From NCBI RefSeq assembly GCF_009649955.1, contig NZ_CP045875.1, positions 619,059 through 683,058 on the forward strand: a DNA stretch of 64,000 bases. Direction: 5' to 3'. Within the stretch, counting starts at the first letter, position 1; every line of letters begins with the position of its first letter. The notes below the pieces were generated by a model. The model was not told where the DNA came from. It searched no databases and saw only the letters and a program-made list of their open reading frames with translations. Shown here piece by piece: positions 1 through 64,000 of the stretch. The stretch is from Heliorestis convoluta (GTDB taxonomy: Bacteria > Bacillota > Desulfitobacteriia > Heliobacteriales > Heliobacteriaceae). A program made the position numbers and the translations under genes.

Positions 1-72
1 GTCAACCAAATTTCAGTGCCGAAATAATTTAATTATCTCTATTAAGCTCTATTTTTTCGCCGAATGCTCACT

Positions 73-119
73 TTTGCCGAACCTACCCCCTTTTTTAGCC
101 TAAAAATAGGTTCGGCAAA
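73..119. repeat. 13-bp inverted repeat
   Basis: A perfect inverted repeat of 13 bp (arms 73-85 and 107-119, core GCCGAACCTA / TAGGTTCGGC) with a 21-nt loop lies downstream of the helicase gene on the minus strand. There is no T-run on either side, so it is a poor intrinsic terminator. It could be an mRNA-stabilising hairpin or a mobile-element end. The rest of positions 1-205 shows nothing recognisable. Confidence 0.4.
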
Positions 120-205
120 GAGCAGATTACTAAAAAAATTAGGTCAACGATCTAGTATGATACTACAAAAATACACCAAAAGATCCAAAAATCCTTTTTA
201 TTGCT

Positions 206-2218
206 CTACTTTTTAAGCCTCTTTTCCTTTTCAATATGCTCATAATACGCCACAATCTGCTCTTCCGCTTTATTACAAATCCGCTCTTTGTCCTGAACTG
301 TTAACTTTCTCCAAAGCGAAGGTGCCCATTGTACTTGCGTCAATTCTCGGGACTGTTGAAAGTAGCCTTTGCGCTCAAACTTTTCAAAAGGCATGGTAAA
401 AAGGATGTTGCGGATTTCTTCTGTCGTTAGATCTTGCACTCGTGACAATCTAAATATAGGTTTTTCAACAAGAAGATTCTGTTCAGCACGGTTACGGTAA
501 AAGAAGGTAAAACGCTCTACCAGATCGGCAATCATAACACGACCTGTCTCATCGGCTAAATCTACCATCGCTCGAAGGAGTACAGGCTTATAAGACGATG
601 ACATATCTCCCCGCTCTAAGAATGCAAAAAATTCTTCGTAGATAGGCAATCTTTTCGGGATTCCCATGGTAGTGCGAATTTCTTCTAATCGCTCTGGCTC
701 AAAGTAGTAATAATGATGTCGTCCCAAGGGCAACTCATGATCAGCTTCAATTTTTCCTTTTTTGACCCAATTTCTAACGGTCATATCGTCAACACCTAGC
801 TCTATGGCCACTTTGCGGTGACTCCACATATGTTCGACTGCTTCTTGCCAATCAAAAAGGTCTACTCTTTCGACATCTTTCAACCAGAGATGCAAGTTGG
901 CTACCAGATCAGGTCGTTCTTGCGTCCATTGCCTTGCATCCCAATGTGCTTTTTCTTCGGCGATTTTCTCTGGCGATGCTAGTACATAGCGACCAGCCAT
1001 GTATTCTCGAATTTTGAAAAGTCGATGTAAACTCAAGGCCTGGTTATATTTGCTTCCATTGTCGACAAAATCGATAACAAGCAAAGATTCTTTTCCAGGA
1101 GCTTTTCGTGTGCCTCTTCCTAACTGTTGTAAGTATATGACTTTGGATAAGGTAGGACGAGCCATGATCAGCACACGCGTTTCTGGGCTATCCCACCCTT
1201 CATTGAGAATGTCGCAGGCACAAAGCACTTGCAGGATACCTTTTTCGTAGTCTTTTAAGATTTTTTGACGCTCTAATCTGCTCTGTTGACCTGATACAGC
1301 TCGTGCTGCAATGCCTTTTTCTTGAAAGAGGCTGGCCATCTTTTCAGCATGGGCTACATTAACACAGAAAACAACAGCTCTTTCTCCTGCTACCAACTCT
1401 TGATAAGCTTGGACTATCAATTGGTTGCGTTCGGGTATATGGAGTTTTTCTTCTAAATCTTTGGCTTGATAGCGGATGCCATTGAAGCGAAGAGAAGAAA
1501 GATCGATGTTTGTTTTTACTCGTATACATCGTATCGGTACCAGTTCACCCAATTCAATGGCTTGGCGAAGATCCATTCGATGGGCTACGTTTTGAAAGAT
1601 TTCGAGAAGTGATTGACCGTCCATTCTTTCTGGTGTAGCTGTCAAGCCAAGTAAAAATTGTGCGTGGAAGTAGCCGATCACTTGCTGATAGGTGCGAGAT
1701 GTAGCATGATGAGCTTCGTCGATAATGATATAGCCAAATTGTTCAGGATCAAAATCAATGAGATTCCGTTGTATATACTGAATCGTGCTGACAAGCACAA
1801 GGTTGCTTCCAGAATTGTTGTCATCTTGCATAGTAGTTTCTTTTCCAAAGAGATTCTTATTGCTTTGCTCCATAGCTTGATAAGGCCATGGGTGCACTTC
1901 ATGATGAACTCCTCGGATCCCATCTCCATCGATAATAGCGACCTTTGCTTCCGGCCATAGACGAGCAAAAGTGGAGGCACCTTGTTCGACCAGTTCTCGC
2001 GTATGCGCCAACAAAAGGGTGGGTAGATTCATCTTTTTGGCATCAAGAACGGCTGTTGTTGTTTTCCCTGTTCCCGTGGCATGGGTGAGCAAGGCGATAG
2101 AATTGCCTTCGCGGCGTAATTTTGCTAGTTCTTCTAAAGCTGCTTTTTGGTGTTCTCGCAGCTCTAGATCGCCTGAAGAGATCTGCGATGCTCGTTGTTT
2201 GGGCAAAAAATCGGCCAA
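206..2218 (-). CDS. DEAD/DEAH-box superfamily II helicase with C-terminal HTH
   Basis: 670 aa from a TTG start. Superfamily II motifs appear in order: Walker A (TGTGKTT) near residue 50, DEAH box (IIIDEAHHA) near 168, motif III (GLTATPER) near 193, and the helicase C domain ending in QLGRGTRKA near 365. A MerR-like helix-turn-helix (around 475-505) is followed by an uncharacterised tail. Such proteins unwind or remodel nucleic acid with ATP; this one's substrate is unknown. The nuclease frame upstream overlaps it by 55 nt in a -1 relationship, and the open helicase frame continues upstream of the chosen TTG. The two were therefore probably one nuclease-helicase polypeptide, now broken by a lost base, or joined by frameshifting. 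Confidence 0.8.
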   Translation of the reverse strand: MADFLPKQRASQISSGDLELREHQKAALEELAKLRREGNSIALLTHATGTGKTTTAVLDAKKMNLPTLLLAHTRELVEQGASTFARLWPEAKVAIIDGDGIRGVHHEVHPWPYQAMEQSNKNLFGKETTMQDDNNSGSNLVLVSTIQYIQRNLIDFDPEQFGYIIIDEAHHATSRTYQQVIGYFHAQFLLGLTATPERMDGQSLLEIFQNVAHRMDLRQAIELGELVPIRCIRVKTNIDLSSLRFNGIRYQAKDLEEKLHIPERNQLIVQAYQELVAGERAVVFCVNVAHAEKMASLFQEKGIAARAVSGQQSRLERQKILKDYEKGILQVLCACDILNEGWDSPETRVLIMARPTLSKVIYLQQLGRGTRKAPGKESLLVIDFVDNGSKYNQALSLHRLFKIREYMAGRYVLASPEKIAEEKAHWDARQWTQERPDLVANLHLWLKDVERVDLFDWQEAVEHMWSHRKVAIELGVDDMTVRNWVKKGKIEADHELPLGRHHYYYFEPERLEEIRTTMGIPKRLPIYEEFFAFLERGDMSSSYKPVLLRAMVDLADETGRVMIADLVERFTFFYRNRAEQNLLVEKPIFRLSRVQDLTTEEIRNILFTMPFEKFERKGYFQQSRELTQVQWAPSLWRKLTVQDKERICNKAEEQIVAYYEHIEKEKRLKK

Positions 2219-2664
2219 ATCTGAAGATGGGGATTGTTGCCAAGAAATTGCACCAGTTCACTTTTTACTTGTTCGGGACTTTGCGTCAATTGGCGATAGG
2301 CCCAGCGGTATACTTTCCATCCTTGGTAGATGAGACTGTTTTGTCGAATCAGATCGTCGATAAATTTATCTTTGGCTACTTGCAAGGGATCGTGGTATCT
2401 TTGTCCATCGATTTCTAAGGCGTATTTTTCATAGCCTATTGATAAAGCATAATCGATTCGACGAGGATAGCCGTAGATATCTTCAAAAGGCTGTTCTGGC
2501 ATGAGATATTGTACCTTTTCCAAACCAAAGGTATCTGCAAAGATTTCCATGAAAAGATCTTCTGAGGAGCTTGAACCCTTTCTTAGACTTTTGTTATTGC
2601 TGTTGTTTTCACTTTGTCTCTTCTCACCTTTTTCTTTGGTTTTTTTCTCTTCTTTCAAATTCAA
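2164..2664 (-). CDS. DUF559/Vsr-like PD-(D/E)XK nuclease domain protein
   Basis: 166 aa from a TTG start behind AAGGTGA. The first 30 residues are Lys/Asn/Ser-rich and likely disordered. The core carries D71 (RRIDYAL) and E84-x-D86 (ALEIDGQRYHD), matching the catalytic layout of DUF559/Vsr-type nucleases of the PD-(D/E)XK fold, and a Trp-rich end (YQGWKVYRW) typical of that family. It overlaps the downstream helicase by 55 nt in another frame. The fold assignment is by motif only. Most likely it is the nuclease module of a nuclease-helicase fusion acting in DNA repair or defence. Confidence 0.6.
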   Translation of the reverse strand: MNLKEEKKTKEKGEKRQSENNSNNKSLRKGSSSSEDLFMEIFADTFGLEKVQYLMPEQPFEDIYGYPRRIDYALSIGYEKYALEIDGQRYHDPLQVAKDKFIDDLIRQNSLIYQGWKVYRWAYRQLTQSPEQVKSELVQFLGNNPHLQIWPIFCPNNEHRRSLQAI

Positions 2665-3206
2665 ATCACCTTCTTAGTACGATGAATTTCCTAAAATTAG
2701 CAAATATACTTTCCTTTTACCGTATACTTATGTAGTCTCAGCCTTATTATTTGAATAAGCACTTGCTAAAAAGCTTCTGCAAATCAAGGTCAAACTGTCT
2801 TTAACTTTCGACATGTCTTTTATGTTCTTCTTTCACATAATTGATATCTCATCAAAAAATTCTATATTCTATAAATTTCAAAAAAAAATCGATTGCCTAC
2901 ATTTAGACAATCGAACTCTGATGGCGATATGCTTAGATTAAATAGGTCGTCTCCTGCTTGTAAAATTGCAAAAATTTATCTCAAAACAATCAGTCATTTT
3001 GAATCGCTAAAAGAGCTTATTATCTAACTCCCTTTTGAAAAGCAAAACAAAGATGTGTTAAGTTTCTGAAGCATTGATTGAGAGGAGTAAACTACGGAAG
3101 TAAAAATTAATAGTAGTTTATCATATTTTTCTTTCTAACCTTTGTCGTATTTTGTCGCTTCATTTGTTTTTATTTTTCTCCCCTGTACCCTCAGTTCTAG
3201 GTCACT
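2665..3206. other. Non-coding, AT-rich stretch
   Basis: About 540 bp without a convincing ORF. The only structure seen is the hairpin at 2880-2914, listed separately. Confidence 0.5.
2880..2914 (-). terminator. Intrinsic terminator (minus strand)
   Basis: TCGATTG (2889-2895) pairs with CAATCGA (2908-2914). The plus-strand A-run 2880-2888 is a U-run on the minus strand, so it would end the nitroreductase/acetyltransferase transcript about 290 bp after the last stop codon. Confidence 0.5.
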
Positions 3207-3878
3207 TCACAGAGGCTGTAAAGCAATGCAATCTTGCTTTTGAATTTTTTCAATCATTTCCATCCACGCTTTTGGTTTATTAGACAAGACAGCGTAGTAG
3301 CGTCTTAAAAATTTCACAACAAGATCGGCTTCCAGACAGTCCAGGCTGTCATCGGATGGAAGAAAGCATAGATCAAGCCCCGTTACAGCTTCTCCATCAT
3401 TTTTCCATGAAGGATGGACATAATCAATATCAATGCGTTTAAAACCCATGTGCGACAGTACTTCTCTCCGGACAAAAGGGTCCATTGGTTTTACGCCACC
3501 AAATTCATTTTGCTTAACTCGATAGGGATCATAAATCTCGGCAAAGGTGCCATACAGTTTTTTACCCTGCTGCGTGGCCAGTTCTTCCAAATCAGCCGTA
3601 CGCTTTTTGGCTAAAAAAGGACCTATAGACAGGCCTGGTTGACCAATGATCGTAAAGTCAGTCATGGCCACATTAAAGTCTTCATAATAACGATACTCTG
3701 TGGTTCCAACGACTTCACCATTGTGTAAGGCTACAAAGACACGGATTCCTGGATCTTCTAAAGGCTCTTTCCAAAGGTCAAATTCCAACACTTCTTCTGG
3801 AGGAAATACTTTTTGCATGAGTTGGTGCATCTGTTTGAATAAGGGATCGGAAATACTGGTTATTCTTCTGTATTCCAT
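3207..3878 (-). CDS. GNAT-like N-acetyltransferase family protein
   Basis: 223 aa. I chose the ATG at 3878 (MEYRRITSIS) because AGAGAGAAG lies just upstream; the frame is open 9 codons further. The N-terminal half has a GNAT-like pattern: a beta strand ending in RVFVALHNGEVVGTTEYRYY, then a central strand (AMTDFTIIG) and helix region. A long C-terminal extension is uncharacterised. The likely role is acyl transfer from an acyl-CoA or ACP to an amine; the substrate is unknown. It follows the nitroreductase gene by 19 bp and is probably co-transcribed with it. Confidence 0.55.
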   Translation of the reverse strand: MEYRRITSISDPLFKQMHQLMQKVFPPEEVLEFDLWKEPLEDPGIRVFVALHNGEVVGTTEYRYYEDFNVAMTDFTIIGQPGLSIGPFLAKKRTADLEELATQQGKKLYGTFAEIYDPYRVKQNEFGGVKPMDPFVRREVLSHMGFKRIDIDYVHPSWKNDGEAVTGLDLCFLPSDDSLDCLEADLVVKFLRRYYAVLSNKPKAWMEMIEKIQKQDCIALQPL

Positions 3879-3897
3879 CGATATTCTTCTCTCTTTT

Positions 3898-4446
3898 CTA
3901 ATCAATATTGGGAATTCTCTTTATAATTCCATAAGTTTCTCTATGGATTTTGTTGTAAAGTAACTTTTCTTCGTCGTAAGGCTTTTTTTCTTCTGCTGGG
4001 TAACCTACTGCGATAATAGACTCAACATGATATTTTTCTGGTATTCCTAAAAGCTGCTTAACATATTCTTCTGCTTTCACATTTTCCTTATGCATTCTCT
4101 CTCTTACCTGAATCCAGCAAGAACCAAGCCCTAAGGAATGAGACGTAAGATGGATTATGACGGAAGCAATAGAGGCATCTTCTATCCAAACGTCACAAGC
4201 CTCGGGATCTGCGATTACAACAATTCCTAATGGAGCACTTGCTAAGAACTGAGAACTATGTTCTCTACACTGGGAAAGCTTTTTCAGTACTTCTTGGTTT
4301 GTAACTGCTATATATTCCCAAGGTCTTCTAGACCTTGAAGATGGGGATAGCAAGGCCGCTTTTAGAATGGCATCTACTTTTTCTTCTTCTACTTTTTTAT
4401 CCTGATACTTTCTAATGCTTCTTCGAGACTTTAATAAGTCTAACAT
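3898..4446 (-). CDS. Nitroreductase family NAD(P)H:FMN oxidoreductase
   Basis: 182 aa, about normal length for the small nitroreductase family. The start follows GGGAGAGGAG. The N-terminus (LLKSRRSIRKYQDKKV) carries the family's Arg/Ser FMN-phosphate contacts. SPSSRSRRPWEYIAV is the second FMN loop, and the conserved back half has GLGSCWIQVRER and IIAVGYPAEEKKPY. The enzyme would bind FMN as a homodimer and reduce nitro, quinone or flavin-type substrates; the real substrate cannot be read from sequence. It is the first gene of a two-gene unit with the acetyltransferase. Confidence 0.85.
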   Translation of the reverse strand: MLDLLKSRRSIRKYQDKKVEEEKVDAILKAALLSPSSRSRRPWEYIAVTNQEVLKKLSQCREHSSQFLASAPLGIVVIADPEACDVWIEDASIASVIIHLTSHSLGLGSCWIQVRERMHKENVKAEEYVKQLLGIPEKYHVESIIAVGYPAEEKKPYDEEKLLYNKIHRETYGIIKRIPNID

Positions 4447-4499
4447 TGAAGCTCCTCTCCCTTCATAAAGATGATCAGGTTCTGTGCAAACGATTACGG

Positions 4500-4565
4500 C
4501 GAGACTCTTAGCGAGCCATTATAGATTTTACTATAAAATCTATAAACTATGTACCACAAGTCTCG
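4500..4565. repeat. Nested perfect inverted repeats upstream of the Mg2+ locus
   Basis: An inner 11-bp perfect repeat (4520-4530 / 4534-4544, spacer CTA) sits inside an outer 7-bp repeat (CGAGACT 4500-4506 / AGTCTCG 4559-4565). It lies in the divergent region between the nitroreductase gene and the M-box. It could be an operator, a cruciform or a miniature element scar. Confidence 0.4.
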
Positions 4566-4584
4566 ATCAGTTGTCTTTTTTTCG

Positions 4585-4607
4585 TTGACAACATACTTGA
4601 AAGTATG
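4585..4607 (+). promoter_or_regulatory. Possible promoter -35 and operator for the Mg2+ locus
   Basis: TTGACA at 4585-4590 is followed directly by a perfect 7-bp inverted repeat, CATACTT-GA-AAGTATG (4592-4607). No good -10 box at 17 bp is present, so the promoter call is weak. The palindrome could bind a repressor. Confidence 0.35.
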
Positions 4608-4640
4608 CTAAGGTAACGATGTTGTAAAAATTCCATACAT

Positions 4641-4826
4641 TCCCGTTAGGTGAGGCTCCTGTACGGAGATATGCTACTGCCCAGAAATGTCGAGAGACGC
4701 CAATGGGTCAACAGTGAAGATCGGCTTAAGGTCTTCGTTAATGTAGCTGGCCAGTCCTATGCTGTACAGTGCTGAAGCTCTACGAGTGGGGAGAAGGGCA
4801 AAGTTTACTTTCTATGCCCTTTTGTT
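4641..4826 (+). ncRNA. M-box (ykoK leader) Mg2+ riboswitch with terminator platform
   Basis: The stretch matches the M-box aptamer closely. GTTAGGTGAGGCTCCTGTAC near 4644 is followed by the conserved AAATGTCGAGAGACGCCAATG and GGTCAACAG blocks, a variable stem with CTTAAGG, then TAATGTAGCTGGC and GCTGAAGCTCTACGA ending near 4787. A terminator-type hairpin (AAGGGCA 4794-4800 pairing with TGCCCTT 4815-4821, then TTTGTT) forms the expression platform. M-boxes bind Mg2+ and shut off magnesium transporter genes when Mg2+ is high. Two mgtE genes lie downstream, as expected. Confidence 0.95.
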
Positions 4827-4884
4827 AGAATGCCTTTGTTTTTGTGTTGCTTTTTTTGAGCAATACTTTTATAGGTATGCTATT

Positions 4885-4927
4885 AACACACCTTCACTCT
4901 TAAAGAGCGAAGGTGTGTTTTATTTTT
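4885..4927 (+). terminator. Second intrinsic terminator in the mgtE leader
   Basis: AACACACCTTC (4885-4895) pairs with GAAGGTGTGTT (4909-4919) around an ACTC/GAG helix extension, then TTTATTTTTATT follows. It lies between the M-box and the leader ORF, so mgtE transcription must pass two terminators. Confidence 0.75.
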
Positions 4928-4950
4928 ATTAGAAAAAGGAGGTGAGGCTC

Positions 4951-5121
4951 ATGAGTGCAGACCCAGAACCGCCACCTGACTCTAGGAGTAATACTATCTA
5001 TTTTCCGAACCACAAGGCAACGAATACGAAAATAACACTTGCAGGAGGAGAGGGATTCTGTACTCAAAAGTGCCTTATCTCTTTTGATATAGCCTTTCCC
5101 CTCCTGCCATTATGGAGGTGA
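4951..5121 (+). CDS. Candidate Mg2+-responsive leader peptide (56 aa, acidic/proline start)
   Basis: An ATG with a near-perfect ribosome site (AAAAAGGAGGTG, spacing 6) opens a 56-codon frame that begins MSADPEPPPDSRSN and ends in the TGA at 5119-5121, six bases before the mgtE start and touching its GGAGGTG site. The early run of Asp, Glu and Pro recalls the MgtL leader peptide of enterobacteria, where acidic/proline stretches destabilise the ribosome at low Mg2+. GCAGGAGG (5041-5048) inside the ORF can pair with CCTCCTGC (5100-5107) just before the mgtE ribosome site, so ribosome position on this ORF could alter mgtE translation. It may instead be a non-functional ORF; no homologue is known to me. 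Confidence 0.55.
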   Translation: MSADPEPPPDSRSNTIYFPNHKATNTKITLAGGEGFCTQKCLISFDIAFPLLPLWR

Positions 5122-5127
5122 CACTCT

Positions 5128-6120
5128 TTGACAACAAAGACTTATGCCCATGAGTCAGCAGGTTCTATCATGGCTACACACTTTCTGGCTGTACCAGAAC
5201 ATTACAGTGTCAAAGATGCAATTCAGTTTCTAAAACAACATGAAATCAATGGAGAGAATAAATATTATCTCTATGTTACCGATCCCCAAAACGTATTAAA
5301 AGGTTTGCTTCCCATTCGCAACTTAGTAAGTGCTTCTGATGAGCAAACTGTGTCCGATGTTATGCAGTCTAAGGTAGTATCAGTCAATGTGAACATGGAC
5401 CGAGAAGCTGTAGCCAAATTAATGCAACAGCATGATTTTATCTCCATCCCCGTGGTAGATGATCAAGGCGTTCTTGTTGGCATCATTGATGCGGATGATG
5501 TCTATGATGTTGTAGAAGAGGAAGCAACAGAAGATTTTCATAAAATGGCACCTGTTGGTTTGTTGAAAACAAGCCTAAAAGACGCCACTGTTGGTTTGCT
5601 TTTTCGAAAGCGCGTAGGTTGGTTGTTAGTTCTTGTCTTTATGAATATTTTTTCCGGTGCCGGTATTGCTTATTTTGAAGAGACCATTGAAGCGGTTGTA
5701 GCTCTTGTTTTTTTCCTTCCCCTTTTGATTGATAGCGGTGGTAACGCTGGTTCTCAGTCTGCTACTTTAATGGTTCGTGCTTTGGCTACAGGTGACGTAA
5801 AGCTCCGTGACTGGACTCGCTTCTTAGGGAAAGAAGTTGCCGTCGCAAGCTTGATGGGTCTGGCGATGGGTCTCGCCGTTGCTACCATTGGCATCTTCCG
5901 CGCAGGTCCTGAAGTGGCTGTCGTTGTTGCTTTAACCATGGTGGTTGTTGTTCTTGTCGGCAGTGTGATTGGTATGTCCTTACCTTTTGCTTTGAGCCGT
6001 TTACGCCTTGATCCTGCTACAGCCAGTGCGCCTCTTATTACATCCATTGCCGATATTGCAGGCGTTCTTATCTACTTCTCCATCGCGACTTGGTACCTTG
6101 GTTCTGTCGGTATGATGTAA
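5128..6120 (+). CDS. mgtE: MgtE-family Mg2+ channel lacking the N domain
   Basis: 330 aa from TTG with GGAGGTG 7 nt upstream. Residues ~12-130 form a CBS pair (DVMQSKVVSVNVNMD, DFISIPVVDDQGVLVGIIDADD). Residues ~150-330 form the five-helix MgtE pore domain, with the family signature DSGGNAGSQSATLMVRALA. Typical MgtE is about 450 aa and starts with a superhelical N domain; this one starts almost at the CBS region, so its magnesium gating may differ. It is first of two tandem mgtE genes under the M-box. It conducts Mg2+ into the cell as a membrane dimer. Confidence 0.9.
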   Translation: MTTKTYAHESAGSIMATHFLAVPEHYSVKDAIQFLKQHEINGENKYYLYVTDPQNVLKGLLPIRNLVSASDEQTVSDVMQSKVVSVNVNMDREAVAKLMQQHDFISIPVVDDQGVLVGIIDADDVYDVVEEEATEDFHKMAPVGLLKTSLKDATVGLLFRKRVGWLLVLVFMNIFSGAGIAYFEETIEAVVALVFFLPLLIDSGGNAGSQSATLMVRALATGDVKLRDWTRFLGKEVAVASLMGLAMGLAVATIGIFRAGPEVAVVVALTMVVVVLVGSVIGMSLPFALSRLRLDPATASAPLITSIADIAGVLIYFSIATWYLGSVGMM

Positions 6121-6188
6121 AAGAAAGGCTTTTTAGAGAAAGCATCATTACAGAGGTGAATTTTACTGTTTAGATAAAGGTGATCGTT

Positions 6189-7580
6189 ATGAAAAAAGTA
6201 AATATAGCTCAAGATCTTAATCAAGAAAAATGGCTTGAAAGAGCCTTGAAAAACTTAGATAAGAAAGAAACAATTCTTTCTCATCTTCTTGTCTATCCTT
6301 ATGATGCCATGTTAGCTGGCAAAACGATTCAAAGTGAAGGCGTGCTGGTCGCTACCGATAGAAGATTGATTTTTTTCCTAGGTCCTCATGTTCAATCTTA
6401 TTCTTATTCTGAACTAGACTCGATTCACTTTTCTACTGGTATTTTTGGTCTTTATATTTCTCTTGCTGTAACAGGTAAAAGTGTTGTTATCTTCTGGGTT
6501 CATCAAAGCAATGCTGATCAAGTGGACACCTTTATACAACTTACGGAAGATGAGTTGACAAAATATTCTGAACTCCCTAGAGAAAAGACAGCCTTGCCTT
6601 CTTATCCTGAAGATTCTGTTGGAACCATTATGACCCGGGAATTTCTAGCAATTCCAGAACAGTATAGGATAGCTGATACAATTCATTTTCTGCGCAATCA
6701 TGAGATTGGTTTGCAAAGTAAATATTATCTTTACGTTGTTGATAGTGAGCAAAGGTTACGAGGCATTGTACCGATTCGTAAATTACTCTGGGCTTCGAAA
6801 GAGCAAAAAGTGGTAGAAGTCATGTCTACGGATCTCGTTTTTGTCGGTATTGATCAAGATCGAGATGTTGTGACTAAGCTTATAGAACAACATTCCTACT
6901 TATCCCTTCCTGTTGTTGATACCCGAGGTGTCCTTGTAGGCATTGTTACAGCCGATGATGTCATGGATGTTATGGAAGCAGAAGCAACAGAAGATTTTTA
7001 TAAAATGGCATCGATTGGCTCTTTCAAAACAAGCCTTAAAGATGCAACGATACCCATGCTTTTCCGAAAAAGAATTGGTTGGCTCCTATTTCTCGTTTTT
7101 ATGAACATTTTTTCTGGTGCTGCCATTGCTTACTACGAAGATACCATTGCTGCTGTTGTGGCTTTAGTCTTTTTTCTTCCTTTGTTGGTGGATAGCGGTG
7201 GCAATGCAGGCAGTCAAGCTGCCACATTGATGGTTCGAGCCCTGGCTACAGGTGACGTACAACTTCGTGACTGGACTCGCTTTCTGGGAAAAGAAGTGGC
7301 TGTAGCTGGGTTGATGGGTCTGGCCATGGGTGCTGCTGTTGCTACCATTGGCTTTTTCCGTGCTGGACCGGAAGTGGCCCTTGTTGTCGCTCTCACTATG
7401 ATTATGGTCGTACTTGTTGGTAGTGTCATTGGTATGTCTCTTCCTTTTGCTCTTAGTCGTATGCGCCTTGATCCTGCCATTGCCAGTGCTCCTCTTATTA
7501 CATCGATTGGCGATATCTTTGGTGTGCTGATTTACTTTTCTGTTGCTACGTGGTATTTGGGAGCCATTGGCTTGCTTTGA
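6189..7580 (+). CDS. mgtE: MgtE-family Mg2+ channel with N-terminal PH-like domain
   Basis: 463 aa. I chose the ATG at 6189 because AAAGGTG precedes it; a GTG at 6180 lies inside that site. Residues ~140-270 are the CBS pair and ~285-463 the MgtE channel (DSGGNAGSQAATLMVRALA), closely similar to the preceding paralogue. In place of the MgtE N domain, residues ~10-125 look like a bacterial PH (YokE-like) domain: GVLVATDRRLIFFLGP then SYSYSELDSIHFSTG, the usual strand pattern ending in a helix. It probably arose by tandem duplication and domain swap and shares the M-box control. The PH call rests on pattern only. Confidence 0.85.
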   Translation: MKKVNIAQDLNQEKWLERALKNLDKKETILSHLLVYPYDAMLAGKTIQSEGVLVATDRRLIFFLGPHVQSYSYSELDSIHFSTGIFGLYISLAVTGKSVVIFWVHQSNADQVDTFIQLTEDELTKYSELPREKTALPSYPEDSVGTIMTREFLAIPEQYRIADTIHFLRNHEIGLQSKYYLYVVDSEQRLRGIVPIRKLLWASKEQKVVEVMSTDLVFVGIDQDRDVVTKLIEQHSYLSLPVVDTRGVLVGIVTADDVMDVMEAEATEDFYKMASIGSFKTSLKDATIPMLFRKRIGWLLFLVFMNIFSGAAIAYYEDTIAAVVALVFFLPLLVDSGGNAGSQAATLMVRALATGDVQLRDWTRFLGKEVAVAGLMGLAMGAAVATIGFFRAGPEVALVVALTMIMVVLVGSVIGMSLPFALSRMRLDPAIASAPLITSIGDIFGVLIYFSVATWYLGAIGLL

Positions 7581-7612
7581 TTGATCCCATGTGTTTTTGT
7601 TAAGCCTATCTG

Positions 7613-7650
7613 CAAAAAAAGCCGCCAGAAAGTTTTTCTGGCGGCTTTTT
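7613..7650. terminator. Bidirectional intrinsic terminator
   Basis: AAAAAAGCCGCCAGAA pairs with TTCTGGCGGCTTTTT. It has T-runs on both strands and separates the convergent mgtE pair and the 7660-8394 gene. Confidence 0.85.
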
Positions 7651-7659
7651 CACAATGTA

Positions 7660-8394
7660 TCACCCAAAAATCCCTACCCACTGCAGCGTAGGTGTAAAGC
7701 GATTCCCATTCCACTTAAGTACTGTGATCAAATCGCCCAAACCATCGGCACGATAGCGACCATAAATTCGCTGAAAAGCCAGTAGTTCAAAAACGCCATC
7801 ATAGTTAAAGTCTACGGGATACAAACCACCAACAGGACTTACATCACCTTCGATCGGTTCTTTTAATCTTCCCTTTTCATCGTAAATTTCAGAAAGATAT
7901 TCTTTTCCTTTGTAGCGAATGTCTATGGTGTAATGATTCGTGGCGTTTAAGCTCTTTACTTTTACTTGATAATAGTCTAGATACGTTACTTTGTATCGAT
8001 AAGCTTGGTTGAATTGTTCAAAATCAAAAAGCTTTCGAGCCTGGTTGTCTAAGAAAGAGTACACATATTCGTAGGTGAAAGCGCCAGAGCCTCCTGAGTT
8101 AATGGTAAGCTGAATATCTTTTACACCGTCCCCTGTAAAGTCTCCCAAAAAAAGAGTTGGTTCGTAGCCAGCCCTTTCTGTTAGTGGAAGGCTATACAAA
8201 GCCGAAGTTTTGCCATCTTGAACTATCAGTTTCATAGTATCAACAAAAGGACTGTCAGGATATGGATAATTCCCTGTTACGTAGACCCAATCAGGAATTC
8301 TATCTCCGTTTACATCGCCGATTTGATAAGTAAGAATCTTGCCTTGTAGAGCTTGTGTTGGTGCTTGATGTACCCTTTCATATCTATTGTCCAT
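7660..8394 (-). CDS. VCBS/FG-GAP-like calcium-loop repeat protein
   Basis: 244 aa, start ATG after GGAGG. Three EF-hand-like Asp-rich loops are seen: DVNGDRIPD near residue 27, DFTGDGVKD near 88 and DFNYDGVFE near 197. This is the calcium-binding pattern of VCBS/FG-GAP beta-propeller repeats. No signal peptide or membrane segment is evident, so location is unclear; spore or envelope association is only a guess. It is followed by a copper-amine-oxidase-type stalk protein gene on the same strand, but a strong terminator lies between them. Confidence 0.6.
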   Translation of the reverse strand: MDNRYERVHQAPTQALQGKILTYQIGDVNGDRIPDWVYVTGNYPYPDSPFVDTMKLIVQDGKTSALYSLPLTERAGYEPTLFLGDFTGDGVKDIQLTINSGGSGAFTYEYVYSFLDNQARKLFDFEQFNQAYRYKVTYLDYYQVKVKSLNATNHYTIDIRYKGKEYLSEIYDEKGRLKEPIEGDVSPVGGLYPVDFNYDGVFELLAFQRIYGRYRADGLGDLITVLKWNGNRFTPTLQWVGIFG

Positions 8395-8506
8395 CCTGTC
8401 GTAAGCCTCCTTCGCATATTCGCTCTTATAGAGTATGATGAGAAGGACTTTTTGCGCCTTTACGATTTTTTGGTAGGGTTAGCAAAAAACGCTCTTTAAT
8501 AGAAGC

Positions 8507-8541
8507 GCAAAAAAAGTAGCGATTTTACTCGCTACTTTTTT
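8507..8541. terminator. Bidirectional intrinsic terminator
   Basis: AAAAAAGTAGCGA pairs with TCGCTACTTTTTT across a short loop. It ends the 8589-9638 transcript. Confidence 0.85.
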
Positions 8542-8588
8542 CTCAGAATAAGATTACATATGGAGAACAGAAAAGAATAATTCTTTCC

Positions 8589-9638
8589 TTATTCCATTTT
8601 CTCATCATTATTAATAACAATTTGCCCTTCAAAGACATAGGCATTGTTCATGGCGACAACTTCTCTGAAAAAATGTAAAGGTACATAAGTAGTATTGTCT
8701 TTTAGTACCGGCGCTGTTCCTAGTTCTATAGGCCTTATTCCTAGACTGGTATAGGCGTCTTTCCCTATTTGCAAGGAAAAATCTTGACCCACTGTTATAC
8801 TTTGATCTCTTCCATCCCAAGTTACGCTATACCCCAATGCTTCTGCAATGGAGCGAAGTGGCACCATAATGGTTCCCTTTTCATCAGCATAGGGCTCAGC
8901 TGCTTTCACAACTTGATGATTCACCATGTATTCTAGATGGGAAAAATCAAGTTGTAAGATTTCCTCCGTAGTTGGCTCCTTTTCAAATAATACAATGATC
9001 TTTATAGGCGTTGTTTGCGGAGGAATGCTGCGTGTGGAAAAGTCATAGAAAACAGCCAATGTTTTGTCTGTTAGATCTCCTTTGTATGGAGCACCACTTG
9101 GATATAATATTTCCCTTTCTTCATCGATAGTAAGCTTTAATGCTTGATCTTTACTGAGCAAATTTTCATCAAAGACTTCAACTTTGACGTTACCATCGCT
9201 ATTTTCAAAGACAATCAATTCAGGTGCGTATTGGGGCGGATAGATCATGATGATGGGCTTATTGGCATCATAATATCCCGTGATCATATCTCCTAGCTTA
9301 ATTTGCTCTTTACCTGCTACATAAGTCTGTTGAGATACAATTAGATGGGCTTCTTGGCCTTGATCATTTTCGAGAAAGATTTTTAAGGCGCCCACATAGT
9401 GTTCCGTAATCTCCTTTACTTTCCCTGTAAAGGAGCCAATGGCAGAAGTTTCTACTTCTATCTCGACATATCTTTCTTCTTCTACTTTTTCAATTATCTC
9501 AATGACATCTCTTTTGTGATCACTGCTCACGCCTTTGTCTATTAATAAATTGTTAGCACCAGCAATACCTGGAATGGTTAATAAGGTGACCGTTAATGCA
9601 CCAGCAATAGCGCCTCTAATATGTTTAATAGTACTCAT
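8589..9638 (-). CDS. Secreted protein with copper amine oxidase N-terminal (stalk) domain
   Basis: 349 aa from the ATG at 9638, preceded by AAAGGGAG; the frame is open 18 codons more but those lack a ribosome site. A signal peptide (MSTIKHIRGAIAGALTVTLL, cleavage near IAGA-NN) directs export. A central beta-rich region follows. The last ~95 residues are a Cu_amine_oxidN1 module (GTIMVPLRSIAEALGYSVTW, TYVPLHFFREVV), common in Clostridia surface proteins and probably binding wall or other proteins, not copper. The gene stands alone between terminators. The function is not known. Confidence 0.75.
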   Translation of the reverse strand: MSTIKHIRGAIAGALTVTLLTIPGIAGANNLLIDKGVSSDHKRDVIEIIEKVEEERYVEIEVETSAIGSFTGKVKEITEHYVGALKIFLENDQGQEAHLIVSQQTYVAGKEQIKLGDMITGYYDANKPIIMIYPPQYAPELIVFENSDGNVKVEVFDENLLSKDQALKLTIDEEREILYPSGAPYKGDLTDKTLAVFYDFSTRSIPPQTTPIKIIVLFEKEPTTEEILQLDFSHLEYMVNHQVVKAAEPYADEKGTIMVPLRSIAEALGYSVTWDGRDQSITVGQDFSLQIGKDAYTSLGIRPIELGTAPVLKDNTTYVPLHFFREVVAMNNAYVFEGQIVINNDEKME

Positions 9639-9796
9639 TGACCGATTACTCCCTTTCTTGTTATTTACTCTATTAGACCCTAGAAAGAGCAAAAAAGTTT
9701 CAGCTTATTTTCACAAGTAACATAGAGAATATCTATAACAACCTTTTTGCGCTTGAGAATGGCTGTGCCTTGTTCTACTGAAGCGTTCTCGTGCTT

Positions 9797-10273
9797 CTAT
9801 TTTTTATAGCTTTGACAACGTTGTATCTCTTTCAACAAGCTTTGTGTACGATAGGGTTCTGGCAAAGAGGCTCCGCCACGATTCAACTCAATCTCATATT
9901 TTTGTGTTGTCGGCAGTCCTGCTTGGCATTTGTATTCTGCAGTCGCTACATAGATCATGACGTTTTCATAAAGATGCTCTTCTATTTTTACAGTTACATA
10001 TTCTTTTTCGTAGTGTTCAGGATACTGTTCACGATGATCTAAGTATTTATGCCCTCTGTCTGATACCTGATAGAGAACACCATAGACATAACTCTTTTCA
10101 TCTTTTTCAACATTCGCCCACACATATCGACGGCAGCCACTTCGTTTATTCATACAAAAGCGCCAACCATCTATTCTACCAATGCCAATAAGCTCAAACT
10201 CTTCTATAACGCCAGCCTCCATAAGCCGTTCTTTGTCCATGCAAGATCCGTAAGCAAAGTAAAGAATGCTCAT
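9797..10273 (-). CDS. Gamma-glutamylcyclotransferase-like (AIG2/GGCT fold) protein
   Basis: 158 aa. The N-terminal FAYGSCMDKERL is the GGCT substrate loop (YGSxM). LDHREQYPEHYEKEYV near residue 78 holds the Glu expected as the catalytic acid/base and the P-x-x-Y-x-K/R pattern. Enzymes of this fold cyclise gamma-glutamyl amino acids, or in the ChaC group cleave glutathione. The adjacent gshAB makes glutathione, so a role in gamma-glutamyl turnover is plausible but inferred. A terminator separates the two genes, so they are probably not one transcript. Confidence 0.7.
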   Translation of the reverse strand: MSILYFAYGSCMDKERLMEAGVIEEFELIGIGRIDGWRFCMNKRSGCRRYVWANVEKDEKSYVYGVLYQVSDRGHKYLDHREQYPEHYEKEYVTVKIEEHLYENVMIYVATAEYKCQAGLPTTQKYEIELNRGGASLPEPYRTQSLLKEIQRCQSYKK

Positions 10274-10421
10274 TGACCTACCTCCATCGATTAAGTTATA
10301 TCATGTTCGAAAGAGCACTTGTTCGATTCGGGTTCTACTTCTACCATAGGCAATTTCACCTGCTACAAGGCTGTCAGCGATCACGATGGCCGGAAAAACC
10401 ACCATGGCACTCCCTGCGAGC

Positions 10422-10476
10422 AAAAAAGAAAGGCAGTTCTAGTTGTCATGCTTTGTCATACTTGAACTGCCTTTCT
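10422..10476 (-). terminator. Intrinsic terminator after gshAB
   Basis: AGAAAGGCAGTTC (10427-10439) pairs with GAACTGCCTTTCT (10464-10476). The plus-strand A-run at 10422-10427 gives the U-run on the minus strand. Confidence 0.75.
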
Positions 10477-10562
10477 ATGAATTGGCGATTGCCCTTTGTT
10501 TAATGACTCAAATGGATTATTATTTCCCCTTGGGCAGCAAAGCGACTCCACTGTGCTTACAC

Positions 10563-12902
10563 TTACTTCGGAAATAACAAATCCAACACTTTTTCTCCAA
10601 CAGGTCTTCTTTTCCCTTGATAGGGGTAATAATGCATGTACATAGCTGGATTAAAGTTTAGCTCAATGATGGCATAGTTAGATTCATCACAGGGGCTTTC
10701 AATATCTTCAATTATAATATCAACGCCGGTAATGGCCGCTCCTATAGCTTGTGCAGCCTTTACAGCCAGTTCTTTGTAGCTTTCATGAACAAGCTCGGTG
10801 TAGTCTATGCTATCACCGCCGGTGCTAATATTGGAGTTCTCTCTTAAAAAGACGACCTCACCCTGCCTTGGAAGATAGTCAAAATCTTTACCCTGGGCTT
10901 TGAGGAAGCTTTCCTCGATCTCACCAAGGACGATTTTTTCCAGTGGTGTTTTGTGACCTTGTCCCCGCAAGGGGTCTTTGTTTTTCTCTATCACGAGCTC
11001 CCGAATATTTCTTTGCCCATCTCCTTGCACATTGGCCGGTACCCTTTGGAGAACCCCAATTACCTCATTGTCTATAACCAAAAAACGATACTCTTTGCCC
11101 GGCACAAAGTGCTCTATTAAGACACTCGCGTCGTGATGAAAAGCGATCTCTAAAGCCCGGTCATATTCCTTCTTGGTGAATTTATCTTTGAAAATGGATA
11201 TGCCAATTCCATAATTCGTTGATTTTGGTTTCACAACGATGGGACTGTTTTGGAATGTATCAAAGGATAACTTTGCTTTCTCTATATCGTAGTAGCTACT
11301 ACTAGTCGGTACAGTAAGGTTATGTTCCTTCAATAATTCCTTGGTCACAACCTTATTTTCCATGATTAAGGCGGTGACATAAGAATCCTTCGATGTTTTG
11401 GTAGCCTGCTTTACATACTCTACTTGAGACCCTTGCTGTAACTTCAGAAAGTTTTCTTCTCTATCGAGAATCTCAAAAGTAATACCTCTCGTAATAGCAT
11501 CTCTGATTAAGATTTGAGTCGATAACTCCAAATCTTCAAAACCTCTTAAAATCACATTGCTTCTGCTATCTTCTACATATTCTTTTGCTTTCTCTACATG
11601 AAAAGCTACATAGGATTTGTTTTTAGCTTCTTCAATAATTCTATAGGCATAGGTTTTGGTTGGATCTTGAACCTTTTCTCTGGCCCCTTCAATCAGCGTT
11701 GCGTAAAAATCTTCTTTAACATTGAATGTTCTTGTTATTTTTGCCATTTCCTGTAGTATATCTAAGGCCGCCGCTCTAAAAGAAACCAACTGCCCCGATT
11801 CATCATAAATCGTAAGATCAGCTTGTCTGCCCGCTACGGTTACAGCATCATGGTTCTGGTTCGCAATATCTTGCTCTTTTGCACCAAAAGGCGTCTCTTC
11901 GAGTAGTACCATATAAATCATAAAAAGGTGCGTCAAATAGATATCTTCCATGAAGATTCCATTTTTGTTAAAAGGGTTTAGATCAAAGATGCGCAGCTCT
12001 AGGTACTGAATTCCCCCATTTTTCAATTGCTCTAAGTTGCCCTTTTTGCCTTTTGCTTTTAATCGTACTGGATTATAAAATTCGTTGGCATTGGCAATCT
12101 TACCGTCATCGATCAAGGACTGAATGGCGCTGATATAGCCTTCTAGAGAATCGTAGCTAACAATAAAATCTTCCTCGTTTTTGTATCCACACTTGCTGTT
12201 TCTTAAAGAGCTCATATCCTTGAAGTAATAGCTTTCGCTATCTAGTTCTTCGCTCATAGCTGCAAATTTTTCACCAAAAGACTTGTGATAAGCGGGGCTG
12301 GCACCGGTTAGGTAGATTAATAACCATCGATACCGCAAAAAGTTTTTGGCCACTTTAAGATATAGCGCATCTTTGAAATCCCTATACTTTTCTTTGCCGC
12401 CAAATTCCCTGTGCAAACGCATCAAAAAGTCTTCATCAAAAGAGAAATTGTAGTGAATCCCTGATAGTAACTGCTTCTTCCGACCGTATTTTTCGGCCAA
12501 TCTTTGCCGATATTCTCTTTCTGCACTGCCTTCACTGGCAAATACAGCGATAGGAATCTCTTCCTCTTCTGGTACAATCGGCGGATTGCTTTGGGGCCAT
12601 AGATATTCTTCTCCAATATTTAAGGAGATGATATCCTGCAAGTTTTCGAGGAAAGCGTATACTTCCTCTATGCTTCCACATACAGGCGTTACCATTTCAA
12701 CTTGACTTTCCGAGAAGTCTGTTTTGATATAGGGATTGTAGAGCTTGTCTCCAAATTCCTTAGGATGGAGTGTCAACGCCAATTTACCTTGCCGGTCTAC
12801 CCTGACATTCTCTTTTTCCAACCCAAAAGTGCCCTTAAATAATTGTGTCGATAGATTTTCTTTAATTACGTATTCTATGAGACCTTTGTTTACTTTCTCC
12901 AT
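10563..12902 (-). CDS. gshAB: Bifunctional glutamate-cysteine ligase/glutathione synthetase
   Basis: 779 aa, starting at the ATG at 12902 with GGAGG 5 nt before. This is the usual length of GshAB/GshF, which makes gamma-glutamylcysteine and then glutathione from Glu, Cys, Gly and ATP in the cytosol. Residues ~1-450 are the GshA-type ligase (GTFGLEKENVRVD, QYLELRIFDLNPF). Residues ~490-779 are an ATP-grasp domain (PIVVKPKSTNYGIGISIF, HFVPGKEYRFLVID, NYAIIELNFNPAMYMHYYP). The gene is single, ended by its own hairpin. GshAB is patchy in Firmicutes and often transferred, but nothing here shows a recent transfer. Confidence 0.93.
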   Translation of the reverse strand: MEKVNKGLIEYVIKENLSTQLFKGTFGLEKENVRVDRQGKLALTLHPKEFGDKLYNPYIKTDFSESQVEMVTPVCGSIEEVYAFLENLQDIISLNIGEEYLWPQSNPPIVPEEEEIPIAVFASEGSAEREYRQRLAEKYGRKKQLLSGIHYNFSFDEDFLMRLHREFGGKEKYRDFKDALYLKVAKNFLRYRWLLIYLTGASPAYHKSFGEKFAAMSEELDSESYYFKDMSSLRNSKCGYKNEEDFIVSYDSLEGYISAIQSLIDDGKIANANEFYNPVRLKAKGKKGNLEQLKNGGIQYLELRIFDLNPFNKNGIFMEDIYLTHLFMIYMVLLEETPFGAKEQDIANQNHDAVTVAGRQADLTIYDESGQLVSFRAAALDILQEMAKITRTFNVKEDFYATLIEGAREKVQDPTKTYAYRIIEEAKNKSYVAFHVEKAKEYVEDSRSNVILRGFEDLELSTQILIRDAITRGITFEILDREENFLKLQQGSQVEYVKQATKTSKDSYVTALIMENKVVTKELLKEHNLTVPTSSSYYDIEKAKLSFDTFQNSPIVVKPKSTNYGIGISIFKDKFTKKEYDRALEIAFHHDASVLIEHFVPGKEYRFLVIDNEVIGVLQRVPANVQGDGQRNIRELVIEKNKDPLRGQGHKTPLEKIVLGEIEESFLKAQGKDFDYLPRQGEVVFLRENSNISTGGDSIDYTELVHESYKELAVKAAQAIGAAITGVDIIIEDIESPCDESNYAIIELNFNPAMYMHYYPYQGKRRPVGEKVLDLLFPK

Positions 12903-12989
12903 ACGAACCTCCATGCCCGGTCACATAACCAGATGAAAATAGCACAGCGCATTGGCTTTCTCACTTGTTACAATAACACAAAAGAACCC

Positions 12990-13970
12990 TTAATACACAT
13001 CTTGCTTTGTAAAAACAAAAAAGGATAGAAATAGCGCTCCAAGAGCCCAGATTGTCAAGATAGCCATGGAAAAACCAAGGGTCATTCCTTCTATCGGCGG
13101 ACCTTGCCCTGTTAAATAGCTTGTGAGATTCAAGTTGACCATAAAGAGATACTTTGCCGTTTCCCAAGAAGAAACCATGTTACTTAAGATGGTACCGGCG
13201 ATCAAGGCGGCAAGCATAATGCCCATGCCAGCAGCGGTGCTCTTAATAAGAACTGACAAAAGAAAAGACAAGGTACCGACCACAAGGGAGACAAACCAGG
13301 CTAGACCGAAGATCATTAAAAGATATTGCCATTGTGGAATAATATAAGTTGACGCTGTATCAAGCTCTCCACCTTGAACAGAAAAGCCTGTAATGATTGG
13401 CGCCATCCAACCTTTATAACCAAAGACAAGACCTGAGATGAGATAGCCAATCAAACCAAAGATAAAGATGATAAAAGACACAGCCAGAATCAGAGTAATA
13501 TATTTGCTTAAAAGAATTCGCCATCGTTTGACAGGCCTTGTAAGCAACAATTTAATCGTACCGATACTTTTTTCCGATGAGACTAGATCGGCTGCAATCA
13601 CCATCACCATAAGGGGCAACAACAATTGAATTGAGTTTTCTACAAAACCACGGAGAAAAGTAGGAGCCCCTGGTTCTGTTGGATTGATATCGTTATCTAG
13701 GTAGTATTGTTGCTGGGCAATGCGAATCTGCAACTGTTGCTTCCATTCATCGGAGATGCGTGTACTGCTGAGACGGTTTTGTGTATCAATGATTTGTTGT
13801 TGTAAGGTTGTTCTCCAGTCTTCTGTCCCTAGCCTTTCCCTTGTTCTTTCAATTTCTTTGGCCTGGGCATATGTAAAGACAGCAATCAGCATGGCCATAA
13901 TCAAGGTGACAACAAGAAGGCGCCGCTTTCCTAGTAATTTGATGATTTCATTTAATACAAGCTTAATCAA
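12990..13970 (-). CDS. ABC-2 type transporter permease
   Basis: 326 aa from a TTG that overlaps the end of the ATPase gene by 8 nt, behind GGAGG. A first transmembrane segment near residues 15-35 is followed by a large outside loop with a helical region (about 40-105), then five hydrophobic segments spread to the C-terminus, typical of ABC-2 permeases with a big first loop. It would pair with the adjacent ATPase as an exporter or membrane-remodelling transporter. The substrate is not predictable; the same operon carries a GDSL hydrolase. Confidence 0.8.
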   Translation of the reverse strand: MIKLVLNEIIKLLGKRRLLVVTLIMAMLIAVFTYAQAKEIERTRERLGTEDWRTTLQQQIIDTQNRLSSTRISDEWKQQLQIRIAQQQYYLDNDINPTEPGAPTFLRGFVENSIQLLLPLMVMVIAADLVSSEKSIGTIKLLLTRPVKRWRILLSKYITLILAVSFIIFIFGLIGYLISGLVFGYKGWMAPIITGFSVQGGELDTASTYIIPQWQYLLMIFGLAWFVSLVVGTLSFLLSVLIKSTAAGMGIMLAALIAGTILSNMVSSWETAKYLFMVNLNLTSYLTGQGPPIEGMTLGFSMAILTIWALGALFLSFFVFTKQDVY

Positions 13971-14877
13971 CAGTCTCGCCTCCTGTGATATGGAGGAACA
14001 GGTCTTCTAGCATAGGCATTTGTCGGTTCATTTCTTGTACCATAACGGCTGATTCTACAAGTTTTTGGTTCCAGTGAGCTGCTTCTTCACCACCAGGGTA
14101 GGTTGTTATGATACGGTCTTCTTCTACTGTAACTTCCGTAAGCCTTTGCAGAATCTCTACTCCTTTTTCTAGTGGTTCTACTCTCCAGATGAGTCGTTCT
14201 TGTTGCCCTAATAAGCTCTTCACTTCTCCCACCTGAAGCACTTGCCCTTTGGAGATAATGGCAACACGGTCGCACATTAGCTGAATCTCACTGAGCAAGT
14301 GACTCGAAACGAAAACACTTAAGCCTTCTTCTTCAGCAAGAAAACGGATAAATTGACGCATTTCTCGAATGCCTGAAGGATCAAGTCCGTTGGTCGGTTC
14401 ATCAAGAATCAACACTTTAGGCTTTCCTAAGAGTGCTTGGGCAATACCAAGTCGTTGCCTCATACCAAGAGAGTAGGTCTGCACTTTATCGTGAATTCGA
14501 TGTTGCAACCGAACCAATTGTACTACTTCATCGATTCGTTTTTGGCTGATCTTAGGTAACATATTGGCAAAAAGCTGTAAATTTTCCCAGCCTGTTAGGT
14601 AAGGGTACAGCTCTGGGTTTTCTACGATACAACCGAGATGGGCCATTGCTTCGGTAAAGTTCTTTTTCAGATCGTAACCACAGATCTCAATGGATCCTGT
14701 TGTAGGTTGAATCAAACCAACGAGCATGCGGATTGTTGTTGTTTTGCCTGCACCATTGGGACCTAAAAAGCCGAAAACCTCACCGCGATGCAGTTCAAAG
14801 TCAATGTTTTGAATAATCTCTTTATGGTCAATCACTTTGCGTAAGCCTTTCACGGCCAGCGTTATTTCCTGGTTCAT
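13963..14877 (-). CDS. ABC transporter ATP-binding protein
   Basis: 304 aa. Its ATG overlaps the stop of the hydrolase gene (TGATG), with GAGGTGA upstream, so translation is coupled. Walker A is GPNGAGKTT near residue 40, the signature is YSLGMRQRLGIAQAL near 135, Walker B is KVLILDEPTNGLDPSG, and the H-loop is VFVSSHLLSEI. The C-terminal ~90 residues resemble the extension of DrrA/CcmA/BcrA-type export ATPases. It powers the adjacent permease. Confidence 0.9.
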   Translation of the reverse strand: MNQEITLAVKGLRKVIDHKEIIQNIDFELHRGEVFGFLGPNGAGKTTTIRMLVGLIQPTTGSIEICGYDLKKNFTEAMAHLGCIVENPELYPYLTGWENLQLFANMLPKISQKRIDEVVQLVRLQHRIHDKVQTYSLGMRQRLGIAQALLGKPKVLILDEPTNGLDPSGIREMRQFIRFLAEEEGLSVFVSSHLLSEIQLMCDRVAIISKGQVLQVGEVKSLLGQQERLIWRVEPLEKGVEILQRLTEVTVEEDRIITTYPGGEEAAHWNQKLVESAVMVQEMNRQMPMLEDLFLHITGGETVD

Positions 14878-15686
14878 CAATCGGTCTCACCTCGCCTTGA
14901 AAGTAGTGACGTTAGCCGTTCTGCCATCATGCGATACCCTTCTGCATTGGGATGAAATTGATCAGAATAGAGATATTGGTTCACATTCAACTGAAAAAGA
15001 TCAAAAGTGGGAACAAATACAGTCTGACTATATTGGGCCAGTGCTTCGGCGCTTTCATAGTTCCATTGTCGAATCACTTGTGATGTGATTTCACTATCGT
15101 CAAAGTTGATAAATGGATTGTACAAGCCTAGGTAAAAAATAAGGGCTTCTTCGTTTTGTTGGCGAATCTCTGAAAGAATGAAATGGAGATTCTGAAGATA
15201 GTCTTTTTCATAAGCTTGAATCGCTTCTAAGTCCATAGTAAGAAGTGTTTCCCCTCGGCGGAAAAGATCGTTGCCACCGATGGTAAGTACAATAAGATCA
15301 GCTTCTTGAAGTGTTCTTTGTACATCCAATTGTTCAATTTGTTGTGCCAATTGATCAGAGCGCTGACCGTTGATGGCTAGGTTGTGAATGGATACAGTCT
15401 CTTGAGAGTTTTGACGAAGATAATCAACGAGATGACCTACATACCCTTTGCCTGTACTGTCACCGGTGCCACGAGTCAAAGAATCACCTAAAGCTACAAC
15501 AGAGAATCTATCTTTTAGCGCTGCTGTGGGCTCTGTAGCGCTTCTCTCTATTGTTAAAGGTACCATTGTTGCCATAGAAGGACCGTTAATATAGCTCTGC
15601 AATGTCATGGAAAGGCCGACGATCCAAAGTATTGATAGCATTGTAGCAAATAAAGCAAAGACTTGTACTTGCCTTACTTTAACCAT
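14877..15686 (-). CDS. Membrane-anchored SGNH/GDSL hydrolase
   Basis: 269 aa, start ATG after AGGTAGGAAG. An N-terminal hydrophobic segment (about 8-30) acts as signal anchor, placing the enzyme outside. All four SGNH blocks are visible: VALGDSLTRG (Ser nucleophile), a Gly block near 100 (NLAINGQRSDQL), GGNDL, and DQFHPNAEGYR (Asp/His of the triad). It is first in the three-gene unit with the ABC exporter. Family members hydrolyse esters of lipids, peptidoglycan modifications or arylesters; here the substrate may be a cell-envelope ester linked to the exporter. Confidence 0.85.
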   Translation of the reverse strand: MVKVRQVQVFALFATMLSILWIVGLSMTLQSYINGPSMATMVPLTIERSATEPTAALKDRFSVVALGDSLTRGTGDSTGKGYVGHLVDYLRQNSQETVSIHNLAINGQRSDQLAQQIEQLDVQRTLQEADLIVLTIGGNDLFRRGETLLTMDLEAIQAYEKDYLQNLHFILSEIRQQNEEALIFYLGLYNPFINFDDSEITSQVIRQWNYESAEALAQYSQTVFVPTFDLFQLNVNQYLYSDQFHPNAEGYRMMAERLTSLLSRRGETD

Positions 15687-15870
15687 GTTACTTCCTACCT
15701 TTCTTCGTTCTTTGATGAGGATTCTTATTGTCAGTCATCATATCACTTCTATTCAGGCACTTCAACCAATTCAGCCAAGCCTAGGCCCCTCTTTATTGAT
15801 TTCATTGTACGAAACAATTGTACCGTAGAGAAAGTACAGGCGGGTCAAGAAGTTATGTAGATTAAGCAGA

Positions 15871-15902
15871 GAAAAAACCAGCCTTGTTACAAAAGGCCGG
15901 TT
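15871..15902 (-). terminator. Intrinsic terminator after the propeller gene
   Basis: AACCAGCCTT pairs with AAGGCCGGTT (one mismatch), and the plus A-run at 15871-15877 gives a minus-strand U-run. Confidence 0.6.
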
Positions 15903-15920
15903 CGATTCCATCAAATATCC

Positions 15921-17171
15921 CTATAGGCTTTGAGGTTCTTTGGCTGTAAAAACATGGACTTGGCCTTTACGGTCGCCCACTAGCAGTTTTCCTTTTTCTA
16001 AAAAAGCGAGTGAAGCGACAGAATTCTCAAAAGGCATGGCATATACTTCTTTTCCACGACTTGACCAGACAATAAGTTCTCGCTCCGTTCCAAGAAAAAT
16101 ATATCCTTCTAAGTCTACAGCCAAAGCTTGTATAATTCCTCGTTCTAGTGGTAATTTACCTACTTCGCGCTCAATCTGTCCTTCCGTGCCTACAACGTAT
16201 ACAAGGCCTTCTAAGGTGGCAGCTAACAAGCGCTTCTGTAACAGTGGTTGAATGGCAATGGGTGTGTAATAGGTTGTATCGGTGGCTATCTCTTTGACCA
16301 TATCACCATATTTGTTCACGATTTCAAAGCCAAAACCAGATTCATGCCAGCGGATAAATTCGTTATTCGCTGTAACGCCTAAAATAATTGCACTTCCTTC
16401 TTCAGGAAGAGGATGTTCTTCAAATGGACGCTGTAAGTTGCTCCACCAGACAACAGACTCTATGCCTTCTGTAAAAGCAGCAACTCGTCCATTTTCCGAT
16501 CGGGCAAGGCTTGTCCACTTTCGAAGAACGCGGTCACCACTAACGCCCCATTCTTCTGGCCCTTTAGACCATACAATAGCACCTGTCATATCAATCCCTT
16601 TTAAGATGCCTTCTTCTTGACTAACAGCTAGAAAGTCTCCGCTTAGTAAGGGTATGATCTGAATGGATCGCTTGATTTCTTTTGGTGCTTCTCCCTCTTC
16701 GCTGGCCTCGTAGCCAGGTATCTCACTGATAGTCCAAGTCTGTTCGAGAAGCAAGCCTTGCTCCCATTTATGCGCTACTAGATGGCTTGTATTGCTTGCA
16801 CCTGCTATGCTGTCTGCAACGAATAGATCTTCTGTCCTATCTATTATGTAAGCATCTTTTTCTACAGAGTCATCGCCTGCGAAAAGATTGGACTCGACGA
16901 AAGGTTTCGCAGAAAAAGAAATGATTCCTGCATAGGATGAAAAGGCTATAGCACCTGCAAAAAAAATAGAAACGGTGATTGTCGCTACAAGTACTTTATT
17001 CCAAGGGCCTTTCCTTTTCTTCCGATATTTATAAGGCGGCAAAGTCGGCTCTACAGGTTTATAGCCAGACACAGAGACAATTCTTTTCTGGCTGGGCTTA
17101 AATTCGCGTTCTATCGGTGTATCAAATAGGTAGTCTTCTTGATCTGTTGAGAGGTCAGAGCGCTTATCCAT
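15921..17171 (-). CDS. Membrane-anchored beta-propeller (PQQ/WD-like) protein
   Basis: 416 aa. A charged cytoplasmic head (about 1-55) precedes one transmembrane helix (about 57-80, LVATITVSIFFAGAIAF). The rest is outside and built of repeating beta strands (DLFVADSIAGA, LLSGDFLAVSQ, LAATLEGLVYVVG, IFLGTERELIVWS, KLLVGDRKGQVHVF), the look of a seven-blade PQQ or WD propeller. It probably works as a scaffold or sensor in the envelope. The gene stands alone between hfq and the ABC operon; no partner is obvious. Confidence 0.65.
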   Translation of the reverse strand: MDKRSDLSTDQEDYLFDTPIEREFKPSQKRIVSVSGYKPVEPTLPPYKYRKKRKGPWNKVLVATITVSIFFAGAIAFSSYAGIISFSAKPFVESNLFAGDDSVEKDAYIIDRTEDLFVADSIAGASNTSHLVAHKWEQGLLLEQTWTISEIPGYEASEEGEAPKEIKRSIQIIPLLSGDFLAVSQEEGILKGIDMTGAIVWSKGPEEWGVSGDRVLRKWTSLARSENGRVAAFTEGIESVVWWSNLQRPFEEHPLPEEGSAIILGVTANNEFIRWHESGFGFEIVNKYGDMVKEIATDTTYYTPIAIQPLLQKRLLAATLEGLVYVVGTEGQIEREVGKLPLERGIIQALAVDLEGYIFLGTERELIVWSSRGKEVYAMPFENSVASLAFLEKGKLLVGDRKGQVHVFTAKEPQSL

Positions 17172-17270
17172 ACGTATTCCACTCCTTGGTTTGGCATATT
17201 ATGGTTAAGTACTTCTCTCTTTCTTTGGATTCTCCTTCCAATTTATGATAAAAACATCAAAATAGGGAAT

Positions 17271-17306
17271 AAAAAAGACACCTCTCTTATTGAAGAGGTG
17301 TCTTTC
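17271..17306. terminator. Intrinsic terminator after hfq
   Basis: AAGACACCTCT pairs with AGAGGTGTCTT. The plus A-run at 17271-17276 gives a minus-strand U-run, so this is the end of the miaB-hfq operon. Confidence 0.85.
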
Positions 17307-17315
17307 TCTACCCAA

Positions 17316-17549
17316 TTAAGCTTTATTCTCTAATGTTAAAGAGACTGGACGAGTCGGCATGATTGTCGAAATGGCATGCTTATAAACCATCTGTTGCTTT
17401 CCTTCTACGTCAAGGAAAACAGTAAAACTGTCAAACCCTTTTACCATTCCTTTGATTTGAAAGCCGTTTACTAGAAAAATGGTAACGAGGATATTTTCTT
17501 TGCGAACTTGATTCAGGAAAGCATCCTGAAGGTTAAGCTGTTTGGTCAT
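17316..17549 (-). CDS. hfq: RNA chaperone Hfq
   Basis: 77 aa, the usual length. The Sm1 motif ([35 protein letters not shown], residues 7-41) and Sm2 core ([14 protein letters not shown](I) form) are intact. It forms hexamer rings binding A/U-rich RNA and small RNAs. It lies 22 bp after miaA with GGAGG at its start. The order mutL-(methyltransferase)-miaA-hfq is common in Firmicutes, and this supports the call. Confidence 0.97.
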
Positions 17550-17570
17550 CTGAGCGCCCCTCCAAAAAAT

Positions 17571-18539
17571 TCATCGTCTCTCTATAAACTCTCTGAGAGC
17601 TTTTCGCACTGTTCTTTCGCTCTCTTGTATTAAGCTGTCTTGATCAAGATTATCAACAGCAAACCACTGCAGGGAAGATTCACGGCGAAACCAAGTCAAT
17701 TGCCTTTTGGCATAGCGTCTTGTGTCTCGTTGCAGTAGATAGAGAGCTTGGGAAAGGTCGTAGTCACCGTTGAGATAGGAGATGATCTGTCTGTATCCCA
17801 ATCCTTGCATCGAAGGGAGGTCAGAACTATACCCTTTCTCAAGCAATCCTTGTACCTCATCCACTAACCCCGATTCTATCATGTTTTGGGCTCGAAGGTC
17901 AATGCGATGGTACAAAGAGGCGCGATCCATCGTTAAACCGATATAGGATAGCTGGTATTTTGGCTGATGAACAGTGGCTGCATAATGAAAATCGCTTTGT
18001 CTTTTTCCTGTCAAATAATAAACTTCTAATGCTCGAATGATTCTTTTCCGATCGTTTACATGGATGCGCGAAGCCGCTACTTCATCAATTTCGCGAAGCC
18101 GCTCATGAAAGGCCTCCAAACCGACTTCTATCGCTTCCCGCTCTAAGCGAGCTCGCAATTGCTCATCTTTGGCTTCTTCTGCAAAATCATAATGCGCAAT
18201 GATGGAGCGTACATAAAGGCCTGTACCGCCAACTAAGATTGGAATGCGCCGACTTGCAACAATTCTGGGAATTAACTCTGTCACCTTTTTTTGAAAATCG
18301 GCAACGCTGTAAGGTTGATCAGGATCGATAATGTCAATTAAATGATGAGGAATCCCTTGCCGCTCTTCTTGTGACACTTTGGCAGTACCGATATCCATAC
18401 CACGATAGACTTGCATGGAATCTCCAGAGATGATTTCTCCATCAAGGCGTTTGGCCAGTTCAATGGCCAAGCTTGATTTGCCAACGGCTGTTGGTCCTAC
18501 GATAGCTACCAAGGGAAGAAGTTCTGAGGGAGTCGTCAT
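17571..18539 (-). CDS. miaA: tRNA dimethylallyltransferase MiaA
   Basis: 322 aa. The start is the ATG at 18539 inside an ATGA overlap with the upstream stop, with GGAGGTGAG before it; the frame extends 7 codons further. It shows P-loop GPTAVGKSSLA, SGDSMQVYRGMDIGTAK, HHLIDIIDP and GGTGLYVRS, all family hallmarks. It adds a dimethylallyl group to A37 of tRNAs reading UNN codons; MiaB, encoded upstream in the same operon, then methylthiolates that base. Confidence 0.97.
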   Translation of the reverse strand: MTTPSELLPLVAIVGPTAVGKSSLAIELAKRLDGEIISGDSMQVYRGMDIGTAKVSQEERQGIPHHLIDIIDPDQPYSVADFQKKVTELIPRIVASRRIPILVGGTGLYVRSIIAHYDFAEEAKDEQLRARLEREAIEVGLEAFHERLREIDEVAASRIHVNDRKRIIRALEVYYLTGKRQSDFHYAATVHQPKYQLSYIGLTMDRASLYHRIDLRAQNMIESGLVDEVQGLLEKGYSSDLPSMQGLGYRQIISYLNGDYDLSQALYLLQRDTRRYAKRQLTWFRRESSLQWFAVDNLDQDSLIQESERTVRKALREFIERR

Positions 18540-19342
18540 GAGCTCACCTCCTTCTCCCAAACACCATAGGCCACTTTCATATTGTTACTGCTAATAATAA
18601 AAGTTGGCTTCAGGCGATCCCATTCGGGACTGTATTTGCGCTCTTTGATCACAACGCGACGGCGAGCTATTTTTTTCGCTTGTTCTAAGGCTTCTAAGGA
18701 GATAGGCCGTCGGTCAGCCCATTGACGAATTCCATGAATGCCTGAAGAAACTTTGATCTCTTGACGAAACATGGGATCAAAATATACAACATCATAGGAT
18801 TTTTCTGACATTGTCAATAAGAGTTCTCGATGATCGCCTTGCTTAATAAGAATTCTAGCCATCGCTTGCGCGAGCGGTGGCGCCCATTCTTTCTCTGGAT
18901 TACGAAGCCCTTCCGCAACAATAAAAGCAACAAATGGATTATGTTCGATACCCAGGACTTTACCCTCTTCGCCTACAAGATAAGACGCTACAATAGCATC
19001 AGAAGCCTGACCAAGGGTACAATCTAAGAAGGCATCTCCAGGTTGCAACTGTAACGCCTGGGCCAAGTAATCTTTTTCCCCGCGTTGTAGTGCCAATATG
19101 CGTAATGAAGCCATGTTCGGATGGAAAAAGAAATCGCCGTCATCACTTTTTAGTACCCAGCGCTGTCGTTCTAAGACAAGTACTTTAGAACAGTTGTATC
19201 GTTCGTATAGCTTTTCTAAAGATTGTTTTTTTCTTTCTACAAAAGGGAGGCCCAACAAGGTTGCTTTTTCGGACGCTCGTTTTTGTAAAATTTCATCGTC
19301 ATGGGAGGTTGTAACGATAACAGTGGCAGTCTTTTGGATCAT
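18536..19342 (-). CDS. Class I SAM-dependent methyltransferase (RsmJ-like)
   Basis: 268 aa, joined to mutL upstream and miaA downstream by 4-nt ATGA overlaps. The N-terminal ~85 residues resemble the SirA/RsmJ-type front part (VTTSHDDEILQKRASEKATLLGLPFVERK). The Rossmann methyltransferase core follows with motif I FLDCTLGQASDA, acidic residue in VLGIEHNPF, and VVYFDPMF. It is similar in layout to RsmJ, which methylates G1516 of 16S rRNA. The substrate is inferred, not shown. Confidence 0.7.
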   Translation of the reverse strand: MIQKTATVIVTTSHDDEILQKRASEKATLLGLPFVERKKQSLEKLYERYNCSKVLVLERQRWVLKSDDGDFFFHPNMASLRILALQRGEKDYLAQALQLQPGDAFLDCTLGQASDAIVASYLVGEEGKVLGIEHNPFVAFIVAEGLRNPEKEWAPPLAQAMARILIKQGDHRELLLTMSEKSYDVVYFDPMFRQEIKVSSGIHGIRQWADRRPISLEALEQAKKIARRRVVIKERKYSPEWDRLKPTFIISSNNMKVAYGVWEKEVSS

Positions 19343-21276
19343 GTTCGATGAAACTTCCCTTCCAGTTCCTTCAGACCAATGCGAATAAGATAGGGTCGAC
19401 CATGAGGACAGGTGTCTGTGCCTTCTAATTGGGCCAATGCTTGTAATAAGGATGTCATTTCGCTGTAACTCAGGCGCTGCCCTGCTTTAACGGCACTTTG
19501 ACAAGCTAGGCTTTCCAAAGCTGCCTTGTGGACCCATCTTCGATCTCTGGCGCTGCCGTTCATAACTTTGCTAATAAATTGGCGTAGGTAAGATTCTTCT
19601 TCTCCAATCGGTAAAGTAACTGGAACAGCTCGAACTAAAAAAGTGTAACCGCCAAAGTGCTCCAAGATAAAGCCAACATCGCGAAGTAATTCTAGGTTCT
19701 CTAGGAGAGTCTGAAATTCCATAGGGGTAAAAGAAAGTGATTGAGGCAGTAAAAGTTGTTGACTCTCCTTTTGTTCTGTTGATGATTCTGCTTTCTTGAC
19801 CAATTGATGATACAGTACTCTTTCGTGGGCTGCATGTTGATCGATGATGTAGAGGCCTTCTTCAGCTTCTGCAATGATGTAGCTAGACCGAAATTGAGCA
19901 AGGGGAATCCATTTTTGGATTTGTTCTGCCTTTAATGTTATCTGCTCTTGCTGCTGAGATAGAGCCGGATCAAGCGTAGCTGGTGCAGACTCCTTCGATC
20001 CTTGCGCTATCTCTAGGGTCTTCATAGCATCATTGCTCTCTTTGTAAAAGTCTATGGCTTTTTCTCTAAGAATTATCTCTTTCTTATGATTTTTATTATC
20101 TTTTTGTTCAAAAGAAAGGTACGGCTCGACGGGCCTTTCTGGAAAGGGCTTGTCTCTTGCTTCTGAGAATGATTTCTCTTGCGGAGATACTTCTTGATAA
20201 GAGCCTACTGGGTAAGAGCTCTTTGATTGTGTCTTTATAGATGGTAGCTCTGTCTTGGTTGACCATAGGGGTCTTGCCAAAGAACGCTGCTGCAGCCTTT
20301 GATAGATCTTGTCGTAGATAAAACGACTGATTTCTTTTTCACGGTTAAATTTTATCTCTTGTTTTGTGGGGTGGGCATTCACATCGAGATGTTCCGAAGG
20401 AATGGTTAAGTAAAGGACATAAAAGGGAAAGCGATGCAGAGGCAGTGTGCCCTCGTAGGCTTCTTCTAGTGCTTTTGTTAGAGCAAGACAACGAATCCAA
20501 CGACCATTTACAAACCAATTCTGGTGGTTGCGATTGGGTCGATTCAGTGCTGGTTGCCCTATATAACCATGAAGGCGCCAACCTGTTTCTGTCATCGTTT
20601 CATCAATTTCTAAGAGATATTCCAGTGGTTCTTTGCCATAGACTGAAGAAATGACTTCTATCGTTTTATTATTCCCAGCTGTGCGAAATGTAATCTGCTT
20701 GCCTTGTCGCAATGATAAGGCTATGTGAGGATGAGAAAGTGCCAATCGGTGAATTACTTCCCCACAAGCGGCGCTTTCAGCAGCAGAGGAACGCAAAAAC
20801 TTCTTCCTAGCTGGCGTATTATAGAAGAGGTCTTCTACATAGACTTTCGTCCCTGGCGCTGTTCCTACTCTTTCAATTGGAAAGACAGTGCCACCTTCCA
20901 CACGAAGACGGTATCCTTGATCCAGTTCTTTGCGACGCGTTGTTATTTCTAGCCTCGATACAGAAGCAATCGATGGCAAAGCTTCACCGCGAAAACCTAG
21001 CGTAGCAATCGATAATAAATCAGAGGCCGAAGCAATTTTACTGGTAGCATGACGCTCTATGCTTAAAGCAAGATCGACTTCTTCCATACCCATACCATTG
21101 TCAACGATAGCTATCTTCTCTTTTCCACCTTCTTGGAGCTCTATGTCAATACGACTGGCCTGGGCATCAAAAGCATTTTCCATTAATTCTTTGACAATGG
21201 AAGCAGGACGTTCAACGACTTCACCGGCTGCAATTTGGTTGATCGTATGAGAATCAAGGCGTTTGATTAAACCCAT
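19339..21276 (-). CDS. mutL: DNA mismatch repair protein MutL
   Basis: 645 aa. The start is the ATG at 21276 in a TAATG overlap with mutS; the open frame runs 11 codons further. The N-terminal GHKL ATPase is complete (IAAGEVVERPASIVKELMENAFDA, DNGMGM, GFRGEAL). The ~150-residue linker is variable. The C-terminal dimer/endonuclease domain has DQHAAHERVLYH, ACQSAVKAG and CPHGRP. In many Gram-positive MutL proteins the first motif is DQHAxxERxxxE; here His stands at the last Glu position, which may affect metal binding. It couples MutS recognition to strand incision. Confidence 0.96.
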   Translation of the reverse strand: MGLIKRLDSHTINQIAAGEVVERPASIVKELMENAFDAQASRIDIELQEGGKEKIAIVDNGMGMEEVDLALSIERHATSKIASASDLLSIATLGFRGEALPSIASVSRLEITTRRKELDQGYRLRVEGGTVFPIERVGTAPGTKVYVEDLFYNTPARKKFLRSSAAESAACGEVIHRLALSHPHIALSLRQGKQITFRTAGNNKTIEVISSVYGKEPLEYLLEIDETMTETGWRLHGYIGQPALNRPNRNHQNWFVNGRWIRCLALTKALEEAYEGTLPLHRFPFYVLYLTIPSEHLDVNAHPTKQEIKFNREKEISRFIYDKIYQRLQQRSLARPLWSTKTELPSIKTQSKSSYPVGSYQEVSPQEKSFSEARDKPFPERPVEPYLSFEQKDNKNHKKEIILREKAIDFYKESNDAMKTLEIAQGSKESAPATLDPALSQQQEQITLKAEQIQKWIPLAQFRSSYIIAEAEEGLYIIDQHAAHERVLYHQLVKKAESSTEQKESQQLLLPQSLSFTPMEFQTLLENLELLRDVGFILEHFGGYTFLVRAVPVTLPIGEEESYLRQFISKVMNGSARDRRWVHKAALESLACQSAVKAGQRLSYSEMTSLLQALAQLEGTDTCPHGRPYLIRIGLKELEGKFHRT

Positions 21277-22184
21277 TAGGAGATACCTCGTTGTAGTTTT
21301 TTCTGCCACTTGGCAATCCAGTTCAGGCTTTCTAAAGGTGTTACGTGATTGATATCGAGCTTTTTCAATTCCTCTACCATTTTAGCTGCCAAAGGCGTGG
21401 GTACATTCTTTTTTTCTTCCTGTCCGTAAAAAAGTGCCAGTTGGCCTTCATAGGTCGTAAGCTTTTCTGCAATTTCTTGATTTTTTTCTTTTGTCTCTTC
21501 TCTTGGTAGGCTTGTGAGTGCAGCATCTGAGCTAGAGCCATGGGGGAAAGCCTTCACTGGAACATTTGGCATCAACTGTTCTTGTTCTAGTGCTATTAAC
21601 AATTCTTTGGCTCGTTCAATAACCTTTTCCGGAAGTCCTGCTAGTCTGGCAACTTGAATGCCATAGCTTTTATCAACGCCACCGCGTCGAATCTGGTGGA
21701 GGAAGATGATCTCATCGCCCATTTCTTCTATGGCAATGTTATAGCAAACGATGCCTGGTAAGGTTTTTTCTAGTTGTACCAACTCATGATAGTGTGTGGC
21801 AAAGAGGGCTTTGGCGCGTCGTTGTTGAATCGCTTCTGCGACAGACCAGGCAATGGCCATCCCATCATAGGTGCTTGTACCACGACCGACTTCATCAAGG
21901 ATGATTAACGATTGGTCTGTGGCATGGTGCAGTATGTGAGCCACTTCTGTCATTTCAACCATAAAAGTACTTTGTCCCGTGGCTAGATCGTCGGAGGCAC
22001 CGACACGCGTAAAGATGCGATCGACAAGGCCGATAGAACATTGAGCAGCAGGCACAAAAGAACCAATCTGAGCAAGAAGAACGATCTGGGCGACTTGACG
22101 CATATAGGTGCTTTTGCCTGCCATATTGGGTCCTGTGATTAAGAGCAATCGCTCATTGCTATCAAAGGCACAATCGTTGGGCAC
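21276..22184 (-). pseudogene. mutS: MutS C-terminal part (ATPase), split by frameshift
   Basis: 302 aa frame holding the MutS ABC ATPase: [20 protein letters not shown] (Walker A), the STFMVEMTE signature, [16 protein letters not shown] (Walker B), and the dimerisation tail to [11 protein letters not shown]. The frame stays open upstream of its first start to about 22230 and there reads [16 protein letters not shown], the normal MutS sequence just before the ATPase. It therefore continues the N-terminal frame after a lost base near 22230. It ends at mutL in a TAATG overlap. Without repair of the frame, no complete MutS can be made. Confidence 0.9.
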
Positions 22185-22210
22185 AAATACACCGGGACCA
22201 ACATGATCTT

Positions 22211-24019
22211 CTACGACAGAGTGCGTCTCTGAGGATGACGACCACCATAGATGTTAATGCTGTCACCTTGATGCACTTCCGGACATACGTAGCCATCTTC
22301 TACGGCTTTTTGGGCTAAAGAGAGCAAACAATCGAGGCGAGCTATGGCTCTTGCAGTCTGTTGAAGTGGTTCAATTTTTTTCTCAATTTTTTCTCTTACA
22401 TCTATAAAAAGTCTGTATTCAAGTTGTACCAGCTTGTCTTCAGCACCGACGATTTTTTCTTCATAGTCTTTGAGCTCTTTGGTGATGTACCGTTCTCCGT
22501 TGGCAAGGGTTTGTTTGCGCATGTAGTCGTCTGGTACGTGGGCCAGATTGGAACGTGTCACTTCTATGTAGTAGCCAAAGACTTTGTTGTAACCGATTTT
22601 GAGTGATTTGATACCAGTTCGTTCTCGTTCTCGTTGTTCAATGCGCGTAAGCCATTCTTTGCCAGAGCCAGCTATCTGACGAAGCTCATCCACTTCTTCA
22701 TGATAGCCTGTTCGAATCAAAGAGCCTTCCCGCACGGAGAAAGGTGGCTCATCTACGATAGCCTTGCGAATGAGAACTGCCACTTCTTCTTGGGGATCGA
22801 TGGTGCCGGCCAAGTCTTCCAAGGCTTGGCTACCACCGTACAAGCTTTCCAGCAAGGGAGGCAAGGCTTCTAAAGATGTGGCTAGCGCCAGAAGATCACG
22901 TCCATTGACGGAGCCATAGGCAATTTTTCCACAGAGTCGCTCCAGATCATAGACAGACTTGAGTGCTGCTCTTGCTTCTTCTCGCAACAAGCCATCATCG
23001 ACAAAAGCAGCTATGTTTTTTTGTCGTTCTTCTATTTCTATTAAACTGAGAAGAGGTTGCTCTATCCATCGCTTCAAGAGTCGCCCGCCCATGGCTGTGA
23101 CCGTTTTGTCCATAACACCAAGAAGAGAGCCTTTTTTGCTACCTTCTCGCATCGTTTGCGTTAACTCTAAATTGCGCCGCGTCGCTGTATCAAGGCGCAT
23201 GTACTGGTTTGTGCTATAGGATTGGAGAGCCCGAATGTGTTGTAAAGCTCTTTTTTGCGTTTCTTGTACATACGATAATGCAAGGGCCGCTGCTATTAGA
23301 CCTGCTGGCCAATGGGCACAACCGTACGCTTCTAGGGATGTGACGACAAAGTGCTTTTTTAAGAGGCTTCGCGCTTGTTCTACAGAAAAAGTTCTATCTA
23401 CAGTTGTAATGAGATAGTCCTGGGAGTGCCACTGTTGTAACAATGCTGGTTCTTGTTCTGCCAATGATGGCATAACCAGTATTTCTTTCGGCGCCAGACG
23501 ACAGAGCTCGCCTTGTACATTCATCTTCTCTTTTTCAAGCCACTGGGTAACTTGAAAATCACCCGTTAAAACATCGATAGCAGCTAGGCCCCACTCTCCC
23601 TGGTGGCAAGCCAGAGCTACGAGAAAGTTGTTCGCTTTCTCTTCAAGCATCGTACTGTCTGTGATAGTACCTGGCGTAACGACTCGAAGAACTTCACGCT
23701 TTACGATGCCTTTTCCTTTTCCCGCTTCTTCTACTTGTTCACAGATAGCCACTTTATAGCCTTTTTCGACGAGTCTGGCTATATAGCTTTCAGCAGCATG
23801 ATAGGGAACGCCACACATGGGAATACGTTCCCTTAGACCACCATCACGAGCTGTTAATGTAATTTCTAGCTCCCGGGAGGCTACAATGGCATCTTCACCA
23901 AACATTTCATAAAAGTCACCCAGACGAAAGAAAAGAAAAGCATCGGGATGTTCTTTTTTAATCGAAGCATACTGCTGCATCATCGGTGTGGGCCCTTTCA
24001 GCTCTTTCGCCCCTTTCAA
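22211..24019 (-). pseudogene. mutS: MutS N-terminal part (mismatch recognition, lever, clamp), split by frameshift
   Basis: 602 aa from a TTG behind AAGGGAG. It starts TPMMQQYASIKKEHPDAFLFFRLGDFYEMF, with the mismatch-reading Phe-x-Glu (FYE). Domain I, connector, lever and clamp follow. The frame then hits a stop six codons after GGRHP. Normal MutS continues GGRHPxxExxVVED; inserting one T in the coding strand (CCT-TCA instead of CCT-CAG, near 22230-22233) restores it. This is either a real null allele, which would give a mutator, or a base-call error. Confidence 0.9.
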
Positions 24020-24052
24020 TGTCCGTCACTCCCTTTCTGCTAGAATCTTTTG

Positions 24053-25375
24053 TTACAGGATTTGCCCTAAAAGGGTCCAGGTTCTTGCTTCTTCAATTTT
24101 GACAGAGACAAGCTGGCCAACAAGATCTGGCTGTCCATCAAAAACGACGATTTTGTTCCCTTCACTTCGCCCTGTTAGTTTGTCAGGATTGGTTTTGCTA
24201 GGTCCTTCTACGAGAACTTCAACTACTTGTCCGAGCAATTTCTGGTTGTGCTCTAAGCTGATCTTGTTTTGCAGTTGCAAAAGTCGCTGGAAGCGCTCTC
24301 TTTTTACCTCATCAGAAACCTGGTTTTCCATTTCTGCTGCCGGTGTGCCAGAGCGACGAGAATATAAGAAAGTAAAAGCGTTGTCAAAGCGAACTTTTTC
24401 GAGTAAATCAAGAGTATCATTAAAATCTTCTTCCCGCTCTCCCGGAAAGCCGATAATAAGGTCTGTTGTTAAAGCTACATTTGGTAAGGCTTGGCGAATT
24501 TTTGCAATCAGTTCAATATAATCTTCTCTCTTGTAGCCTCTATTCATGGCTTCTAAGACAGCGTTGCTACCAGCTTGTACAGGCAGATGGATTTGTTCAC
24601 ACACTTTTGGGGCTCTTGCCATGGCTTCGATCAGTGTCGGGTCAAAGTCTTTGGGATGGGACGTGGTAAAACGAATTCGCTCTAGCCCTTCGACGCCGTT
24701 TACATCTTGAAGTAAGGCGCCAAAAGAAAGCGGTGGATTCATATCTTTTCCGTAGGAATTGACGTTTTGCCCGAGCAAAGTAACTTCTTTTACGCCTTGC
24801 CTGACTAGGTTTTCTACTTCTGCTACAATGTCTTTCGGTTGGCGACTACGTTCACGGCCTCGCACGTAAGGCACAATACAGTAACTACAGTAATTGTTAC
24901 AGCCATACATAATGGTGACATGGGCTTTAATACCTTCTACCGTTCGTTCTGGAAGATCTTCTACAACTTCTCCTTCACTATCCCAGACATCAACAACACG
25001 ATTTTTGCTTTGATGACATTGCTCAATCAGTAAAGGCAATTGGTGCAAATTATGAGTACCAAAAATGATATCAACATGACGATAGCTGTTGCGAATTTTT
25101 TCGCTCATACCGGGTTGCTGAACCATACATCCTCCAATGCCGATAATGACATTCGAGTCTTCCTTTTTATATTTATTGAGTTCACCCAATCGTCCTAGAA
25201 TTTTCTTTTCTGCTGATTCACGGACACAACAGGTGTTGATTAAGATCACGGAAGCATCTTCTGGCGCAAGGGCTTTATCATAACCCATTTGCTGTAAGAA
25301 CCCGGCTAAGGATTCAGAATCTCGTTCATTCATCTGACAACCAAACGTATAAATAAAGTAGCCCCTTTTTGTCAT
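24053..25375 (-). CDS. miaB: tRNA-2-methylthio-N6-dimethylallyladenosine synthase MiaB
   Basis: 440 aa, standard length. The N-terminal UPF0004 domain carries three cluster Cys (TFGCQMNERDSE, INTCCVRESA, GIGGCMVQ). The radical-SAM CxxxCxxC sits in YGCNNYCSYCIVPYVRG near residue 153. A C-terminal TRAM domain spans about 375-440. It adds the 2-methylthio group to i6A37, the product of MiaA from the same operon. It is the first gene of the run miaB-mutS-mutL-methyltransferase-miaA-hfq, with 33 bp to mutS. Confidence 0.96.
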   Translation of the reverse strand: MTKRGYFIYTFGCQMNERDSESLAGFLQQMGYDKALAPEDASVILINTCCVRESAEKKILGRLGELNKYKKEDSNVIIGIGGCMVQQPGMSEKIRNSYRHVDIIFGTHNLHQLPLLIEQCHQSKNRVVDVWDSEGEVVEDLPERTVEGIKAHVTIMYGCNNYCSYCIVPYVRGRERSRQPKDIVAEVENLVRQGVKEVTLLGQNVNSYGKDMNPPLSFGALLQDVNGVEGLERIRFTTSHPKDFDPTLIEAMARAPKVCEQIHLPVQAGSNAVLEAMNRGYKREDYIELIAKIRQALPNVALTTDLIIGFPGEREEDFNDTLDLLEKVRFDNAFTFLYSRRSGTPAAEMENQVSDEVKRERFQRLLQLQNKISLEHNQKLLGQVVEVLVEGPSKTNPDKLTGRSEGNKIVVFDGQPDLVGQLVSVKIEEARTWTLLGQIL

Positions 25376-25464
25376 GGTTAAAATGTCTCCCTTGCATCGT
25401 TCTTAACTTTTCTGATTACGTTATTATATCCTTTTGTGGCTCTATTGAAAAGTTTGGACAAAAA

Positions 25465-25505
25465 GGAAGTAGCCTCGATCGGACAATTCGATCGAAGCTA
25501 CTTTA
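25465..25505. terminator. Intrinsic terminator
   Basis: AAGTAGCCTCGATCG pairs with CGATCGAAGCTACTT (one mismatch). It lies between ccdA and miaB and probably ends the ccdA transcript on neither strand with a strong U-run; on the plus side TTTAGTT follows. Confidence 0.5.
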
Positions 25506-25542
25506 GTTAAGCAAGGTCTCTCTGTAAAAAAGCAGTTGCAGA

Positions 25543-26277
25543 TTAGAAGGTGGGGATGAAGTTGAAAAAAGCGGTAACTCGCCCCAATTGATTCGTAATG
25601 ATCAAGATTCCTAAGAGAATCATAATAGCTCCACTGACGATAGAGACCATAGGCAGATAACGACCCATTCTAGAAAGATACTTTTCCACAGTAGTGATAA
25701 AGAGAGCCGTGACAAGAAAAGGAATGGCTAGGCCAGCTGAGTAAGCCACCAGCAGATAAATGCCCTGGGCCAGTGTTTCTTTCGTAGCAGCGTAGAGATA
25801 GATGGCTGAAAGTATAGGTCCTACGCAAGGGGACCAACCTGTTGCAAAAGCCATACCTAGTAAAATGGATCCAATAAAGCTACTTGACTTTGGTTGCTGG
25901 GTAAAACGAATTTCACGGTATAACCAGTGAATCGGTAACAATCCTGTTAGGTGAAGACCGAAAATGATAATAATAACGCCAGCAACAGTCTGTAAAGTAG
26001 ATTGATAAGCCCACAACCATTGACCTGCATAGGTTGCAGAAGCGCCAAAAGCAATAAAAACAGACGAAAAACCAATGACAAAAGCCAGTGCCCGCCAGAA
26101 GGAAGTGAAGTTGAGTCGATTGACAGGACCCAATGAGCGCTCTGTAGCCTTGTTCAAATCTTGCGATGAAGTACCTGTGAGATAGGTGATATACGCTGGT
26201 ATGAGTGGTAAAATACAAGGTGATAAAAAAGATGCAATACCAGCAAAAAAAGCAACGAGCAGTGATACGGAATCCAA
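25543..26277 (-). CDS. ccdA: Cytochrome c biogenesis protein CcdA
   Basis: 244 aa from a TTG behind GGGGGGAGGGG. It has six hydrophobic segments and the DsbD/CcdA signatures SPCILPLIPAYITYLTG (residues 19-35) and GWSPCVGPIL (near 150), which hold the two membrane Cys that pass electrons across the membrane. It moves thiol reducing power from thioredoxin outward for cytochrome c maturation or sporulation. The gene appears to stand alone with the unknown gene upstream. Confidence 0.9.
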   Translation of the reverse strand: MDSVSLLVAFFAGIASFLSPCILPLIPAYITYLTGTSSQDLNKATERSLGPVNRLNFTSFWRALAFVIGFSSVFIAFGASATYAGQWLWAYQSTLQTVAGVIIIIFGLHLTGLLPIHWLYREIRFTQQPKSSSFIGSILLGMAFATGWSPCVGPILSAIYLYAATKETLAQGIYLLVAYSAGLAIPFLVTALFITTVEKYLSRMGRYLPMVSIVSGAIMILLGILIITNQLGRVTAFFNFIPTF

Positions 26278-26335
26278 GATACCCCTCCCCCCTATACCAT
26301 ATCAGTGTACAGGAATTATTAGGGAGGATCAAGTC

Positions 26336-27088
26336 CTAGTCTAAGTAATAACTTGTGTAAGGTTCAATAAGACCTTCTTTTTCATCTCGAGCTACAGCCG
26401 GTGCGAGAACCTGGGCTACTGCTTTGGCATCATCAAAACTGGCACAAGGTATACCACCTATCACAAAAGGTCTTACAACCTGGTATCGAGGAATTTCAAC
26501 GCGCAATGGTTCTGCTGGCAAACGTGTTACGACAGTTAGATAAGGTACTTTCTCTTGTCGTGCATACTTACGCAAGATATGTTGTAGTTTATTTTCGAAT
26601 TGTTCTCCCATAGGACCAAGAGACGTGCTATGATCATAAAGGTCTTTCCCTGATCGTTGCCACAGTTTTCCGAGTTCTTCAAAGCTGTTAAAGCGATTTT
26701 TGGCTGCGAATTGAGCTGATTCGGCTCTGGCTGCTTTGGCCAACTGCTGCAGATATTCTTTGCGAGTCTTATTCATGTCTAGAAGAACAAAAGGTTGTAA
26801 ACTTTTGGCCATAAATCCTGTGGCCAATCGTCTATCTTCGGCAAGGTGAAAAGTCATTTTAATGATGATTAGCGAAAGATTGATGTCACGAAGCAAGTTT
26901 CTTTCTTCTTCGTCATATAAATAATGTTGTCCACCACCAAGATGATGTCTACTTCTTGGAACCTCCCCTTGTACAATGGTTCGCTGACTTTTGTAAACAA
27001 TAGAAGTAGGGCTATCTTTTTCTTGTGTCTTGTTGGTATTTGATTGAGTCACTCCACCTTTTTGTAGTAATTTAAATAAAATACCCAA
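26336..27088 (-). CDS. Conserved-looking protein of unknown function (250 aa)
   Basis: 250 aa from a TTG with AGGAGGAGG upstream, which supports real translation. The first ~60 residues are polar and low in structure. Residues ~65-190 look mostly helical (LLRDINLSLIIIKMTFHLAED, TRKEYLQQLAKAARAESAQF), and the last ~60 are beta/alpha. No signal peptide, membrane helix or catalytic motif is recognised. It is 59 bp upstream of ccdA on the same strand. Codon use is like its neighbours. Confidence 0.6.
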   Translation of the reverse strand: MGILFKLLQKGGVTQSNTNKTQEKDSPTSIVYKSQRTIVQGEVPRSRHHLGGGQHYLYDEEERNLLRDINLSLIIIKMTFHLAEDRRLATGFMAKSLQPFVLLDMNKTRKEYLQQLAKAARAESAQFAAKNRFNSFEELGKLWQRSGKDLYDHSTSLGPMGEQFENKLQHILRKYARQEKVPYLTVVTRLPAEPLRVEIPRYQVVRPFVIGGIPCASFDDAKAVAQVLAPAVARDEKEGLIEPYTSYYLD

Positions 27089-27230
27089 AGCTTCCTCCTC
27101 CTAGTTTATTCCATTTTTTCCATATGAAACCTCCTATTCGCTTCTTCTTCCAAAATTTCCTTTATCGATATTTATTCTTTTTTGTCGAGTTTATAATTTG
27201 ATTTGAGTATTTTTGTTTTCTTAAAAATTC

Positions 27231-27260
27231 TTGACAAAATAATTGATTGTATAGTATACT
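27231..27260 (+). promoter_or_regulatory. Sigma-A promoter of tRNA-Trp
   Basis: TTGACA (27231-27236), an 18-bp spacer and TATACT (27255-27260), 16 bp before the tRNA. Confidence 0.75.
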
Positions 27261-27276
27261 AATCAAAGTCTTCTGA

Positions 27277-27352
27277 AGGGGAGTAGCTCAACTGGCAGAG
27301 CGGCGGTCTCCAAAACCGTAGGTTGCGGGTTCAAGTCCTGTCTCCCCTGCCA
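27277..27352 (+). tRNA. trnW: tRNA-Trp (anticodon CCA)
   Basis: 76 nt with encoded CCA end. Acceptor AGGGGAG/CTCCCCT with discriminator G; D-arm GCTC-loop-GAGC; anticodon arm GCGGT-CTCCAAA-ACCGT with CCA at 34-36; T-arm with GGTTCAAGTCC. It has its own promoter and terminator. The region right after it is accessory DNA, so it may be an insertion hotspot. Confidence 0.97.
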
Positions 27353-27445
27353 AACATACTTTTCCTTTCTCTAGCGCCATTTGTGGCGATTGCTAGGCGA
27401 GAAAAGGGCCAGAAAGCACATTAATAAATCGATAAATAAGACGTT

Positions 27446-27481
27446 AAACCGTTGCTCTTGAATAAGGGCAACGGTTTTTTG
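27446..27481 (+). terminator. Intrinsic terminator of tRNA-Trp
   Basis: AAACCGTTGC pairs with GCAACGGTTT, followed by a T-run. The HsdR-like frame begins only about 14 nt later. Confidence 0.85.
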
Positions 27482-27572
27482 ATTTTTAATATAATCAGAG
27501 ACGCACTCGATTGAGGCGCTCTCCCAAAAAGGTTGGGAACCTAAAGTCCTGAAATATCCCTCTGAAGAAGAT

Positions 27573-30500
27573 TTGCTAAAAAACTGGGCGGATATTCTCT
27601 TTGAAAACAACAGAGATATCGACCGTTTGAATGATTACCCTCTGACAAGCGGCGAGATGCAACAGATTATGGAGCAGATCACCACGCTGCGGACGCCTTT
27701 GAAATTGAACGGCTTTATCAACGGGAGAACTGTAGCCATTGTTCGTGATAATCCTGATGATACTCTGCACTTCGGGAAAGAGGTCAGCCTCAAGATTTAT
27801 GACCGCCGTGAAATCGCTGCCGGACAAAGCCGCTATCAAATCGCACAGCAACCAAGATTTAAGAGCAAGTCCAAAATATTAAATGACCGTCGCGGAGATT
27901 TGATGCTCTTGATCAACGGTATGCCGGTTATTCACATCGAACTGAAGCGCAGCGGAGTTTCGGTCAGCCAGGCATATAACCAGATAGAAAAATACTCCAA
28001 TGAAGGGATTTTCACTGGTATATTTGCACTGATTCAGATTTTTGTTGCTATGGAACCGGCAGAAACAGTTTATTTCGCCAACCCTGGAATGGACGGAAAG
28101 TTCAATAAGGATTTCTATTTTCACTGGGCAGATTTTAATAACGAGCCTATCAATGATTGGAAAGATATTGTTTCTTCGTTGCTTTCCATTCCGATGGCAC
28201 ATCAGCTTATCGGCTTTTACACCATCGCCGATGATACTGATGGTGTACTGAAAGTCATGCGCAGCTATCAATACTATGCAGCAAACGCCATTTCTGTCCG
28301 TGTTTCCAAAACCAACTGGGATGGTCGCGACAGACTTGGCGGATATGTTTGGCATACCACAGGCTCCGGCAAGACTATGACAAGTTTCAAGTCGGCGCAG
28401 CTTATTGCAAACTCAAAAGATGCCGATAAGGTTATCTTCCTGATGGACAGAATTGAACTCGGAACGCAGTCCTTGAAAGAGTATCGCGGTTTTGCAGATG
28501 AAAATGAGTCCGTTCAAGCAACGGAAGATACCATTACTTTAATTTCAAAACTAAAAAGTGATAACCCGGCAAACACGCTTATAGTCACCTCTATCCAGAA
28601 AATGAGCAATATCAAAGACGAGGGCGGCGCAAATACTCATGATATTGAGATAATGAGTTCCAAGAGAATCGTCTTTATTGTCGATGAAGCGCATCGTTCT
28701 ACCTTCGGAGATATGCTCAGGGTTATAAAAGACTCTTTCCCGTCTGCCCTTTTCTTTGGATTTACAGGAACACCGATTCAGGATGAAAATCAAAAGAAAA
28801 TGAACACCACATCAACTATTTTCGGTGACGAGCTGCACAGATACAGCATCGCCGATGGTATTCGTGATAAGAATGTCCTTGGATTTGACCCTTACAAGGT
28901 GATGACCTACAAAGATAAAGATGTACGGAAGGCAGTTGCTTTGGAGCAGGCAAAAGCGGCAACCGTTGAAGAAGCCCTTGCTGATCCTAAAAAGAGCGAA
29001 GTCTTTTACAAATACATGAATTCTTCTCAAGTAAAAATGGCGGGCTATATCGGTGATGACGGAAAGTATGTCAAAGGCATAGAGGACTATTTGCCGACAT
29101 CCCAATATCAAATTGAAGAACATAAGAATATGGTTGTTCAGGACATTGCTGACAACTGGGTGACCTTAAGTCATAATAGCAAGTTCCATGCAATCTTTGC
29201 TACAAGCAGTATACCGGAGGCGATCTGCTATTATCGGATGATAAAAAAAGCCATGCCCACATTAAAGGTCACCTGCCTGTTTGACCCAAGCATTAACAAT
29301 AACGGCGAAGTAGTTTTTAAAGAGGACGGTCTTGTTGAAATAATAGAGGATTACAACGCCAGATATGAACAGGAATTTAGTCTGAAGAACTACGATAAGC
29401 TGAAAAAGGACATTGCTGCGCGACTCGCTCACAAAAAGCCCTATCAACTGATAGAAAGAACGCCGGAAAAGCAGCTCGATCTTCTGATTGTGGTCGACCA
29501 GATGCTTACAGGCTTCGATTCCAAGTGGATTAACACGCTTTATATGGATAAGAAGCTTCTGTATGAAAATATCATCCAGGCATTCTCCCGTACAAATCGT
29601 CTGTTTGGCCCGGACAAGCCTTTTGGAACCATACGATACTACAGATATCCGCATACGATGGAGCAAAACATCGAAAAAGCTGTGAAGCTCTATTCTGGTG
29701 ATAAGCCTATTGGATTATTTGTAGAAAAGCTTGACTACAATCTAAACAAGCTGAATGCATTTTTTGATGACATCAGCGAGCTGTTCACCCGTTCCGGGAT
29801 TCCGAATTTTGAAAAGCTGCCGGATGACCGTTCGGAGCGTGGGAAATTTGCATCTCTCTTCAAATCATTCAATGACTATTTGGAAGCGGCAAAAATTCAA
29901 GGCTTTACATGGAATCAGTCAACGTACTCGTTCAGCCATGGAAGTGGCAAGCCTAAGACTATAGTCGATATGAAGCTAGACGAAAATACCTATTTGGTTC
30001 TGGCGATGCGTTATAAAGAGTTGTTCAGTGGCAGCGGCGCAGGTGGCGGCGACGATGTTCCTTTCGAGATTGATGGTTACCTAACGGAGATTGATACCGG
30101 GAAAATCGACTCGGACTATATGAACTCGCGCTTTGAAAAGTTTTTGAAAATCCTTACACAAGATCATCTAGATGAAACTGAAATGCGGAAGACGCTTGAC
30201 GATTTGCATAATTCATTCGCCATATTGACGCAGGAAGAACAAAAGTATGCAAACATCTTCCTTCACGACGTACAAAGCGGAAATGCTAGGATGGAAAGCG
30301 GTAAAACTTTCAGGGATTACATCACTGAATATCAGTCCAAGGCAAAGAATGACCAGATCCGCCGTATTTCACGATTCTTGGGGGTGGATGAAAAGAAACT
30401 CCGCAATCTCATGGCTGCAAATGTAACTGAGGTAAGCATAAATGAGTTCGGTCGCTTCGATGATTTGAAGGCTTCTGTAGACAAAGTCACGGCAAGGGAA

Positions 30501-30620
30501 TATTTCGAAAAAATAGAAAACACAAAAATTCCACCATTTAAGATCAACATAAGAGTGCATAATTTGCTTCAGGAGTTCATTCTTAAAGGTGGCTTCTATA
30601 TCAAAGAGCCGACAGAATAA
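27573..30620 (+). CDS. hsdR: Type I restriction enzyme R subunit, 5'-truncated remnant
   Basis: 1015 aa from a TTG. The open frame really begins at 27495 and its untranslated front reads SIEALSQKGWEPKVLKYP, normal HsdR sequence, so the true start has been lost. Motifs: nuclease core (DLMLLINGMPVIHIELKRSG, with the D...ExK), helicase motif I HTTGSGKTMT near residue 262, DEAH in IVDEAHRSTFGDM, GFTGTPI, and motif VI QAFSRTNR. The C-terminal helical part is present. It would cut and translocate DNA in a type I complex, but no hsdM or hsdS is nearby, so it is probably non-functional. Base composition is higher in GC than the element to the right. Confidence 0.85.
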   Translation: MLKNWADILFENNRDIDRLNDYPLTSGEMQQIMEQITTLRTPLKLNGFINGRTVAIVRDNPDDTLHFGKEVSLKIYDRREIAAGQSRYQIAQQPRFKSKSKILNDRRGDLMLLINGMPVIHIELKRSGVSVSQAYNQIEKYSNEGIFTGIFALIQIFVAMEPAETVYFANPGMDGKFNKDFYFHWADFNNEPINDWKDIVSSLLSIPMAHQLIGFYTIADDTDGVLKVMRSYQYYAANAISVRVSKTNWDGRDRLGGYVWHTTGSGKTMTSFKSAQLIANSKDADKVIFLMDRIELGTQSLKEYRGFADENESVQATEDTITLISKLKSDNPANTLIVTSIQKMSNIKDEGGANTHDIEIMSSKRIVFIVDEAHRSTFGDMLRVIKDSFPSALFFGFTGTPIQDENQKKMNTTSTIFGDELHRYSIADGIRDKNVLGFDPYKVMTYKDKDVRKAVALEQAKAATVEEALADPKKSEVFYKYMNSSQVKMAGYIGDDGKYVKGIEDYLPTSQYQIEEHKNMVVQDIADNWVTLSHNSKFHAIFATSSIPEAICYYRMIKKAMPTLKVTCLFDPSINNNGEVVFKEDGLVEIIEDYNARYEQEFSLKNYDKLKKDIAARLAHKKPYQLIERTPEKQLDLLIVVDQMLTGFDSKWINTLYMDKKLLYENIIQAFSRTNRLFGPDKPFGTIRYYRYPHTMEQNIEKAVKLYSGDKPIGLFVEKLDYNLNKLNAFFDDISELFTRSGIPNFEKLPDDRSERGKFASLFKSFNDYLEAAKIQGFTWNQSTYSFSHGSGKPKTIVDMKLDENTYLVLAMRYKELFSGSGAGGGDDVPFEIDGYLTEIDTGKIDSDYMNSRFEKFLKILTQDHLDETEMRKTLDDLHNSFAILTQEEQKYANIFLHDVQSGNARMESGKTFRDYITEYQSKAKNDQIRRISRFLGVDEKKLRNLMAANVTEVSINEFGRFDDLKASVDKVTAREYFEKIENTKIPPFKINIRVHNLLQEFILKGGFYIKEPTE

Positions 30621-30633
30621 AGGAGGCGGGATC

Positions 30634-30762
30634 GTGGCTGCAAGAAGTGGAAAAAGCATAAATTTATTTCTTATGGATGGCGAAGCAAGCGGCCACATTA
30701 AGTGTACGTCAGCAAACCGGACTGGTGTTGCATACAAAAATTCCACGCACGTAATTAGATAA
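30634..30762 (+). pseudogene. Truncated GIY-YIG family nuclease gene (N-terminal scrap)
   Basis: A GTG behind GGAGGCGGG opens 42 codons starting MAARSGKSINLFLMDGEASG and passing GVAYK before drifting into unrelated sequence and a TAA. The start resembles GIY-YIG proteins often encoded after hsdR. The catalytic region is missing, so this is a 3'-truncated remnant, and it marks a deletion or insertion edge near 30745. Confidence 0.6.
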
Positions 30763-30839
30763 GTGTAAATATAATTTCTAGTACTTTAGAACGAGTCATA
30801 GATAAGCAAAACCCCCAACCTCTATAATGAAGTCGGGAC

Positions 30840-31016
30840 TTATGAACAGAAGAGCTTAGTCTCTAGCTCAAAAATCTTTACCCGCTCAGGATTTTCCATC
30901 TTTTTTTCTCGTTCCATCCAGCGATAGCTGGTCTGAGCGCTGATTCCAAGGTCTTTAGCTACGCTCTGTACGCTTATGCCTTCACTATCAAATCGGGTAC
31001 AGGGCAGCTCTTCTTT
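30840..31016 (-). pseudogene. IS3-type transposase OrfA fragment
   Basis: An open frame without start reads SEGISVQSVAKDLGISAQTS then YRWMEREKKMENPERVKIFE to a TAA at 30840. That is the helix-turn-helix and leucine-zipper start of IS3/IS150-type OrfA. Both ends are truncated and no OrfB is present. It marks past insertion activity at the left edge of the mobile region. Confidence 0.55.
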
Positions 31017-31199
31017 TTAATAAGAACACCAATTCCTTCATAACATTTGGATACTTTACATCTGAAAGGCGATTTCCCTTTTCATAAGAAATTATCTGTT
31101 CTAGAAGACTCTCAAACTCCTCAATAGAATTTTTACCTACATCCAGAACCTCGTGCATAAACGACTTAACATTTACAACACATAATCCTCTTAATTTAA

Positions 31200-31228
31200 A
31201 TCCCGAGTTTTTCTCGGGATCATTTTTA
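31200..31228 (+). terminator. Hairpin, possible plus-strand terminator
   Basis: ATCCCGAG pairs with CTCGGGAT over a TTTTT loop, then CATTTTTAG. It lies in non-coding DNA between the IS scrap and the HAD gene. Confidence 0.5.
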
Positions 31229-31252
31229 GTTTTTTATTCTTGAAATGTTTAC

Positions 31253-31290
31253 GTAAAAAATAAAACTCTGGTGCCTATTAACACCAGAGT
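31253..31290 (-). terminator. Intrinsic terminator of the MoxR/VWA-HAD transcript
   Basis: ACTCTGGTG (31265-31273) pairs with CACCAGAGT (31282-31290). The plus-strand A-rich run 31253-31265 gives the U-tract on the minus strand. Confidence 0.75.
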
Positions 31291-31297
31291 CCTATCG

Positions 31298-31558
31298 TTA
31301 CCTATGCAATATATGCTTTTCACTCTTTAGGCTTATTTTACTCCACATTATGTCTGCCATCTTCCAATCCATCTTTAAAGCTGGAAAGTCTATATTATAA
31401 TCTTGTCTAACCATAAAAACCGGAATCCCAACTTCTTTCACCTGCTTAGCAAAAACGGGGTCATCTTCAATCATCAACTGAACATCCATATCTAAGCATG
31501 CATCCCCTTTTTCCTCGCTAAAGACCACTTCACCACTAGGAAAACCATGCTCTTTCAA
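31298..31558 (-). pseudogene. HAD/5'-nucleotidase-like protein, C-terminal part (frameshifted)
   Basis: 86 aa frame beginning with LKEHGFPSGEVVFS and containing LMIEDDP, the HAD motif IV acidic pair, then IPVFMVRQDYN. It continues the frame of 31555-31848 after one lost base: CGT-TGG would give RRWLKEHGF, where the sequence has CGTGG. On its own it lacks the nucleophile Asp. The split may be real or a base-call error. Confidence 0.65.
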
Positions 31559-31848
31559 CCACGCCGAGTTACTAGTTCCGATTCCTTAGGTTTTGCAGTA
31601 ATATATACAACTCTATGTCCTGCACTTACTAGCTTATTCAGCGTTTCTGCCGCTCCCTCATAAGGTTTGGCCTCAAAAAAGAGACGCAAGCCTTCATGAG
31701 TACGAAAAAAATCTGGATTTAAGCCTGGAAGGTCCCAACGACGCTGTTTGCGTAACTCTTGGGGAATCTCTGAAGTTCCTAGAAAACGCAACGCCAGTGC
31801 TTCATTGATTTTGGCGATAGTATTGCAAATATCTACGCCGATGAGCAT
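31555..31848 (-). pseudogene. HAD/5'-nucleotidase-like protein, N-terminal part (frameshifted)
   Basis: 97 aa. MLIGVDICNTIAKINEA holds motif I with Asp nucleophile and acid (D-x-C-N-T), and HRVVYITAKPKESE is motif II (Thr) with the following Lys/Glu. It stops at RRG-TGA, where the downstream frame continues the fold. Together the parts make about 182 aa, close to cytosolic 5'(3')-nucleotidase-like phosphatases (NT5C group). It overlaps the 74-aa gene unit closely and is probably the last gene of the MoxR/VWA operon. Confidence 0.7.
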
Positions 31849-31850
31849 AC

Positions 31851-32075
31851 CTACGACCTCCCATTGCTTCTGTTCTCAAATGGTACGATGATTCCTTTTT
31901 CACCGGAATCATCTTTTATCCGTGGCCCGAGGATTATCGACCCATTTTGATCTTCTATCCACTCGATGACGACTTCTTTTGTTCCACGAATGTTACGAAT
32001 CGCAGGCAATAGTTTCTGCCATTCTTCAGGAGTCAAATCGAGAATGTTTTTCACTTCGTTCTTAATACTGTTCAT
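31851..32075 (-). CDS. Small protein of unknown function under family-II leader RNA
   Basis: 74 aa, starting after CAGGAGG. It is acidic, with an LTPEEWQKLLPAIRNIRG helix pair and a strand-rich second half (VVIEWIEDQNGSIILGPRI). I recognise no family. It lies between the VWA gene and the HAD gene, and its ribosome site is part of a structured leader shared with the 35131-36072 gene, so both are likely controlled together. Confidence 0.6.
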   Translation of the reverse strand: MNSIKNEVKNILDLTPEEWQKLLPAIRNIRGTKEVVIEWIEDQNGSIILGPRIKDDSGEKGIIVPFENRSNGRS

Positions 32076-32077
32076 AA

Positions 32078-32160
32078 TACCTCCTGTGCACCGAAACTTG
32101 CAACCGCCGAAGCAGTTAATAAGCTTCGGCGGTTGCCTATTTTAGTCCCGACAACAGCGG
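32078..32160 (-). ncRNA. Family-II structured leader RNA, copy 2
   Basis: Read on the minus strand it starts right after the VWA stop codon. CTGT (32154-32157) pairs with ACAG (32084-32087) next to the AGGAGG site; GGGACT pairs with AGTTTC; and a 14-bp hairpin GCAACCGCCGAAGC / GCTTCGGCGGTTGC closes the top. The same three nested helices with different bases occur at 36078-36165. It is probably a translational switch. It matches no riboswitch class I know. Confidence 0.65.
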
Positions 32161-33750
32161 TTATTTTTGAATATCATCGAAAATTAAGTCTATCGTTTCT
32201 GCATCCTGACCTCTAACGACTCTTGTGATTTTATCGCTGAATTGCTCTACGGTTTCCGTATTCCAAGCATCTAATAAAACCGTAATCACAGAAAACTGTT
32301 TCTTTTCTTTCAGTTCATTAAACGACTGAAGAAAGTCAGAGGATACATAACTTTCTCCATCTGTAATAAAAACAATATCCGCTTTCTTGTAAGACGACTT
32401 TTCTATGATCTGTACCGCTTCTTTCAGTGGTCTCTCAAAATTAGTCCCACCACGCAGAAAAAGCGTTATCATATCTAACAATTCTTCAGGTTTAGCTTTT
32501 TTAGGTTTTGGAAAGAGATAGCTCTTTATCTTGTGCTCATTAGCAAAGTGAACGGCTGCAAAAGCCCTTCCTTGCCTTAATGCAATATCGAACAAGGCAA
32601 GAGTTATCGCCTTTGACCATTCCTCTCTAGTTGCACCGTTGCCCGTTTCCTGCTTCATCGAGCTTGAGGAATCAAGGCAGACAACAATAGGACCACGACC
32701 TTCTTTCTCTTTTCCTTCTAGCTTTCGTTGCATCAGATTTCCTTCTGAATAACGACGAAGAAAGTCTATTTTCGTGGCGGGATTGCAAAAAAGTGCTAGT
32801 TCTGATGGAAGGACGTTGGTCAAATTGTTGCCAAGTTCAACATCCACAACCTCTGTTGGAGGCTGGTGCGTCTTATTTTTTCGCTTGTGCGAAGCGATTG
32901 ACTTCATTCTTCCTGCTATTTGGGTAATCTTACTTAGCTTCTTGTTTTTGCGTAGTGCCGAAGCTAACTCAATTCTTTTGGCAGGGTCCATATATTGAGC
33001 CTGCCCTGCTCCTAGCCCAAACTGTTGCATAGCTTGAGTTGTATCACTTTGCTCCTTTGCTTCTTGTTGCAGCTCCTGTCGCATCTGTCCTGCTATGGCT
33101 TGAACTTCTTGATTTATTACATCTGATAGTTCATGCCCTAACTGATTGAGCTTTAACTGCGCTTCTTCATTCTTCTTTTCCTCTTGTTTAGCTTTTCTTT
33201 TCATGGCAGTAGCTTTTTTTGTTGCTTCTTTAGCACCTGTTTCGTCGCCAGCATCTTTCTTTTGCTCTGCTGCTTGTTCTAGCATTTGAGCCGCATTCAA
33301 GAAGTCTTCCATTCGTTCTTGAGCTTGTTGTGCTTTTTCTTCTGTTTGATGTACCTGATTCATTTGCTCTTTTAAGTCTTGTGGAAGTAGTTCGCAAACC
33401 TTTTCTGAAAGAGAAAGACCGCCCAATGCTGCCGCTGCTACATCTTGTTTTGTCCAAGCATGGACTTCTTCCCACTCAGACATAGCAAGTACTTTTTCCA
33501 TAATGGACTTATTCAGACGTTGTGATAGTGGTATATCTTCATCTTCTCTAAACTGCGATGTATCTTGATATAAAGAAGTCCATAAGTCTTGAAGCATCGG
33601 TGAAAAGGAATTGTAGTTTGCACCCTGTCTTCTCTCTACTTCCTGAATCTTTTGGGAAGCTTCCCTTATCTCTTTCCACTGTCGTCGCTCATAGCGAGTG
33701 GTTTCAATCGTTCCGTCTATCTCTGGAAGATAACTTCTTTTATTGAGCAT
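32161..33750 (-). CDS. VWA-domain protein, partner of the MoxR ATPase
   Basis: 529 aa. Residues ~1-130 are helical; ~130-230 are a Gln/Glu/Lys-rich coiled coil (EKAQQAQERMEDFLNAAQML); the last ~190 are a von Willebrand A domain with the MIDAS motif DSSSS (IVVCLDSSSSMKQ), the Thr (RGGTNFERPL) and the Asp (IVFITDGES). The layout matches ViaA/CoxE-type proteins working with MoxR/RavA AAA+ ATPases. The ATPase gene lies 67 bp upstream on the same strand. The target of the pair is unknown. Confidence 0.85.
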   Translation of the reverse strand: MLNKRSYLPEIDGTIETTRYERRQWKEIREASQKIQEVERRQGANYNSFSPMLQDLWTSLYQDTSQFREDEDIPLSQRLNKSIMEKVLAMSEWEEVHAWTKQDVAAAALGGLSLSEKVCELLPQDLKEQMNQVHQTEEKAQQAQERMEDFLNAAQMLEQAAEQKKDAGDETGAKEATKKATAMKRKAKQEEKKNEEAQLKLNQLGHELSDVINQEVQAIAGQMRQELQQEAKEQSDTTQAMQQFGLGAGQAQYMDPAKRIELASALRKNKKLSKITQIAGRMKSIASHKRKNKTHQPPTEVVDVELGNNLTNVLPSELALFCNPATKIDFLRRYSEGNLMQRKLEGKEKEGRGPIVVCLDSSSSMKQETGNGATREEWSKAITLALFDIALRQGRAFAAVHFANEHKIKSYLFPKPKKAKPEELLDMITLFLRGGTNFERPLKEAVQIIEKSSYKKADIVFITDGESYVSSDFLQSFNELKEKKQFSVITVLLDAWNTETVEQFSDKITRVVRGQDAETIDLIFDDIQK

Positions 33751-33778
33751 CCTAATTAAAACCCCCTTTTATTGTAAG

Positions 33779-33820
33779 AAGCAAGTGGACAGATTTTGCC
33801 CACTTGCTCTTTTTCTTTTA
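33779..33820. terminator. Hairpin between the MoxR and VWA genes
   Basis: AAGCAAGTGG pairs with CCACTTGCT. The T-run lies on the plus side (CTTTTTCTTTT), so on the minus strand it is a weak attenuator or processing site. Confidence 0.4.
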
Positions 33821-35074
33821 TAGATCAATGCCAAGGCACTTTTTGTTGATCTGTTTGATCATTTCTTGAATTACACCCGAAGCATCCACGATTTTCTCAA
33901 GTTTTCCTGGATGAGTTGTTTGCCCCTTCAGATCGTCTACTTCTTTTTTAAGGCTCTTTAGAGCTTTAATTGCTTTACTTCCCTCTACAGGATCGTCTTC
34001 TTTGGCTAACGCATTTTGGGAGATTTCCTTTGCTTCTGCCAAACGCTCATCAAGCTTGCCTGTAATCGGATCTCCGTACTGTCTCAGTACTTCTTCTACA
34101 GCTAACTTTTGTTCTATCTCATCCCATAAGACGTTAGATAGAATTGGCAAATCGTCTTCATCAACAGAACCTCTGCCTTCTAAAACGGCATTGGCCTTTA
34201 GAATAGAAAGAGCATTGACAAAGCGACGATCACTAGGCACAATCTCTTTTTCACGTAAAGACTTGCGAATTTTAAGCAAGGTATCAAGTATATGTTGTGG
34301 GACCCCTACTTGATCCGCTGCCTGTTGCAAAAGCATAAGCTCTTCTAAGGAAAGTGGTATTGGTTTATTTAGACCTTTCCCTGATTGCGCTAGCATTGCT
34401 GTAAAAGAATCATCTTCGGAGATGTACGAAAGTTCGTATCGAAGATGAAATCTATCGAATAGAGCTGCAAGATTTTCACCGTCTTCTGCGTACTCATTAC
34501 TTGCTCCAAACACACTTACCAGTGGTGTTTTTGTTGGAGAACCATTGTTGTAAAACAGTCTTTCGCTCATCAACGTAAGTAGAGCATTTAATATAGCGCT
34601 ACTACCTTTGAAGCATTCATCTAAGAAAGCAAAGTGCGCTTCGGGCAGTTTACCAGTCGTTACACGCTTGTATGTGTCCTGCTCTAATGCCCGTAAAGAA
34701 ACGGGACCAAATACTTCTTCAGGTGTCGTAAACTTTGTTAAAAGCCACTGAAAGTAGCTTCCACCTGAAATATTCTGAGAAATGGATGAAATTAGATCAC
34801 TTTTTGCAGTACCCGGCGGTCCCACCATAAGCATGTTTTTTCTTGCAACCATGGCAACAAAAGCACCATGGATCACTTCTTGTCGCTCGACGAAACGGTT
34901 ACTTAAGTAGGCTTGGATATGGCCTATCCTTTTTAGGGCTACTTCTGCATTAACACTACCTGACTGCGGTGCAACAAGTGGACGCTGCTTGACGGAAGTT
35001 TGTATCTCTGATGGCTTACTTTCAAAAAGGTCATCGAGATTGCCGTTAAAATCAAGAAAGTTGTTTTGAAACAT
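33818..35074 (-). CDS. MoxR/RavA-type AAA+ ATPase
   Basis: 418 aa from the ATG at 35074 (MFQNNFLDFNG). A GTG at 35110 sits inside the GGGGAGG site itself, so the later ATG fits better. A 6-bp hairpin (TCGCAT/ATGCGA) between that ribosome site and the ATG would bring them together. Motifs: Walker A MVGPPGTAKSDLI, Walker B AHFAFLDECFKGSS, sensor 1 SVFGASNEY, and sensor 2 region DRRFVNALSIL. This is the RavA branch of MoxR ATPases, hexameric remodelling chaperones that act with VWA proteins such as the one encoded downstream. Confidence 0.88.
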   Translation of the reverse strand: MFQNNFLDFNGNLDDLFESKPSEIQTSVKQRPLVAPQSGSVNAEVALKRIGHIQAYLSNRFVERQEVIHGAFVAMVARKNMLMVGPPGTAKSDLISSISQNISGGSYFQWLLTKFTTPEEVFGPVSLRALEQDTYKRVTTGKLPEAHFAFLDECFKGSSAILNALLTLMSERLFYNNGSPTKTPLVSVFGASNEYAEDGENLAALFDRFHLRYELSYISEDDSFTAMLAQSGKGLNKPIPLSLEELMLLQQAADQVGVPQHILDTLLKIRKSLREKEIVPSDRRFVNALSILKANAVLEGRGSVDEDDLPILSNVLWDEIEQKLAVEEVLRQYGDPITGKLDERLAEAKEISQNALAKEDDPVEGSKAIKALKSLKKEVDDLKGQTTHPGKLEKIVDASGVIQEMIKQINKKCLGIDL

Positions 35075-35130
35075 AGAGAGCCTCGCATCAAACAAAATGC
35101 GAAGCTTCACCTCCCCTTTTGTTTGATGAC

Positions 35131-36072
35131 TTAAGCTGCGCCCTCTATGGCCGCTTTTTCAGCTAACTGCTGGGTCTGGACTTTTAAGCTAGACAAGTAT
35201 GTTTGCAAACCTTCCATTTCACCGGAAAGAAGGATTTCGTACTCCTTAAAGCTCTTTATGTTCTCTTTGGCAGACTTTAAGAGCTTATTAAGCTCACCTT
35301 TTGAAATATCAGGATTTTTCAAGCCTTTCGCCATTTCCCGTAATGCTTGCTCTAAACGCTCTCGCAAACCATCTCGGATCATGTCACGAGAATCTTCCAT
35401 ATCAACGACAGGAATGATTTGTGCTTTTGATTCATCCAGTGCGCTGATTAATTTTTTCAATCCTTGTGTCGTTTGTTCATGAGCTTCAGGTACAAAGTAT
35501 AATCCTGGCCTGATCTGAACAGCATTGACGCTTTTTAGAACCTGATTTACAAGTTCACGCACGTTTCGGGCTGTAACGTAAGTTAAGTAATACTCAAAGC
35601 TTTTTCTCGCTTCTCCTATCACCTGAACGACAGCCGACTCCGATGAAGTAGAATGAGCTACAAAATCTTCATCTTCTCTCGAAAACTTCAAGATGGCTTC
35701 TCCAGGTTTATACCGTAGCTCCCCTTGCTTTTTATCAACCTTTTCCACGACAAGAGAACGGATGATTTGTTCTTTGTCCGCTACTACATCACGAACAAGA
35801 ATGTTAAGATGTTCATCACTATCTTTTTTGTTCTGCTCAGCCGTTAAAGATTGTCCGATTCTTTCAAGCTCTGTCGTAGCACAACGAAAGGCATCGGCTG
35901 CACTTCTTTGACGCGGCATAAAGTCTTCTGATACGCCAGATTTAATTAGCAGTTTTCTTAGTTCTAACCGCTTTAAGGCTGCTTGTTCTGACACAGCAAA
36001 TGCAATTAAGTCGCCAAGACGATTCGTAGCTTCGCCCTTACCAACAGCGGCTAGGTTTTCTATTTTTGACAT
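35131..36072 (-). CDS. Unknown protein encoded upstream of the MoxR/VWA pair
   Basis: 313 aa, start ATG after AAGGAGG. It is mainly helical: LGDLIAFAVSEQAALKRLELRKLL near the start, a middle part with YYLTYVTARNVRELVNQVLK and RPGLYFVPEAHEQT, and a C-terminal coiled coil with LEQALREMAKGLKNPDISKG. No family is recognised. It leads the MoxR/VWA cluster (57 bp to the ATPase) and is likely a third component, for example substrate or adaptor. Its leader is the family-II RNA, and a terminator after ssb precedes it. Confidence 0.65.
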   Translation of the reverse strand: MSKIENLAAVGKGEATNRLGDLIAFAVSEQAALKRLELRKLLIKSGVSEDFMPRQRSAADAFRCATTELERIGQSLTAEQNKKDSDEHLNILVRDVVADKEQIIRSLVVEKVDKKQGELRYKPGEAILKFSREDEDFVAHSTSSESAVVQVIGEARKSFEYYLTYVTARNVRELVNQVLKSVNAVQIRPGLYFVPEAHEQTTQGLKKLISALDESKAQIIPVVDMEDSRDMIRDGLRERLEQALREMAKGLKNPDISKGELNKLLKSAKENIKSFKEYEILLSGEMEGLQTYLSSLKVQTQQLAEKAAIEGAA

Positions 36073-36077
36073 GATAA

Positions 36078-36165
36078 CCTCCTTGCACTGAAAGCTCGAC
36101 GATCACCGAAGTGATCTGTCGTACACTTCAGTGATCGCCCTTTCTTAGCCCCGACGACAAGGGTT
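36078..36165 (-). ncRNA. Family-II structured leader RNA, copy 1
   Basis: Minus-strand helices: CCTTG (36158-36162) with CAAGG (36081-36085), touching the AAGGAGG ribosome site; GGGGCT with AGCTTT; and a hairpin of about 14 bp (ATCACTGAAGTG / CACTTCGGTGAT). Compared with copy 2 (32078-32160), each helix keeps pairing while bases differ, and flanks such as GTCGGG-CTAA and GTGCA are kept. A translational control element is likely. Confidence 0.65.
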
Positions 36166-36171
36166 GTTTTA

Positions 36172-36228
36172 AACAAAAAAGCCAGTCTTCTGATCGGTTT
36201 TGCCGAATAACAGAATGACTGGCTTTTT
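36172..36228 (-). terminator. Intrinsic terminator after ssb
   Basis: GCCAGTC pairs with GACTGGC with A/T runs at both ends and an inner hairpin (CGG-TTTTG-CCG). It separates ssb from the MoxR/VWA cluster. Confidence 0.8.
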
Positions 36229-36266
36229 GCCCTATAAAGGGTATTTTTTATTGGAGCTTCTTTTCG

Positions 36267-36728
36267 CTAAAAAGGCAGATCTTTATCATCGCCTGGATAG
36301 CTGATTTCTTGACCGTATGCATTACTCTGCTGACGTTGTTGCACTGGTCGTCCTTGCTGATAGGAGGACTGATTTTGATGCCCCTGTCCTGTTTCAGAGC
36401 GTTCCAAGAAACGAACATTTTCAGCGATAACTCTAGCAGCTGAACGCTTTTGTCCTGATTGTTGGTCCTGCCATGTGTCTATTTGTAGGCGACCTTCAAT
36501 GGCTACCAATCTACCTTTTGATAAGTACTGACTGCAAACTTGAGCTTGATTGCCAAAAGTGACAATGCTAATCCAGTCTGTCACTTTTTCAGCACCTGCT
36601 TGTCTCTGTACTTGCCCTTGAGGGCGGTCTACGGCAACGCTAAAGCTACATACTTGCGTGCCACTTTGTGCCTGCTTAAGCTCAGGATCTTGCCCAAGCC
36701 GGCCGATGAGGATTACACGATTTAGCAT
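36267..36728 (-). CDS. ssb: Single-stranded DNA-binding protein
   Basis: 153 aa from the ATG at 36728 behind AAGGGGAAG; the frame is open 32 codons further into the leader terminator, which is not plausible. The OB fold spans 1-105 (MLNRVILIGRLGQDPELKQA, FSVAVDRPQG, DWISIVTFGNQAQVCSQYLSKG). A Gln/Gly-rich linker ends in the acidic tip DDKDLPF that binds partner proteins. It is a second, element-borne SSB protecting replication or transfer intermediates. Transcription must cross a leader RNA and terminator. Confidence 0.95.
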   Translation of the reverse strand: MLNRVILIGRLGQDPELKQAQSGTQVCSFSVAVDRPQGQVQRQAGAEKVTDWISIVTFGNQAQVCSQYLSKGRLVAIEGRLQIDTWQDQQSGQKRSAARVIAENVRFLERSETGQGHQNQSSYQQGRPVQQRQQSNAYGQEISYPGDDKDLPF

Positions 36729-36776
36729 GAGTACTTCCCCTTTCTTTTCGTTAATCTTCCAAATGAAGATTCGTTT

Positions 36777-36839
36777 AAAACAAAAAAAGCCATTGTCGGT
36801 GTGTTTTTGGGCACACCAATCCAATGGCTTTTTGTTTCA
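36777..36839 (-). terminator. Leader terminator before ssb
   Basis: GCCATTGTCGGTGTG pairs with CACACCAATCCAATGGC on either side of the loop GCCCAAAAA (minus strand), with a minus-strand U-run from the plus A-run 36777-36788. The same loop and compensating stem changes occur in the copy at 45034-45090. Confidence 0.8.
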
Positions 36840-36846
36840 AAAATTG

Positions 36847-37044
36847 GGCATGTGGAAATAGATCCACTACCTTTTTCTCATGCGTAAGCACATGAGTTAA
36901 TCAATACGCGATGGCACCCTCACGTTGGGTACTCCAGAAATCTGCATAAATACATGCAAACCATTTCTACCTGGAGCATCTGCATCTGGAATCAGCTTAC
37001 TAAGCAGTCCCTTTGCAGTTCGCTCTTACGAAAGGTAAGAACTT
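36847..37044 (-). ncRNA. Family-I structured leader RNA, copy A (ssb)
   Basis: About 195 nt shared with 45099-45294. Identical blocks: 37007-37023 (17 nt), 36977-36994 (18 nt), 36900-36931 (32 nt) and 36864-36876. Between them lie hairpins whose bases differ but still pair: 37022-37029/37035-37042; GCTTA/TAAGC at 36995-37005; CTCCAG/CTGGAG with inner helices; and CTCATG/CATGAG. A sigma-A promoter ends about 20 nt upstream and a terminator plus ssb follow, so this is a 5' leader acting in cis. It fits no class I can name. Confidence 0.75.
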
Positions 37045-37064
37045 AAAAAGAAATATTCTTAACT

Positions 37065-37093
37065 ATTTTAACATAATTTTTTAGCTTATTCAA
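37065..37093 (-). promoter_or_regulatory. Sigma-A promoter of the ssb leader
   Basis: On the minus strand TTGAAT (37088-37093), 17-bp spacer, TAAAAT (37065-37070). It would start RNA about 15 nt before the first helix of the family-I leader. Confidence 0.65.
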
Positions 37094-37131
37094 AGAATAA
37101 TCTATTCACGAATATTTTTTCTTACTATGTT

Positions 37132-37161
37132 TTGAAATGAACCTATCCGTTTTTTTATAAT
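37132..37161 (+). promoter_or_regulatory. Promoter of the three-gene cassette
   Basis: TTGAAA (37132-37137), 18-bp spacer and TATAAT (37156-37161) point towards the 37318 gene. A second TATAAT at 37200-37205 has no good -35. It diverges from the ssb leader promoter 40 bp away. Confidence 0.6.
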
Positions 37162-37317
37162 ACTTCTTTACTCGCAAGATTTACCATCTCCAAGTGACAT
37201 ATAATACAAGAAAAAATAAAAATAAATATTTTTCCATATTAAATCTTGAATTATAGGAAGTATTTTGTCAAAATAAGAAAAACAACAAGGTATTCGTCGA
37301 CTAAGGAGTGTGTTTGG

Positions 37318-38235
37318 ATGAGAGATATTGTCGACAATAATTTAAGAGTTTTATCTGAAATACATGAAGATATTTGGAGAAATGAATTAGAAACAGACTT
37401 TTCTGCTGTAAGTACAATTGCATCCATTGAAGAAATTATAAAAGTACTTAACTCATTAGCAAATCAAGTACGTACAATAGTACTAAACCGAAATGAAGTT
37501 GCTACGATGAATGATTTTGATATTTATAACGATATAACTGAACTTCCCGAAAATTTGATAAATGACATAAAAGTAATTAAGATATTAAAAGAGTTTGTAG
37601 GCAATCAAAAAAGAGAAGTAATACTTAATTGTACAAAACCTTCTTTAGAAGCAGCGGGATTTTGGAATATAATTGAAACCTTTGCTCAACATAAAAGAGC
37701 TTTGTCTTGTTTATTGATTTTTCCACAGATCTCTACAGAAGTATTGAAGCAATGTTTGTTCCTTAGTAGCTATGACAGGTTTACATATCACGAATACATA
37801 CTTATACCTGATTTCGAAGGTGTTACAGATTTACGTGAGAGAGCAAGACTCGAACAAGTTCAGCATGTAGGAATTCAAAACCCTCAGTTTACTGTTAGCC
37901 TTGTCAATCAAATTGTTAACCAATACGAACGTGAAAAAAGGACACGAATGCTTAGTAATTGTAGGAATATATTAAACCATGATAATGAAATAATTATTTT
38001 TATTTTAAGAGAGTCGCAAAGAAGTGGTCTTAGGACAATAGAAGAATTTGTGGTTGGTATGAACGCAGATTGGATAGTCCTTAGTTTTTCACGTGATTTA
38101 CGTTCTTTAAGGGTAAGAGCTGTCAATTCAGTAAAGCCAGAGGTTTACGAAACATATGCAATTAAACTATTTAAGTTATGTCAAAACTTGAATATAACTA
38201 CGTTAGACGAAGTGATGGTAATGGAATTGATGTAG
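37318..38235 (+). CDS. Unknown protein A of AT-rich three-gene cassette
   Basis: 305 aa from the ATG at 37318 behind AAGGAG (the frame is open 24 codons upstream without a site). Its start is helical (DIVDNNLRVLSEIHEDIWRN). The middle has strands and helices such as REVILNCTKPSLEAAGFW and HEYILIPDFEGVTDLRERA. Near the end EIIIFILRESQRSGLRTIEE then DWIVLSFSRDLRSLRVRAV recalls a DHHA1-type or other alpha/beta fold, but weakly. I recognise no catalytic motif. It is far richer in A/T than the flanking genes and opposite in strand, so it is cargo. Confidence 0.6.
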   Translation: MRDIVDNNLRVLSEIHEDIWRNELETDFSAVSTIASIEEIIKVLNSLANQVRTIVLNRNEVATMNDFDIYNDITELPENLINDIKVIKILKEFVGNQKREVILNCTKPSLEAAGFWNIIETFAQHKRALSCLLIFPQISTEVLKQCLFLSSYDRFTYHEYILIPDFEGVTDLRERARLEQVQHVGIQNPQFTVSLVNQIVNQYEREKRTRMLSNCRNILNHDNEIIIFILRESQRSGLRTIEEFVVGMNADWIVLSFSRDLRSLRVRAVNSVKPEVYETYAIKLFKLCQNLNITTLDEVMVMELM

Positions 38236-38624
38236 TTAATGAATTTATAGCATCCATTTGTGGAAACAGAATAGCTCATGTTGAACTTGAAGAGTTAGAG
38301 TTATCAAACTGCCCTTTTCCTGGAAGACCAAACATCACTATTAGAAGAACATCAATAAATGTTACTCTTACTCAAACATTGGATGCAAATTTCAATGGTT
38401 TCTTTCTTCACTCCCTATTACCGGAGTGTGATGTTAGTAAAATGAAGTTTAAATACGAGACATTAAATAATAAGCACTTATTTACATTAAAATTTAAGAG
38501 ATATGATATGCAAATATATATTCATATTAGTGGAACTGGTGGAGGGATAAGGAAAAGACAAAGTTTAATTCAATATCTAAGAGATATAGCTAATATCACA
38601 ATACTTGAAAAAACAGAGGGATGA
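38178..38624 (+). CDS. Unknown protein B of AT-rich three-gene cassette
   Basis: 148 aa. Its first ATG lies 58 nt inside the end of gene A with no clear ribosome site, so translation is probably coupled to gene A. The sequence alternates strands and a Gly-rich turn (IYIHISGTGGGIRKRQSLIQYL), with an ELEELELSNCPFPGRPNITI segment. No family is recognised. It overlaps gene C by 4 nt (ATGA), so the three genes form one tight operon and probably one complex. Confidence 0.5.
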   Translation: MSKLEYNYVRRSDGNGIDVVNEFIASICGNRIAHVELEELELSNCPFPGRPNITIRRTSINVTLTQTLDANFNGFFLHSLLPECDVSKMKFKYETLNNKHLFTLKFKRYDMQIYIHISGTGGGIRKRQSLIQYLRDIANITILEKTEG

Positions 38625-39796
38625 TTATGTTACTATTAATTGGAACAAGATTTCAAGCTGAAGCCGTTCCTGAAGATATAACGAAACTTACTAGTTTTGG
38701 CTTTATAACTCTATCTGAATATTTATTATCAAATTGTAATGGTCGAGAGAGTGTAAACATTGCCAACAGAATTGAAGGCTGTGGAGAATTAATATCGATA
38801 ACTAATAGAAAAACAGAAGAGCTTATTCAATGTTCTAATTGTGAAGCAGAATATACGTATGAAGAAATAAAAGTAAACGCTCAGCGTATAAAAGAAATTA
38901 AAGAAATAAAATACAATAAAATAATTGATTACATTCTCGAAAAAGTAAAAAATACAAATGTTGAAATCGAAGAGATAGCACGCAGGACAGGTAATTATAT
39001 TTTTAGAATAAATGAAAAAAGTTTTTTTGTTGTTTTTAATTTTCCTAATTGTAATTTGGAGACATTACTCTTAAATAGAGCGAAGAATCAATTTATTATC
39101 CTTATAAATTTTTCTGAAAAGATTCCCTCTATACCTGGAGAAGTTATTGTATTCTCTGGTTATGAAATATTAGAAGATGGCTTTGAATCGTTTAAGCATA
39201 TTTTAAGAGATTTGCCTACCTGTTCGGAATTAATAGAAAAAGTAAGGCTAGTCCCTTCAATTGAAACAAAAATAATTGAATTGGGGAAAAAAATAGAGTG
39301 GCAATTTTTCGAAAACGAAATATCTAATTTTATAATGCATGAGATTAAATCCAGAAGTGAACAGAGATACCTTTATTGGTTATTATTAAACCATCATCCG
39401 GAGTTAAAACATATATTGGTAAATGCAGGGGGTGCTGGTAAAGCAGATAAATTACCAATTATATTAAGCGAATATTTATCAGACATGCTTAGGGAACCAG
39501 CTACTATGGATGCTAAGCTTTATTCTACGACTAAAGTAACTAATACTACTATGGAAAAAGTAACTCATCACATGCTTTTAAGTGATTCCAAAACAACTAG
39601 AGTAATAATTTTTACAACAACAAACGATGTGACTTGTTGGGAAGATGTTTTTTCAGCTAAAAGAAAATACGGATATTTCAAACTGCTAATTTTGACTGCA
39701 AGGATTCTGTCTGAAATATCAGTTCATCTTGAGTTTCATACTGAACTTATTGAGAAAATGCAATCTCGTATACCCCATTCAAAAACAAGTGGTTGA
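38621..39796 (+). CDS. Unknown protein C of AT-rich three-gene cassette
   Basis: 391 aa, ATG in a 4-nt overlap with gene B; a second ATG two codons later has better spacing to AGAGGG. A single CxxC (IQCSNCEAEYTYEE near residue 70) could be half a zinc site. A long Lys/Ile-rich helix follows, then an alpha/beta part (FIILINFSEKIPSIPGEVIVF) that could be a nuclease-like or P-loop-free sensor core, then a helical tail with SEQRYLYWLLLNHHPELK and VTRVIIFTTTND-like strands. Function unknown. It is followed by a strong terminator. Confidence 0.55.
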   Translation: MIMLLLIGTRFQAEAVPEDITKLTSFGFITLSEYLLSNCNGRESVNIANRIEGCGELISITNRKTEELIQCSNCEAEYTYEEIKVNAQRIKEIKEIKYNKIIDYILEKVKNTNVEIEEIARRTGNYIFRINEKSFFVVFNFPNCNLETLLLNRAKNQFIILINFSEKIPSIPGEVIVFSGYEILEDGFESFKHILRDLPTCSELIEKVRLVPSIETKIIELGKKIEWQFFENEISNFIMHEIKSRSEQRYLYWLLLNHHPELKHILVNAGGAGKADKLPIILSEYLSDMLREPATMDAKLYSTTKVTNTTMEKVTHHMLLSDSKTTRVIIFTTTNDVTCWEDVFSAKRKYGYFKLLILTARILSEISVHLEFHTELIEKMQSRIPHSKTSG

Positions 39797-39842
39797 GTCT
39801 GGGAGTAGGAGACCTCCCACGCATAAAATTCAATGCAAACAC

Positions 39843-39885
39843 AAAAAGAGCTAGGACTTCCGAGTGAAGTTCTAGCTCTTTGGTT
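39843..39885. terminator. Terminator of the three-gene cassette
   Basis: AAGAGCTAG-ACTT pairs with AAGT-CTAGCTCTT, flanked by A and T runs. Confidence 0.8.
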
Positions 39886-40045
39886 TATGTTAAATCTATC
39901 AAATATTGTCCCGCCGTGGTACGCATTGTAAAGAGGCATGGCGGGTTCTGTTAATAGCAGTTTATAGTGAATCTACGAGAAGTTCAATCAATCCATATTT
40001 GCATTGATTGGCTCTTCCTTGGAAAGAAGATAAATCAGATACTGA
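39886..40045. other. Intergenic DNA with two hairpins
   Basis: CCCGCC/GGCGGG (about 39911-39948) and CAATCAAT/ATTGATTG (about 39990-40013) could form. There is no T-run and no gene between the cassette and radC. Confidence 0.35.
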
Positions 40046-40780
40046 TTAAATATAACCAAGCTCTTTTAGACTGGAATACTTATTGTCTCCAATGACAATG
40101 TGATCAAGCACTTCGATTCCAAGTAGTTTTCCACTATCAACAAGGCGCCTCGTCATTTCTCTATCTTCTTTAGACGGTGAAGGATCGCCGCTAGGATGAT
40201 TATGAACTACAACGACTGCCGCAGCACTTTTCCGAATAAGCACCTTAAACAGCTCTCTTGGATGAACGATTGTAGCATTTAAGGAACCCACCGAAATGTC
40301 TGTTATATCTAAAACATGATTTTTCGTATTCAAGGCAATGGCTCTGAAAACTTCTTTGTCGAGAAACTTCATTTCATTCATCACAAGTTTGGCTACATCT
40401 TCTGGACTCTGAATGAGCGTTCGTTTTTGACTTGTCGCAGAGTTTACTCTACATGCAAGCTCAATGGTAGCTTCAAGTCTAGCCAGTTCAAGAGGCGTTA
40501 GCTTTGGCAGTGGTAAATATGTTTCTGCCTGTCTTGCGTCATATCTACCACGATCTTCTAAGAACACAGCTTGCGTCAAGCTTCTTAAACCGTCAGCATT
40601 GTTTAATAGTTGATCAGCTCTGCTAACTCTGTCACCGTTTCTTTTATCTAGAAGCACTGCGATTAACTCCCGATTCGAAAGGTTTTTAATGCCTTCTTGG
40701 TTAAGCTTTTTTACTGGATCTGAATAAGAAGGCAAAACTTGCAGTTCTTCTTGTAGAGTTGTCAGTTGCTTATCTTTCAT
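40046..40780 (-). CDS. radC: RadC/JAB-domain family protein
   Basis: 244 aa. The C-terminal JAB1/MPN-like metalloprotease domain has HNHPSGDPSPSKED (the HxHPSGD zinc motif) and upstream E residue; the N-terminal part has a helix-hairpin-helix-like start (GIKNLSNRELIAVLL). RadC is not proven to be a repair protein; copies are common in mobile elements and phages near recombination genes, as here. A G/C-rich terminator lies in its leader. Confidence 0.88.
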   Translation of the reverse strand: MKDKQLTTLQEELQVLPSYSDPVKKLNQEGIKNLSNRELIAVLLDKRNGDRVSRADQLLNNADGLRSLTQAVFLEDRGRYDARQAETYLPLPKLTPLELARLEATIELACRVNSATSQKRTLIQSPEDVAKLVMNEMKFLDKEVFRAIALNTKNHVLDITDISVGSLNATIVHPRELFKVLIRKSAAAVVVVHNHPSGDPSPSKEDREMTRRLVDSGKLLGIEVLDHIVIGDNKYSSLKELGYI

Positions 40781-40795
40781 ATAGGTTCCCCTACC

Positions 40796-40834
40796 ATAAA
40801 AAAGCAGGGGAGGGGGCTTTGTATGCCCCCTCCT
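40796..40834 (-). terminator. Leader terminator before radC
   Basis: GGAGGGGGC pairs with GCCCCCTCC, followed on the minus strand by CCTGCTTTTTTAT. It separates the Cas4/AddB-like gene from radC. Confidence 0.8.
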
Positions 40835-40886
40835 ACTTTAACAATGGAGGGGACACCCCCTTTCACTTTAAAATTTTAGTGCAACC

Positions 40887-42305
40887 TTAGCCAGCTTGGG
40901 CTACATTTTCAATCTGCTGTATCATGTAGGCTATCTCTTGGGCTTTTTCATTTTGAAGACCCTGCCAAGCGACGGCCGACATGAGAGCATCCCAGAAAGT
41001 TTCATCATATTTACCTGATTCAGAGCACCTATAGGCTACTCTGACATTCTCAAGTGCTTCTTGTGGTGCCTCGGCACCCTTTAAGAAAACACCGAAGTCT
41101 TTCACAAGCGAAGAAACTGTAGGCTGTTCTGGTACAGCTTTTTCATCTTCAGCTAGAATCTCTACTGTCTCTTTCACCGTATTCACGGTAGATTCTAGCC
41201 CAACTGTTTCGACTTTCTTTATAGACCATGTTGGTGGGGAAGGCTTTTCGGTGTAGCATCCTTCAAGGTCAATTTTTCTTTCTAACTTTTTAGCCGCTGT
41301 AGAGGACAAGGTAATATACTCTAGAGGATTTAGCCCTCGCTCTTGGCAACGCTCAATAACTTTTTTTACATCGAATTGCCGTTGCGCAGCTTTTTCAAAC
41401 TTACCCATTGCCTGATCACCAACTAACAAAGGACCGTGCTTCTCTGTCCAGATTTTCAACACATTTTCGATCTGTTTAACCTTGCCTTGCAAGGCTAAAA
41501 GACGAGAAGCATATTTTTCGGCCATCTCTGAAGTTAATAATTCAGGACTTGTCGGTAATTCTGCCAAATCTTCTATGCTGTCCTCTACAGGGGGGTTATA
41601 ATCTCCACTTGTAGCTGGACATTGTTGAGCATACCCACAGTAAGCACAAACATGACCAGGATTGCAGGTAAAACCTTCTTCACCTTTTCGTAAGGCTTTA
41701 TCGATTTGTTTCACCTGTTGGTTTATCCAAAGTTCTATCTCAATGAGATTTTTTTCGCTATAGTGGTATTCGTCTTTCTCGTTTAAACGCACCCACTCAT
41801 AGCGAACCAAAACATCATGAATGCCTCCAAAGCTTTTGACTACTAAGAAAGCGTAGATAGCCAATTGCTTCGTTACTGCACGATTGCGACCTGTTTTTAG
41901 ATCTACGATTTTTGCTGGCATTCCAGGAAAAAGTGGCATAAACAGCGCATCCATCTGCCCCGATACTGTATGCCTACCAACAGGAATCTGTAGACGTATT
42001 TCAGGAATGACTTGGTAGTCAAAACCACCTTCGCCATACACGCTGATAAACTTTTTAGCTAAACCTGCTATCTCAATCACGTTTTCTATGTTCAAAGTAT
42101 CAGGAAATTTTTTTATTTCATCTTCAGCAGCTTTTTTAAAGCCCGGGAAGTTTTTCCCTTCTTTGTACCAACGCTCAGCCACAGTATGGATTGCTGTTCC
42201 AATATCAGCGGCTGCGCTTGGTACTTTTAACCCAAGGATGTTCTCCGCAAAGAAACGTCGTGGGCAGTCTTCGAAAGTAAGCAAGCTAGTTACCCGAACA
42301 TTCAT
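40887..42305 (-). CDS. PD-(D/E)XK nuclease with Cas4/AddB-type FeS cysteines
   Basis: 472 aa from the ATG at 42305 (MNVRVTSLLTFEDCPRRFF). An AGGAGG lies 40 nt before it, with a 7-bp hairpin (ACGACTT/AAGTCGT) in between that would shorten the gap. The N-terminal LTFEDCPRRFF gives one Cys and the later VCAYCGYAQQCP gives three, the pattern of the 4Fe-4S clamp in Cas4 and AddB. The core has H-rich GTAIHTVAERW, a metal Asp in QMDALF, IVDLKTGR (D-x-K) and QLAIYAF. It is likely a ssDNA or dsDNA exonuclease acting with the annealing protein. The tail from ~300 is uncharacterised. Confidence 0.8.
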   Translation of the reverse strand: MNVRVTSLLTFEDCPRRFFAENILGLKVPSAAADIGTAIHTVAERWYKEGKNFPGFKKAAEDEIKKFPDTLNIENVIEIAGLAKKFISVYGEGGFDYQVIPEIRLQIPVGRHTVSGQMDALFMPLFPGMPAKIVDLKTGRNRAVTKQLAIYAFLVVKSFGGIHDVLVRYEWVRLNEKDEYHYSEKNLIEIELWINQQVKQIDKALRKGEEGFTCNPGHVCAYCGYAQQCPATSGDYNPPVEDSIEDLAELPTSPELLTSEMAEKYASRLLALQGKVKQIENVLKIWTEKHGPLLVGDQAMGKFEKAAQRQFDVKKVIERCQERGLNPLEYITLSSTAAKKLERKIDLEGCYTEKPSPPTWSIKKVETVGLESTVNTVKETVEILAEDEKAVPEQPTVSSLVKDFGVFLKGAEAPQEALENVRVAYRCSESGKYDETFWDALMSAVAWQGLQNEKAQEIAYMIQQIENVAQAG

Positions 42306-42392
42306 ATTATTCGAACGACTTCCACAAAAAGTCGTCCTTTTACACCTCCTACAAGGTATTTTAAATCCTCCCAAGTGTGGGAGCATTTTGTT

Positions 42393-43556
42393 TTAATCTA
42401 TTGACTTAAGAGAGATTGCACTTGAACCATACGCATTCAGTACATCATCAATCCCTTTGCCGTTTTCCTTATGCCAGATCGCAGTATGGACTGATAAGCC
42501 TTTTTGATATAAAGCATTAGCAAGATTTTTACAGTGTTTGGCTACAACTTGCGCTGTCTTTCCACTGTCTTGATCATAGGCAATCACAACATGCTTTGCT
42601 TTTATGTGCTCTGCTAAGTCAGGAATCAGACGCCAATTGCCGACACCGGGAACAGACACAAAGTTTTGCTTCAATGCCAAACTGGATCGATCTGCTTTTA
42701 TTTCACCTTCTGTAATCCAGAGTGTATCTGAATGAAGAAATCTAACAGTGTGAAGTAAAGCACCCGGTGAAGAACCACCTGAAAGAGCACTTCCATTTTT
42801 ATCACGCAAGGATGTATACCAAGCATAAACTCGCTCACCATTAACTGCGGAAATCCGTAAGCGTAAGCCATAAATCTTTCCGTTCACATTGCGAACCGGA
42901 ATTAACAAGGCATTGTGGGTTTTGCAAGCCCATTGACCATTTTTTGTCTGATAGAAACCAGGTATTCCGGTGAAAGACGAAATGCCCGTTACCTTGGTAA
43001 TCTGCTTCGTCAATGCGATTCCATCTTGATAACGCATTTGTGAGTAACCAAAAGAAGCTATCTCTTCTTCTGTAAAACCTCGACGTAACAGGTTTTCTTT
43101 TTGTTGATCTCCCAAGCTAAACAGTGAGAGTAAAGCTTTGTAGACTTTATCTCTCATAACTACGGGAGCAAGTTTTGGATCTTGACGAACCTCCGGCGTT
43201 TTTAGAACCGAAAGCATGATTCTTTCAGACTTCATGCCTAAGATTTCTTTTGCTTTCTCTACAGCCTGCGGAAAGTTTAGCTGAAGAGCCATCATCAGTA
43301 ACGTGAACACGTCACCACTGGCTCCACACTTTTCACATTGCCACAGATCGGCACCATCACGGGCAGCGGGGGCGTGTTCCATGAAGTGGCATGATTGCAT
43401 TTTCCCATCGGACCCGTGTACTGGGCACTTCATAAACCAATGACTACCTACTTTTTTCACTGGGATTCCCAAGTGAGCACAAACTGATAAAATACGAAGA
43501 CCAGCACGTATGCTGGCCTTCTCATCCATAGAGTTACGATAGGTTTTTACTAACAC
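42393..43556 (-). CDS. CHC2 zinc-finger/TOPRIM primase-like protein
   Basis: 387 aa from GTG, with GGAGGTG 8 nt before. A primase-type zinc finger is seen at ~35-85 (MKCPVHG, then LWQCEKCGASGDVF). The middle resembles the DnaG-like linker, and the TOPRIM part carries LWITEGEIKADRSS (acidic Glu) and HVVIAYDQDSGKT (D-x-D). It lacks a clear DnaB-binding end. The likely role is priming of element DNA replication. It sits between the Cas4-like nuclease and a 94-aa unknown in the same transcription unit. Confidence 0.75.
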   Translation of the reverse strand: MLVKTYRNSMDEKASIRAGLRILSVCAHLGIPVKKVGSHWFMKCPVHGSDGKMQSCHFMEHAPAARDGADLWQCEKCGASGDVFTLLMMALQLNFPQAVEKAKEILGMKSERIMLSVLKTPEVRQDPKLAPVVMRDKVYKALLSLFSLGDQQKENLLRRGFTEEEIASFGYSQMRYQDGIALTKQITKVTGISSFTGIPGFYQTKNGQWACKTHNALLIPVRNVNGKIYGLRLRISAVNGERVYAWYTSLRDKNGSALSGGSSPGALLHTVRFLHSDTLWITEGEIKADRSSLALKQNFVSVPGVGNWRLIPDLAEHIKAKHVVIAYDQDSGKTAQVVAKHCKNLANALYQKGLSVHTAIWHKENGKGIDDVLNAYGSSAISLKSID

Positions 43557-43568
43557 CTATAGCACCTC

Positions 43569-43853
43569 CTAGTATTCTTCTGGTAGTAACACTGTTGTAG
43601 CAGAACGATCCGCTTCGGTGATAATCCAGAATTTTTTTCCTTTGCTGTCTCGATAGGAAGAAACTAACCTTCCTGCATGCAACAAGGATTCATTGTTTAG
43701 CTCCCAATCTTCAGAGCAAATGTCACCCCAGTCACCGCTATGATGACGCAAGAGGGCGATTTGTATATCTTGAGCCTCGATAGTGTCCATGACACCAGGG
43801 GTAGCGTAAACCTGCCCCAGAGGAAACAAGACAAGCGGGAATGAAGAAACCAT
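43569..43853 (-). CDS. Small unknown protein
   Basis: 94 aa; its TAG stop lies in the ribosome site of the primase-like gene (AATACTAGGAGGTG), indicating coupling. It has a hydrophobic first stretch (MVSSFPLVLFPLGQVYATPG), then an acidic region with CSEDWELNNESLLHAGRLVSS and a strand-like end. No family is recognised. Confidence 0.55.
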   Translation of the reverse strand: MVSSFPLVLFPLGQVYATPGVMDTIEAQDIQIALLRHHSGDWGDICSEDWELNNESLLHAGRLVSSYRDSKGKKFWIITEADRSATTVLLPEEY

Positions 43854-43874
43854 GTTTCTCTTCCTCCTATTGGT

Positions 43875-43950
43875 TCACCAATTGCTCTTTGGATAAAAAA
43901 ATGCTATATTAAAAGATAGCTATTTTTCTTTGCGCAAAAGGAATTGGTGA
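43875..43950. repeat. Inverted repeat in the leader of the 94-aa gene
   Basis: TCACCAATT (43875-43883) and AATTGGTGA (43942-43950) are perfect complements around an AT-rich 58-nt interior. It would enclose the upstream leader in a large loop just before the GGAGG site. Confidence 0.4.
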
Positions 43951-43963
43951 CTTTTTATACATG

Positions 43964-43995
43964 CTTTTTGACTAGGTTTTTCCTAGTCTTTTTTC
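43964..43995. terminator. Short hairpin after the annealing-protein gene
   Basis: GACTAGG pairs with CCTAGTC over a short loop. The best T-run is on the plus strand, so its role on the minus strand is uncertain. Confidence 0.35.
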
Positions 43996-43998
43996 TTT

Positions 43999-44907
43999 TT
44001 AAGCAGTAACAACGACAAGAGAACCATTGTTTTCTTGGCGAGCTTGAAACTCGACTTCTTGTCCTTGTTTCCAAGCAGCTACGATGGGCGCTGTTCCATC
44101 GATTCCATAGACGTTTATGTTTTGACCATTCATAGTCACGATTGAACGAGCTACTTTGCGTCCATTGTTTTCAACGGGTCCTTGCCCATTTTGAGATACT
44201 GTACCTACAAAAGTGGGTTGGCTTTGTTGTGCTTTCATTTGCGAAATCGCTCTTAATTCTTGCTCCGTTGTTGGTTGCTGCAATTGACCACCTTCAACAA
44301 CATCTAACCGTGGCTTTTCTTTCTTTTCAACTTCTTCAATAGCTACATGCACTTCTTCAGCACTGGCAATGCCACTACCAAGTAGAACATAGCCTAAGAA
44401 GCCCAATGCACGACCGATAACGCTTGTTTCAGCATTTTCAAAAGGATTTGTTGAATCCACACCGCCACCACCGACACCAAGCTTTGCTGTGGCCGTGACG
44501 CTTCCATGGATTTCTGAGTCAATTGTTACTCTTGCAAGTTTTAATTGGCTATCAAACTGAACTGGATGAATTGTAAGTTTGCAGCCTTTTTCTTTATGTT
44601 CGTGTCTTGCCCAAGCTACACGTGCCTCTACGGTTAAGTAAGGCTTGCTAACGCTTAGATAAGTGCCTTTGTCACTCGACCATAACCCTAAACTTTGAGC
44701 GACTTGATCAATAAAAATTTGTTGGTTGGCCATCTTTTGATTACGCTCAATGGCAACAATACCACCGTGTAACCACTCTGGAATTGCAGCCTTTGCCGAA
44801 GCAAACTCTTCACTTTCTTTGACCTTGATTGCCCTGGCTTTTTCGATAAGCCAACCTTGTGTCTGTTGCCCTTGGCCTCTTTGCTGGTTTGCTTGCACAT
44901 CCATCAT
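43999..44907 (-). CDS. Erf/Rad52-like single-strand annealing protein
   Basis: 302 aa. Start unsure: ATG-ATG at 44907/44904 or GTG at 44898, behind AAAGG. The core (about 25-185) ends in NPFENAETSVIGRALGFLGY, the hallmark of Erf/Rad52-type annealing proteins (ETSAIGRAL), preceded by a beta-sheet segment (LTIHPVQFD, ARVTIDSEI). The tail is Gln-rich with an OB-like end. It would anneal complementary ssDNA. With the Cas4-like nuclease and SSB it makes a Red-like recombination set. Its 5' region carries the family-I leader and two terminators. Confidence 0.75.
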   Translation of the reverse strand: MMDVQANQQRGQGQQTQGWLIEKARAIKVKESEEFASAKAAIPEWLHGGIVAIERNQKMANQQIFIDQVAQSLGLWSSDKGTYLSVSKPYLTVEARVAWARHEHKEKGCKLTIHPVQFDSQLKLARVTIDSEIHGSVTATAKLGVGGGGVDSTNPFENAETSVIGRALGFLGYVLLGSGIASAEEVHVAIEEVEKKEKPRLDVVEGGQLQQPTTEQELRAISQMKAQQSQPTFVGTVSQNGQGPVENNGRKVARSIVTMNGQNINVYGIDGTAPIVAAWKQGQEVEFQARQENNGSLVVVTA

Positions 44908-44926
44908 CCTTTCTTTTTTTGACTAA

Positions 44927-44985
44927 AACAAAAACCGCTTGCATGATTGATAGTAGAAATCAATTCGCACAAAGCGGTTTTGTTT
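44927..44985 (-). terminator. Second leader terminator before the annealing-protein gene
   Basis: AACCGCTT pairs with AAGCGGTT, with inner pairing (GATTGAT/ATCAATT) and AAACAAAA/TTTTGTTT flanks. It is directed on the minus strand. Confidence 0.7.
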
Positions 44986-45033
44986 CAATCTATGGTTTTC
45001 GTCGCTCTCCGAAAAACTGGAGAACATTTTAAA

Positions 45034-45090
45034 CAAAAAAAGCCGTTGTGAAGTGCTTTTTGGGCACACTTCGACAACGGCTTTTTGTTT
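45034..45090 (-). terminator. First leader terminator before the annealing-protein gene
   Basis: GCCGTTGT-GAAGTG pairs with CACTTC-ACAACGGC. The loop GCCCAAAAA and outer flanks match the ssb leader terminator while the stem bases change in pairs. Confidence 0.8.
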
Positions 45091-45098
45091 ACTAAATC

Positions 45099-45294
45099 TG
45101 GTATGTGGTAAAACCACTACCTTTTTATGCAAGGATAGAACCCCTGCATAGACATCAATACGCGATGGCACCCTCACGTTGGGTATCCCGGAAGTTTGTA
45201 GAGTACAAACCATTTCAGTCCGAGACATCTGCATCTGGAATCACTCTTTAACAAAGTGTCCCTTTGCAGTTCGCTTGAACTTTGGCTCAAACTT
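45099..45294 (-). ncRNA. Family-I structured leader RNA, copy B (annealing-protein gene)
   Basis: Identical blocks to copy A at 45258-45274, 45226-45243, 45154-45185 and 45114-45126. Compensating helices: 45273-45280/45285-45292; CACT-TTT/AAAGTG near 45242-45258; TCCCGG/CCGAGA with inner GTTTGT/ACAAAC; and TATGCA/TGCATA at 45127-45150. A perfect promoter lies 20 nt upstream and two tandem terminators lie between it and the gene. Confidence 0.75.
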
Positions 45295-45313
45295 AAGTAG
45301 AAACTACATTTTC

Positions 45314-45342
45314 ATTGTAGCACAATTAATAGTTATACTCAA
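45314..45342 (-). promoter_or_regulatory. Sigma-A promoter of the annealing-protein leader
   Basis: Minus strand TTGAGT (45337-45342), 17-bp spacer, TACAAT (45314-45319). Confidence 0.75.
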
Positions 45343-45453
45343 GAAATTTTAGGGTATTACAGTAGTCTGCCTTGTATATTTTTAAGAGAAAATTATGGGA
45401 TTATACGACGAAATCCGCCATAAAGGCGACACTTTAAACGAAAGCCTCAAAAC

Positions 45454-45969
45454 CTAAAATCCGTATTCTACTAACTCCCATTCATCACTATATCCGATAC
45501 TAAGATGGCAGTTGATATTGCCTTTTTTGTCTTTAAAACACTTAACAATTTTACTGTATTTACTTAGTTCTCCTTTTATCTGAGCAATTGCAGCTTTATA
45601 TGCTGACTTCTTCTCAACATTTCTTCCCCAACCAACTATAATTAGCTGAGAATTATTTAGAGCTTCTTTAATGTAATGCATATTGGGTTGCTCAAATTCA
45701 TCTTTTCTGTTAATAAGGATGCTTGGGTCTTTTGATCTAAAGGAAAACAAGTTAACTATTTCAACAATGCCATATCCGCTGTAAATTAAATGATTGGTTA
45801 AATTCATAACTGTCTTATCCATTATTAGCTCTGTAGCATCACTGGGATTAATACCTATAAATGTTGCCCTTGGTTTATTCTCATCCCAAATCCTAGTTAG
45901 TGAGTATCTGTATTTTTCATCATCAGAATAAACAGCTATGTTTTTGATTGTGCCTTCTTTCCTTTTCAA
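45454..45969 (-). CDS. DUF1643 family protein
   Basis: 171 aa from TTG at 45969 behind GGGGGAG; the frame runs 8 codons further upstream. The pattern of DUF1643 is clear: YRYSLTRIWDENKPRATFIGINPSDA, DKTVMNLTN, EIVNLFSFRSKDP, and IIVGWGRNVE. Proteins of this group are small alpha/beta domains of unknown role, frequent in phages and mobile elements. It stands alone between the leader RNA and the HNH gene. Confidence 0.8.
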   Translation of the reverse strand: MKRKEGTIKNIAVYSDDEKYRYSLTRIWDENKPRATFIGINPSDATELIMDKTVMNLTNHLIYSGYGIVEIVNLFSFRSKDPSILINRKDEFEQPNMHYIKEALNNSQLIIVGWGRNVEKKSAYKAAIAQIKGELSKYSKIVKCFKDKKGNINCHLSIGYSDEWELVEYGF

Positions 45970-46148
45970 CTTATCTCCCCCAGTACATCTCAACTTCCTG
46001 ATTTCTAAAGAAGACTCACTATGGAACGAGATGTAGCGAACTTGCTCTATTGAGCGACGATAAAAAAGTAACAGCCCTATTGGTTGGACTTATTGAAAAG
46101 TACATATTAAAAAAAATTACTAGATTAATAATATAATACAACCCTTAT

Positions 46149-46967
46149 CTAATCTAGTAATTTGAAGTTTAAGTTTACAACCAATTCTTCAAGAGAGACT
46201 GTTGTTTGGCTAGTAAAATCTTTTAAGTCTTTCCATAACGCCCATCCACTATCAACGTTGTTAATATAACATATTGGATTACCATAGTCATCATTATCTA
46301 TGTAACTTAAAAATCCATATCTTTCTAACATTTCATAATGCTTTGTCATTTCAATAACGTTTATGCCTGTAACCTGTTCTATTTCATGAAGAACTACCTT
46401 TAAACCATACATATTTTCTGTTGAGCGTTTTATCATTATGCAGAAAATCTGTCTTGTTGATTTTGGTAATTTTTTTAATTTTTCTGCCCAAAAATTGACC
46501 TCTTCCGAACATTCCTTTAGCTCAGAATTACTATTTCTCCAGCCCAATGTCTTATTAATTTTTTTACAGCAACTAGATAAGGTTATATCTGATAAGGTGG
46601 TTAAATCAGTTATTGAACTTTGTAACTTTGAAGCTATATCGGAAAACTTCTTTTCGTGTGATTCCTTCATATCTTTTAATCTATTAACAGGAAATTCATC
46701 AACTTTGTCGGTAATTTTATGATGCTCGTAACACATTAACATTAGATTATCAAAGCTACGACGTTCTTCATTTGTATGCTTTTCGTTAAATCTAGGTCCT
46801 CCTGGCATCGCGGCTTCTATATGACATACTTGGCCAACAAACACGCCTCCGGAGTTAATCATTACTTTTGTGCAACCTGGATAAGCACACTGATTACCAG
46901 ATTTTAAGTATAGTTCTCTGAGTACTTCAATGGTTGGGGTTAATCTTTTAGATTTTTCTTTAGCCAT
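46149..46967 (-). CDS. HNH endonuclease-like protein
   Basis: 272 aa, start ATG after GAGAGG. Residues ~18-80 show an HNH/McrA-type zinc nuclease: CAYPGCTKVM (two Cys), GQVCHIEAAMPGGPR (H of the first position), and NLMLMCYEHHKITD (N...C..HH). The C-terminal ~130 residues look like a helical linker and winged helix (FCIMIKRSTENMYGLKVVLHE, ERYGFLSYIDND). It could be a restriction-like defence enzyme. It is AT-rich and single. Confidence 0.65.
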   Translation of the reverse strand: MAKEKSKRLTPTIEVLRELYLKSGNQCAYPGCTKVMINSGGVFVGQVCHIEAAMPGGPRFNEKHTNEERRSFDNLMLMCYEHHKITDKVDEFPVNRLKDMKESHEKKFSDIASKLQSSITDLTTLSDITLSSCCKKINKTLGWRNSNSELKECSEEVNFWAEKLKKLPKSTRQIFCIMIKRSTENMYGLKVVLHEIEQVTGINVIEMTKHYEMLERYGFLSYIDNDDYGNPICYINNVDSGWALWKDLKDFTSQTTVSLEELVVNLNFKLLD

Positions 46968-47308
46968 TTAATCATCCTCTCAAATATTGTAAATAGATTA
47001 GATATACTTTTGTGTTTAGTTCTTTATCGTCGTTGACCAAGGTTAGTGTCTCGCATTAATTGCCTGTATTAAAACTGATATTATTTATTTACCCATATTC
47101 TGCTGACTATTTAACGTCAATCCCGCTTCCCTTGACCAAGACCAAGCCAGGGCTAGATGTTGAAGATTAGTCTGTGCATAAAATTACATTCCCAATTTAT
47201 CATTAAACAGAAGTTCAATTATTCCATCATCATTATCTTTTTATATGTCTCACCCTTTCCAAAATAAACATATATTGCTAAATATAATTCTGAAAAGATT
47301 ATTATGTA
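46968..47308. other. Non-coding AT-rich stretch
   Basis: About 340 bp between the HNH gene and the channel gene; I see no gene or strong hairpin. Confidence 0.4.
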
Positions 47309-48040
47309 TTATTGCTCTATCGACTCATTAATAAATTTTTGAAGAAACACAAAGAAAACCGCAGTAAATACTACATTAATAATGTAACTGATGAACATTT
47401 CTGTCTGAACAATTATTTTTATGATCTCACCTTTTGGTATAATATCCCCATAAGCAGAAGAGAAATAAGTACTAACACTAAAATAGAGACAATCGAATTT
47501 ATTAATTACTTCATTACTTCCTGAATAAGCCAAATAGTTATTTTTACTTAACTGAAAGTAATAATCAGTATATGCATAATATATTGATGAGTATGATGCA
47601 ATAACAGTTACAACTATTAGTAAAAACGATACTATAAGTATTATAACTCTATAATTTTTGAGATAAATGTATTTATCAAGAAAATTCAAATGCAGTCCAA
47701 TATGAATAGCATTTATACACAATAGGATCAGTAATGTCAACATTAGAAACAATGAAAACAAAGTGTGAACCTGATTGTCTATTTTTAAGGAAGTTGATAC
47801 TCCTAGAATAGAAAAACAAAGGATTCCAAAAGTAATTAATGAAACAACCATTCTTGTTGAAAACAGATAATTAAAAAACAACCATAAAACAGTTAATCCG
47901 ACACATATAATAAGTATTTTTTCATTTATAGGTATACCTGTTATTTCTAACTTATTTAATATATTTATTGAAATATATATTAAAGTAGCTAGCGTACATA
48001 GATTTGCTATCTTTTTCTGAACTTGCATATACTTTTCCAA
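47309..48040 (-). CDS. Membrane protein with K+-channel-like pore
   Basis: 243 aa, starting at a TTG (48040) or the ATG four codons on. At least six hydrophobic segments are visible (about 14-32, 40-58, 63-82, 90-112, 130-150, 210-235). Between the last two, YFSVSTYFSSAYGDIIPKGE resembles the two-TM K+-channel pore loop with AYGD in place of the TVGYGD filter. So it is likely an ion channel with altered selectivity. Such small channels sometimes act as membrane effectors in phage defence; that role here is speculation. Very AT-rich. Confidence 0.6.
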   Translation of the reverse strand: MEKYMQVQKKIANLCTLATLIYISINILNKLEITGIPINEKILIICVGLTVLWLFFNYLFSTRMVVSLITFGILCFSILGVSTSLKIDNQVHTLFSLFLMLTLLILLCINAIHIGLHLNFLDKYIYLKNYRVIILIVSFLLIVVTVIASYSSIYYAYTDYYFQLSKNNYLAYSGSNEVINKFDCLYFSVSTYFSSAYGDIIPKGEIIKIIVQTEMFISYIINVVFTAVFFVFLQKFINESIEQ

Positions 48041-48449
48041 TTAAATGCCCCCACACCAGTTACTTGTTTTGAAATTTATAACATTGTTTTATTATACATA
48101 CTTGCATTTAGTTTCTTAAATATAATTATAATAGCAACTTATTCCACGTAATGTCAACCATTTGTGTAATCAATAGGACTTTTTTAAACACTCCTCTTCA
48201 ATGATCTTAAAAAACAAAACACAGAGAACAAACATACTCATTTGTAATATCTAACCATAATAGTTGCTTAAAAACAGCCCCACAAAAATCCCCGTACTCT
48301 CTACAAAACTAACCACCTACGACCTCCAGCATACAGATTGGAATAGTAAACAAAGTTCGTTTAAAACTATATTAGAAGTTGTGGGCACTCAACAATCCAG
48401 ACTGCACCCCAGTCATTTGCGTTAAAGAGATCGTAAAGGTTTTGAATTT
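48041..48449. other. Non-coding stretch
   Basis: About 400 bp upstream of the channel gene. TATAAT-like boxes suitable for its promoter occur near 48095; otherwise nothing stands out. Confidence 0.35.
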
Positions 48450-49064
48450 TTATATTGAACTACTGATTAAAGTAGCATCTATTAAGATGAGCACATTCAA
48501 GTCCAGTGGCTCTAAGAACTCTTTAGCTTCTTCCAGCATATCTTCATCTGGAGCAATAAAAAGAATCTTCTTATCCCCCGCCCAACGTAACTCAAAAGCA
48601 AGATTGTATATCTCCATAGGATAATTCCGAGCCACAACAACATAATGCTCTTCGTTATCCATCGAAAACGAAGCCGTAAAAGGATTAGCATTTCTCGTTA
48701 TCCAACTACAATGCTCCCTAACTGCTTCAGGCAATCTCACATAAATCATGTTACCTGTCATAATCTTTAAGGCTTGCAGCTCAGGCACCGCAGACGTACT
48801 GTTGGCACTATAAAAAGCAACTGACAAAGGATCACCTGTCCTAAGCCAGTTTTTCTTTATCTGATTCTTTTTTGCAAGTCTTTTCAAGCGACTTTTAGCG
48901 TTTTCAAGGTTCCCTTGCCAAAATAACTGAGCAATCTGCCAAGCTGTTAGATAATGCGTAGTTTCTAGGGTTTTAATTAGCTTTTTATCTCTATCGGTAA
49001 GATCAAAAGGGGGAGGGTCAATATTGACTCTCCCCCAGCTTATAGATTCAACTCTCTGTATCAT
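48450..49064 (-). CDS. Winged-helix replication-relaxation-like protein
   Basis: 204 aa. Residues ~20-90 are a winged helix of the kind in replication-relaxation proteins: LTDRDKKLIKTLETTHYLTA then WQIAQLFWQGNLENAKSRLK. The rest is an alpha/beta part (HYVVVARNYPMEIYNLAFEL, KILFIAPDEDMLEEAKEF). It is about half the length of the paralogue-like gene at 58115. It overlaps the upstream Fic gene by 4 nt, so the two are co-translated; it may serve as the regulator of that operon. Confidence 0.55.
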   Translation of the reverse strand: MIQRVESISWGRVNIDPPPFDLTDRDKKLIKTLETTHYLTAWQIAQLFWQGNLENAKSRLKRLAKKNQIKKNWLRTGDPLSVAFYSANSTSAVPELQALKIMTGNMIYVRLPEAVREHCSWITRNANPFTASFSMDNEEHYVVVARNYPMEIYNLAFELRWAGDKKILFIAPDEDMLEEAKEFLEPLDLNVLILIDATLISSSI

Positions 49065-50113
49065 TTGCTACTCCTTTTTTGCCACAAGGCATTCTTCCCT
49101 TTTCCTAAACATTCAATTTCACCAGCATGACTCATCTTATTTAATACTCTTTGAATTGTTGGTCTGCTGATATCAGGGCAACGTTCTAAAAGGTCCGCGA
49201 TTCTAAACTTACTTTCCATCGTACTGATTACTTCTCTAACGTGCTTTTCCTTCCAACCTCGCTCCTGTCGAACCGTACCGACACGCTCTTCAAAGCGTTG
49301 ATATGCTTTTAGAATCATATTGAGAAAATAAGTGAGCCAAGGAATAATGTCATGTTTTCCTTCGTGCCATCCTTGAGAAGACTTTTCCAAGGTCTCATAA
49401 TATGATTCTTTTGTTTCTTCGATTATTTTTTCAAGGCTTATATATTTACCAAGTTGATAGCCACTCTGATACATTAGCAAAAGTGTCAATAGACGTGCCA
49501 TTCGGCCGTTTCCATCTGCAAAAGGATGAATGCTAAGAAAATCTAATACAAAAGCTCCAATAAGCAATAATTCATCGACATTGCCCACATTTTTGGCTTC
49601 CTGAAATCTCATCAGTAACTCGCCAATTGCTTCCGGTGTCCTCCAAGCTGGAACTGGAACAAATCTTATTCTTTCTTGACCACTAGGCAAAGACTCTTTA
49701 ATGACATTGTCACTTGCTTTCCACCGTCCACCACTTCCCGTTGCATAGGACATTAAGTCACGATGCATTTGTAGCATTAGACTCGGAGATAAAGCCATGT
49801 AAGATGCCGAAACATGAATGGTATTAAGTACATCACGATAGCCTGCTACTTCTGCTTCAGAACGGTTCATAGGGCTTGTTTTGTCTTTTGTTAACAAAGC
49901 AAGCCTTTTTTTTGCTACTTCAATGCCTTCTAAACGGTTTGAAGACTCCACGCTTTGTATTACGGCAACCTCTTTCAGTTGCCGTAATACTTCTGGAGCT
50001 TGCTTTTCAAAAAGTGCTTCTTTGCCTTTGAATTCACGTATTTCTCCAATCAAACGGATCATGACATTGGGCCAAGCTGCATTATCTAAATAGTTATCAC
50101 GAAAAGACATCAT
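49061..50113 (-). CDS. Fic family protein with C-terminal winged helix
   Basis: 350 aa from the ATG at 50113, with GAGGTGG before. The Fic core motif is HPFADGNGRMARLLT near residue 205, the HPFxxGNGR form of active AMP-transferases. An N-terminal inhibitory motif fits SSNRLEG near residue 55 ((S/T)xxxEG), so activity is self-restrained. The C-terminal DNA-binding helix pair has FRIADLLERCPDISRPTIQRVL. It would transfer AMP onto a target protein and may regulate itself. Two palindromes sit right at its promoter. Confidence 0.88.
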   Translation of the reverse strand: MMSFRDNYLDNAAWPNVMIRLIGEIREFKGKEALFEKQAPEVLRQLKEVAVIQSVESSNRLEGIEVAKKRLALLTKDKTSPMNRSEAEVAGYRDVLNTIHVSASYMALSPSLMLQMHRDLMSYATGSGGRWKASDNVIKESLPSGQERIRFVPVPAWRTPEAIGELLMRFQEAKNVGNVDELLLIGAFVLDFLSIHPFADGNGRMARLLTLLLMYQSGYQLGKYISLEKIIEETKESYYETLEKSSQGWHEGKHDIIPWLTYFLNMILKAYQRFEERVGTVRQERGWKEKHVREVISTMESKFRIADLLERCPDISRPTIQRVLNKMSHAGEIECLGKGKNALWQKRSSK

Positions 50114-50129
50114 ATCAAAAACCACCTCA

Positions 50130-50165
50130 TGATATATATCATAACCACATATATGATATATATCA
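50130..50165. promoter_or_regulatory. Twin 12-bp palindromic operators upstream of fic
   Basis: TGATATATATCA occurs at 50130-50141 and again at 50154-50165, 24 bp centre to centre (about two helix turns), overlapping the region before the Fic ribosome site. It is a likely operator for the winged helix of Fic or of its partner. Confidence 0.6.
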
Positions 50166-50180
50166 ACAAGGTTTTGTGAA

Positions 50181-51050
50181 CTAAAAACGCTTTCCCGTGA
50201 TGTTTGCTGTTATGACGGCTCTAATCCTTTTGCTTTCAGCATTGATACCTTGTATTTGAAGAATCACTTTATCGCCTACATCGATACGAATAAACTTAGG
50301 ATGATTCACTCTTGAATATACGCCTGTTTCCAATGTCACGAAAAAGCCTGATTCGGAGTTTCCCGTAACTACACCTATGTACATGCCACCGAGCTTATAC
50401 TTAGAGGGCACTGTTTGCCAGGGATCAGCTAGTAACGGCTTTAAGCTAACAGTAACTTCTTTCTTTTCCTTGTCCAGCCCAGTAATTGCTACAGTGACTG
50501 TATCACCAGCTTGATACTTTTCTCGTAAGTCTTCAATATAGCCGTGGCTAGCATTTTCAGCCTTTAGAATCGTGTAAACTCCACCTAAATCAACCATACC
50601 ATATTTACGACCTACTCTTCTAAAAACAGCATCACGTGTTTTTCCTACTTCTAACTCTTTCCATGTGAGGTTCGCAATTTGTTGAAGGGCTTCCTGCCTT
50701 GACGCAACAACAAGGTTTATGTCTCTATCGACTGCTTTTACCTTGAATGCGACTTGTTTCCCAAGCAAGAAACGTAGCCTCTCTTCGTTGCTTACGCCAC
50801 TTGCTGATAAGGGAATAATCACTCGTACATCTGTATCAAGAAAAACAATAAGACAAGGTTGTTCTTCAATGCCTACAACCTTGCCTTTTTCATCTCTGAC
50901 GGGAGCTTCTAAGTGTTCCAGTCCTGTTGCTAATCCTTGCATAACCAGGCCGTTTTGTTGCGCTCGATAAATCTCTGGCCAGATTGATTCTTGTTGTTTT
51001 CGATCTTGTTCGTAACCTTCAGGACGAAGTGATGAAACTATGTTACTCAT
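50181..51050 (-). CDS. S1 RNA-binding domain protein
   Basis: 289 aa. A first S1-like domain lies at ~130-205 (KYGMVDLGGVYTILKAENAS, then YQAGDTVTVAITGLDKEKKE, VTVSLK) and a second at ~212-285 (GGMYIGVVTGNSESGFFVTL, DVGDKVILQIQGINAESKRI). The N-terminal ~120 residues form another beta-rich domain with IVFLDTDVRVIIPLSA. It probably binds RNA or ssDNA. It lies 23 bp after the VirD4-like gene on the other side and is likely in the conjugation/replication unit of the element. Confidence 0.75.
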   Translation of the reverse strand: MSNIVSSLRPEGYEQDRKQQESIWPEIYRAQQNGLVMQGLATGLEHLEAPVRDEKGKVVGIEEQPCLIVFLDTDVRVIIPLSASGVSNEERLRFLLGKQVAFKVKAVDRDINLVVASRQEALQQIANLTWKELEVGKTRDAVFRRVGRKYGMVDLGGVYTILKAENASHGYIEDLREKYQAGDTVTVAITGLDKEKKEVTVSLKPLLADPWQTVPSKYKLGGMYIGVVTGNSESGFFVTLETGVYSRVNHPKFIRIDVGDKVILQIQGINAESKRIRAVITANITGKRF

Positions 51051-51073
51051 TATAACAACCCTCCACTAGCTGA

Positions 51074-53575
51074 TTAAATATTTTCTGTATGTTTGCATTT
51101 TGGGAAGCCTGTACAACCATAAAAATATCCATTTCGACCTTTTCTCTGCTCCAATAAACGACTGCAACTAGGGCAAATTCTTTTCTTATCCTCCTTAGGC
51201 TTAGATTGCTCTGCTTTCTGTTCTGTTACTTTCGTGTTTTGTTCCGGTGAAGATGAAAGTGGCTTCGCTTCTGGTACATTCCCCTTCTCAAGTGCCTCTT
51301 TCTTAATGACGCTTTCAAGTACTTTACTTGTCACGATTTTTGGTTGCTGGTCGACTAGATCACTATCCTCTTTCTTTTGCTCCTTTCTTTTTGTCTCTTT
51401 TTTGGCATTCTCCGAAAGCTCTTTTTCATCAGCTACAAAGATAATCTCAAAACTTTTTTCTTCACCTCCTTTTGCTACTACTGGTTCAGGAATCTCTTGG
51501 GCTTTTTCTTTGACTACTTCCGTAGTTGGCGTTAAACCCATGCACTCAACGGCAAGCCTTTCTTTCATGTGCTTTAGCTTTTTTCGTAATTTGTCTTGAA
51601 GCTTGCCAAAAAGCTTTTTTTCTAGCGTATCTTTGTCGTACTCCGAAAGGTTCTGCTCTAGTTCTTGAATCTCTCGAATCACTCTACCGGCTTGCTCGAC
51701 ATCATCAGGATCTTTTAGGGCTGCTTCTGCTTTTTTCTTTAGAGCAAGCCATTTTTTTATCATAGTAACTTGAGGAATAACTTTTTCGATTCGCTCCCAA
51801 AACTCATCGAGAGCAGACTTTTCCTCTTTAACGTAATCGCAGATGCCTTCCCTTGGAGGTTGCTGGCTATTTTGTTTCACAATCTTGTAGATCACATGGC
51901 GCTCTGGCAGTTCCATAATGTAGGTGTAGTCAAAGCGTGGCTTTAAGGTATCGGTTTCTCTAATGCTCTTAGGCAAAAAGGGCTTAAAGATAGCCCCGTC
52001 ATAAGTCTTTTGCTCTAAGTGAATCTCTACAGAACCACATTGTGTTTCCACTTCTTTTGCATCTTCAGCCGAAAGGCCGCCAAACCAGACTTTGTTACGG
52101 CAGTTGTTCAAGAGCGTATTCTTAAAAGACCTGGTTCCAGCATCGAGCAATTGACCGTGGTCTTGTACTGCCAAAATACCAGCACAGCGATATTTTCTAG
52201 CATTGGTTAAGAACCGAATGAAGTCTGGATTGATATACAAAGGAAACTCGTCGATACACAAAACATGGGGATCTCTTGTCCATTCATCACCAGGACGACG
52301 AAATACAGCGGATTGAAAGTGCATGATCATGAACTGTCCAAAGGTGTTGCCTAGCTTCCCTAAAGGTCCCATGGCCGTATTGACAGCTAACACTCCACCG
52401 CCTTTTAGGTGATCGTCTAAGTTAATATCGCTGTTTCCGATGAGCACCCGTTGTAATAACTCATTGCCACCAATATCAGCTAACTGCTGCCGAATGCCCG
52501 TTGCAAACTGAAAGAGCTTATCTCGCATGGCACCGAATGCTTCAGAGTAGAAATAACGGACTAAATCGTCATAGCCATACTTACTTTCATAGTCTTTGAC
52601 AGCTTGCTCTAAGTCTTTTGTATCTTGTAATATCCGCATGACCGAAAGAAAATCTAGTTTGTCTCCGTGAAGCCGCTTTAAGAGCAATATGGTATTACGA
52701 GCCATTGATTCTTGTACCTGGGCAAAGAAAGCTTCCTGATCGCCAAAAAGAGAGCGAAGAACCGTCCTTGTCGCTTCAGCTACAGCGTTAGCCTCTCCTT
52801 GCATGGGGTTAAATTTATGCGTGTTTGGCTTGGTCGGGTCAACATGGATACAGGGGATGCCCATCTTATTCGCCATTTCAGCTACCCAATCAGCAAGGTC
52901 GCCCGATGGCTCGATGACCGTAACACCTATCTTTTCACCGGAAGCAATACGCTTCATATCCTGATATAACATGGGCTTGATGATGCTGCTTGTTTTACCG
53001 CTACCAGTCGGGCCAACAACGAGCATATGCAAAAAGCGATCCTTGCCGTTAATTACGACTGGATCGCCCGATTCTCTGTCTTTGCATATCTCTACGTCTA
53101 TGGTTTCTGAACCTGTCTTTTTCTCTGTTTTGGAGAAGAACGAAGTGATTTTTTGCCATAGACCGTTGCTATTTACTTCTGCTTTCTTTACTCTTGGATC
53201 ATTTTTGGCATGAAACTGATAAAAGAATAGACCACCTATCAGAAGTAGCAAAAAAGGTATCATAGATACAGTAAAACTTATCATTCCATGAAAAAAAGTC
53301 GCTCCTTCTGTCCTTGACAGGTGTACCAAAAATGGGTGTAAAACCATACTGAGCAGGACTGTGATAAACCAAGAAAAGCTCACGATTGCACTCCAACCAT
53401 AACGATTACGCTTCTGTGTGTCTCTGCTATCTTTGCTTGCCACCACATAACCAATAAGAGCTACAAGGATAAAGCTAAACGGCAACCACAAACCTCCTAC
53501 CTTTAGAGACCAGATAGCAGATAAAAAGAATAACAAAAGCGATAGACTAAGCACTATTTTATCAAGCAGAACCAT
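51074..53575 (-). CDS. VirD4/TraG-like coupling ATPase with C-terminal zinc ribbon
   Basis: 833 aa, ATG at 53575 inside the GGAGGGAAGGTG context; it overlaps the end of the 76-aa gene. Up to four transmembrane segments lie in the first 125 residues. Walker A is VVGPTGSGKTSS near 190, Walker B is VLCIDEFPLYI, then TraM-recognition-type IVKQNSQQPPREG. A long charged coiled linker follows, then a topoisomerase-type zinc ribbon (CPSC and CTGFPKC) at the end. It would feed DNA to a conjugation channel, but no channel or relaxase gene is in the window. Confidence 0.85.
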   Translation of the reverse strand: MVLLDKIVLSLSLLLFFLSAIWSLKVGGLWLPFSFILVALIGYVVASKDSRDTQKRNRYGWSAIVSFSWFITVLLSMVLHPFLVHLSRTEGATFFHGMISFTVSMIPFLLLLIGGLFFYQFHAKNDPRVKKAEVNSNGLWQKITSFFSKTEKKTGSETIDVEICKDRESGDPVVINGKDRFLHMLVVGPTGSGKTSSIIKPMLYQDMKRIASGEKIGVTVIEPSGDLADWVAEMANKMGIPCIHVDPTKPNTHKFNPMQGEANAVAEATRTVLRSLFGDQEAFFAQVQESMARNTILLLKRLHGDKLDFLSVMRILQDTKDLEQAVKDYESKYGYDDLVRYFYSEAFGAMRDKLFQFATGIRQQLADIGGNELLQRVLIGNSDINLDDHLKGGGVLAVNTAMGPLGKLGNTFGQFMIMHFQSAVFRRPGDEWTRDPHVLCIDEFPLYINPDFIRFLTNARKYRCAGILAVQDHGQLLDAGTRSFKNTLLNNCRNKVWFGGLSAEDAKEVETQCGSVEIHLEQKTYDGAIFKPFLPKSIRETDTLKPRFDYTYIMELPERHVIYKIVKQNSQQPPREGICDYVKEEKSALDEFWERIEKVIPQVTMIKKWLALKKKAEAALKDPDDVEQAGRVIREIQELEQNLSEYDKDTLEKKLFGKLQDKLRKKLKHMKERLAVECMGLTPTTEVVKEKAQEIPEPVVAKGGEEKSFEIIFVADEKELSENAKKETKRKEQKKEDSDLVDQQPKIVTSKVLESVIKKEALEKGNVPEAKPLSSSPEQNTKVTEQKAEQSKPKEDKKRICPSCSRLLEQRKGRNGYFYGCTGFPKCKHTENI

Positions 53576-53792
53576 CACCTTCCCTCCTTGTAGTTGCGAT
53601 CAAAAATGTGCCTTGAACAAAATCGTTAATGTGTATCGTATCAAAATAAGCCCTTCCTTCTTCTCTTATCAAGGCAAACTTCGGGTAAAGCTCCTGAATG
53701 TTGCCCTGAAAAGCTAAATACTTTCCGTTAGATGTTTTCAAGCGCCCTCGTATCTTTGTTCCAGTAGTAATCCCAAGATCGTGCCATAGCAA
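53562..53792 (-). CDS. Small unknown beta-rich protein
   Basis: 76 aa, start ATG. It is strand-rich (TKIRGRLKTSNGKYLAFQGN, AYFDTIHINDF), perhaps a small barrel. Its stop overlaps the start of the coupling ATPase gene by 14 nt, so it is translated just before it. No family is recognised. Confidence 0.5.
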   Translation of the reverse strand: MLWHDLGITTGTKIRGRLKTSNGKYLAFQGNIQELYPKFALIREEGRAYFDTIHINDFVQGTFLIATTRREGDGSA

Positions 53793-53932
53793 ATACCTCG
53801 TGCCTCCTATTAACCGATTTCAGTGAAAATACTATCTGATGAGCAATCTTCAAAAAATCTGTTTCATCATAATCTCTTTACACTTTTTTGTAGGAATATA
53901 ACAGGTTTCATTGTCGTACAATAAAATGTACG

Positions 53933-53961
53933 TTGTGTACGTTTTGTTAAAGCTGTATAAT
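53933..53961 (+). promoter_or_regulatory. Promoter of the toxin-antitoxin operon
   Basis: TTGTGT (53933-53938), 17-bp spacer, TATAAT (53956-53961). The preceding GTAC-rich half-sites (GTACAAT, TGTACGTTGTGTACG) may bind the antitoxin for autorepression. Confidence 0.7.
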
Positions 53962-54011
53962 GGGGGGGAAAGGTTATTCGAAAAAATAGGTTAGTCCAGG
54001 AGGGGATACTC

Positions 54012-54425
54012 GTGCAAGGAATATTGGATTCTACAGCAGTCCGAAAAAATTGGAGCAAATTTGTTGATGATGTAGTTCATAGCAAGCCTGCCATTGTAAA
54101 ACGAACTCGTGATACCTTTGCAGCTATCTCATTAGAGCACTTACACCTTATCTTGGCGCAACATCGTTTTTCTATTGTTTTTACAAAAGAAGCTGATGGC
54201 ACATACAGTGGTTCGTTAAAAGAAATAGACTTAGTTGCAAACGCTGAAAGCTTAGAGTCATTAAAAGAAACATTAGCTGAAGATCTGATTGAGTATGCCG
54301 ATGAGTACATGGAAAACTTTGAGCTGTACTCTCGTTCCCCTAACCGTAAAAATCATTTGCCTTATATCCTTCACGTTTTGACACAATCAGATCTAGAGCA
54401 TGTTAAAGGTCTCATCGATGCCTAG
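54012..54425 (+). CDS. HicB-like antitoxin with Phd-like N-terminus
   Basis: 137 aa from GTG with AGGAGGGG before. Residues ~5-45 look like a Phd/YefM DNA-binding start (STAVRKNWSKFVDDVVHSKP, AIVKRTRDTFAAISLE). Residues ~55-110 look like a HicB RNase-H-type fold (EADGTYSGSLKEIDLVANAE, then SLKETLAEDLIEYADEYMEN). It would neutralise the downstream toxin and repress the operon. A Phd-HicB mixture differs from the usual HicB with C-terminal Arc/HTH. Confidence 0.7.
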   Translation: MQGILDSTAVRKNWSKFVDDVVHSKPAIVKRTRDTFAAISLEHLHLILAQHRFSIVFTKEADGTYSGSLKEIDLVANAESLESLKETLAEDLIEYADEYMENFELYSRSPNRKNHLPYILHVLTQSDLEHVKGLIDA

Positions 54426-54636
54426 TTGGAAAGAGCTAAAACGCTTTTGTGAACGTGATGGCTGGGAACTTTATAAAAATACAGACCACTATTTTTTTCG
54501 AAAAGTAATGCCTGATGGTGCTGTTAAGAGAACAAAAGTTTCTATGGGAACGGGTGAAATCAAACCTTCACTATGGCGTGAGATTCTAAAGAAACAGTTG
54601 TTAGTAAGCCAAGAATATTTTAATAAACATTGTTGA
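54418..54636 (+). CDS. HicA-like mRNA interferase toxin
   Basis: 72 aa, ATG at 54418 overlapping the antitoxin stop by 8 nt. MPSWKELKRFCERDGWELYK then TDHYFFRK gives the dsRBD-like HicA pattern with the key His (GWELYKNTDHYFFRK), and ends in the helix SLWREILKKQLL. It would cut mRNA when free. The gene order is antitoxin first, unlike classic hicAB. Confidence 0.75.
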   Translation: MPSWKELKRFCERDGWELYKNTDHYFFRKVMPDGAVKRTKVSMGTGEIKPSLWREILKKQLLVSQEYFNKHC

Positions 54637-54659
54637 ACTGATTTTATTGATGTTTTGCT

Positions 54660-55190
54660 CTACAAAACCATAACTAAGATAAGAAGTACTACTAATGATG
54701 GGATGACTATTAAGCTCTCTCCTACTCCACCTGTATCAAACATAGGTATTCTGAATTTCTTTCTTGTAACAGGCCACAACCAAGCTACACCTTGCGGATT
54801 AAGGCTATCAAGTACTAGATGAGAAATATAACCGGCCAGCAATAGTACATAGAGAGCCATGTTTGTTAATGGATAGATCATCGACAGCAAAAGCCATACA
54901 AGAAAGGACACCGTGACCGCCCCCACGATTGAGTGAGTTGGTCCACGGTGTCCTATTGTTATTTTTAGCAAGCTTGGGAGCAGTAATAATTTGCTCCCAA
55001 GCTTGCTGCTTGGATGATCTATATCTGGTAGTAGTGAACCTAGAGCACCTGCCATCGCGCCTATTGCAAGAATAGCATATGGTTCAACAGGAGTTCCGGC
55101 CAGTGAAGGGATAAAGATAGCAGTATCGACTTGATTCGAAAGAAAAACGCCCAGGCTTGCTCCAGCCAAGGCGTGTGTTTTCCACAGCAT
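54660..55190 (-). CDS. YdjM-type membrane-bound metal-dependent hydrolase (DUF457)
   Basis: 176 aa from the ATG at 55190 behind AAAGAAGG. It has four or five hydrophobic segments, with the family's metal motifs WKTHALAGASLG near the start, LLPDIDHPSSKLG, HRGPTHS and HLVLDSLNPQG (all His/Asp ligands). Family members are membrane hydrolases, one linked to the SOS response in E. coli; the substrate is unknown. It is in a small-gene stretch of the mobile element. Confidence 0.82.
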   Translation of the reverse strand: MLWKTHALAGASLGVFLSNQVDTAIFIPSLAGTPVEPYAILAIGAMAGALGSLLPDIDHPSSKLGSKLLLLPSLLKITIGHRGPTHSIVGAVTVSFLVWLLLSMIYPLTNMALYVLLLAGYISHLVLDSLNPQGVAWLWPVTRKKFRIPMFDTGGVGESLIVIPSLVVLLILVMVL

Positions 55191-55293
55191 ATGTACCTTC
55201 TTTCTTTTTTTCAAGATTCTTGACTAGTAAATGACTGTGTTTCACTTCTTTTATTTGCTTTGACAGCATATTTCTGTTGATGAGGTGAGTGCT

Positions 55294-55482
55294 TTGTTAA
55301 GATATATAAAGCTAAATGGGGAACTCAGTGAAAAGAAAATTGGGATATTTGATATCTTAGAAGAAGAAAAGCCTTTCTTATCAGAAACGGTTGAAATTCA
55401 TCAATTGGAAGAATTGCGAAATCAATTTAAAAAAGAACTAGAACAAGAAATTTATCATTTTGAACTAAACAAGCAACGCTAA
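55294..55482 (+). CDS. Small protein of unknown function
   Basis: 62 aa from TTG at 55294, with GAGGTGAG before. It is highly charged, mostly helical, with a C-terminal coiled-coil look (EIHQLEELRNQFKKELEQEI). No family is recognised. It stands alone on the plus strand with a terminator after it. Confidence 0.45.
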   Translation: MLRYIKLNGELSEKKIGIFDILEEEKPFLSETVEIHQLEELRNQFKKELEQEIYHFELNKQR

Positions 55483-55501
55483 TAGGGGCATAAACCAAGT
55501 C

Positions 55502-55541
55502 ACCCCTCGATCTCTTGTTAAAATCGAGGGGTCTACTTTTA
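55502..55541 (+). terminator. Terminator of the 62-aa gene
   Basis: ACCCCTCGAT pairs with ATCGAGGGGT and is followed by CTACTTTTAGG, a short T-run. Confidence 0.6.
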
Positions 55542-55889
55542 GGGCGAAAAACGTATCGATAAAGCCTGAATCGCAGCTTTCGTGTTTTCTGGATCTAAAG
55601 TACTGAAACTGCTATATACATCGGCTTCCATATATCCTGCTGAAAAAAGATTGGCGGCGAGGTGAATCATAGCCTTTTCGCTACGGCTCCACTCCTTAGA
55701 AGACTCCTGAAGCTCAACAAAGTCTATACCTTCGTCATCTATAAACTGGCTAATAAGCATCGATTTCTTGGAAGTGATCGCTGCCAACAGGTACAAAGCA
55801 GAACCATATTCGCAATCTAACTTTTTCTTACCTGTTAGCACCAAAAACATCATGTAGCGACTTTTATGCTCTTCGTTTTTCCAGTACAT
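55539..55889 (-). CDS. Unknown protein, 116 aa
   Basis: Starts at the ATG at 55889, one base after the TGA of the gene upstream, with AAAAGGAAG before. It is mixed helix (SEKAMIHLAANLFSAGYMEA, DPENTKAAIQALSIRF), with an aromatic N-terminus (YWKNEEHKSRYMMFLVLTG). I recognise no family. It pairs with the next gene as a two-gene unit. Confidence 0.55.
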   Translation of the reverse strand: MYWKNEEHKSRYMMFLVLTGKKKLDCEYGSALYLLAAITSKKSMLISQFIDDEGIDFVELQESSKEWSRSEKAMIHLAANLFSAGYMEADVYSSFSTLDPENTKAAIQALSIRFSP

Positions 55890-55890
55890 C

Positions 55891-56208
55891 TCATGCTTCC
55901 TTTTTGAAGCAATCACCATGAGCAAGCTGCCTCCAGTTCAACAACCTTGACACAACTTCTTCGCTTTCGATTTCGTTGTATCGAAAACGTAAGACTAGTT
56001 CCATAAAGTAATCCCTTGAAAAGCCCTCACCTTGCTCTACATTAAAGTCATGCTGCGGTATACCAGCTAGATCTAAAATCAAATTATCAAGCTCATTCAG
56101 CTCATCATAGCAATAGCTACCTTCGACAACGACATTAAGACGTTCTACCTTATCCGTAAGTGCTTTGCTAGTTTTAAGAAGCGATAGTAAATTGCCGACT
56201 TGTTCCAT
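55891..56208 (-). CDS. Unknown protein, 105 aa
   Basis: Start ATG behind AAAGGGGAC. It is acidic and helical (VGNLLSLLKTSKALTDKVER, FMELVLRFRYNEIESEEVV). No family is recognised. Its stop lies 1 nt from the start of the 116-aa gene, which suggests coupled translation. Confidence 0.55.
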   Translation of the reverse strand: MEQVGNLLSLLKTSKALTDKVERLNVVVEGSYCYDELNELDNLILDLAGIPQHDFNVEQGEGFSRDYFMELVLRFRYNEIESEEVVSRLLNWRQLAHGDCFKKEA

Positions 56209-56325
56209 TATTAAGTCCCCTTTCGTTTTGCTTAGTACGTATGTTTTAACATTAACATAGCTCTAATTTATTAACAAACTTTGGTAAATCTCCGAAGATA
56301 TTTTTTGATTATCTTATTCTTGCTA

Positions 56326-56592
56326 TTAAAAAGGACAGTTTTCGTTTAACTCCGAAAACTGTCCAATAAAGCTTAATGTCTCTTCCCAGCTATCAAATAC
56401 AATTTGGCTGACTGGGTCGATTCGCACTCGACCATTTTCAATTTTGCCGAAGAAAACCTCCGCACCATTGCCAATACGGTGTGCGGTTAAACCAAGATTG
56501 TTACCGATTCGATAAACCAACATTGGATCGCCAAGTGAGTTTTCTATGTCTAGTAGCTGTTTGAGCAATAAGGTTGACCTCCTATTAGACAT
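56326..56592 (-). CDS. Unknown protein, 88 aa
   Basis: Start ATG behind GGAGG. Its strands alternate (PMLVYRIGNNLGLTAHRIGN, GRVRIDPVSQIVFDSWEETL). No family is recognised. It is flanked by non-coding DNA on both sides. Confidence 0.5.
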   Translation of the reverse strand: MSNRRSTLLLKQLLDIENSLGDPMLVYRIGNNLGLTAHRIGNGAEVFFGKIENGRVRIDPVSQIVFDSWEETLSFIGQFSELNENCPF

Positions 56593-56707
56593 TTTTTTAT
56601 TTCATTTTCTTTTTACCGGAAAAAGAAGTTATCAACTAAGGAAAAGCATATTTTCGTGCATCCATTGCTATCTCACCCACGTAAACGTAATTAGATATTG
56701 AGACGCG

Positions 56708-56746
56708 AAAGAACCTATCTCAAAGAAGTCTTGAGATAGGTTCTTT
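56708..56746 (-). terminator. Terminator after the kinase gene
   Basis: AAGAACCTATCTCAA pairs with TTGAGATAGGTTCTT, a perfect 15-bp stem. Runs of A/T lie on the plus side and a short T-run (TTCTTTC) lies on the minus side. Confidence 0.6.
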
Positions 56747-56795
56747 TCAAGCTCCTGTTCAGTAACTTACGTTAGAGTCAGGCAATAAGGCTTGA

Positions 56796-57878
56796 CTATT
56801 TCAACTTTTTTGGAAACTTTACTGAAAAGCTTGTCCCATTAGAACTTGTTTCTACTTCTATTTTTGCTTTGTGCCGTTCCGCAATACTGTAACAAACAGC
56901 CAATCCCAGACCTGTTCCATCGGCCTTACTTGTAACAAAGGGAGTCCCCATCTTGCTGTAAACCTCTGAAGGAATACCTTTTCCCTCATCGATAACAGTA
57001 AGTAGAACGTAAGATTGGTCTGAAGCAGTTCGTATTGTAAGAGTTTTTTGGGGTTCCATTGCTTCAATGCCATTTTGAGCAAAATTTAATATTAGTTGTT
57101 TCAGCTCTTCTTCGTCACCAATTATATTTGCAGAAATGTTTAAGTCTAATCTGACATCCTTCCCTTCTGTAAAAGCCTTCGCTTGGATCAATGGAAAAAG
57201 ATTAGCTACCACACTGTTTAAGTTAAGTGGTACGGGATTCTTCGATCTATTTTTCGAGAGCGACAAAAATTCCGTGATTATGTGGTTCGCTCTGTCTAAT
57301 TCTGAAATCATCAGTTCTAAGTGTTCTTTTTCGTTTTGATACTTTTTTACGAAAAGTTGTAAGAACCCTCTAACAGATTGCAAGGGATTCCGAATTTCAT
57401 GTCCTAACCCAGCAGCGAGTTGACTAATTAAGTTTAGTCGTTCAGATTTCTTTAACTGCTCCATCATTCGCTCTTTTTCAGTTACATCTCTGCCAACAAC
57501 GAAAATTCGGTTTTCTTTTTCTATAGGAATCGCATTTAACTGAAACCACTTATAAGTACCATCTTTACATAAAATACGATTTTTGTATTTGACTTTCTTT
57601 TTTGTATTTTCCGCTATGATATTCTGAACATTTTCTCGTTCTTCTGGATGAACTAAGTCTATACATCTCTTACCAATCACTTCTTCAGGTTTAAATCCAA
57701 GTATTTCTTCAATAGCAGAGTTTATCGTGATAATTTGCCAATTATAATCGTGAACTAGTAATATGTCTAAAGATAGTTCAGCAAAGTGTTCTGATTCGAA
57801 TAACTTTTCTTTCGTTAAAAATGTATTCCTATTAGCTCCTTCCAAGCTAGAGTTTTGATCTTCTAGCCAGTGACTCAA
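56796..57878 (-). CDS. PAS-containing soluble histidine kinase (sporulation-kinase type)
   Basis: 360 aa from a TTG. No membrane segment is present. A PAS domain spans ~30-145 (ILLVHDYNWQIITINSAIEE, then VHPEERENVQNI). The HisKA is LAAGLGHEIRNPLQSVRGFL with the phosphorylated His near residue 160. N, G1 and G2 boxes are seen (NFAQNGIEAM, VIDEGKGIP, GTGLGLAVCYSIA). The HisKA sequence resembles the kinases that feed Spo0F/Spo0A. No response regulator is adjacent, so it may act on a host phosphorelay. Confidence 0.88.
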   Translation of the reverse strand: MSHWLEDQNSSLEGANRNTFLTKEKLFESEHFAELSLDILLVHDYNWQIITINSAIEEILGFKPEEVIGKRCIDLVHPEERENVQNIIAENTKKKVKYKNRILCKDGTYKWFQLNAIPIEKENRIFVVGRDVTEKERMMEQLKKSERLNLISQLAAGLGHEIRNPLQSVRGFLQLFVKKYQNEKEHLELMISELDRANHIITEFLSLSKNRSKNPVPLNLNSVVANLFPLIQAKAFTEGKDVRLDLNISANIIGDEEELKQLILNFAQNGIEAMEPQKTLTIRTASDQSYVLLTVIDEGKGIPSEVYSKMGTPFVTSKADGTGLGLAVCYSIAERHKAKIEVETSSNGTSFSVKFPKKLK

Positions 57879-58105
57879 CAGCCAAACAACTCCAATCGTT
57901 TATTACTTTCTTGCTGAACAATCGCTGATGTTTTAAAGAGTATAACATTTCCAAAAGAAAAAACCTGTCGAAATTTGTAATTCAAAGGATTTTTTCTTAG
58001 TTTTTCAATATTTGTTTTTGTCTGTTTTGTCGAACTTTGTCCATGATCTAAATTCCGAATATATCTACTAGCAATTAGGGGTATAAGCTTATCTACTAAC
58101 AACAA
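57875..58105 (-). CDS. Doubtful ORF overlapping the kinase start
   Basis: 76 aa from a TTG with no ribosome site. It overlaps the kinase by 4 nt and fills the gap to the replication-relaxation gene. The composition is coding-like only in part (FSFGNVILFKTSAIVQQESN). I recognise nothing and keep it only because it covers the gap. Confidence 0.25.
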   Translation of the reverse strand: MLLVDKLIPLIASRYIRNLDHGQSSTKQTKTNIEKLRKNPLNYKFRQVFSFGNVILFKTSAIVQQESNKRLELFGC

Positions 58106-58114
58106 TGAAGTTCA

Positions 58115-59311
58115 TTAAATCTCGACAGTCTTCCTTTCAATCATCTCTTTTATAAACTCTTCTACAGTATCCAATCCCCTATTTTCCACTTCTTTCTGTA
58201 ACTTCGAATACACTTCTTCCGGGATAGTAAAGCTCACTCGCCTATTTCTTTTCCATTCCCTCTCATACACGACAGGCTCTAACAAAGGTTGTGGTCTGAA
58301 GCCGACAAACCGTAGCTCGAGTTTATCTAGAACGGGTTGATCCAGCACCTCTAAGTAATCAGGATTGCAGTAGCAGACAATTAGATCATCTTCATAACCT
58401 GGTTGAACTACGTAATGATTAATTTGTCTGACATGACGAACATCGGAAATGAATAGCTCTGCAATCTTTTTACCTTCTTTCGTCGTGTAACGAAATCTTC
58501 GTTCTCCGTATTCTGCTGATGTAAGGTCTTGCTCTAGTTCTTCTTCTAAGACCTGCTTCATGCGGTCGCTTTCATGCCAAAGCAGATAAGGAACATCTTT
58601 TGCATGAATGATACTCAGCCTGTTTAGGATGGGTTGGCTGTGGGATGGAAGGCTCTTGTAATGCTTTATAGCGTTTTTCCAGACATCTGTCGTTTCGCAT
58701 AGAACTGCTATGTTTTGGTGCCTTCCTTCGTCTGCTACGGTACTAACCTGGTTAAATATATTTGTTATCGCTCTTTCAGTAGAGTGTTCTGGTAGGTACC
58801 AGAGTAAGTTGGGGTCCTTTCCTCGCTTAGCGACAGCACCCGCTAGGTACAAGTTTCGCGATAAGCTGTACTGTTCTTTTAAGGTTCTAGAATCTATCCA
58901 CTCAAGCTCTTGAGATAGCCCATGCTCTACCACAGCAACCAATACGTCATTAATTTTCGTTTGCAACCGAAGTTTAGATTGGTCACTTGGAGCGTTGTAG
59001 CAGGCTTGTCTTGTTTGTGGCAGTCCTTGAGATTTTTCTGCAAGGCGAATTCCTTTTTCCGTTAGTACATAGCATTTCGCTTCGATGCCTGTTCCAGCAG
59101 GATTGTCTCGGCTGCCTAATGGTGCTTTTAGGACCTTTCCGTTTATCACACCGAAAACTTTCTCGAGTTTTTTTAATCGACTGTAGCAATATTCCAAGGA
59201 ACGAGGAAAGAACATGCGATAGATTTGGTTGATTGTCAATGTTCTGTTATGGTACAGCGTAACCAGTATATCTTTATCACGTTTCGTTAGGTTGCTTAGG
59301 TTGTCAGCCAA
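58115..59311 (-). CDS. Replication-relaxation family protein with RHH-like tail
   Basis: 398 aa from TTG, with AAGGAG 10 nt before. The N-terminal winged helix (LTKRDKDILVTLYHNRTLTI then NQIYRMFFPRSLEYCYSRLK) matches the replication-relaxation family of Gram-positive plasmids. The centre is an alpha/beta part, probably nuclease-like. The last ~45 residues, RRVSFTIPEEVYSKLQKEVE with EEFIKEMIE, resemble a ribbon-helix-helix DNA-binding unit. It lies beside the origin candidate with its start facing it, so it is the probable initiator or relaxation protein. Confidence 0.75.
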   Translation of the reverse strand: MADNLSNLTKRDKDILVTLYHNRTLTINQIYRMFFPRSLEYCYSRLKKLEKVFGVINGKVLKAPLGSRDNPAGTGIEAKCYVLTEKGIRLAEKSQGLPQTRQACYNAPSDQSKLRLQTKINDVLVAVVEHGLSQELEWIDSRTLKEQYSLSRNLYLAGAVAKRGKDPNLLWYLPEHSTERAITNIFNQVSTVADEGRHQNIAVLCETTDVWKNAIKHYKSLPSHSQPILNRLSIIHAKDVPYLLWHESDRMKQVLEEELEQDLTSAEYGERRFRYTTKEGKKIAELFISDVRHVRQINHYVVQPGYEDDLIVCYCNPDYLEVLDQPVLDKLELRFVGFRPQPLLEPVVYEREWKRNRRVSFTIPEEVYSKLQKEVENRGLDTVEEFIKEMIERKTVEI

Positions 59312-59358
59312 AGGTGCTGCACTCCTTTTCTGTTGGTTTCACATAGATAGTTACGTAG

Positions 59359-59731
59359 GCTCGCCTCGCTGTCGCGTGTCGAGCATGAAAGTAACAACTT
59401 ATCCACATAATCCACAACTTTTATTTGGTTGTGGATTATTTCGTGTTTGTGTAGGAAAACTGGCGTGGTGCTTTTGTTCTTTTCGGCTTTCTGATTGTGT
59501 TGCTCGCTCCGCTGTCGCGTATCGAGCTTGGCTTAGTTCATGAAAAATGCTGGACAGGTCACCGCATAGATACGAAGAAACTACCGCTTGATAAATGAAA
59601 CCGCTGCTTCTTATTAAGTCGTGACGCTCGTCCCTCTGTCGAGTGCCGAGCTTGCCCATCTATGATTTGCAATTTCCTGAACTACGCTTTTTGAGTGGGC
59701 GTGTAGCTTGTCCCGCTGTCGCGTGCCAAGC
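59359..59731. repeat. Four covarying 27-bp hairpin repeats (origin array)
   Basis: Units at 59359-59385, 59502-59526, 59626-59651 and 59705-59731 share the form GCTCG - 3 nt - CGC - TGTC - GCG - 3 nt - CGAGC. In unit 3 the inner stem is CTC/GAG; in unit 4 the outer stem is CTTG/CAAG. Both stems thus change in compensating pairs around a constant TGTC loop. ATGAAA follows three of the units at a short distance. Spacing falls from 143 to 124 to 79 bp. Confidence 0.8.
59397..59447. other. Candidate replication origin core with DnaA box
   Basis: TTATCCACA (59399-59407) is a perfect DnaA box, followed by the inverted repeat AATCCACAAC / GTTGTGGATT, which contains further DnaA-type ninemers. It lies within the hairpin array and next to the replication-relaxation gene, so it is likely the element's oriV. 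Confidence 0.65.
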
Positions 59732-59743
59732 CTGAAGTAGCAT

Positions 59744-59785
59744 GAAAAAGAGGGTCTGTAAAAGCAGTGCTTTTTACAAACCCTC
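59744..59785 (-). terminator. Terminator of the parM-parR-RusA-like unit
   Basis: AGGGT-TGTAAAA pairs with TTTTACA-ACCCT. The plus A-run 59744-59749 gives the minus U-run. Confidence 0.75.
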
Positions 59786-60063
59786 ACCTCTATACATCTC
59801 TGATTGCCTTTCTCTTTCGATACCTTGCTATATCTCTAGGTTGAAATTGCAACCCAATAGGACTTTATCTAAATCCAACACCTATCTTAAATTCAAGGTT
59901 GAAATTAGAAGTTTGAACGTGGCTTAGATCCTTACGCAACAAGGTTTATCAAGCTTATAAATGTTCTTTAGATTCAACTATCTTTTGATTAGCACAAAAA
60001 AGAGTAATACTTAACACCATGCAAAGTCACACCGAAATCAAGGTTGAACATGATGTATTGAAT
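59786..60063. other. Non-coding DNA with short AGGTTGAA repeats
   Basis: AGGTTGAA recurs near 59839, 59893 and 60048, twice as AGGTTGAAATT. It may belong to the origin region as weak iterons. No gene is seen. Confidence 0.4.
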
Positions 60064-60645
60064 TTAGGAAAATGACAAGACTTTTAGCAGATACTCTTTA
60101 TCTCTTATAATAAGAATTTCTGTCCTTGGATTCACCTTGTCTTTGAATCCTTGTACTGCAAAACTAAGGCAATCCCATGAGTCTTTTTTGACAATGCCGT
60201 TTCTGGTCAATGCGTTAATAATTATAGATGTTGCTCTGTTATCAACGTCCCAGACCCTGTTTTCAGGCATGTAATAACAAACAAAAACAAGTGCACTATC
60301 CCATGGGATTCCCATTGATGCTTCGGTGGTATAACGCGCAATCTTCACAGCACTTCCAATGTACCCGAACCAACTGTCCTTAGCTTGCTTGATAGCTTCT
60401 AGATTCAAGTTTCCCTTAGTGTCATAGAGATCTGCATATCGTCCTGGATACTCAGGAACAGTGATTTTTAGAACGTCTTTACGTAGAATGTCTAACTTAC
60501 TTTCTTCATATAACACAGGAATCGCTCTATCCTGAGCTTGCATTCGGGCAAGTTCACTAGAAATACGCCCTAACTCTAACTGATATGTGCTTGTGACCCT
60601 CTTTAACTTCCCTACATACTGCTCTAACCGGTCAATTTCTTTCAT
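60064..60645 (-). CDS. RusA-like resolvase candidate
   Basis: 193 aa, start ATG. Its N-terminal ~45 residues form a coiled coil (RLEQYVGKLKRVTSTYQLEL). The C-terminal half has VWDVDNRATSIIINALTRNG then KKDSWDCLSFAVQGFKDKV, which recalls RusA Holliday-junction resolvases (DxDN...AL...D-D). The second Asp cluster fits only loosely. It lies downstream of parR and the centromere candidate and would be expressed with them. Confidence 0.5.
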   Translation of the reverse strand: MKEIDRLEQYVGKLKRVTSTYQLELGRISSELARMQAQDRAIPVLYEESKLDILRKDVLKITVPEYPGRYADLYDTKGNLNLEAIKQAKDSWFGYIGSAVKIARYTTEASMGIPWDSALVFVCYYMPENRVWDVDNRATSIIINALTRNGIVKKDSWDCLSFAVQGFKDKVNPRTEILIIRDKEYLLKVLSFS

Positions 60646-60660
60646 TTTTTAACATATCCC

Positions 60661-60830
60661 CCTGTATCCAGTGGAGTACAAAATGGAGTATAAGTTGGAG
60701 TACAATTGTATCCCCACTAATTTAGTCAGGATAAAGCAAGCTGATATTTTTTCGTTAAGTATTGCTACAGTAAGTTTTTTTATGGAGTACAATCTGGAAT
60801 ACACATTGGAGTACAGCGATATCCCAAGCA
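60661..60830. repeat. Candidate parC centromere: two clusters of 12-bp repeats
   Basis: TGGAGTA occurs at 60672, 60684 and 60696, and TGGAGTA/TGGAATA/TGGAGTA at 60783, 60795 and 60807. In both clusters the period is exactly 12 bp. The clusters are 87 bp apart. Such phased short repeats near parM/parR are typical of ParR-binding centromeres, though these are usually upstream of parM and here lie downstream of parR. Confidence 0.65.
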
Positions 60831-60858
60831 AAATGGTTGGGATATCGCCTTTTTTATT
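60816..60858 (+). terminator. Plus-strand terminator next to parR
   Basis: GCGATATCCCAA pairs with TTGGGATATCGC and is followed by CTTTTTTATTT on the plus strand, pointing into the 3' end of parR. No plus-strand gene is seen before it, so a short RNA over the repeats is possible. Confidence 0.6.
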
Positions 60859-61223
60859 TAACTCCCTAGTATTTCGTTGATAGAATCCATTAGAAAAGTA
60901 GCTATTTCATCTTCGTCACTCTTGTTTGCTTTCGGTGAAGCAGTTGAATTATCTTGAGCAATCTGCAGCTTCCCCTCTTCGACCCTCGCTACCAGCCTTT
61001 CTAGTAGGTGCCGAATACTTCGTAACTCTTCTAAAGCTTCATCGTTTTGTACCTGAACCGCTATTGTATCTTCATTAGAAGCATTACGATGATGATTTAC
61101 AAGTGCTTCTTCAGCAAGCAAGCGAACAAAAGGACCTTTTTCACCTTTATCAAGCTTTTCTAGAGCCAGGGATAAAGGTGAATCTTCTACCACCCAAAAC
61201 TGGACTTTCTGGCGATTGCGCAT
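60858..61223 (-). CDS. parR: ParR-like adaptor protein
   Basis: 121 aa from the ATG at 61223, with GGTGGTG before. The N-terminus (QKVQFWVVEDSPLSLALEKL, then GPFVRLLAEEALVNHH) has the ribbon-helix-helix pattern of ParR. The acidic C-terminal part with EIATFLMDSINEILGS could bind the actin. It follows parM by 15 bp, and the phased repeats it probably binds lie just after it. No close family name can be given from sequence alone. Confidence 0.65.
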   Translation of the reverse strand: MRNRQKVQFWVVEDSPLSLALEKLDKGEKGPFVRLLAEEALVNHHRNASNEDTIAVQVQNDEALEELRSIRHLLERLVARVEEGKLQIAQDNSTASPKANKSDEDEIATFLMDSINEILGS

Positions 61224-61238
61224 AATCAAACACCACCA

Positions 61239-62297
61239 TCAAGCAGATCCTGTTTTCTTTTCGGCCAACTCCGTCATCTTGGCCACTGATAAAAAACCTC
61301 GGGCGTTCGCCATTTGTGGATCATCGGAAATTTTGGCTAATGGATGGATCGTTTTTAGATCTTCTCCGAGTTCTCTGCTGCCACCGCCAACTAGAAATAC
61401 CATGCGAATTAGATCTGCTTTGCTTCCCCATGAAGCCAATACTTTATTTCGAATCTCTTTTGCTACGGCCTCTTTGATTCGCTTAATGTCTTCTCTGAAG
61501 TCTCTTTCTTGACCAGCAAAAAAGATTGTTCCTGTTTGCAGAAGGATTTCAACTTCGTTCATATCAATCTGCCCACCTGTTCTTTTGTTAAAGAGAATTT
61601 GTAGTGGGCGATAGAGGCTAGAGATTCCTATATTTATAGTTCCTGATAAATCTCTGCGAAGGGAAAGGGAAGGTGTCATTTCAAAAACTACATAATCAGT
61701 CGTCTTAAAACCAACATCTACTACAGCGATGATAGATCCACGAACAAACAATTCCGGATATCGCATCTTACCTTCAGCAGTTTGCAAAAGTGAATAGGCA
61801 GCGCCTGCTGCTTGTGGGAATATGGTTAGCCTATCAATTCGAATCTGTCTGCGTGAATCTTTGAGTGGACCACCATGGAAATACACTTCACTTTGATACC
61901 CTTTATAGGCTTCTTCAAAAGTCTTACGCTGGTCTAGGTAGTGCTCAAAGGGTAAACCTGTTACAACATGCAAACTAACGGTCTGAGAAGGAACTAGCAT
62001 AGCTAAAGACGTTGACAGAAGCACCTTGGTATTATCATTGCTTATTTTATTTCTTTCCAACGTGAAGCTCGAAGACAATGATTCTTTACGTGCTAGGTCC
62101 CCTACAAAATGCTCACTGTCATTATTTTTGTCTTTTATTTGCACATGTAGCGCTTCAAGTGTTCCTGTATCCTGACCAAACAGTTCTGTCATACGATCAT
62201 GGGCTGCGCCTATGATTGAAGGAAAAATAATTGTTCTTCCTTCTTGGTTAATTCCTTTGGTGTAGCCATAGCCAAGGTCAATACCAATCTTAAACAT
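61239..62297 (-). CDS. parM: ParM/StbA-type plasmid segregation actin
   Basis: 352 aa from the ATG at 62297 behind AAAGGGG; the frame is open 12 codons more. It has the actin fold motifs phosphate 1 (FKIGIDLGYGYTKGINQEG), phosphate 2 (IAVVDVGFKTTDYVVF) and adenosine (VFLVGGGSRELGEDL). Such proteins form filaments that push sister plasmids apart through ParR and parC. A hairpin terminator lies just upstream. Its presence shows the right part of the window derives from a low-copy plasmid. Confidence 0.9.
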   Translation of the reverse strand: MFKIGIDLGYGYTKGINQEGRTIIFPSIIGAAHDRMTELFGQDTGTLEALHVQIKDKNNDSEHFVGDLARKESLSSSFTLERNKISNDNTKVLLSTSLAMLVPSQTVSLHVVTGLPFEHYLDQRKTFEEAYKGYQSEVYFHGGPLKDSRRQIRIDRLTIFPQAAGAAYSLLQTAEGKMRYPELFVRGSIIAVVDVGFKTTDYVVFEMTPSLSLRRDLSGTINIGISSLYRPLQILFNKRTGGQIDMNEVEILLQTGTIFFAGQERDFREDIKRIKEAVAKEIRNKVLASWGSKADLIRMVFLVGGGSRELGEDLKTIHPLAKISDDPQMANARGFLSVAKMTELAEKKTGSA

Positions 62298-62332
62298 GAT
62301 GAAACCCCTTTCTGAGAAAATACTTGTCCTCA

Positions 62333-62376
62333 ATAAAAAAGGCAGCCATCCAAACGTGGAAGACTGCCTTTTTTTA
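62333..62376. terminator. Terminator in the parM leader
   Basis: AAAAAAGGCAG pairs with CTGCCTTTTTTT. It has T-runs on both strands and lies 36 bp before the parM start codon, so on the minus strand it is a leader attenuator or the end of an upstream gene now lost. Confidence 0.8.
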
Positions 62377-62397
62377 CATTTATAACAGGTATTTTTT

Positions 62398-62913
62398 ATG
62401 AAAATTTTTGGAGGTACTCCCCAGTATGGCGGACCTGATTCCGAGCTAGCAGCGGCGCTTCGTTATCTGACGCAGCGTTATACCATGCCGACCAAAAAAG
62501 CGAAAGGGCTTTTGACAGACATAGGAACGGAGGAAATGGCCCACCTCGAAGTCATTGCTACGCTCATCTATAAGCTAACGAAAGATGTGCCTGCTGATAA
62601 GATGCGTGAGGCTGGCTTAGGGGCTCATTATGCTCACCATGACAATGCTCTTTTCTATACCGATGCCAACGGTGTGCCCTGGACAGCGGCTTATATTCAG
62701 TCTACGGGCGATCCGGTGACTGATCTTCATGAAGATATGGCGGCGGAGCAGAAGGCACGGACCACCTATGAGCATCTCATCGATCTGACCGATGATCCTG
62801 GCGTGAAAGATGCGCTGCGCTTCCTTCGGGAGCGGGAAGTTGTGCATTTTCAGCGCTTTGGGGAAGCTTTGAATGATGTGCAGTTCCATTTGGCTCATCG
62901 GCATGTGTTTTAG
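62398..62913 (+). CDS. cotJC: Manganese catalase/spore coat protein CotJC, N-terminally truncated
   Basis: 171 aa, while CotJC is normally ~190 aa. It begins MKIFGGTPQYGGPDSELAAA; the usual first ~20 residues before QYGGPD are replaced by unrelated residues, and the start has no good ribosome site. The Mn-catalase ferritin-like core is intact (TDIGTEEMAHLEVI, EDMAAEQKARTTYEHL, REREVVHFQRFGEAL), with the metal Glu/His. It would degrade peroxide and sit in the spore coat. cotJA/cotJB are missing upstream, so the element probably entered the cotJ operon. Confidence 0.8.
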   Translation: MKIFGGTPQYGGPDSELAAALRYLTQRYTMPTKKAKGLLTDIGTEEMAHLEVIATLIYKLTKDVPADKMREAGLGAHYAHHDNALFYTDANGVPWTAAYIQSTGDPVTDLHEDMAAEQKARTTYEHLIDLTDDPGVKDALRFLREREVVHFQRFGEALNDVQFHLAHRHVF

Positions 62914-62954
62914 TGGATTGTGTTGATTCTGCTGTTTTGATAGATTTGGTTACG

Positions 62955-62993
62955 AAAAAGGTACCTGCTTTTTTGTCGAGCAGGTACCTTTTT
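62955..62993. terminator. Bidirectional intrinsic terminator after cotJC
   Basis: AAAAAGGTACCTGCT pairs with AGCAGGTACCTTTTT. Confidence 0.85.
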
Positions 62994-63026
62994 CTATGTT
63001 TGTACAGTTGACGCCGCCAAACCATG

Positions 63027-63110
63027 TCACTTAGTAAAGGATACAGCGTATTTATCAATCCGCTGAATCGCTTCTAACATATCTTGAAGACGGTCTTCTG
63101 GTGTTCTCAT
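63027..63110 (-). pseudogene. HepT (DUF86/HEPN) N-terminal scrap
   Basis: 27 codons starting with GAGG before ATG: RTPEDRLQDMLEAIQRIDKY matches the first helix of HepT-type HEPN toxins. A TGA follows after SFTK. The catalytic RxxxxH region is lost, and no MntA partner is seen. Confidence 0.45.
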
Positions 63111-63174
63111 AAAGGAATTGCCTCACTTAATACTTGCTCATCCATCTATTAGCCGCAGCGATCAATCTTTTCGT

Positions 63175-63213
63175 AAAAAAGACGACTTCCTCATTCGAAA
63201 GTCGTCTTTTTTT
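63175..63213. terminator. Terminator overlapping the kinase stop
   Basis: AAAAAAGACGACTT pairs with AAGTCGTCTTTTTTT; the stop codon of the minus-strand kinase lies in the hairpin, which ends that transcript. Confidence 0.8.
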
Positions 63214-64000
63214 CATAATTCTTTTCTATAACAGGTAAAATGATCATAACTGTGGTTCCTTTACCCAAGCCCTCACTGTAAATCGAAATAGAACCATCCA
63301 TTTTTTCTGTTAAAGCACGACTAATTGTTAAGCCAAGACCAAGACCAGGGTAGCGTCGCTTAATCGTCCCATCAACTTGTACAAATTTTTCAAATATATT
63401 CTCTTGATCTTCTTTAGAAATTCCTATTCCTGAATCTTCGATTGCAAAGCATATAAACTTTTTCTTTCGATGCGCCGCAATCGTAATCTTACCTTTGATA
63501 GTGAATTTCATCGAATTCTCTATGATGCTCTTAAAGATCTGGTAAAGACGATTGACATCAACTCGTATATGACAACTTTCTGTTAAAGGTACAACTTCAA
63601 AAGACAAAAATCTATGTTTCATTTTCGATTCGTATAATTGCTTTATATTTTGCAGAAAATCATTTACCTCTACTTCTGTACATTCTAGACAGATATTGCC
63701 TGCTTCGATTTGCGCCATCGCTAAGATCTCTTCTATAACATCCAGCAGTTCCTTTGCACTGTCGTCAATTCTTTTTAAGTATTCCTTTTTTTCTTCTTCT
63801 GTTTCACAGAAATCGCTTTTTAACATCTCCAGATAGCCCAATACGGAATTGAGAGGCGTACGCAATTCATGGGATGTATTGGCTAAGAACTCTGTTTTCA
63901 TGCGGTCCAAGGAAGTAAGTTCCGTGTTGGCTTTCCGCAATTGCTCTGCATATTCTAAGAGCAATTCATTTTGTCTTTCCAATTCTATTTGTTGTAGTTT
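63191..64000 (-). CDS. Sensor histidine kinase, 3' part (N-terminus beyond window)
   Basis: The frame is open to the window edge, so only the last ~270 residues are seen. A coiled coil (RQNELLLEYAEQLRKANTEL) leads to HisKA with the phosphorylated His in FLANTSHELRTPLNSVLGYL. It then has the HATPase_c boxes N (IIENSMKFT), G1 (AIEDSGIGIS), F (NIFEKFVQVD) and G2 (GLGLGLTISRAL). It is typical of hybrid or membrane sensor kinases, but the input domain is outside the window. Confidence 0.88.
   Translation of the reverse strand, partial: KLQQIELERQNELLLEYAEQLRKANTELTSLDRMKTEFLANTSHELRTPLNSVLGYLEMLKSDFCETEEEKKEYLKRIDDSAKELLDVIEEILAMAQIEAGNICLECTEVEVNDFLQNIKQLYESKMKHRFLSFEVVPLTESCHIRVDVNRLYQIFKSIIENSMKFTIKGKITIAAHRKKKFICFAIEDSGIGISKEDQENIFEKFVQVDGTIKRRYPGLGLGLTISRALTEKMDGSISIYSEGLGKGTTVMIILPVIEKNYEKKTTFE

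Follow-up and report, generated by a model that had tools for sequence, protein, structure and literature searches.

Only a handful of RNAs (put, EAR, conAn2 and canT) are known to cause RNA polymerase to disregard terminators, and the features that their folds have in common are little understood. The put element of phage HK022 is present in two copies per element, each heading an early operon. PMC9378689 describes put RNA as rendering polymerase terminator-resistant without any other factor. EAR, a leader RNA of Bacillus eps operons, causes antitermination in Bacillota with, as far as is known, no need for a protein (PMC11658703). Two further RNA antiterminators, conAn2 of pLS20 (PMC8955417) and canT of Tn916 (PMC11658703), serve conjugation operons of Gram-positive bacteria.

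The window analysed here is a stretch of 64,000 nucleotides from Heliorestis convoluta (contig NZ_CP045875.1, positions 619,059 to 683,058). It holds an integrated conjugative-type element that carries, on the minus strand, two copies of a structured leader RNA; the initial annotation had not spelled out this strand. The element encodes a VirD4/TraG-like ATPase, replication-relaxation-like proteins, an S1-domain protein, SSB, DUF6744, MoxR and VWA proteins, a primase, a PD-(D/E)XK nuclease and RadC. Copy A (~37043-36847, minus strand) lies ahead of ssb, and copy B (45294-45100, minus strand) lies ahead of an operon for a 302-aa protein (p302, no Pfam match), primase and nuclease. The parts of both copies and the first genes behind them are listed below in window coordinates.

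37065..37093, minus strand: copy A extended -10 sigma-70-type promoter, TTGAAT-17-TAAAAT
37022..37042, minus strand: copy A P1 hairpin, present in the Heliorestis ICE copies and missing from the sister genus
36980..37018, minus strand: copy A P2, built of CUGCA/UGCAG and GGGA/UUCC stems and capped by a variable hairpin
36930..36978, minus strand: copy A P3, a stack of two 8-9 bp stems with a one-sided 7-nt bulge (UAGAAAU)
36906..36930, minus strand: copy A H-type pseudoknot, S1 ACCC/GGGU, S2 ACGUGA/UCGCGU, L3 GCCA (alignment A5)
36877..36896, minus strand: copy A P5 hairpin, variable in sequence, pairing in all copies (outside copies A and B, P5 was read off the sequence)
36847..36871, minus strand: copy A P6 hairpin, GGUA-GUGG...CCAC-A-UGCC
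36777..36833, minus strand: copy A intrinsic terminator with U tract, -25.0 kcal/mol
36267..36728, minus strand: ssb, first gene behind copy A, with no space for an additional promoter between terminator and start codon
45314..45342, minus strand: copy B extended -10 promoter, TTGAGT-17-TACAAT
45273..45292, minus strand: copy B P1 hairpin
45229..45269, minus strand: copy B P2
45184..45227, minus strand: copy B P3 with one-sided bulge
45160..45184, minus strand: copy B H-type pseudoknot
45126..45150, minus strand: copy B P5 hairpin
45100..45121, minus strand: copy B P6 hairpin
45030..45086, minus strand: copy B terminator T1, -26.7 kcal/mol
44925..44981, minus strand: copy B T2, another terminator-like hairpin of -17.7 kcal/mol with a U-rich stretch behind it
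43999..44907, minus strand: p302 (302 aa), opening the operon behind copy B; primase-like, PD-(D/E)XK nuclease and RadC genes come next

Other features were also recorded in the window. An abiF RNA (RF03085; 39909-39945, minus strand) scored 39.3 bits, barely over the gathering score, and adjoins plus-strand genes at 37318-39796 that have no Pfam match; this region between RadC and ssb is probably defence cargo, and in the sister genus a PAPS-reductase-like gene occupies its position. A tRNA-Trp gene (27277-27352), near a type I restriction-like gene on the left side of the element, is a possible integration site. The S1-domain gene contains a terminator-like hairpin of -16.1 kcal/mol on its coding strand (50813-50850), and the host part of the window carries an M-box (ykoK) magnesium riboswitch (4635-4797, 141.5 bits).

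When the home genome (a single contig of 3,218,981 bases) was searched with copy A, the best match after the query itself was copy B (E = 3.5e-34). The initial annotation had described shared blocks of 17, 18 and 32 nucleotides. All three are present, but the first, AGCGAACTGCAAAGGGAC, is 18 nucleotides long rather than 17; the others are TGATTCCAGATGCAGATG (18 nucleotides) and TACCCAACGTGAGGGTGCCATCGCGTATTGAT (32 nucleotides). The hairpins between the blocks, noted earlier as differing in sequence yet still pairing, indeed pair in both copies and conform to one common structure. Folding of copies A and B gave z-scores of -7.8 and -8.5, for which the terminator hairpin is partly responsible.

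Searches for further homologues raised the total to eight copies in three species of one family. Two extra copies in the home genome precede a tyrosine-recombinase gene and belong to a repeated, integrase-bearing mobile element (L009:13020-13280 and L010:9180-9400); these two adjoin different element-edge genes (for a CxxCxxCC protein; SIR2-like and PLD-like genes). Both ICE copies are present in H. acidaminivorans, and a different heliobacterial genus (genome G007, locus L038) has a syntenic element, reached via DUF6744, with two diverged copies ahead of its own ssb and p302 genes. A covariance model built from the Heliorestis copies only (R1), to which L038 was unseen, was run on 12.5 kb of that locus. 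Its top two matches were the two leaders (E = 9e-7 and 6e-5; the next match had E = 0.8), so that the only significant matches fell at the same two gene positions as in Heliorestis. A model of all eight copies (R2), searched against 399 genomes from the phylum and 83 from the class, found matches in these three species alone. DNA-pattern scans of genome contigs returned only H. acidaminivorans, and those of viral contigs returned no match, as did BLAST of the leader RNA against phages and plasmids. Weak model matches in other genera (L019-L021, L049-L051 and L053) were rejected as copies: L020, L021 and L053 lie within protein genes, and L019 and L049-L051 score 21-29 bits, with pairs disrupted or the pseudoknot missing, as chance would produce over 400 genomes. 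Run with filters off, R1 and R2 detected no copy in elements elsewhere that contain DUF6744 or p302 homologues (L033-L041, L046-L047 and L054-L058). None of the 4227 families of Rfam 15, riboswitch classes included, matched at or above its gathering score, and permissive thresholds yielded merely miRNA and sRNA noise, chiefly over the terminator hairpin. None of the outcomes that the initial annotation had named as refuting it was seen: there is no Rfam match, homologues exist beyond the two copies, and the wider alignment described below shows covariation.

All eight copies have P2 (CUGC...GCAGAUG), P3 and the H-type pseudoknot. P3 consists of two stacked 8-bp stems with an asymmetric 6-7 nt bulge ending in AAAU. 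The pseudoknot reads ACCC-A-ACGUGA-GGGU-GCCA-UCGCGU in the Heliorestis ICE copies, UCCG-A-CAGUGA-CGGA-GGAA-UCGCUG at L003, and UCCG-G-UGCAG-CGGA-GAGAA-CUGCG and UCCG-GA-UGUGG-CGGA-GUGAA-CCACA at L038, with A-U to U-A and C-G to G-C exchanges in S1. In the six ssb and p302 leaders, the variable hairpin P5 is followed by hairpin P6 and then by a strong terminator; the integrase copies, as read from their sequences, have a P5-like hairpin with merely a weak terminator-like hairpin behind it. In the structure model, pair 53-116, which would close P3 and forms in four of the eight copies, was replaced by the pseudoknot pair 116-130, which forms in all eight. In alignment A5 of the eight copies, standard pairs occupy 99.3% of 268 pair cells. 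Both sides have changed in 19 of 35 pairs, and covariation is upheld in the wider alignment, a sample of eight sequences from three species that represents few independent events. The covariation score was 0.585, compared with 0.22 for shuffles and at most 0.12 for slid versions, the slid controls favouring the structure because it was derived from these same sequences. The heliobacterial leader RNA is a genuine and new family of structured RNAs, narrowly distributed, with a cis-regulatory role that is predicted from sequence.

An extended -10 promoter stands ahead of every copy tested, including both L038 leaders. In copies A and B it ends ~20 nt before the first stem, in agreement with the proposed start 15-20 nt after a sigma-A promoter. 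The terminator reported to follow the leader was found behind both copies, and no other terminator on that strand of the element is as strong as these two; behind copy B there are tandem terminators, T1 and T2. The terminator loop GCCCAAAAA, described as kept, is retained in Heliorestis, whereas the sister genus lacks it. When the two Heliorestis species are compared, identity is 97% (A) and 93% (B) for the leader RNA and 94-97% for the terminators; for the same species pair it is 48% (A) and 26% (B) in the DNA upstream of the promoter and 79% in the ssb gene, a contrast that points to selection on the RNA. No conventional promoter was found between the copy A terminator and ssb, so ssb is probably reached by read-through.

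The slot occupied by the leader was also seen with a different RNA. In G160, a more distant genome of the same phylum, a TTGACA/TATAAT promoter leads into a structured stretch, two terminators and then a p302 homologue. This stretch occurs five times, twice ahead of DUF6744:

L059:1528-1642: G160 RNA copy
L060:1420-1536: G160 RNA copy
L061:209-325, minus strand: G160 RNA copy
L062:1525-1657: G160 RNA copy
L063:1525-1657: G160 RNA copy

The G160 RNA has conserved blocks of its own (GGUAGCAAGA and GAAUAUCUCGU...UGCGAG) and a few compensatory pairs. It matches neither Rfam nor R2 and is unrelated to the heliobacterial leader RNA. Conservation of the slot without conservation of the RNA points to a general function, for example antitermination, rather than to a single ligand.

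The layout had originally been read as that of a riboswitch or an antitermination RNA. The layout itself is supported, and of the two predicted activities antitermination is favoured: no conserved alternative pairing is seen, two operons of one mobile element share the RNA, and an unrelated RNA fills the same slot in G160. With somewhat better than even confidence, we regard the leader as a putative new RNA-type antiterminator, similar to canT, conAn2 or put. A structured RNA near the transcript start with terminators downstream is a feature of that class. The fold, its covariation, the promoter and terminator layout and the conserved position in two genera come directly from computation; read-through, action in cis, processivity and any protein partner are what we infer. 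Transcription would start ~20 nt upstream of the fold, and the nascent RNA would form P2, P3 with its AAAU-rich bulge, the H-type pseudoknot, P5 and P6. The folded leader, by itself or together with a protein of the host or the element, may then act on the elongating RNA polymerase, which would pass the strong downstream terminator or terminators and express the ssb and p302 operons, while leader-less transcripts entering from elsewhere would halt at the leader terminators. Internal terminator-like hairpins in the two operons are few and only weak; long-range processivity is therefore unsupported, and the clear targets are the leader terminators only. The two tyrosine-recombinase copies, with nothing stronger than a weak hairpin behind them, count against antitermination, as does the restriction of the RNA to three species of one family.

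An unlikely alternative is a riboswitch or protein-binding attenuator, in which a ligand or an element protein (e.g. SSB or the S1-domain protein) decides whether the terminator forms. A promoter, a compact conserved fold and a terminator before a gene are the usual layout of a transcriptional riboswitch, the conserved unpaired AAAU bulge and the pseudoknot could provide a binding site, and the element does encode an S1-domain protein. Such a mechanism needs competition between fold and terminator, however, and a conserved, mutually exclusive terminator/antiterminator pairing was not found: across copies, leader-terminator duplex energies equal those of shuffled leaders, and the sites differ from copy to copy, which counts against a riboswitch. 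One candidate, AAAUGGUUU in P3, pairs with a terminator arm in an antiterminator-like manner in Heliorestis; it did no better than shuffles, and the sister genus does not have it. Moreover, P6 stands between the fold and the terminator, and the RNA heads two DNA-processing operons and adjoins an integrase in another mobile element, with no metabolic genes. It is improbable that the product is instead a trans-acting small RNA of ~285 nt ending at the terminator, with ssb and p302 reached only by leaky read-through. Each site has its own promoter and strong terminator, which fits such a product, but all eight copies stay ahead of mobile-element genes, both syntenic genes carry a leader in two genera, and no alternative promoter for ssb or p302 was found.

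Two other readings fare worse. Frpo/ssi-type single-strand promoters occur in the leading region of conjugative plasmids, and ssb, primase and related genes, such as those of this element, commonly count among the early or leading-region genes of conjugative elements; the relevant folded form could accordingly be single-stranded DNA. We consider this very improbable. The pair cells include 44 G-U and no A-C combinations, with several G-U pairs invariant, which indicates that the folding strand is the transcribed one, as RNA; in the copies tested, a double-strand promoter with normal spacing also lies outside the fold. Ribosome-dependent attenuation through a translated leader peptide is scarcely credible. 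A conserved AUG (GCAGAUG) opens a short frame in each copy, but the copies share no reading frame, the length (19 to 101 codons) and the residues vary from copy to copy, their length differences are not multiples of three, and no ribosome-binding site is kept. A protein-coding reading of the leader was rejected.

As a putative antiterminator, the leader can be set beside the known systems. It resembles put in having two copies per element at operon starts; put is much smaller and has only two stem-loops, and a search of a phage collection with the leader RNA gave no sequence match. Like canT, it is a structured RNA early in a main transcript of a Bacillota ICE, before terminators that guard DNA-processing genes (PMC11658703). 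The description of canT sets the two apart, since canT is 452 nt long in Tn916 and present in a single copy per element, and conservation of structure was not analysed there (PMC11658703). The pLS20 system, composed of the ConAn1 protein and conAn2 RNA, likewise has an RNA part that opens a Gram-positive conjugation operon with internal terminators (PMC8955417). In contrast, the heliobacterial element lacks a recognised ConAn1-like first gene, has the leader twice and contains few internal terminators; R2 found nothing better than E = 0.34 in 49 kb of pLS20, including the start of the conjugation operon. EAR precedes different genes, and the heliobacterial leader is without any Rfam match.

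A compact RNA of ~200 nt with a covariation-supported fold and a pseudoknot offers a concrete target for work on structure and mechanism. Its layout suggests how these elements, while integrated, hold their DNA-processing genes silent. Tentatively, mobile elements of Clostridia and their relatives may use several unrelated RNA antiterminators, including the heliobacterial and G160 classes, in the ssb/p302/DUF6744 slot. If so, polymerase-modifying RNAs would have repeatedly arisen or been exchanged among conjugative elements.
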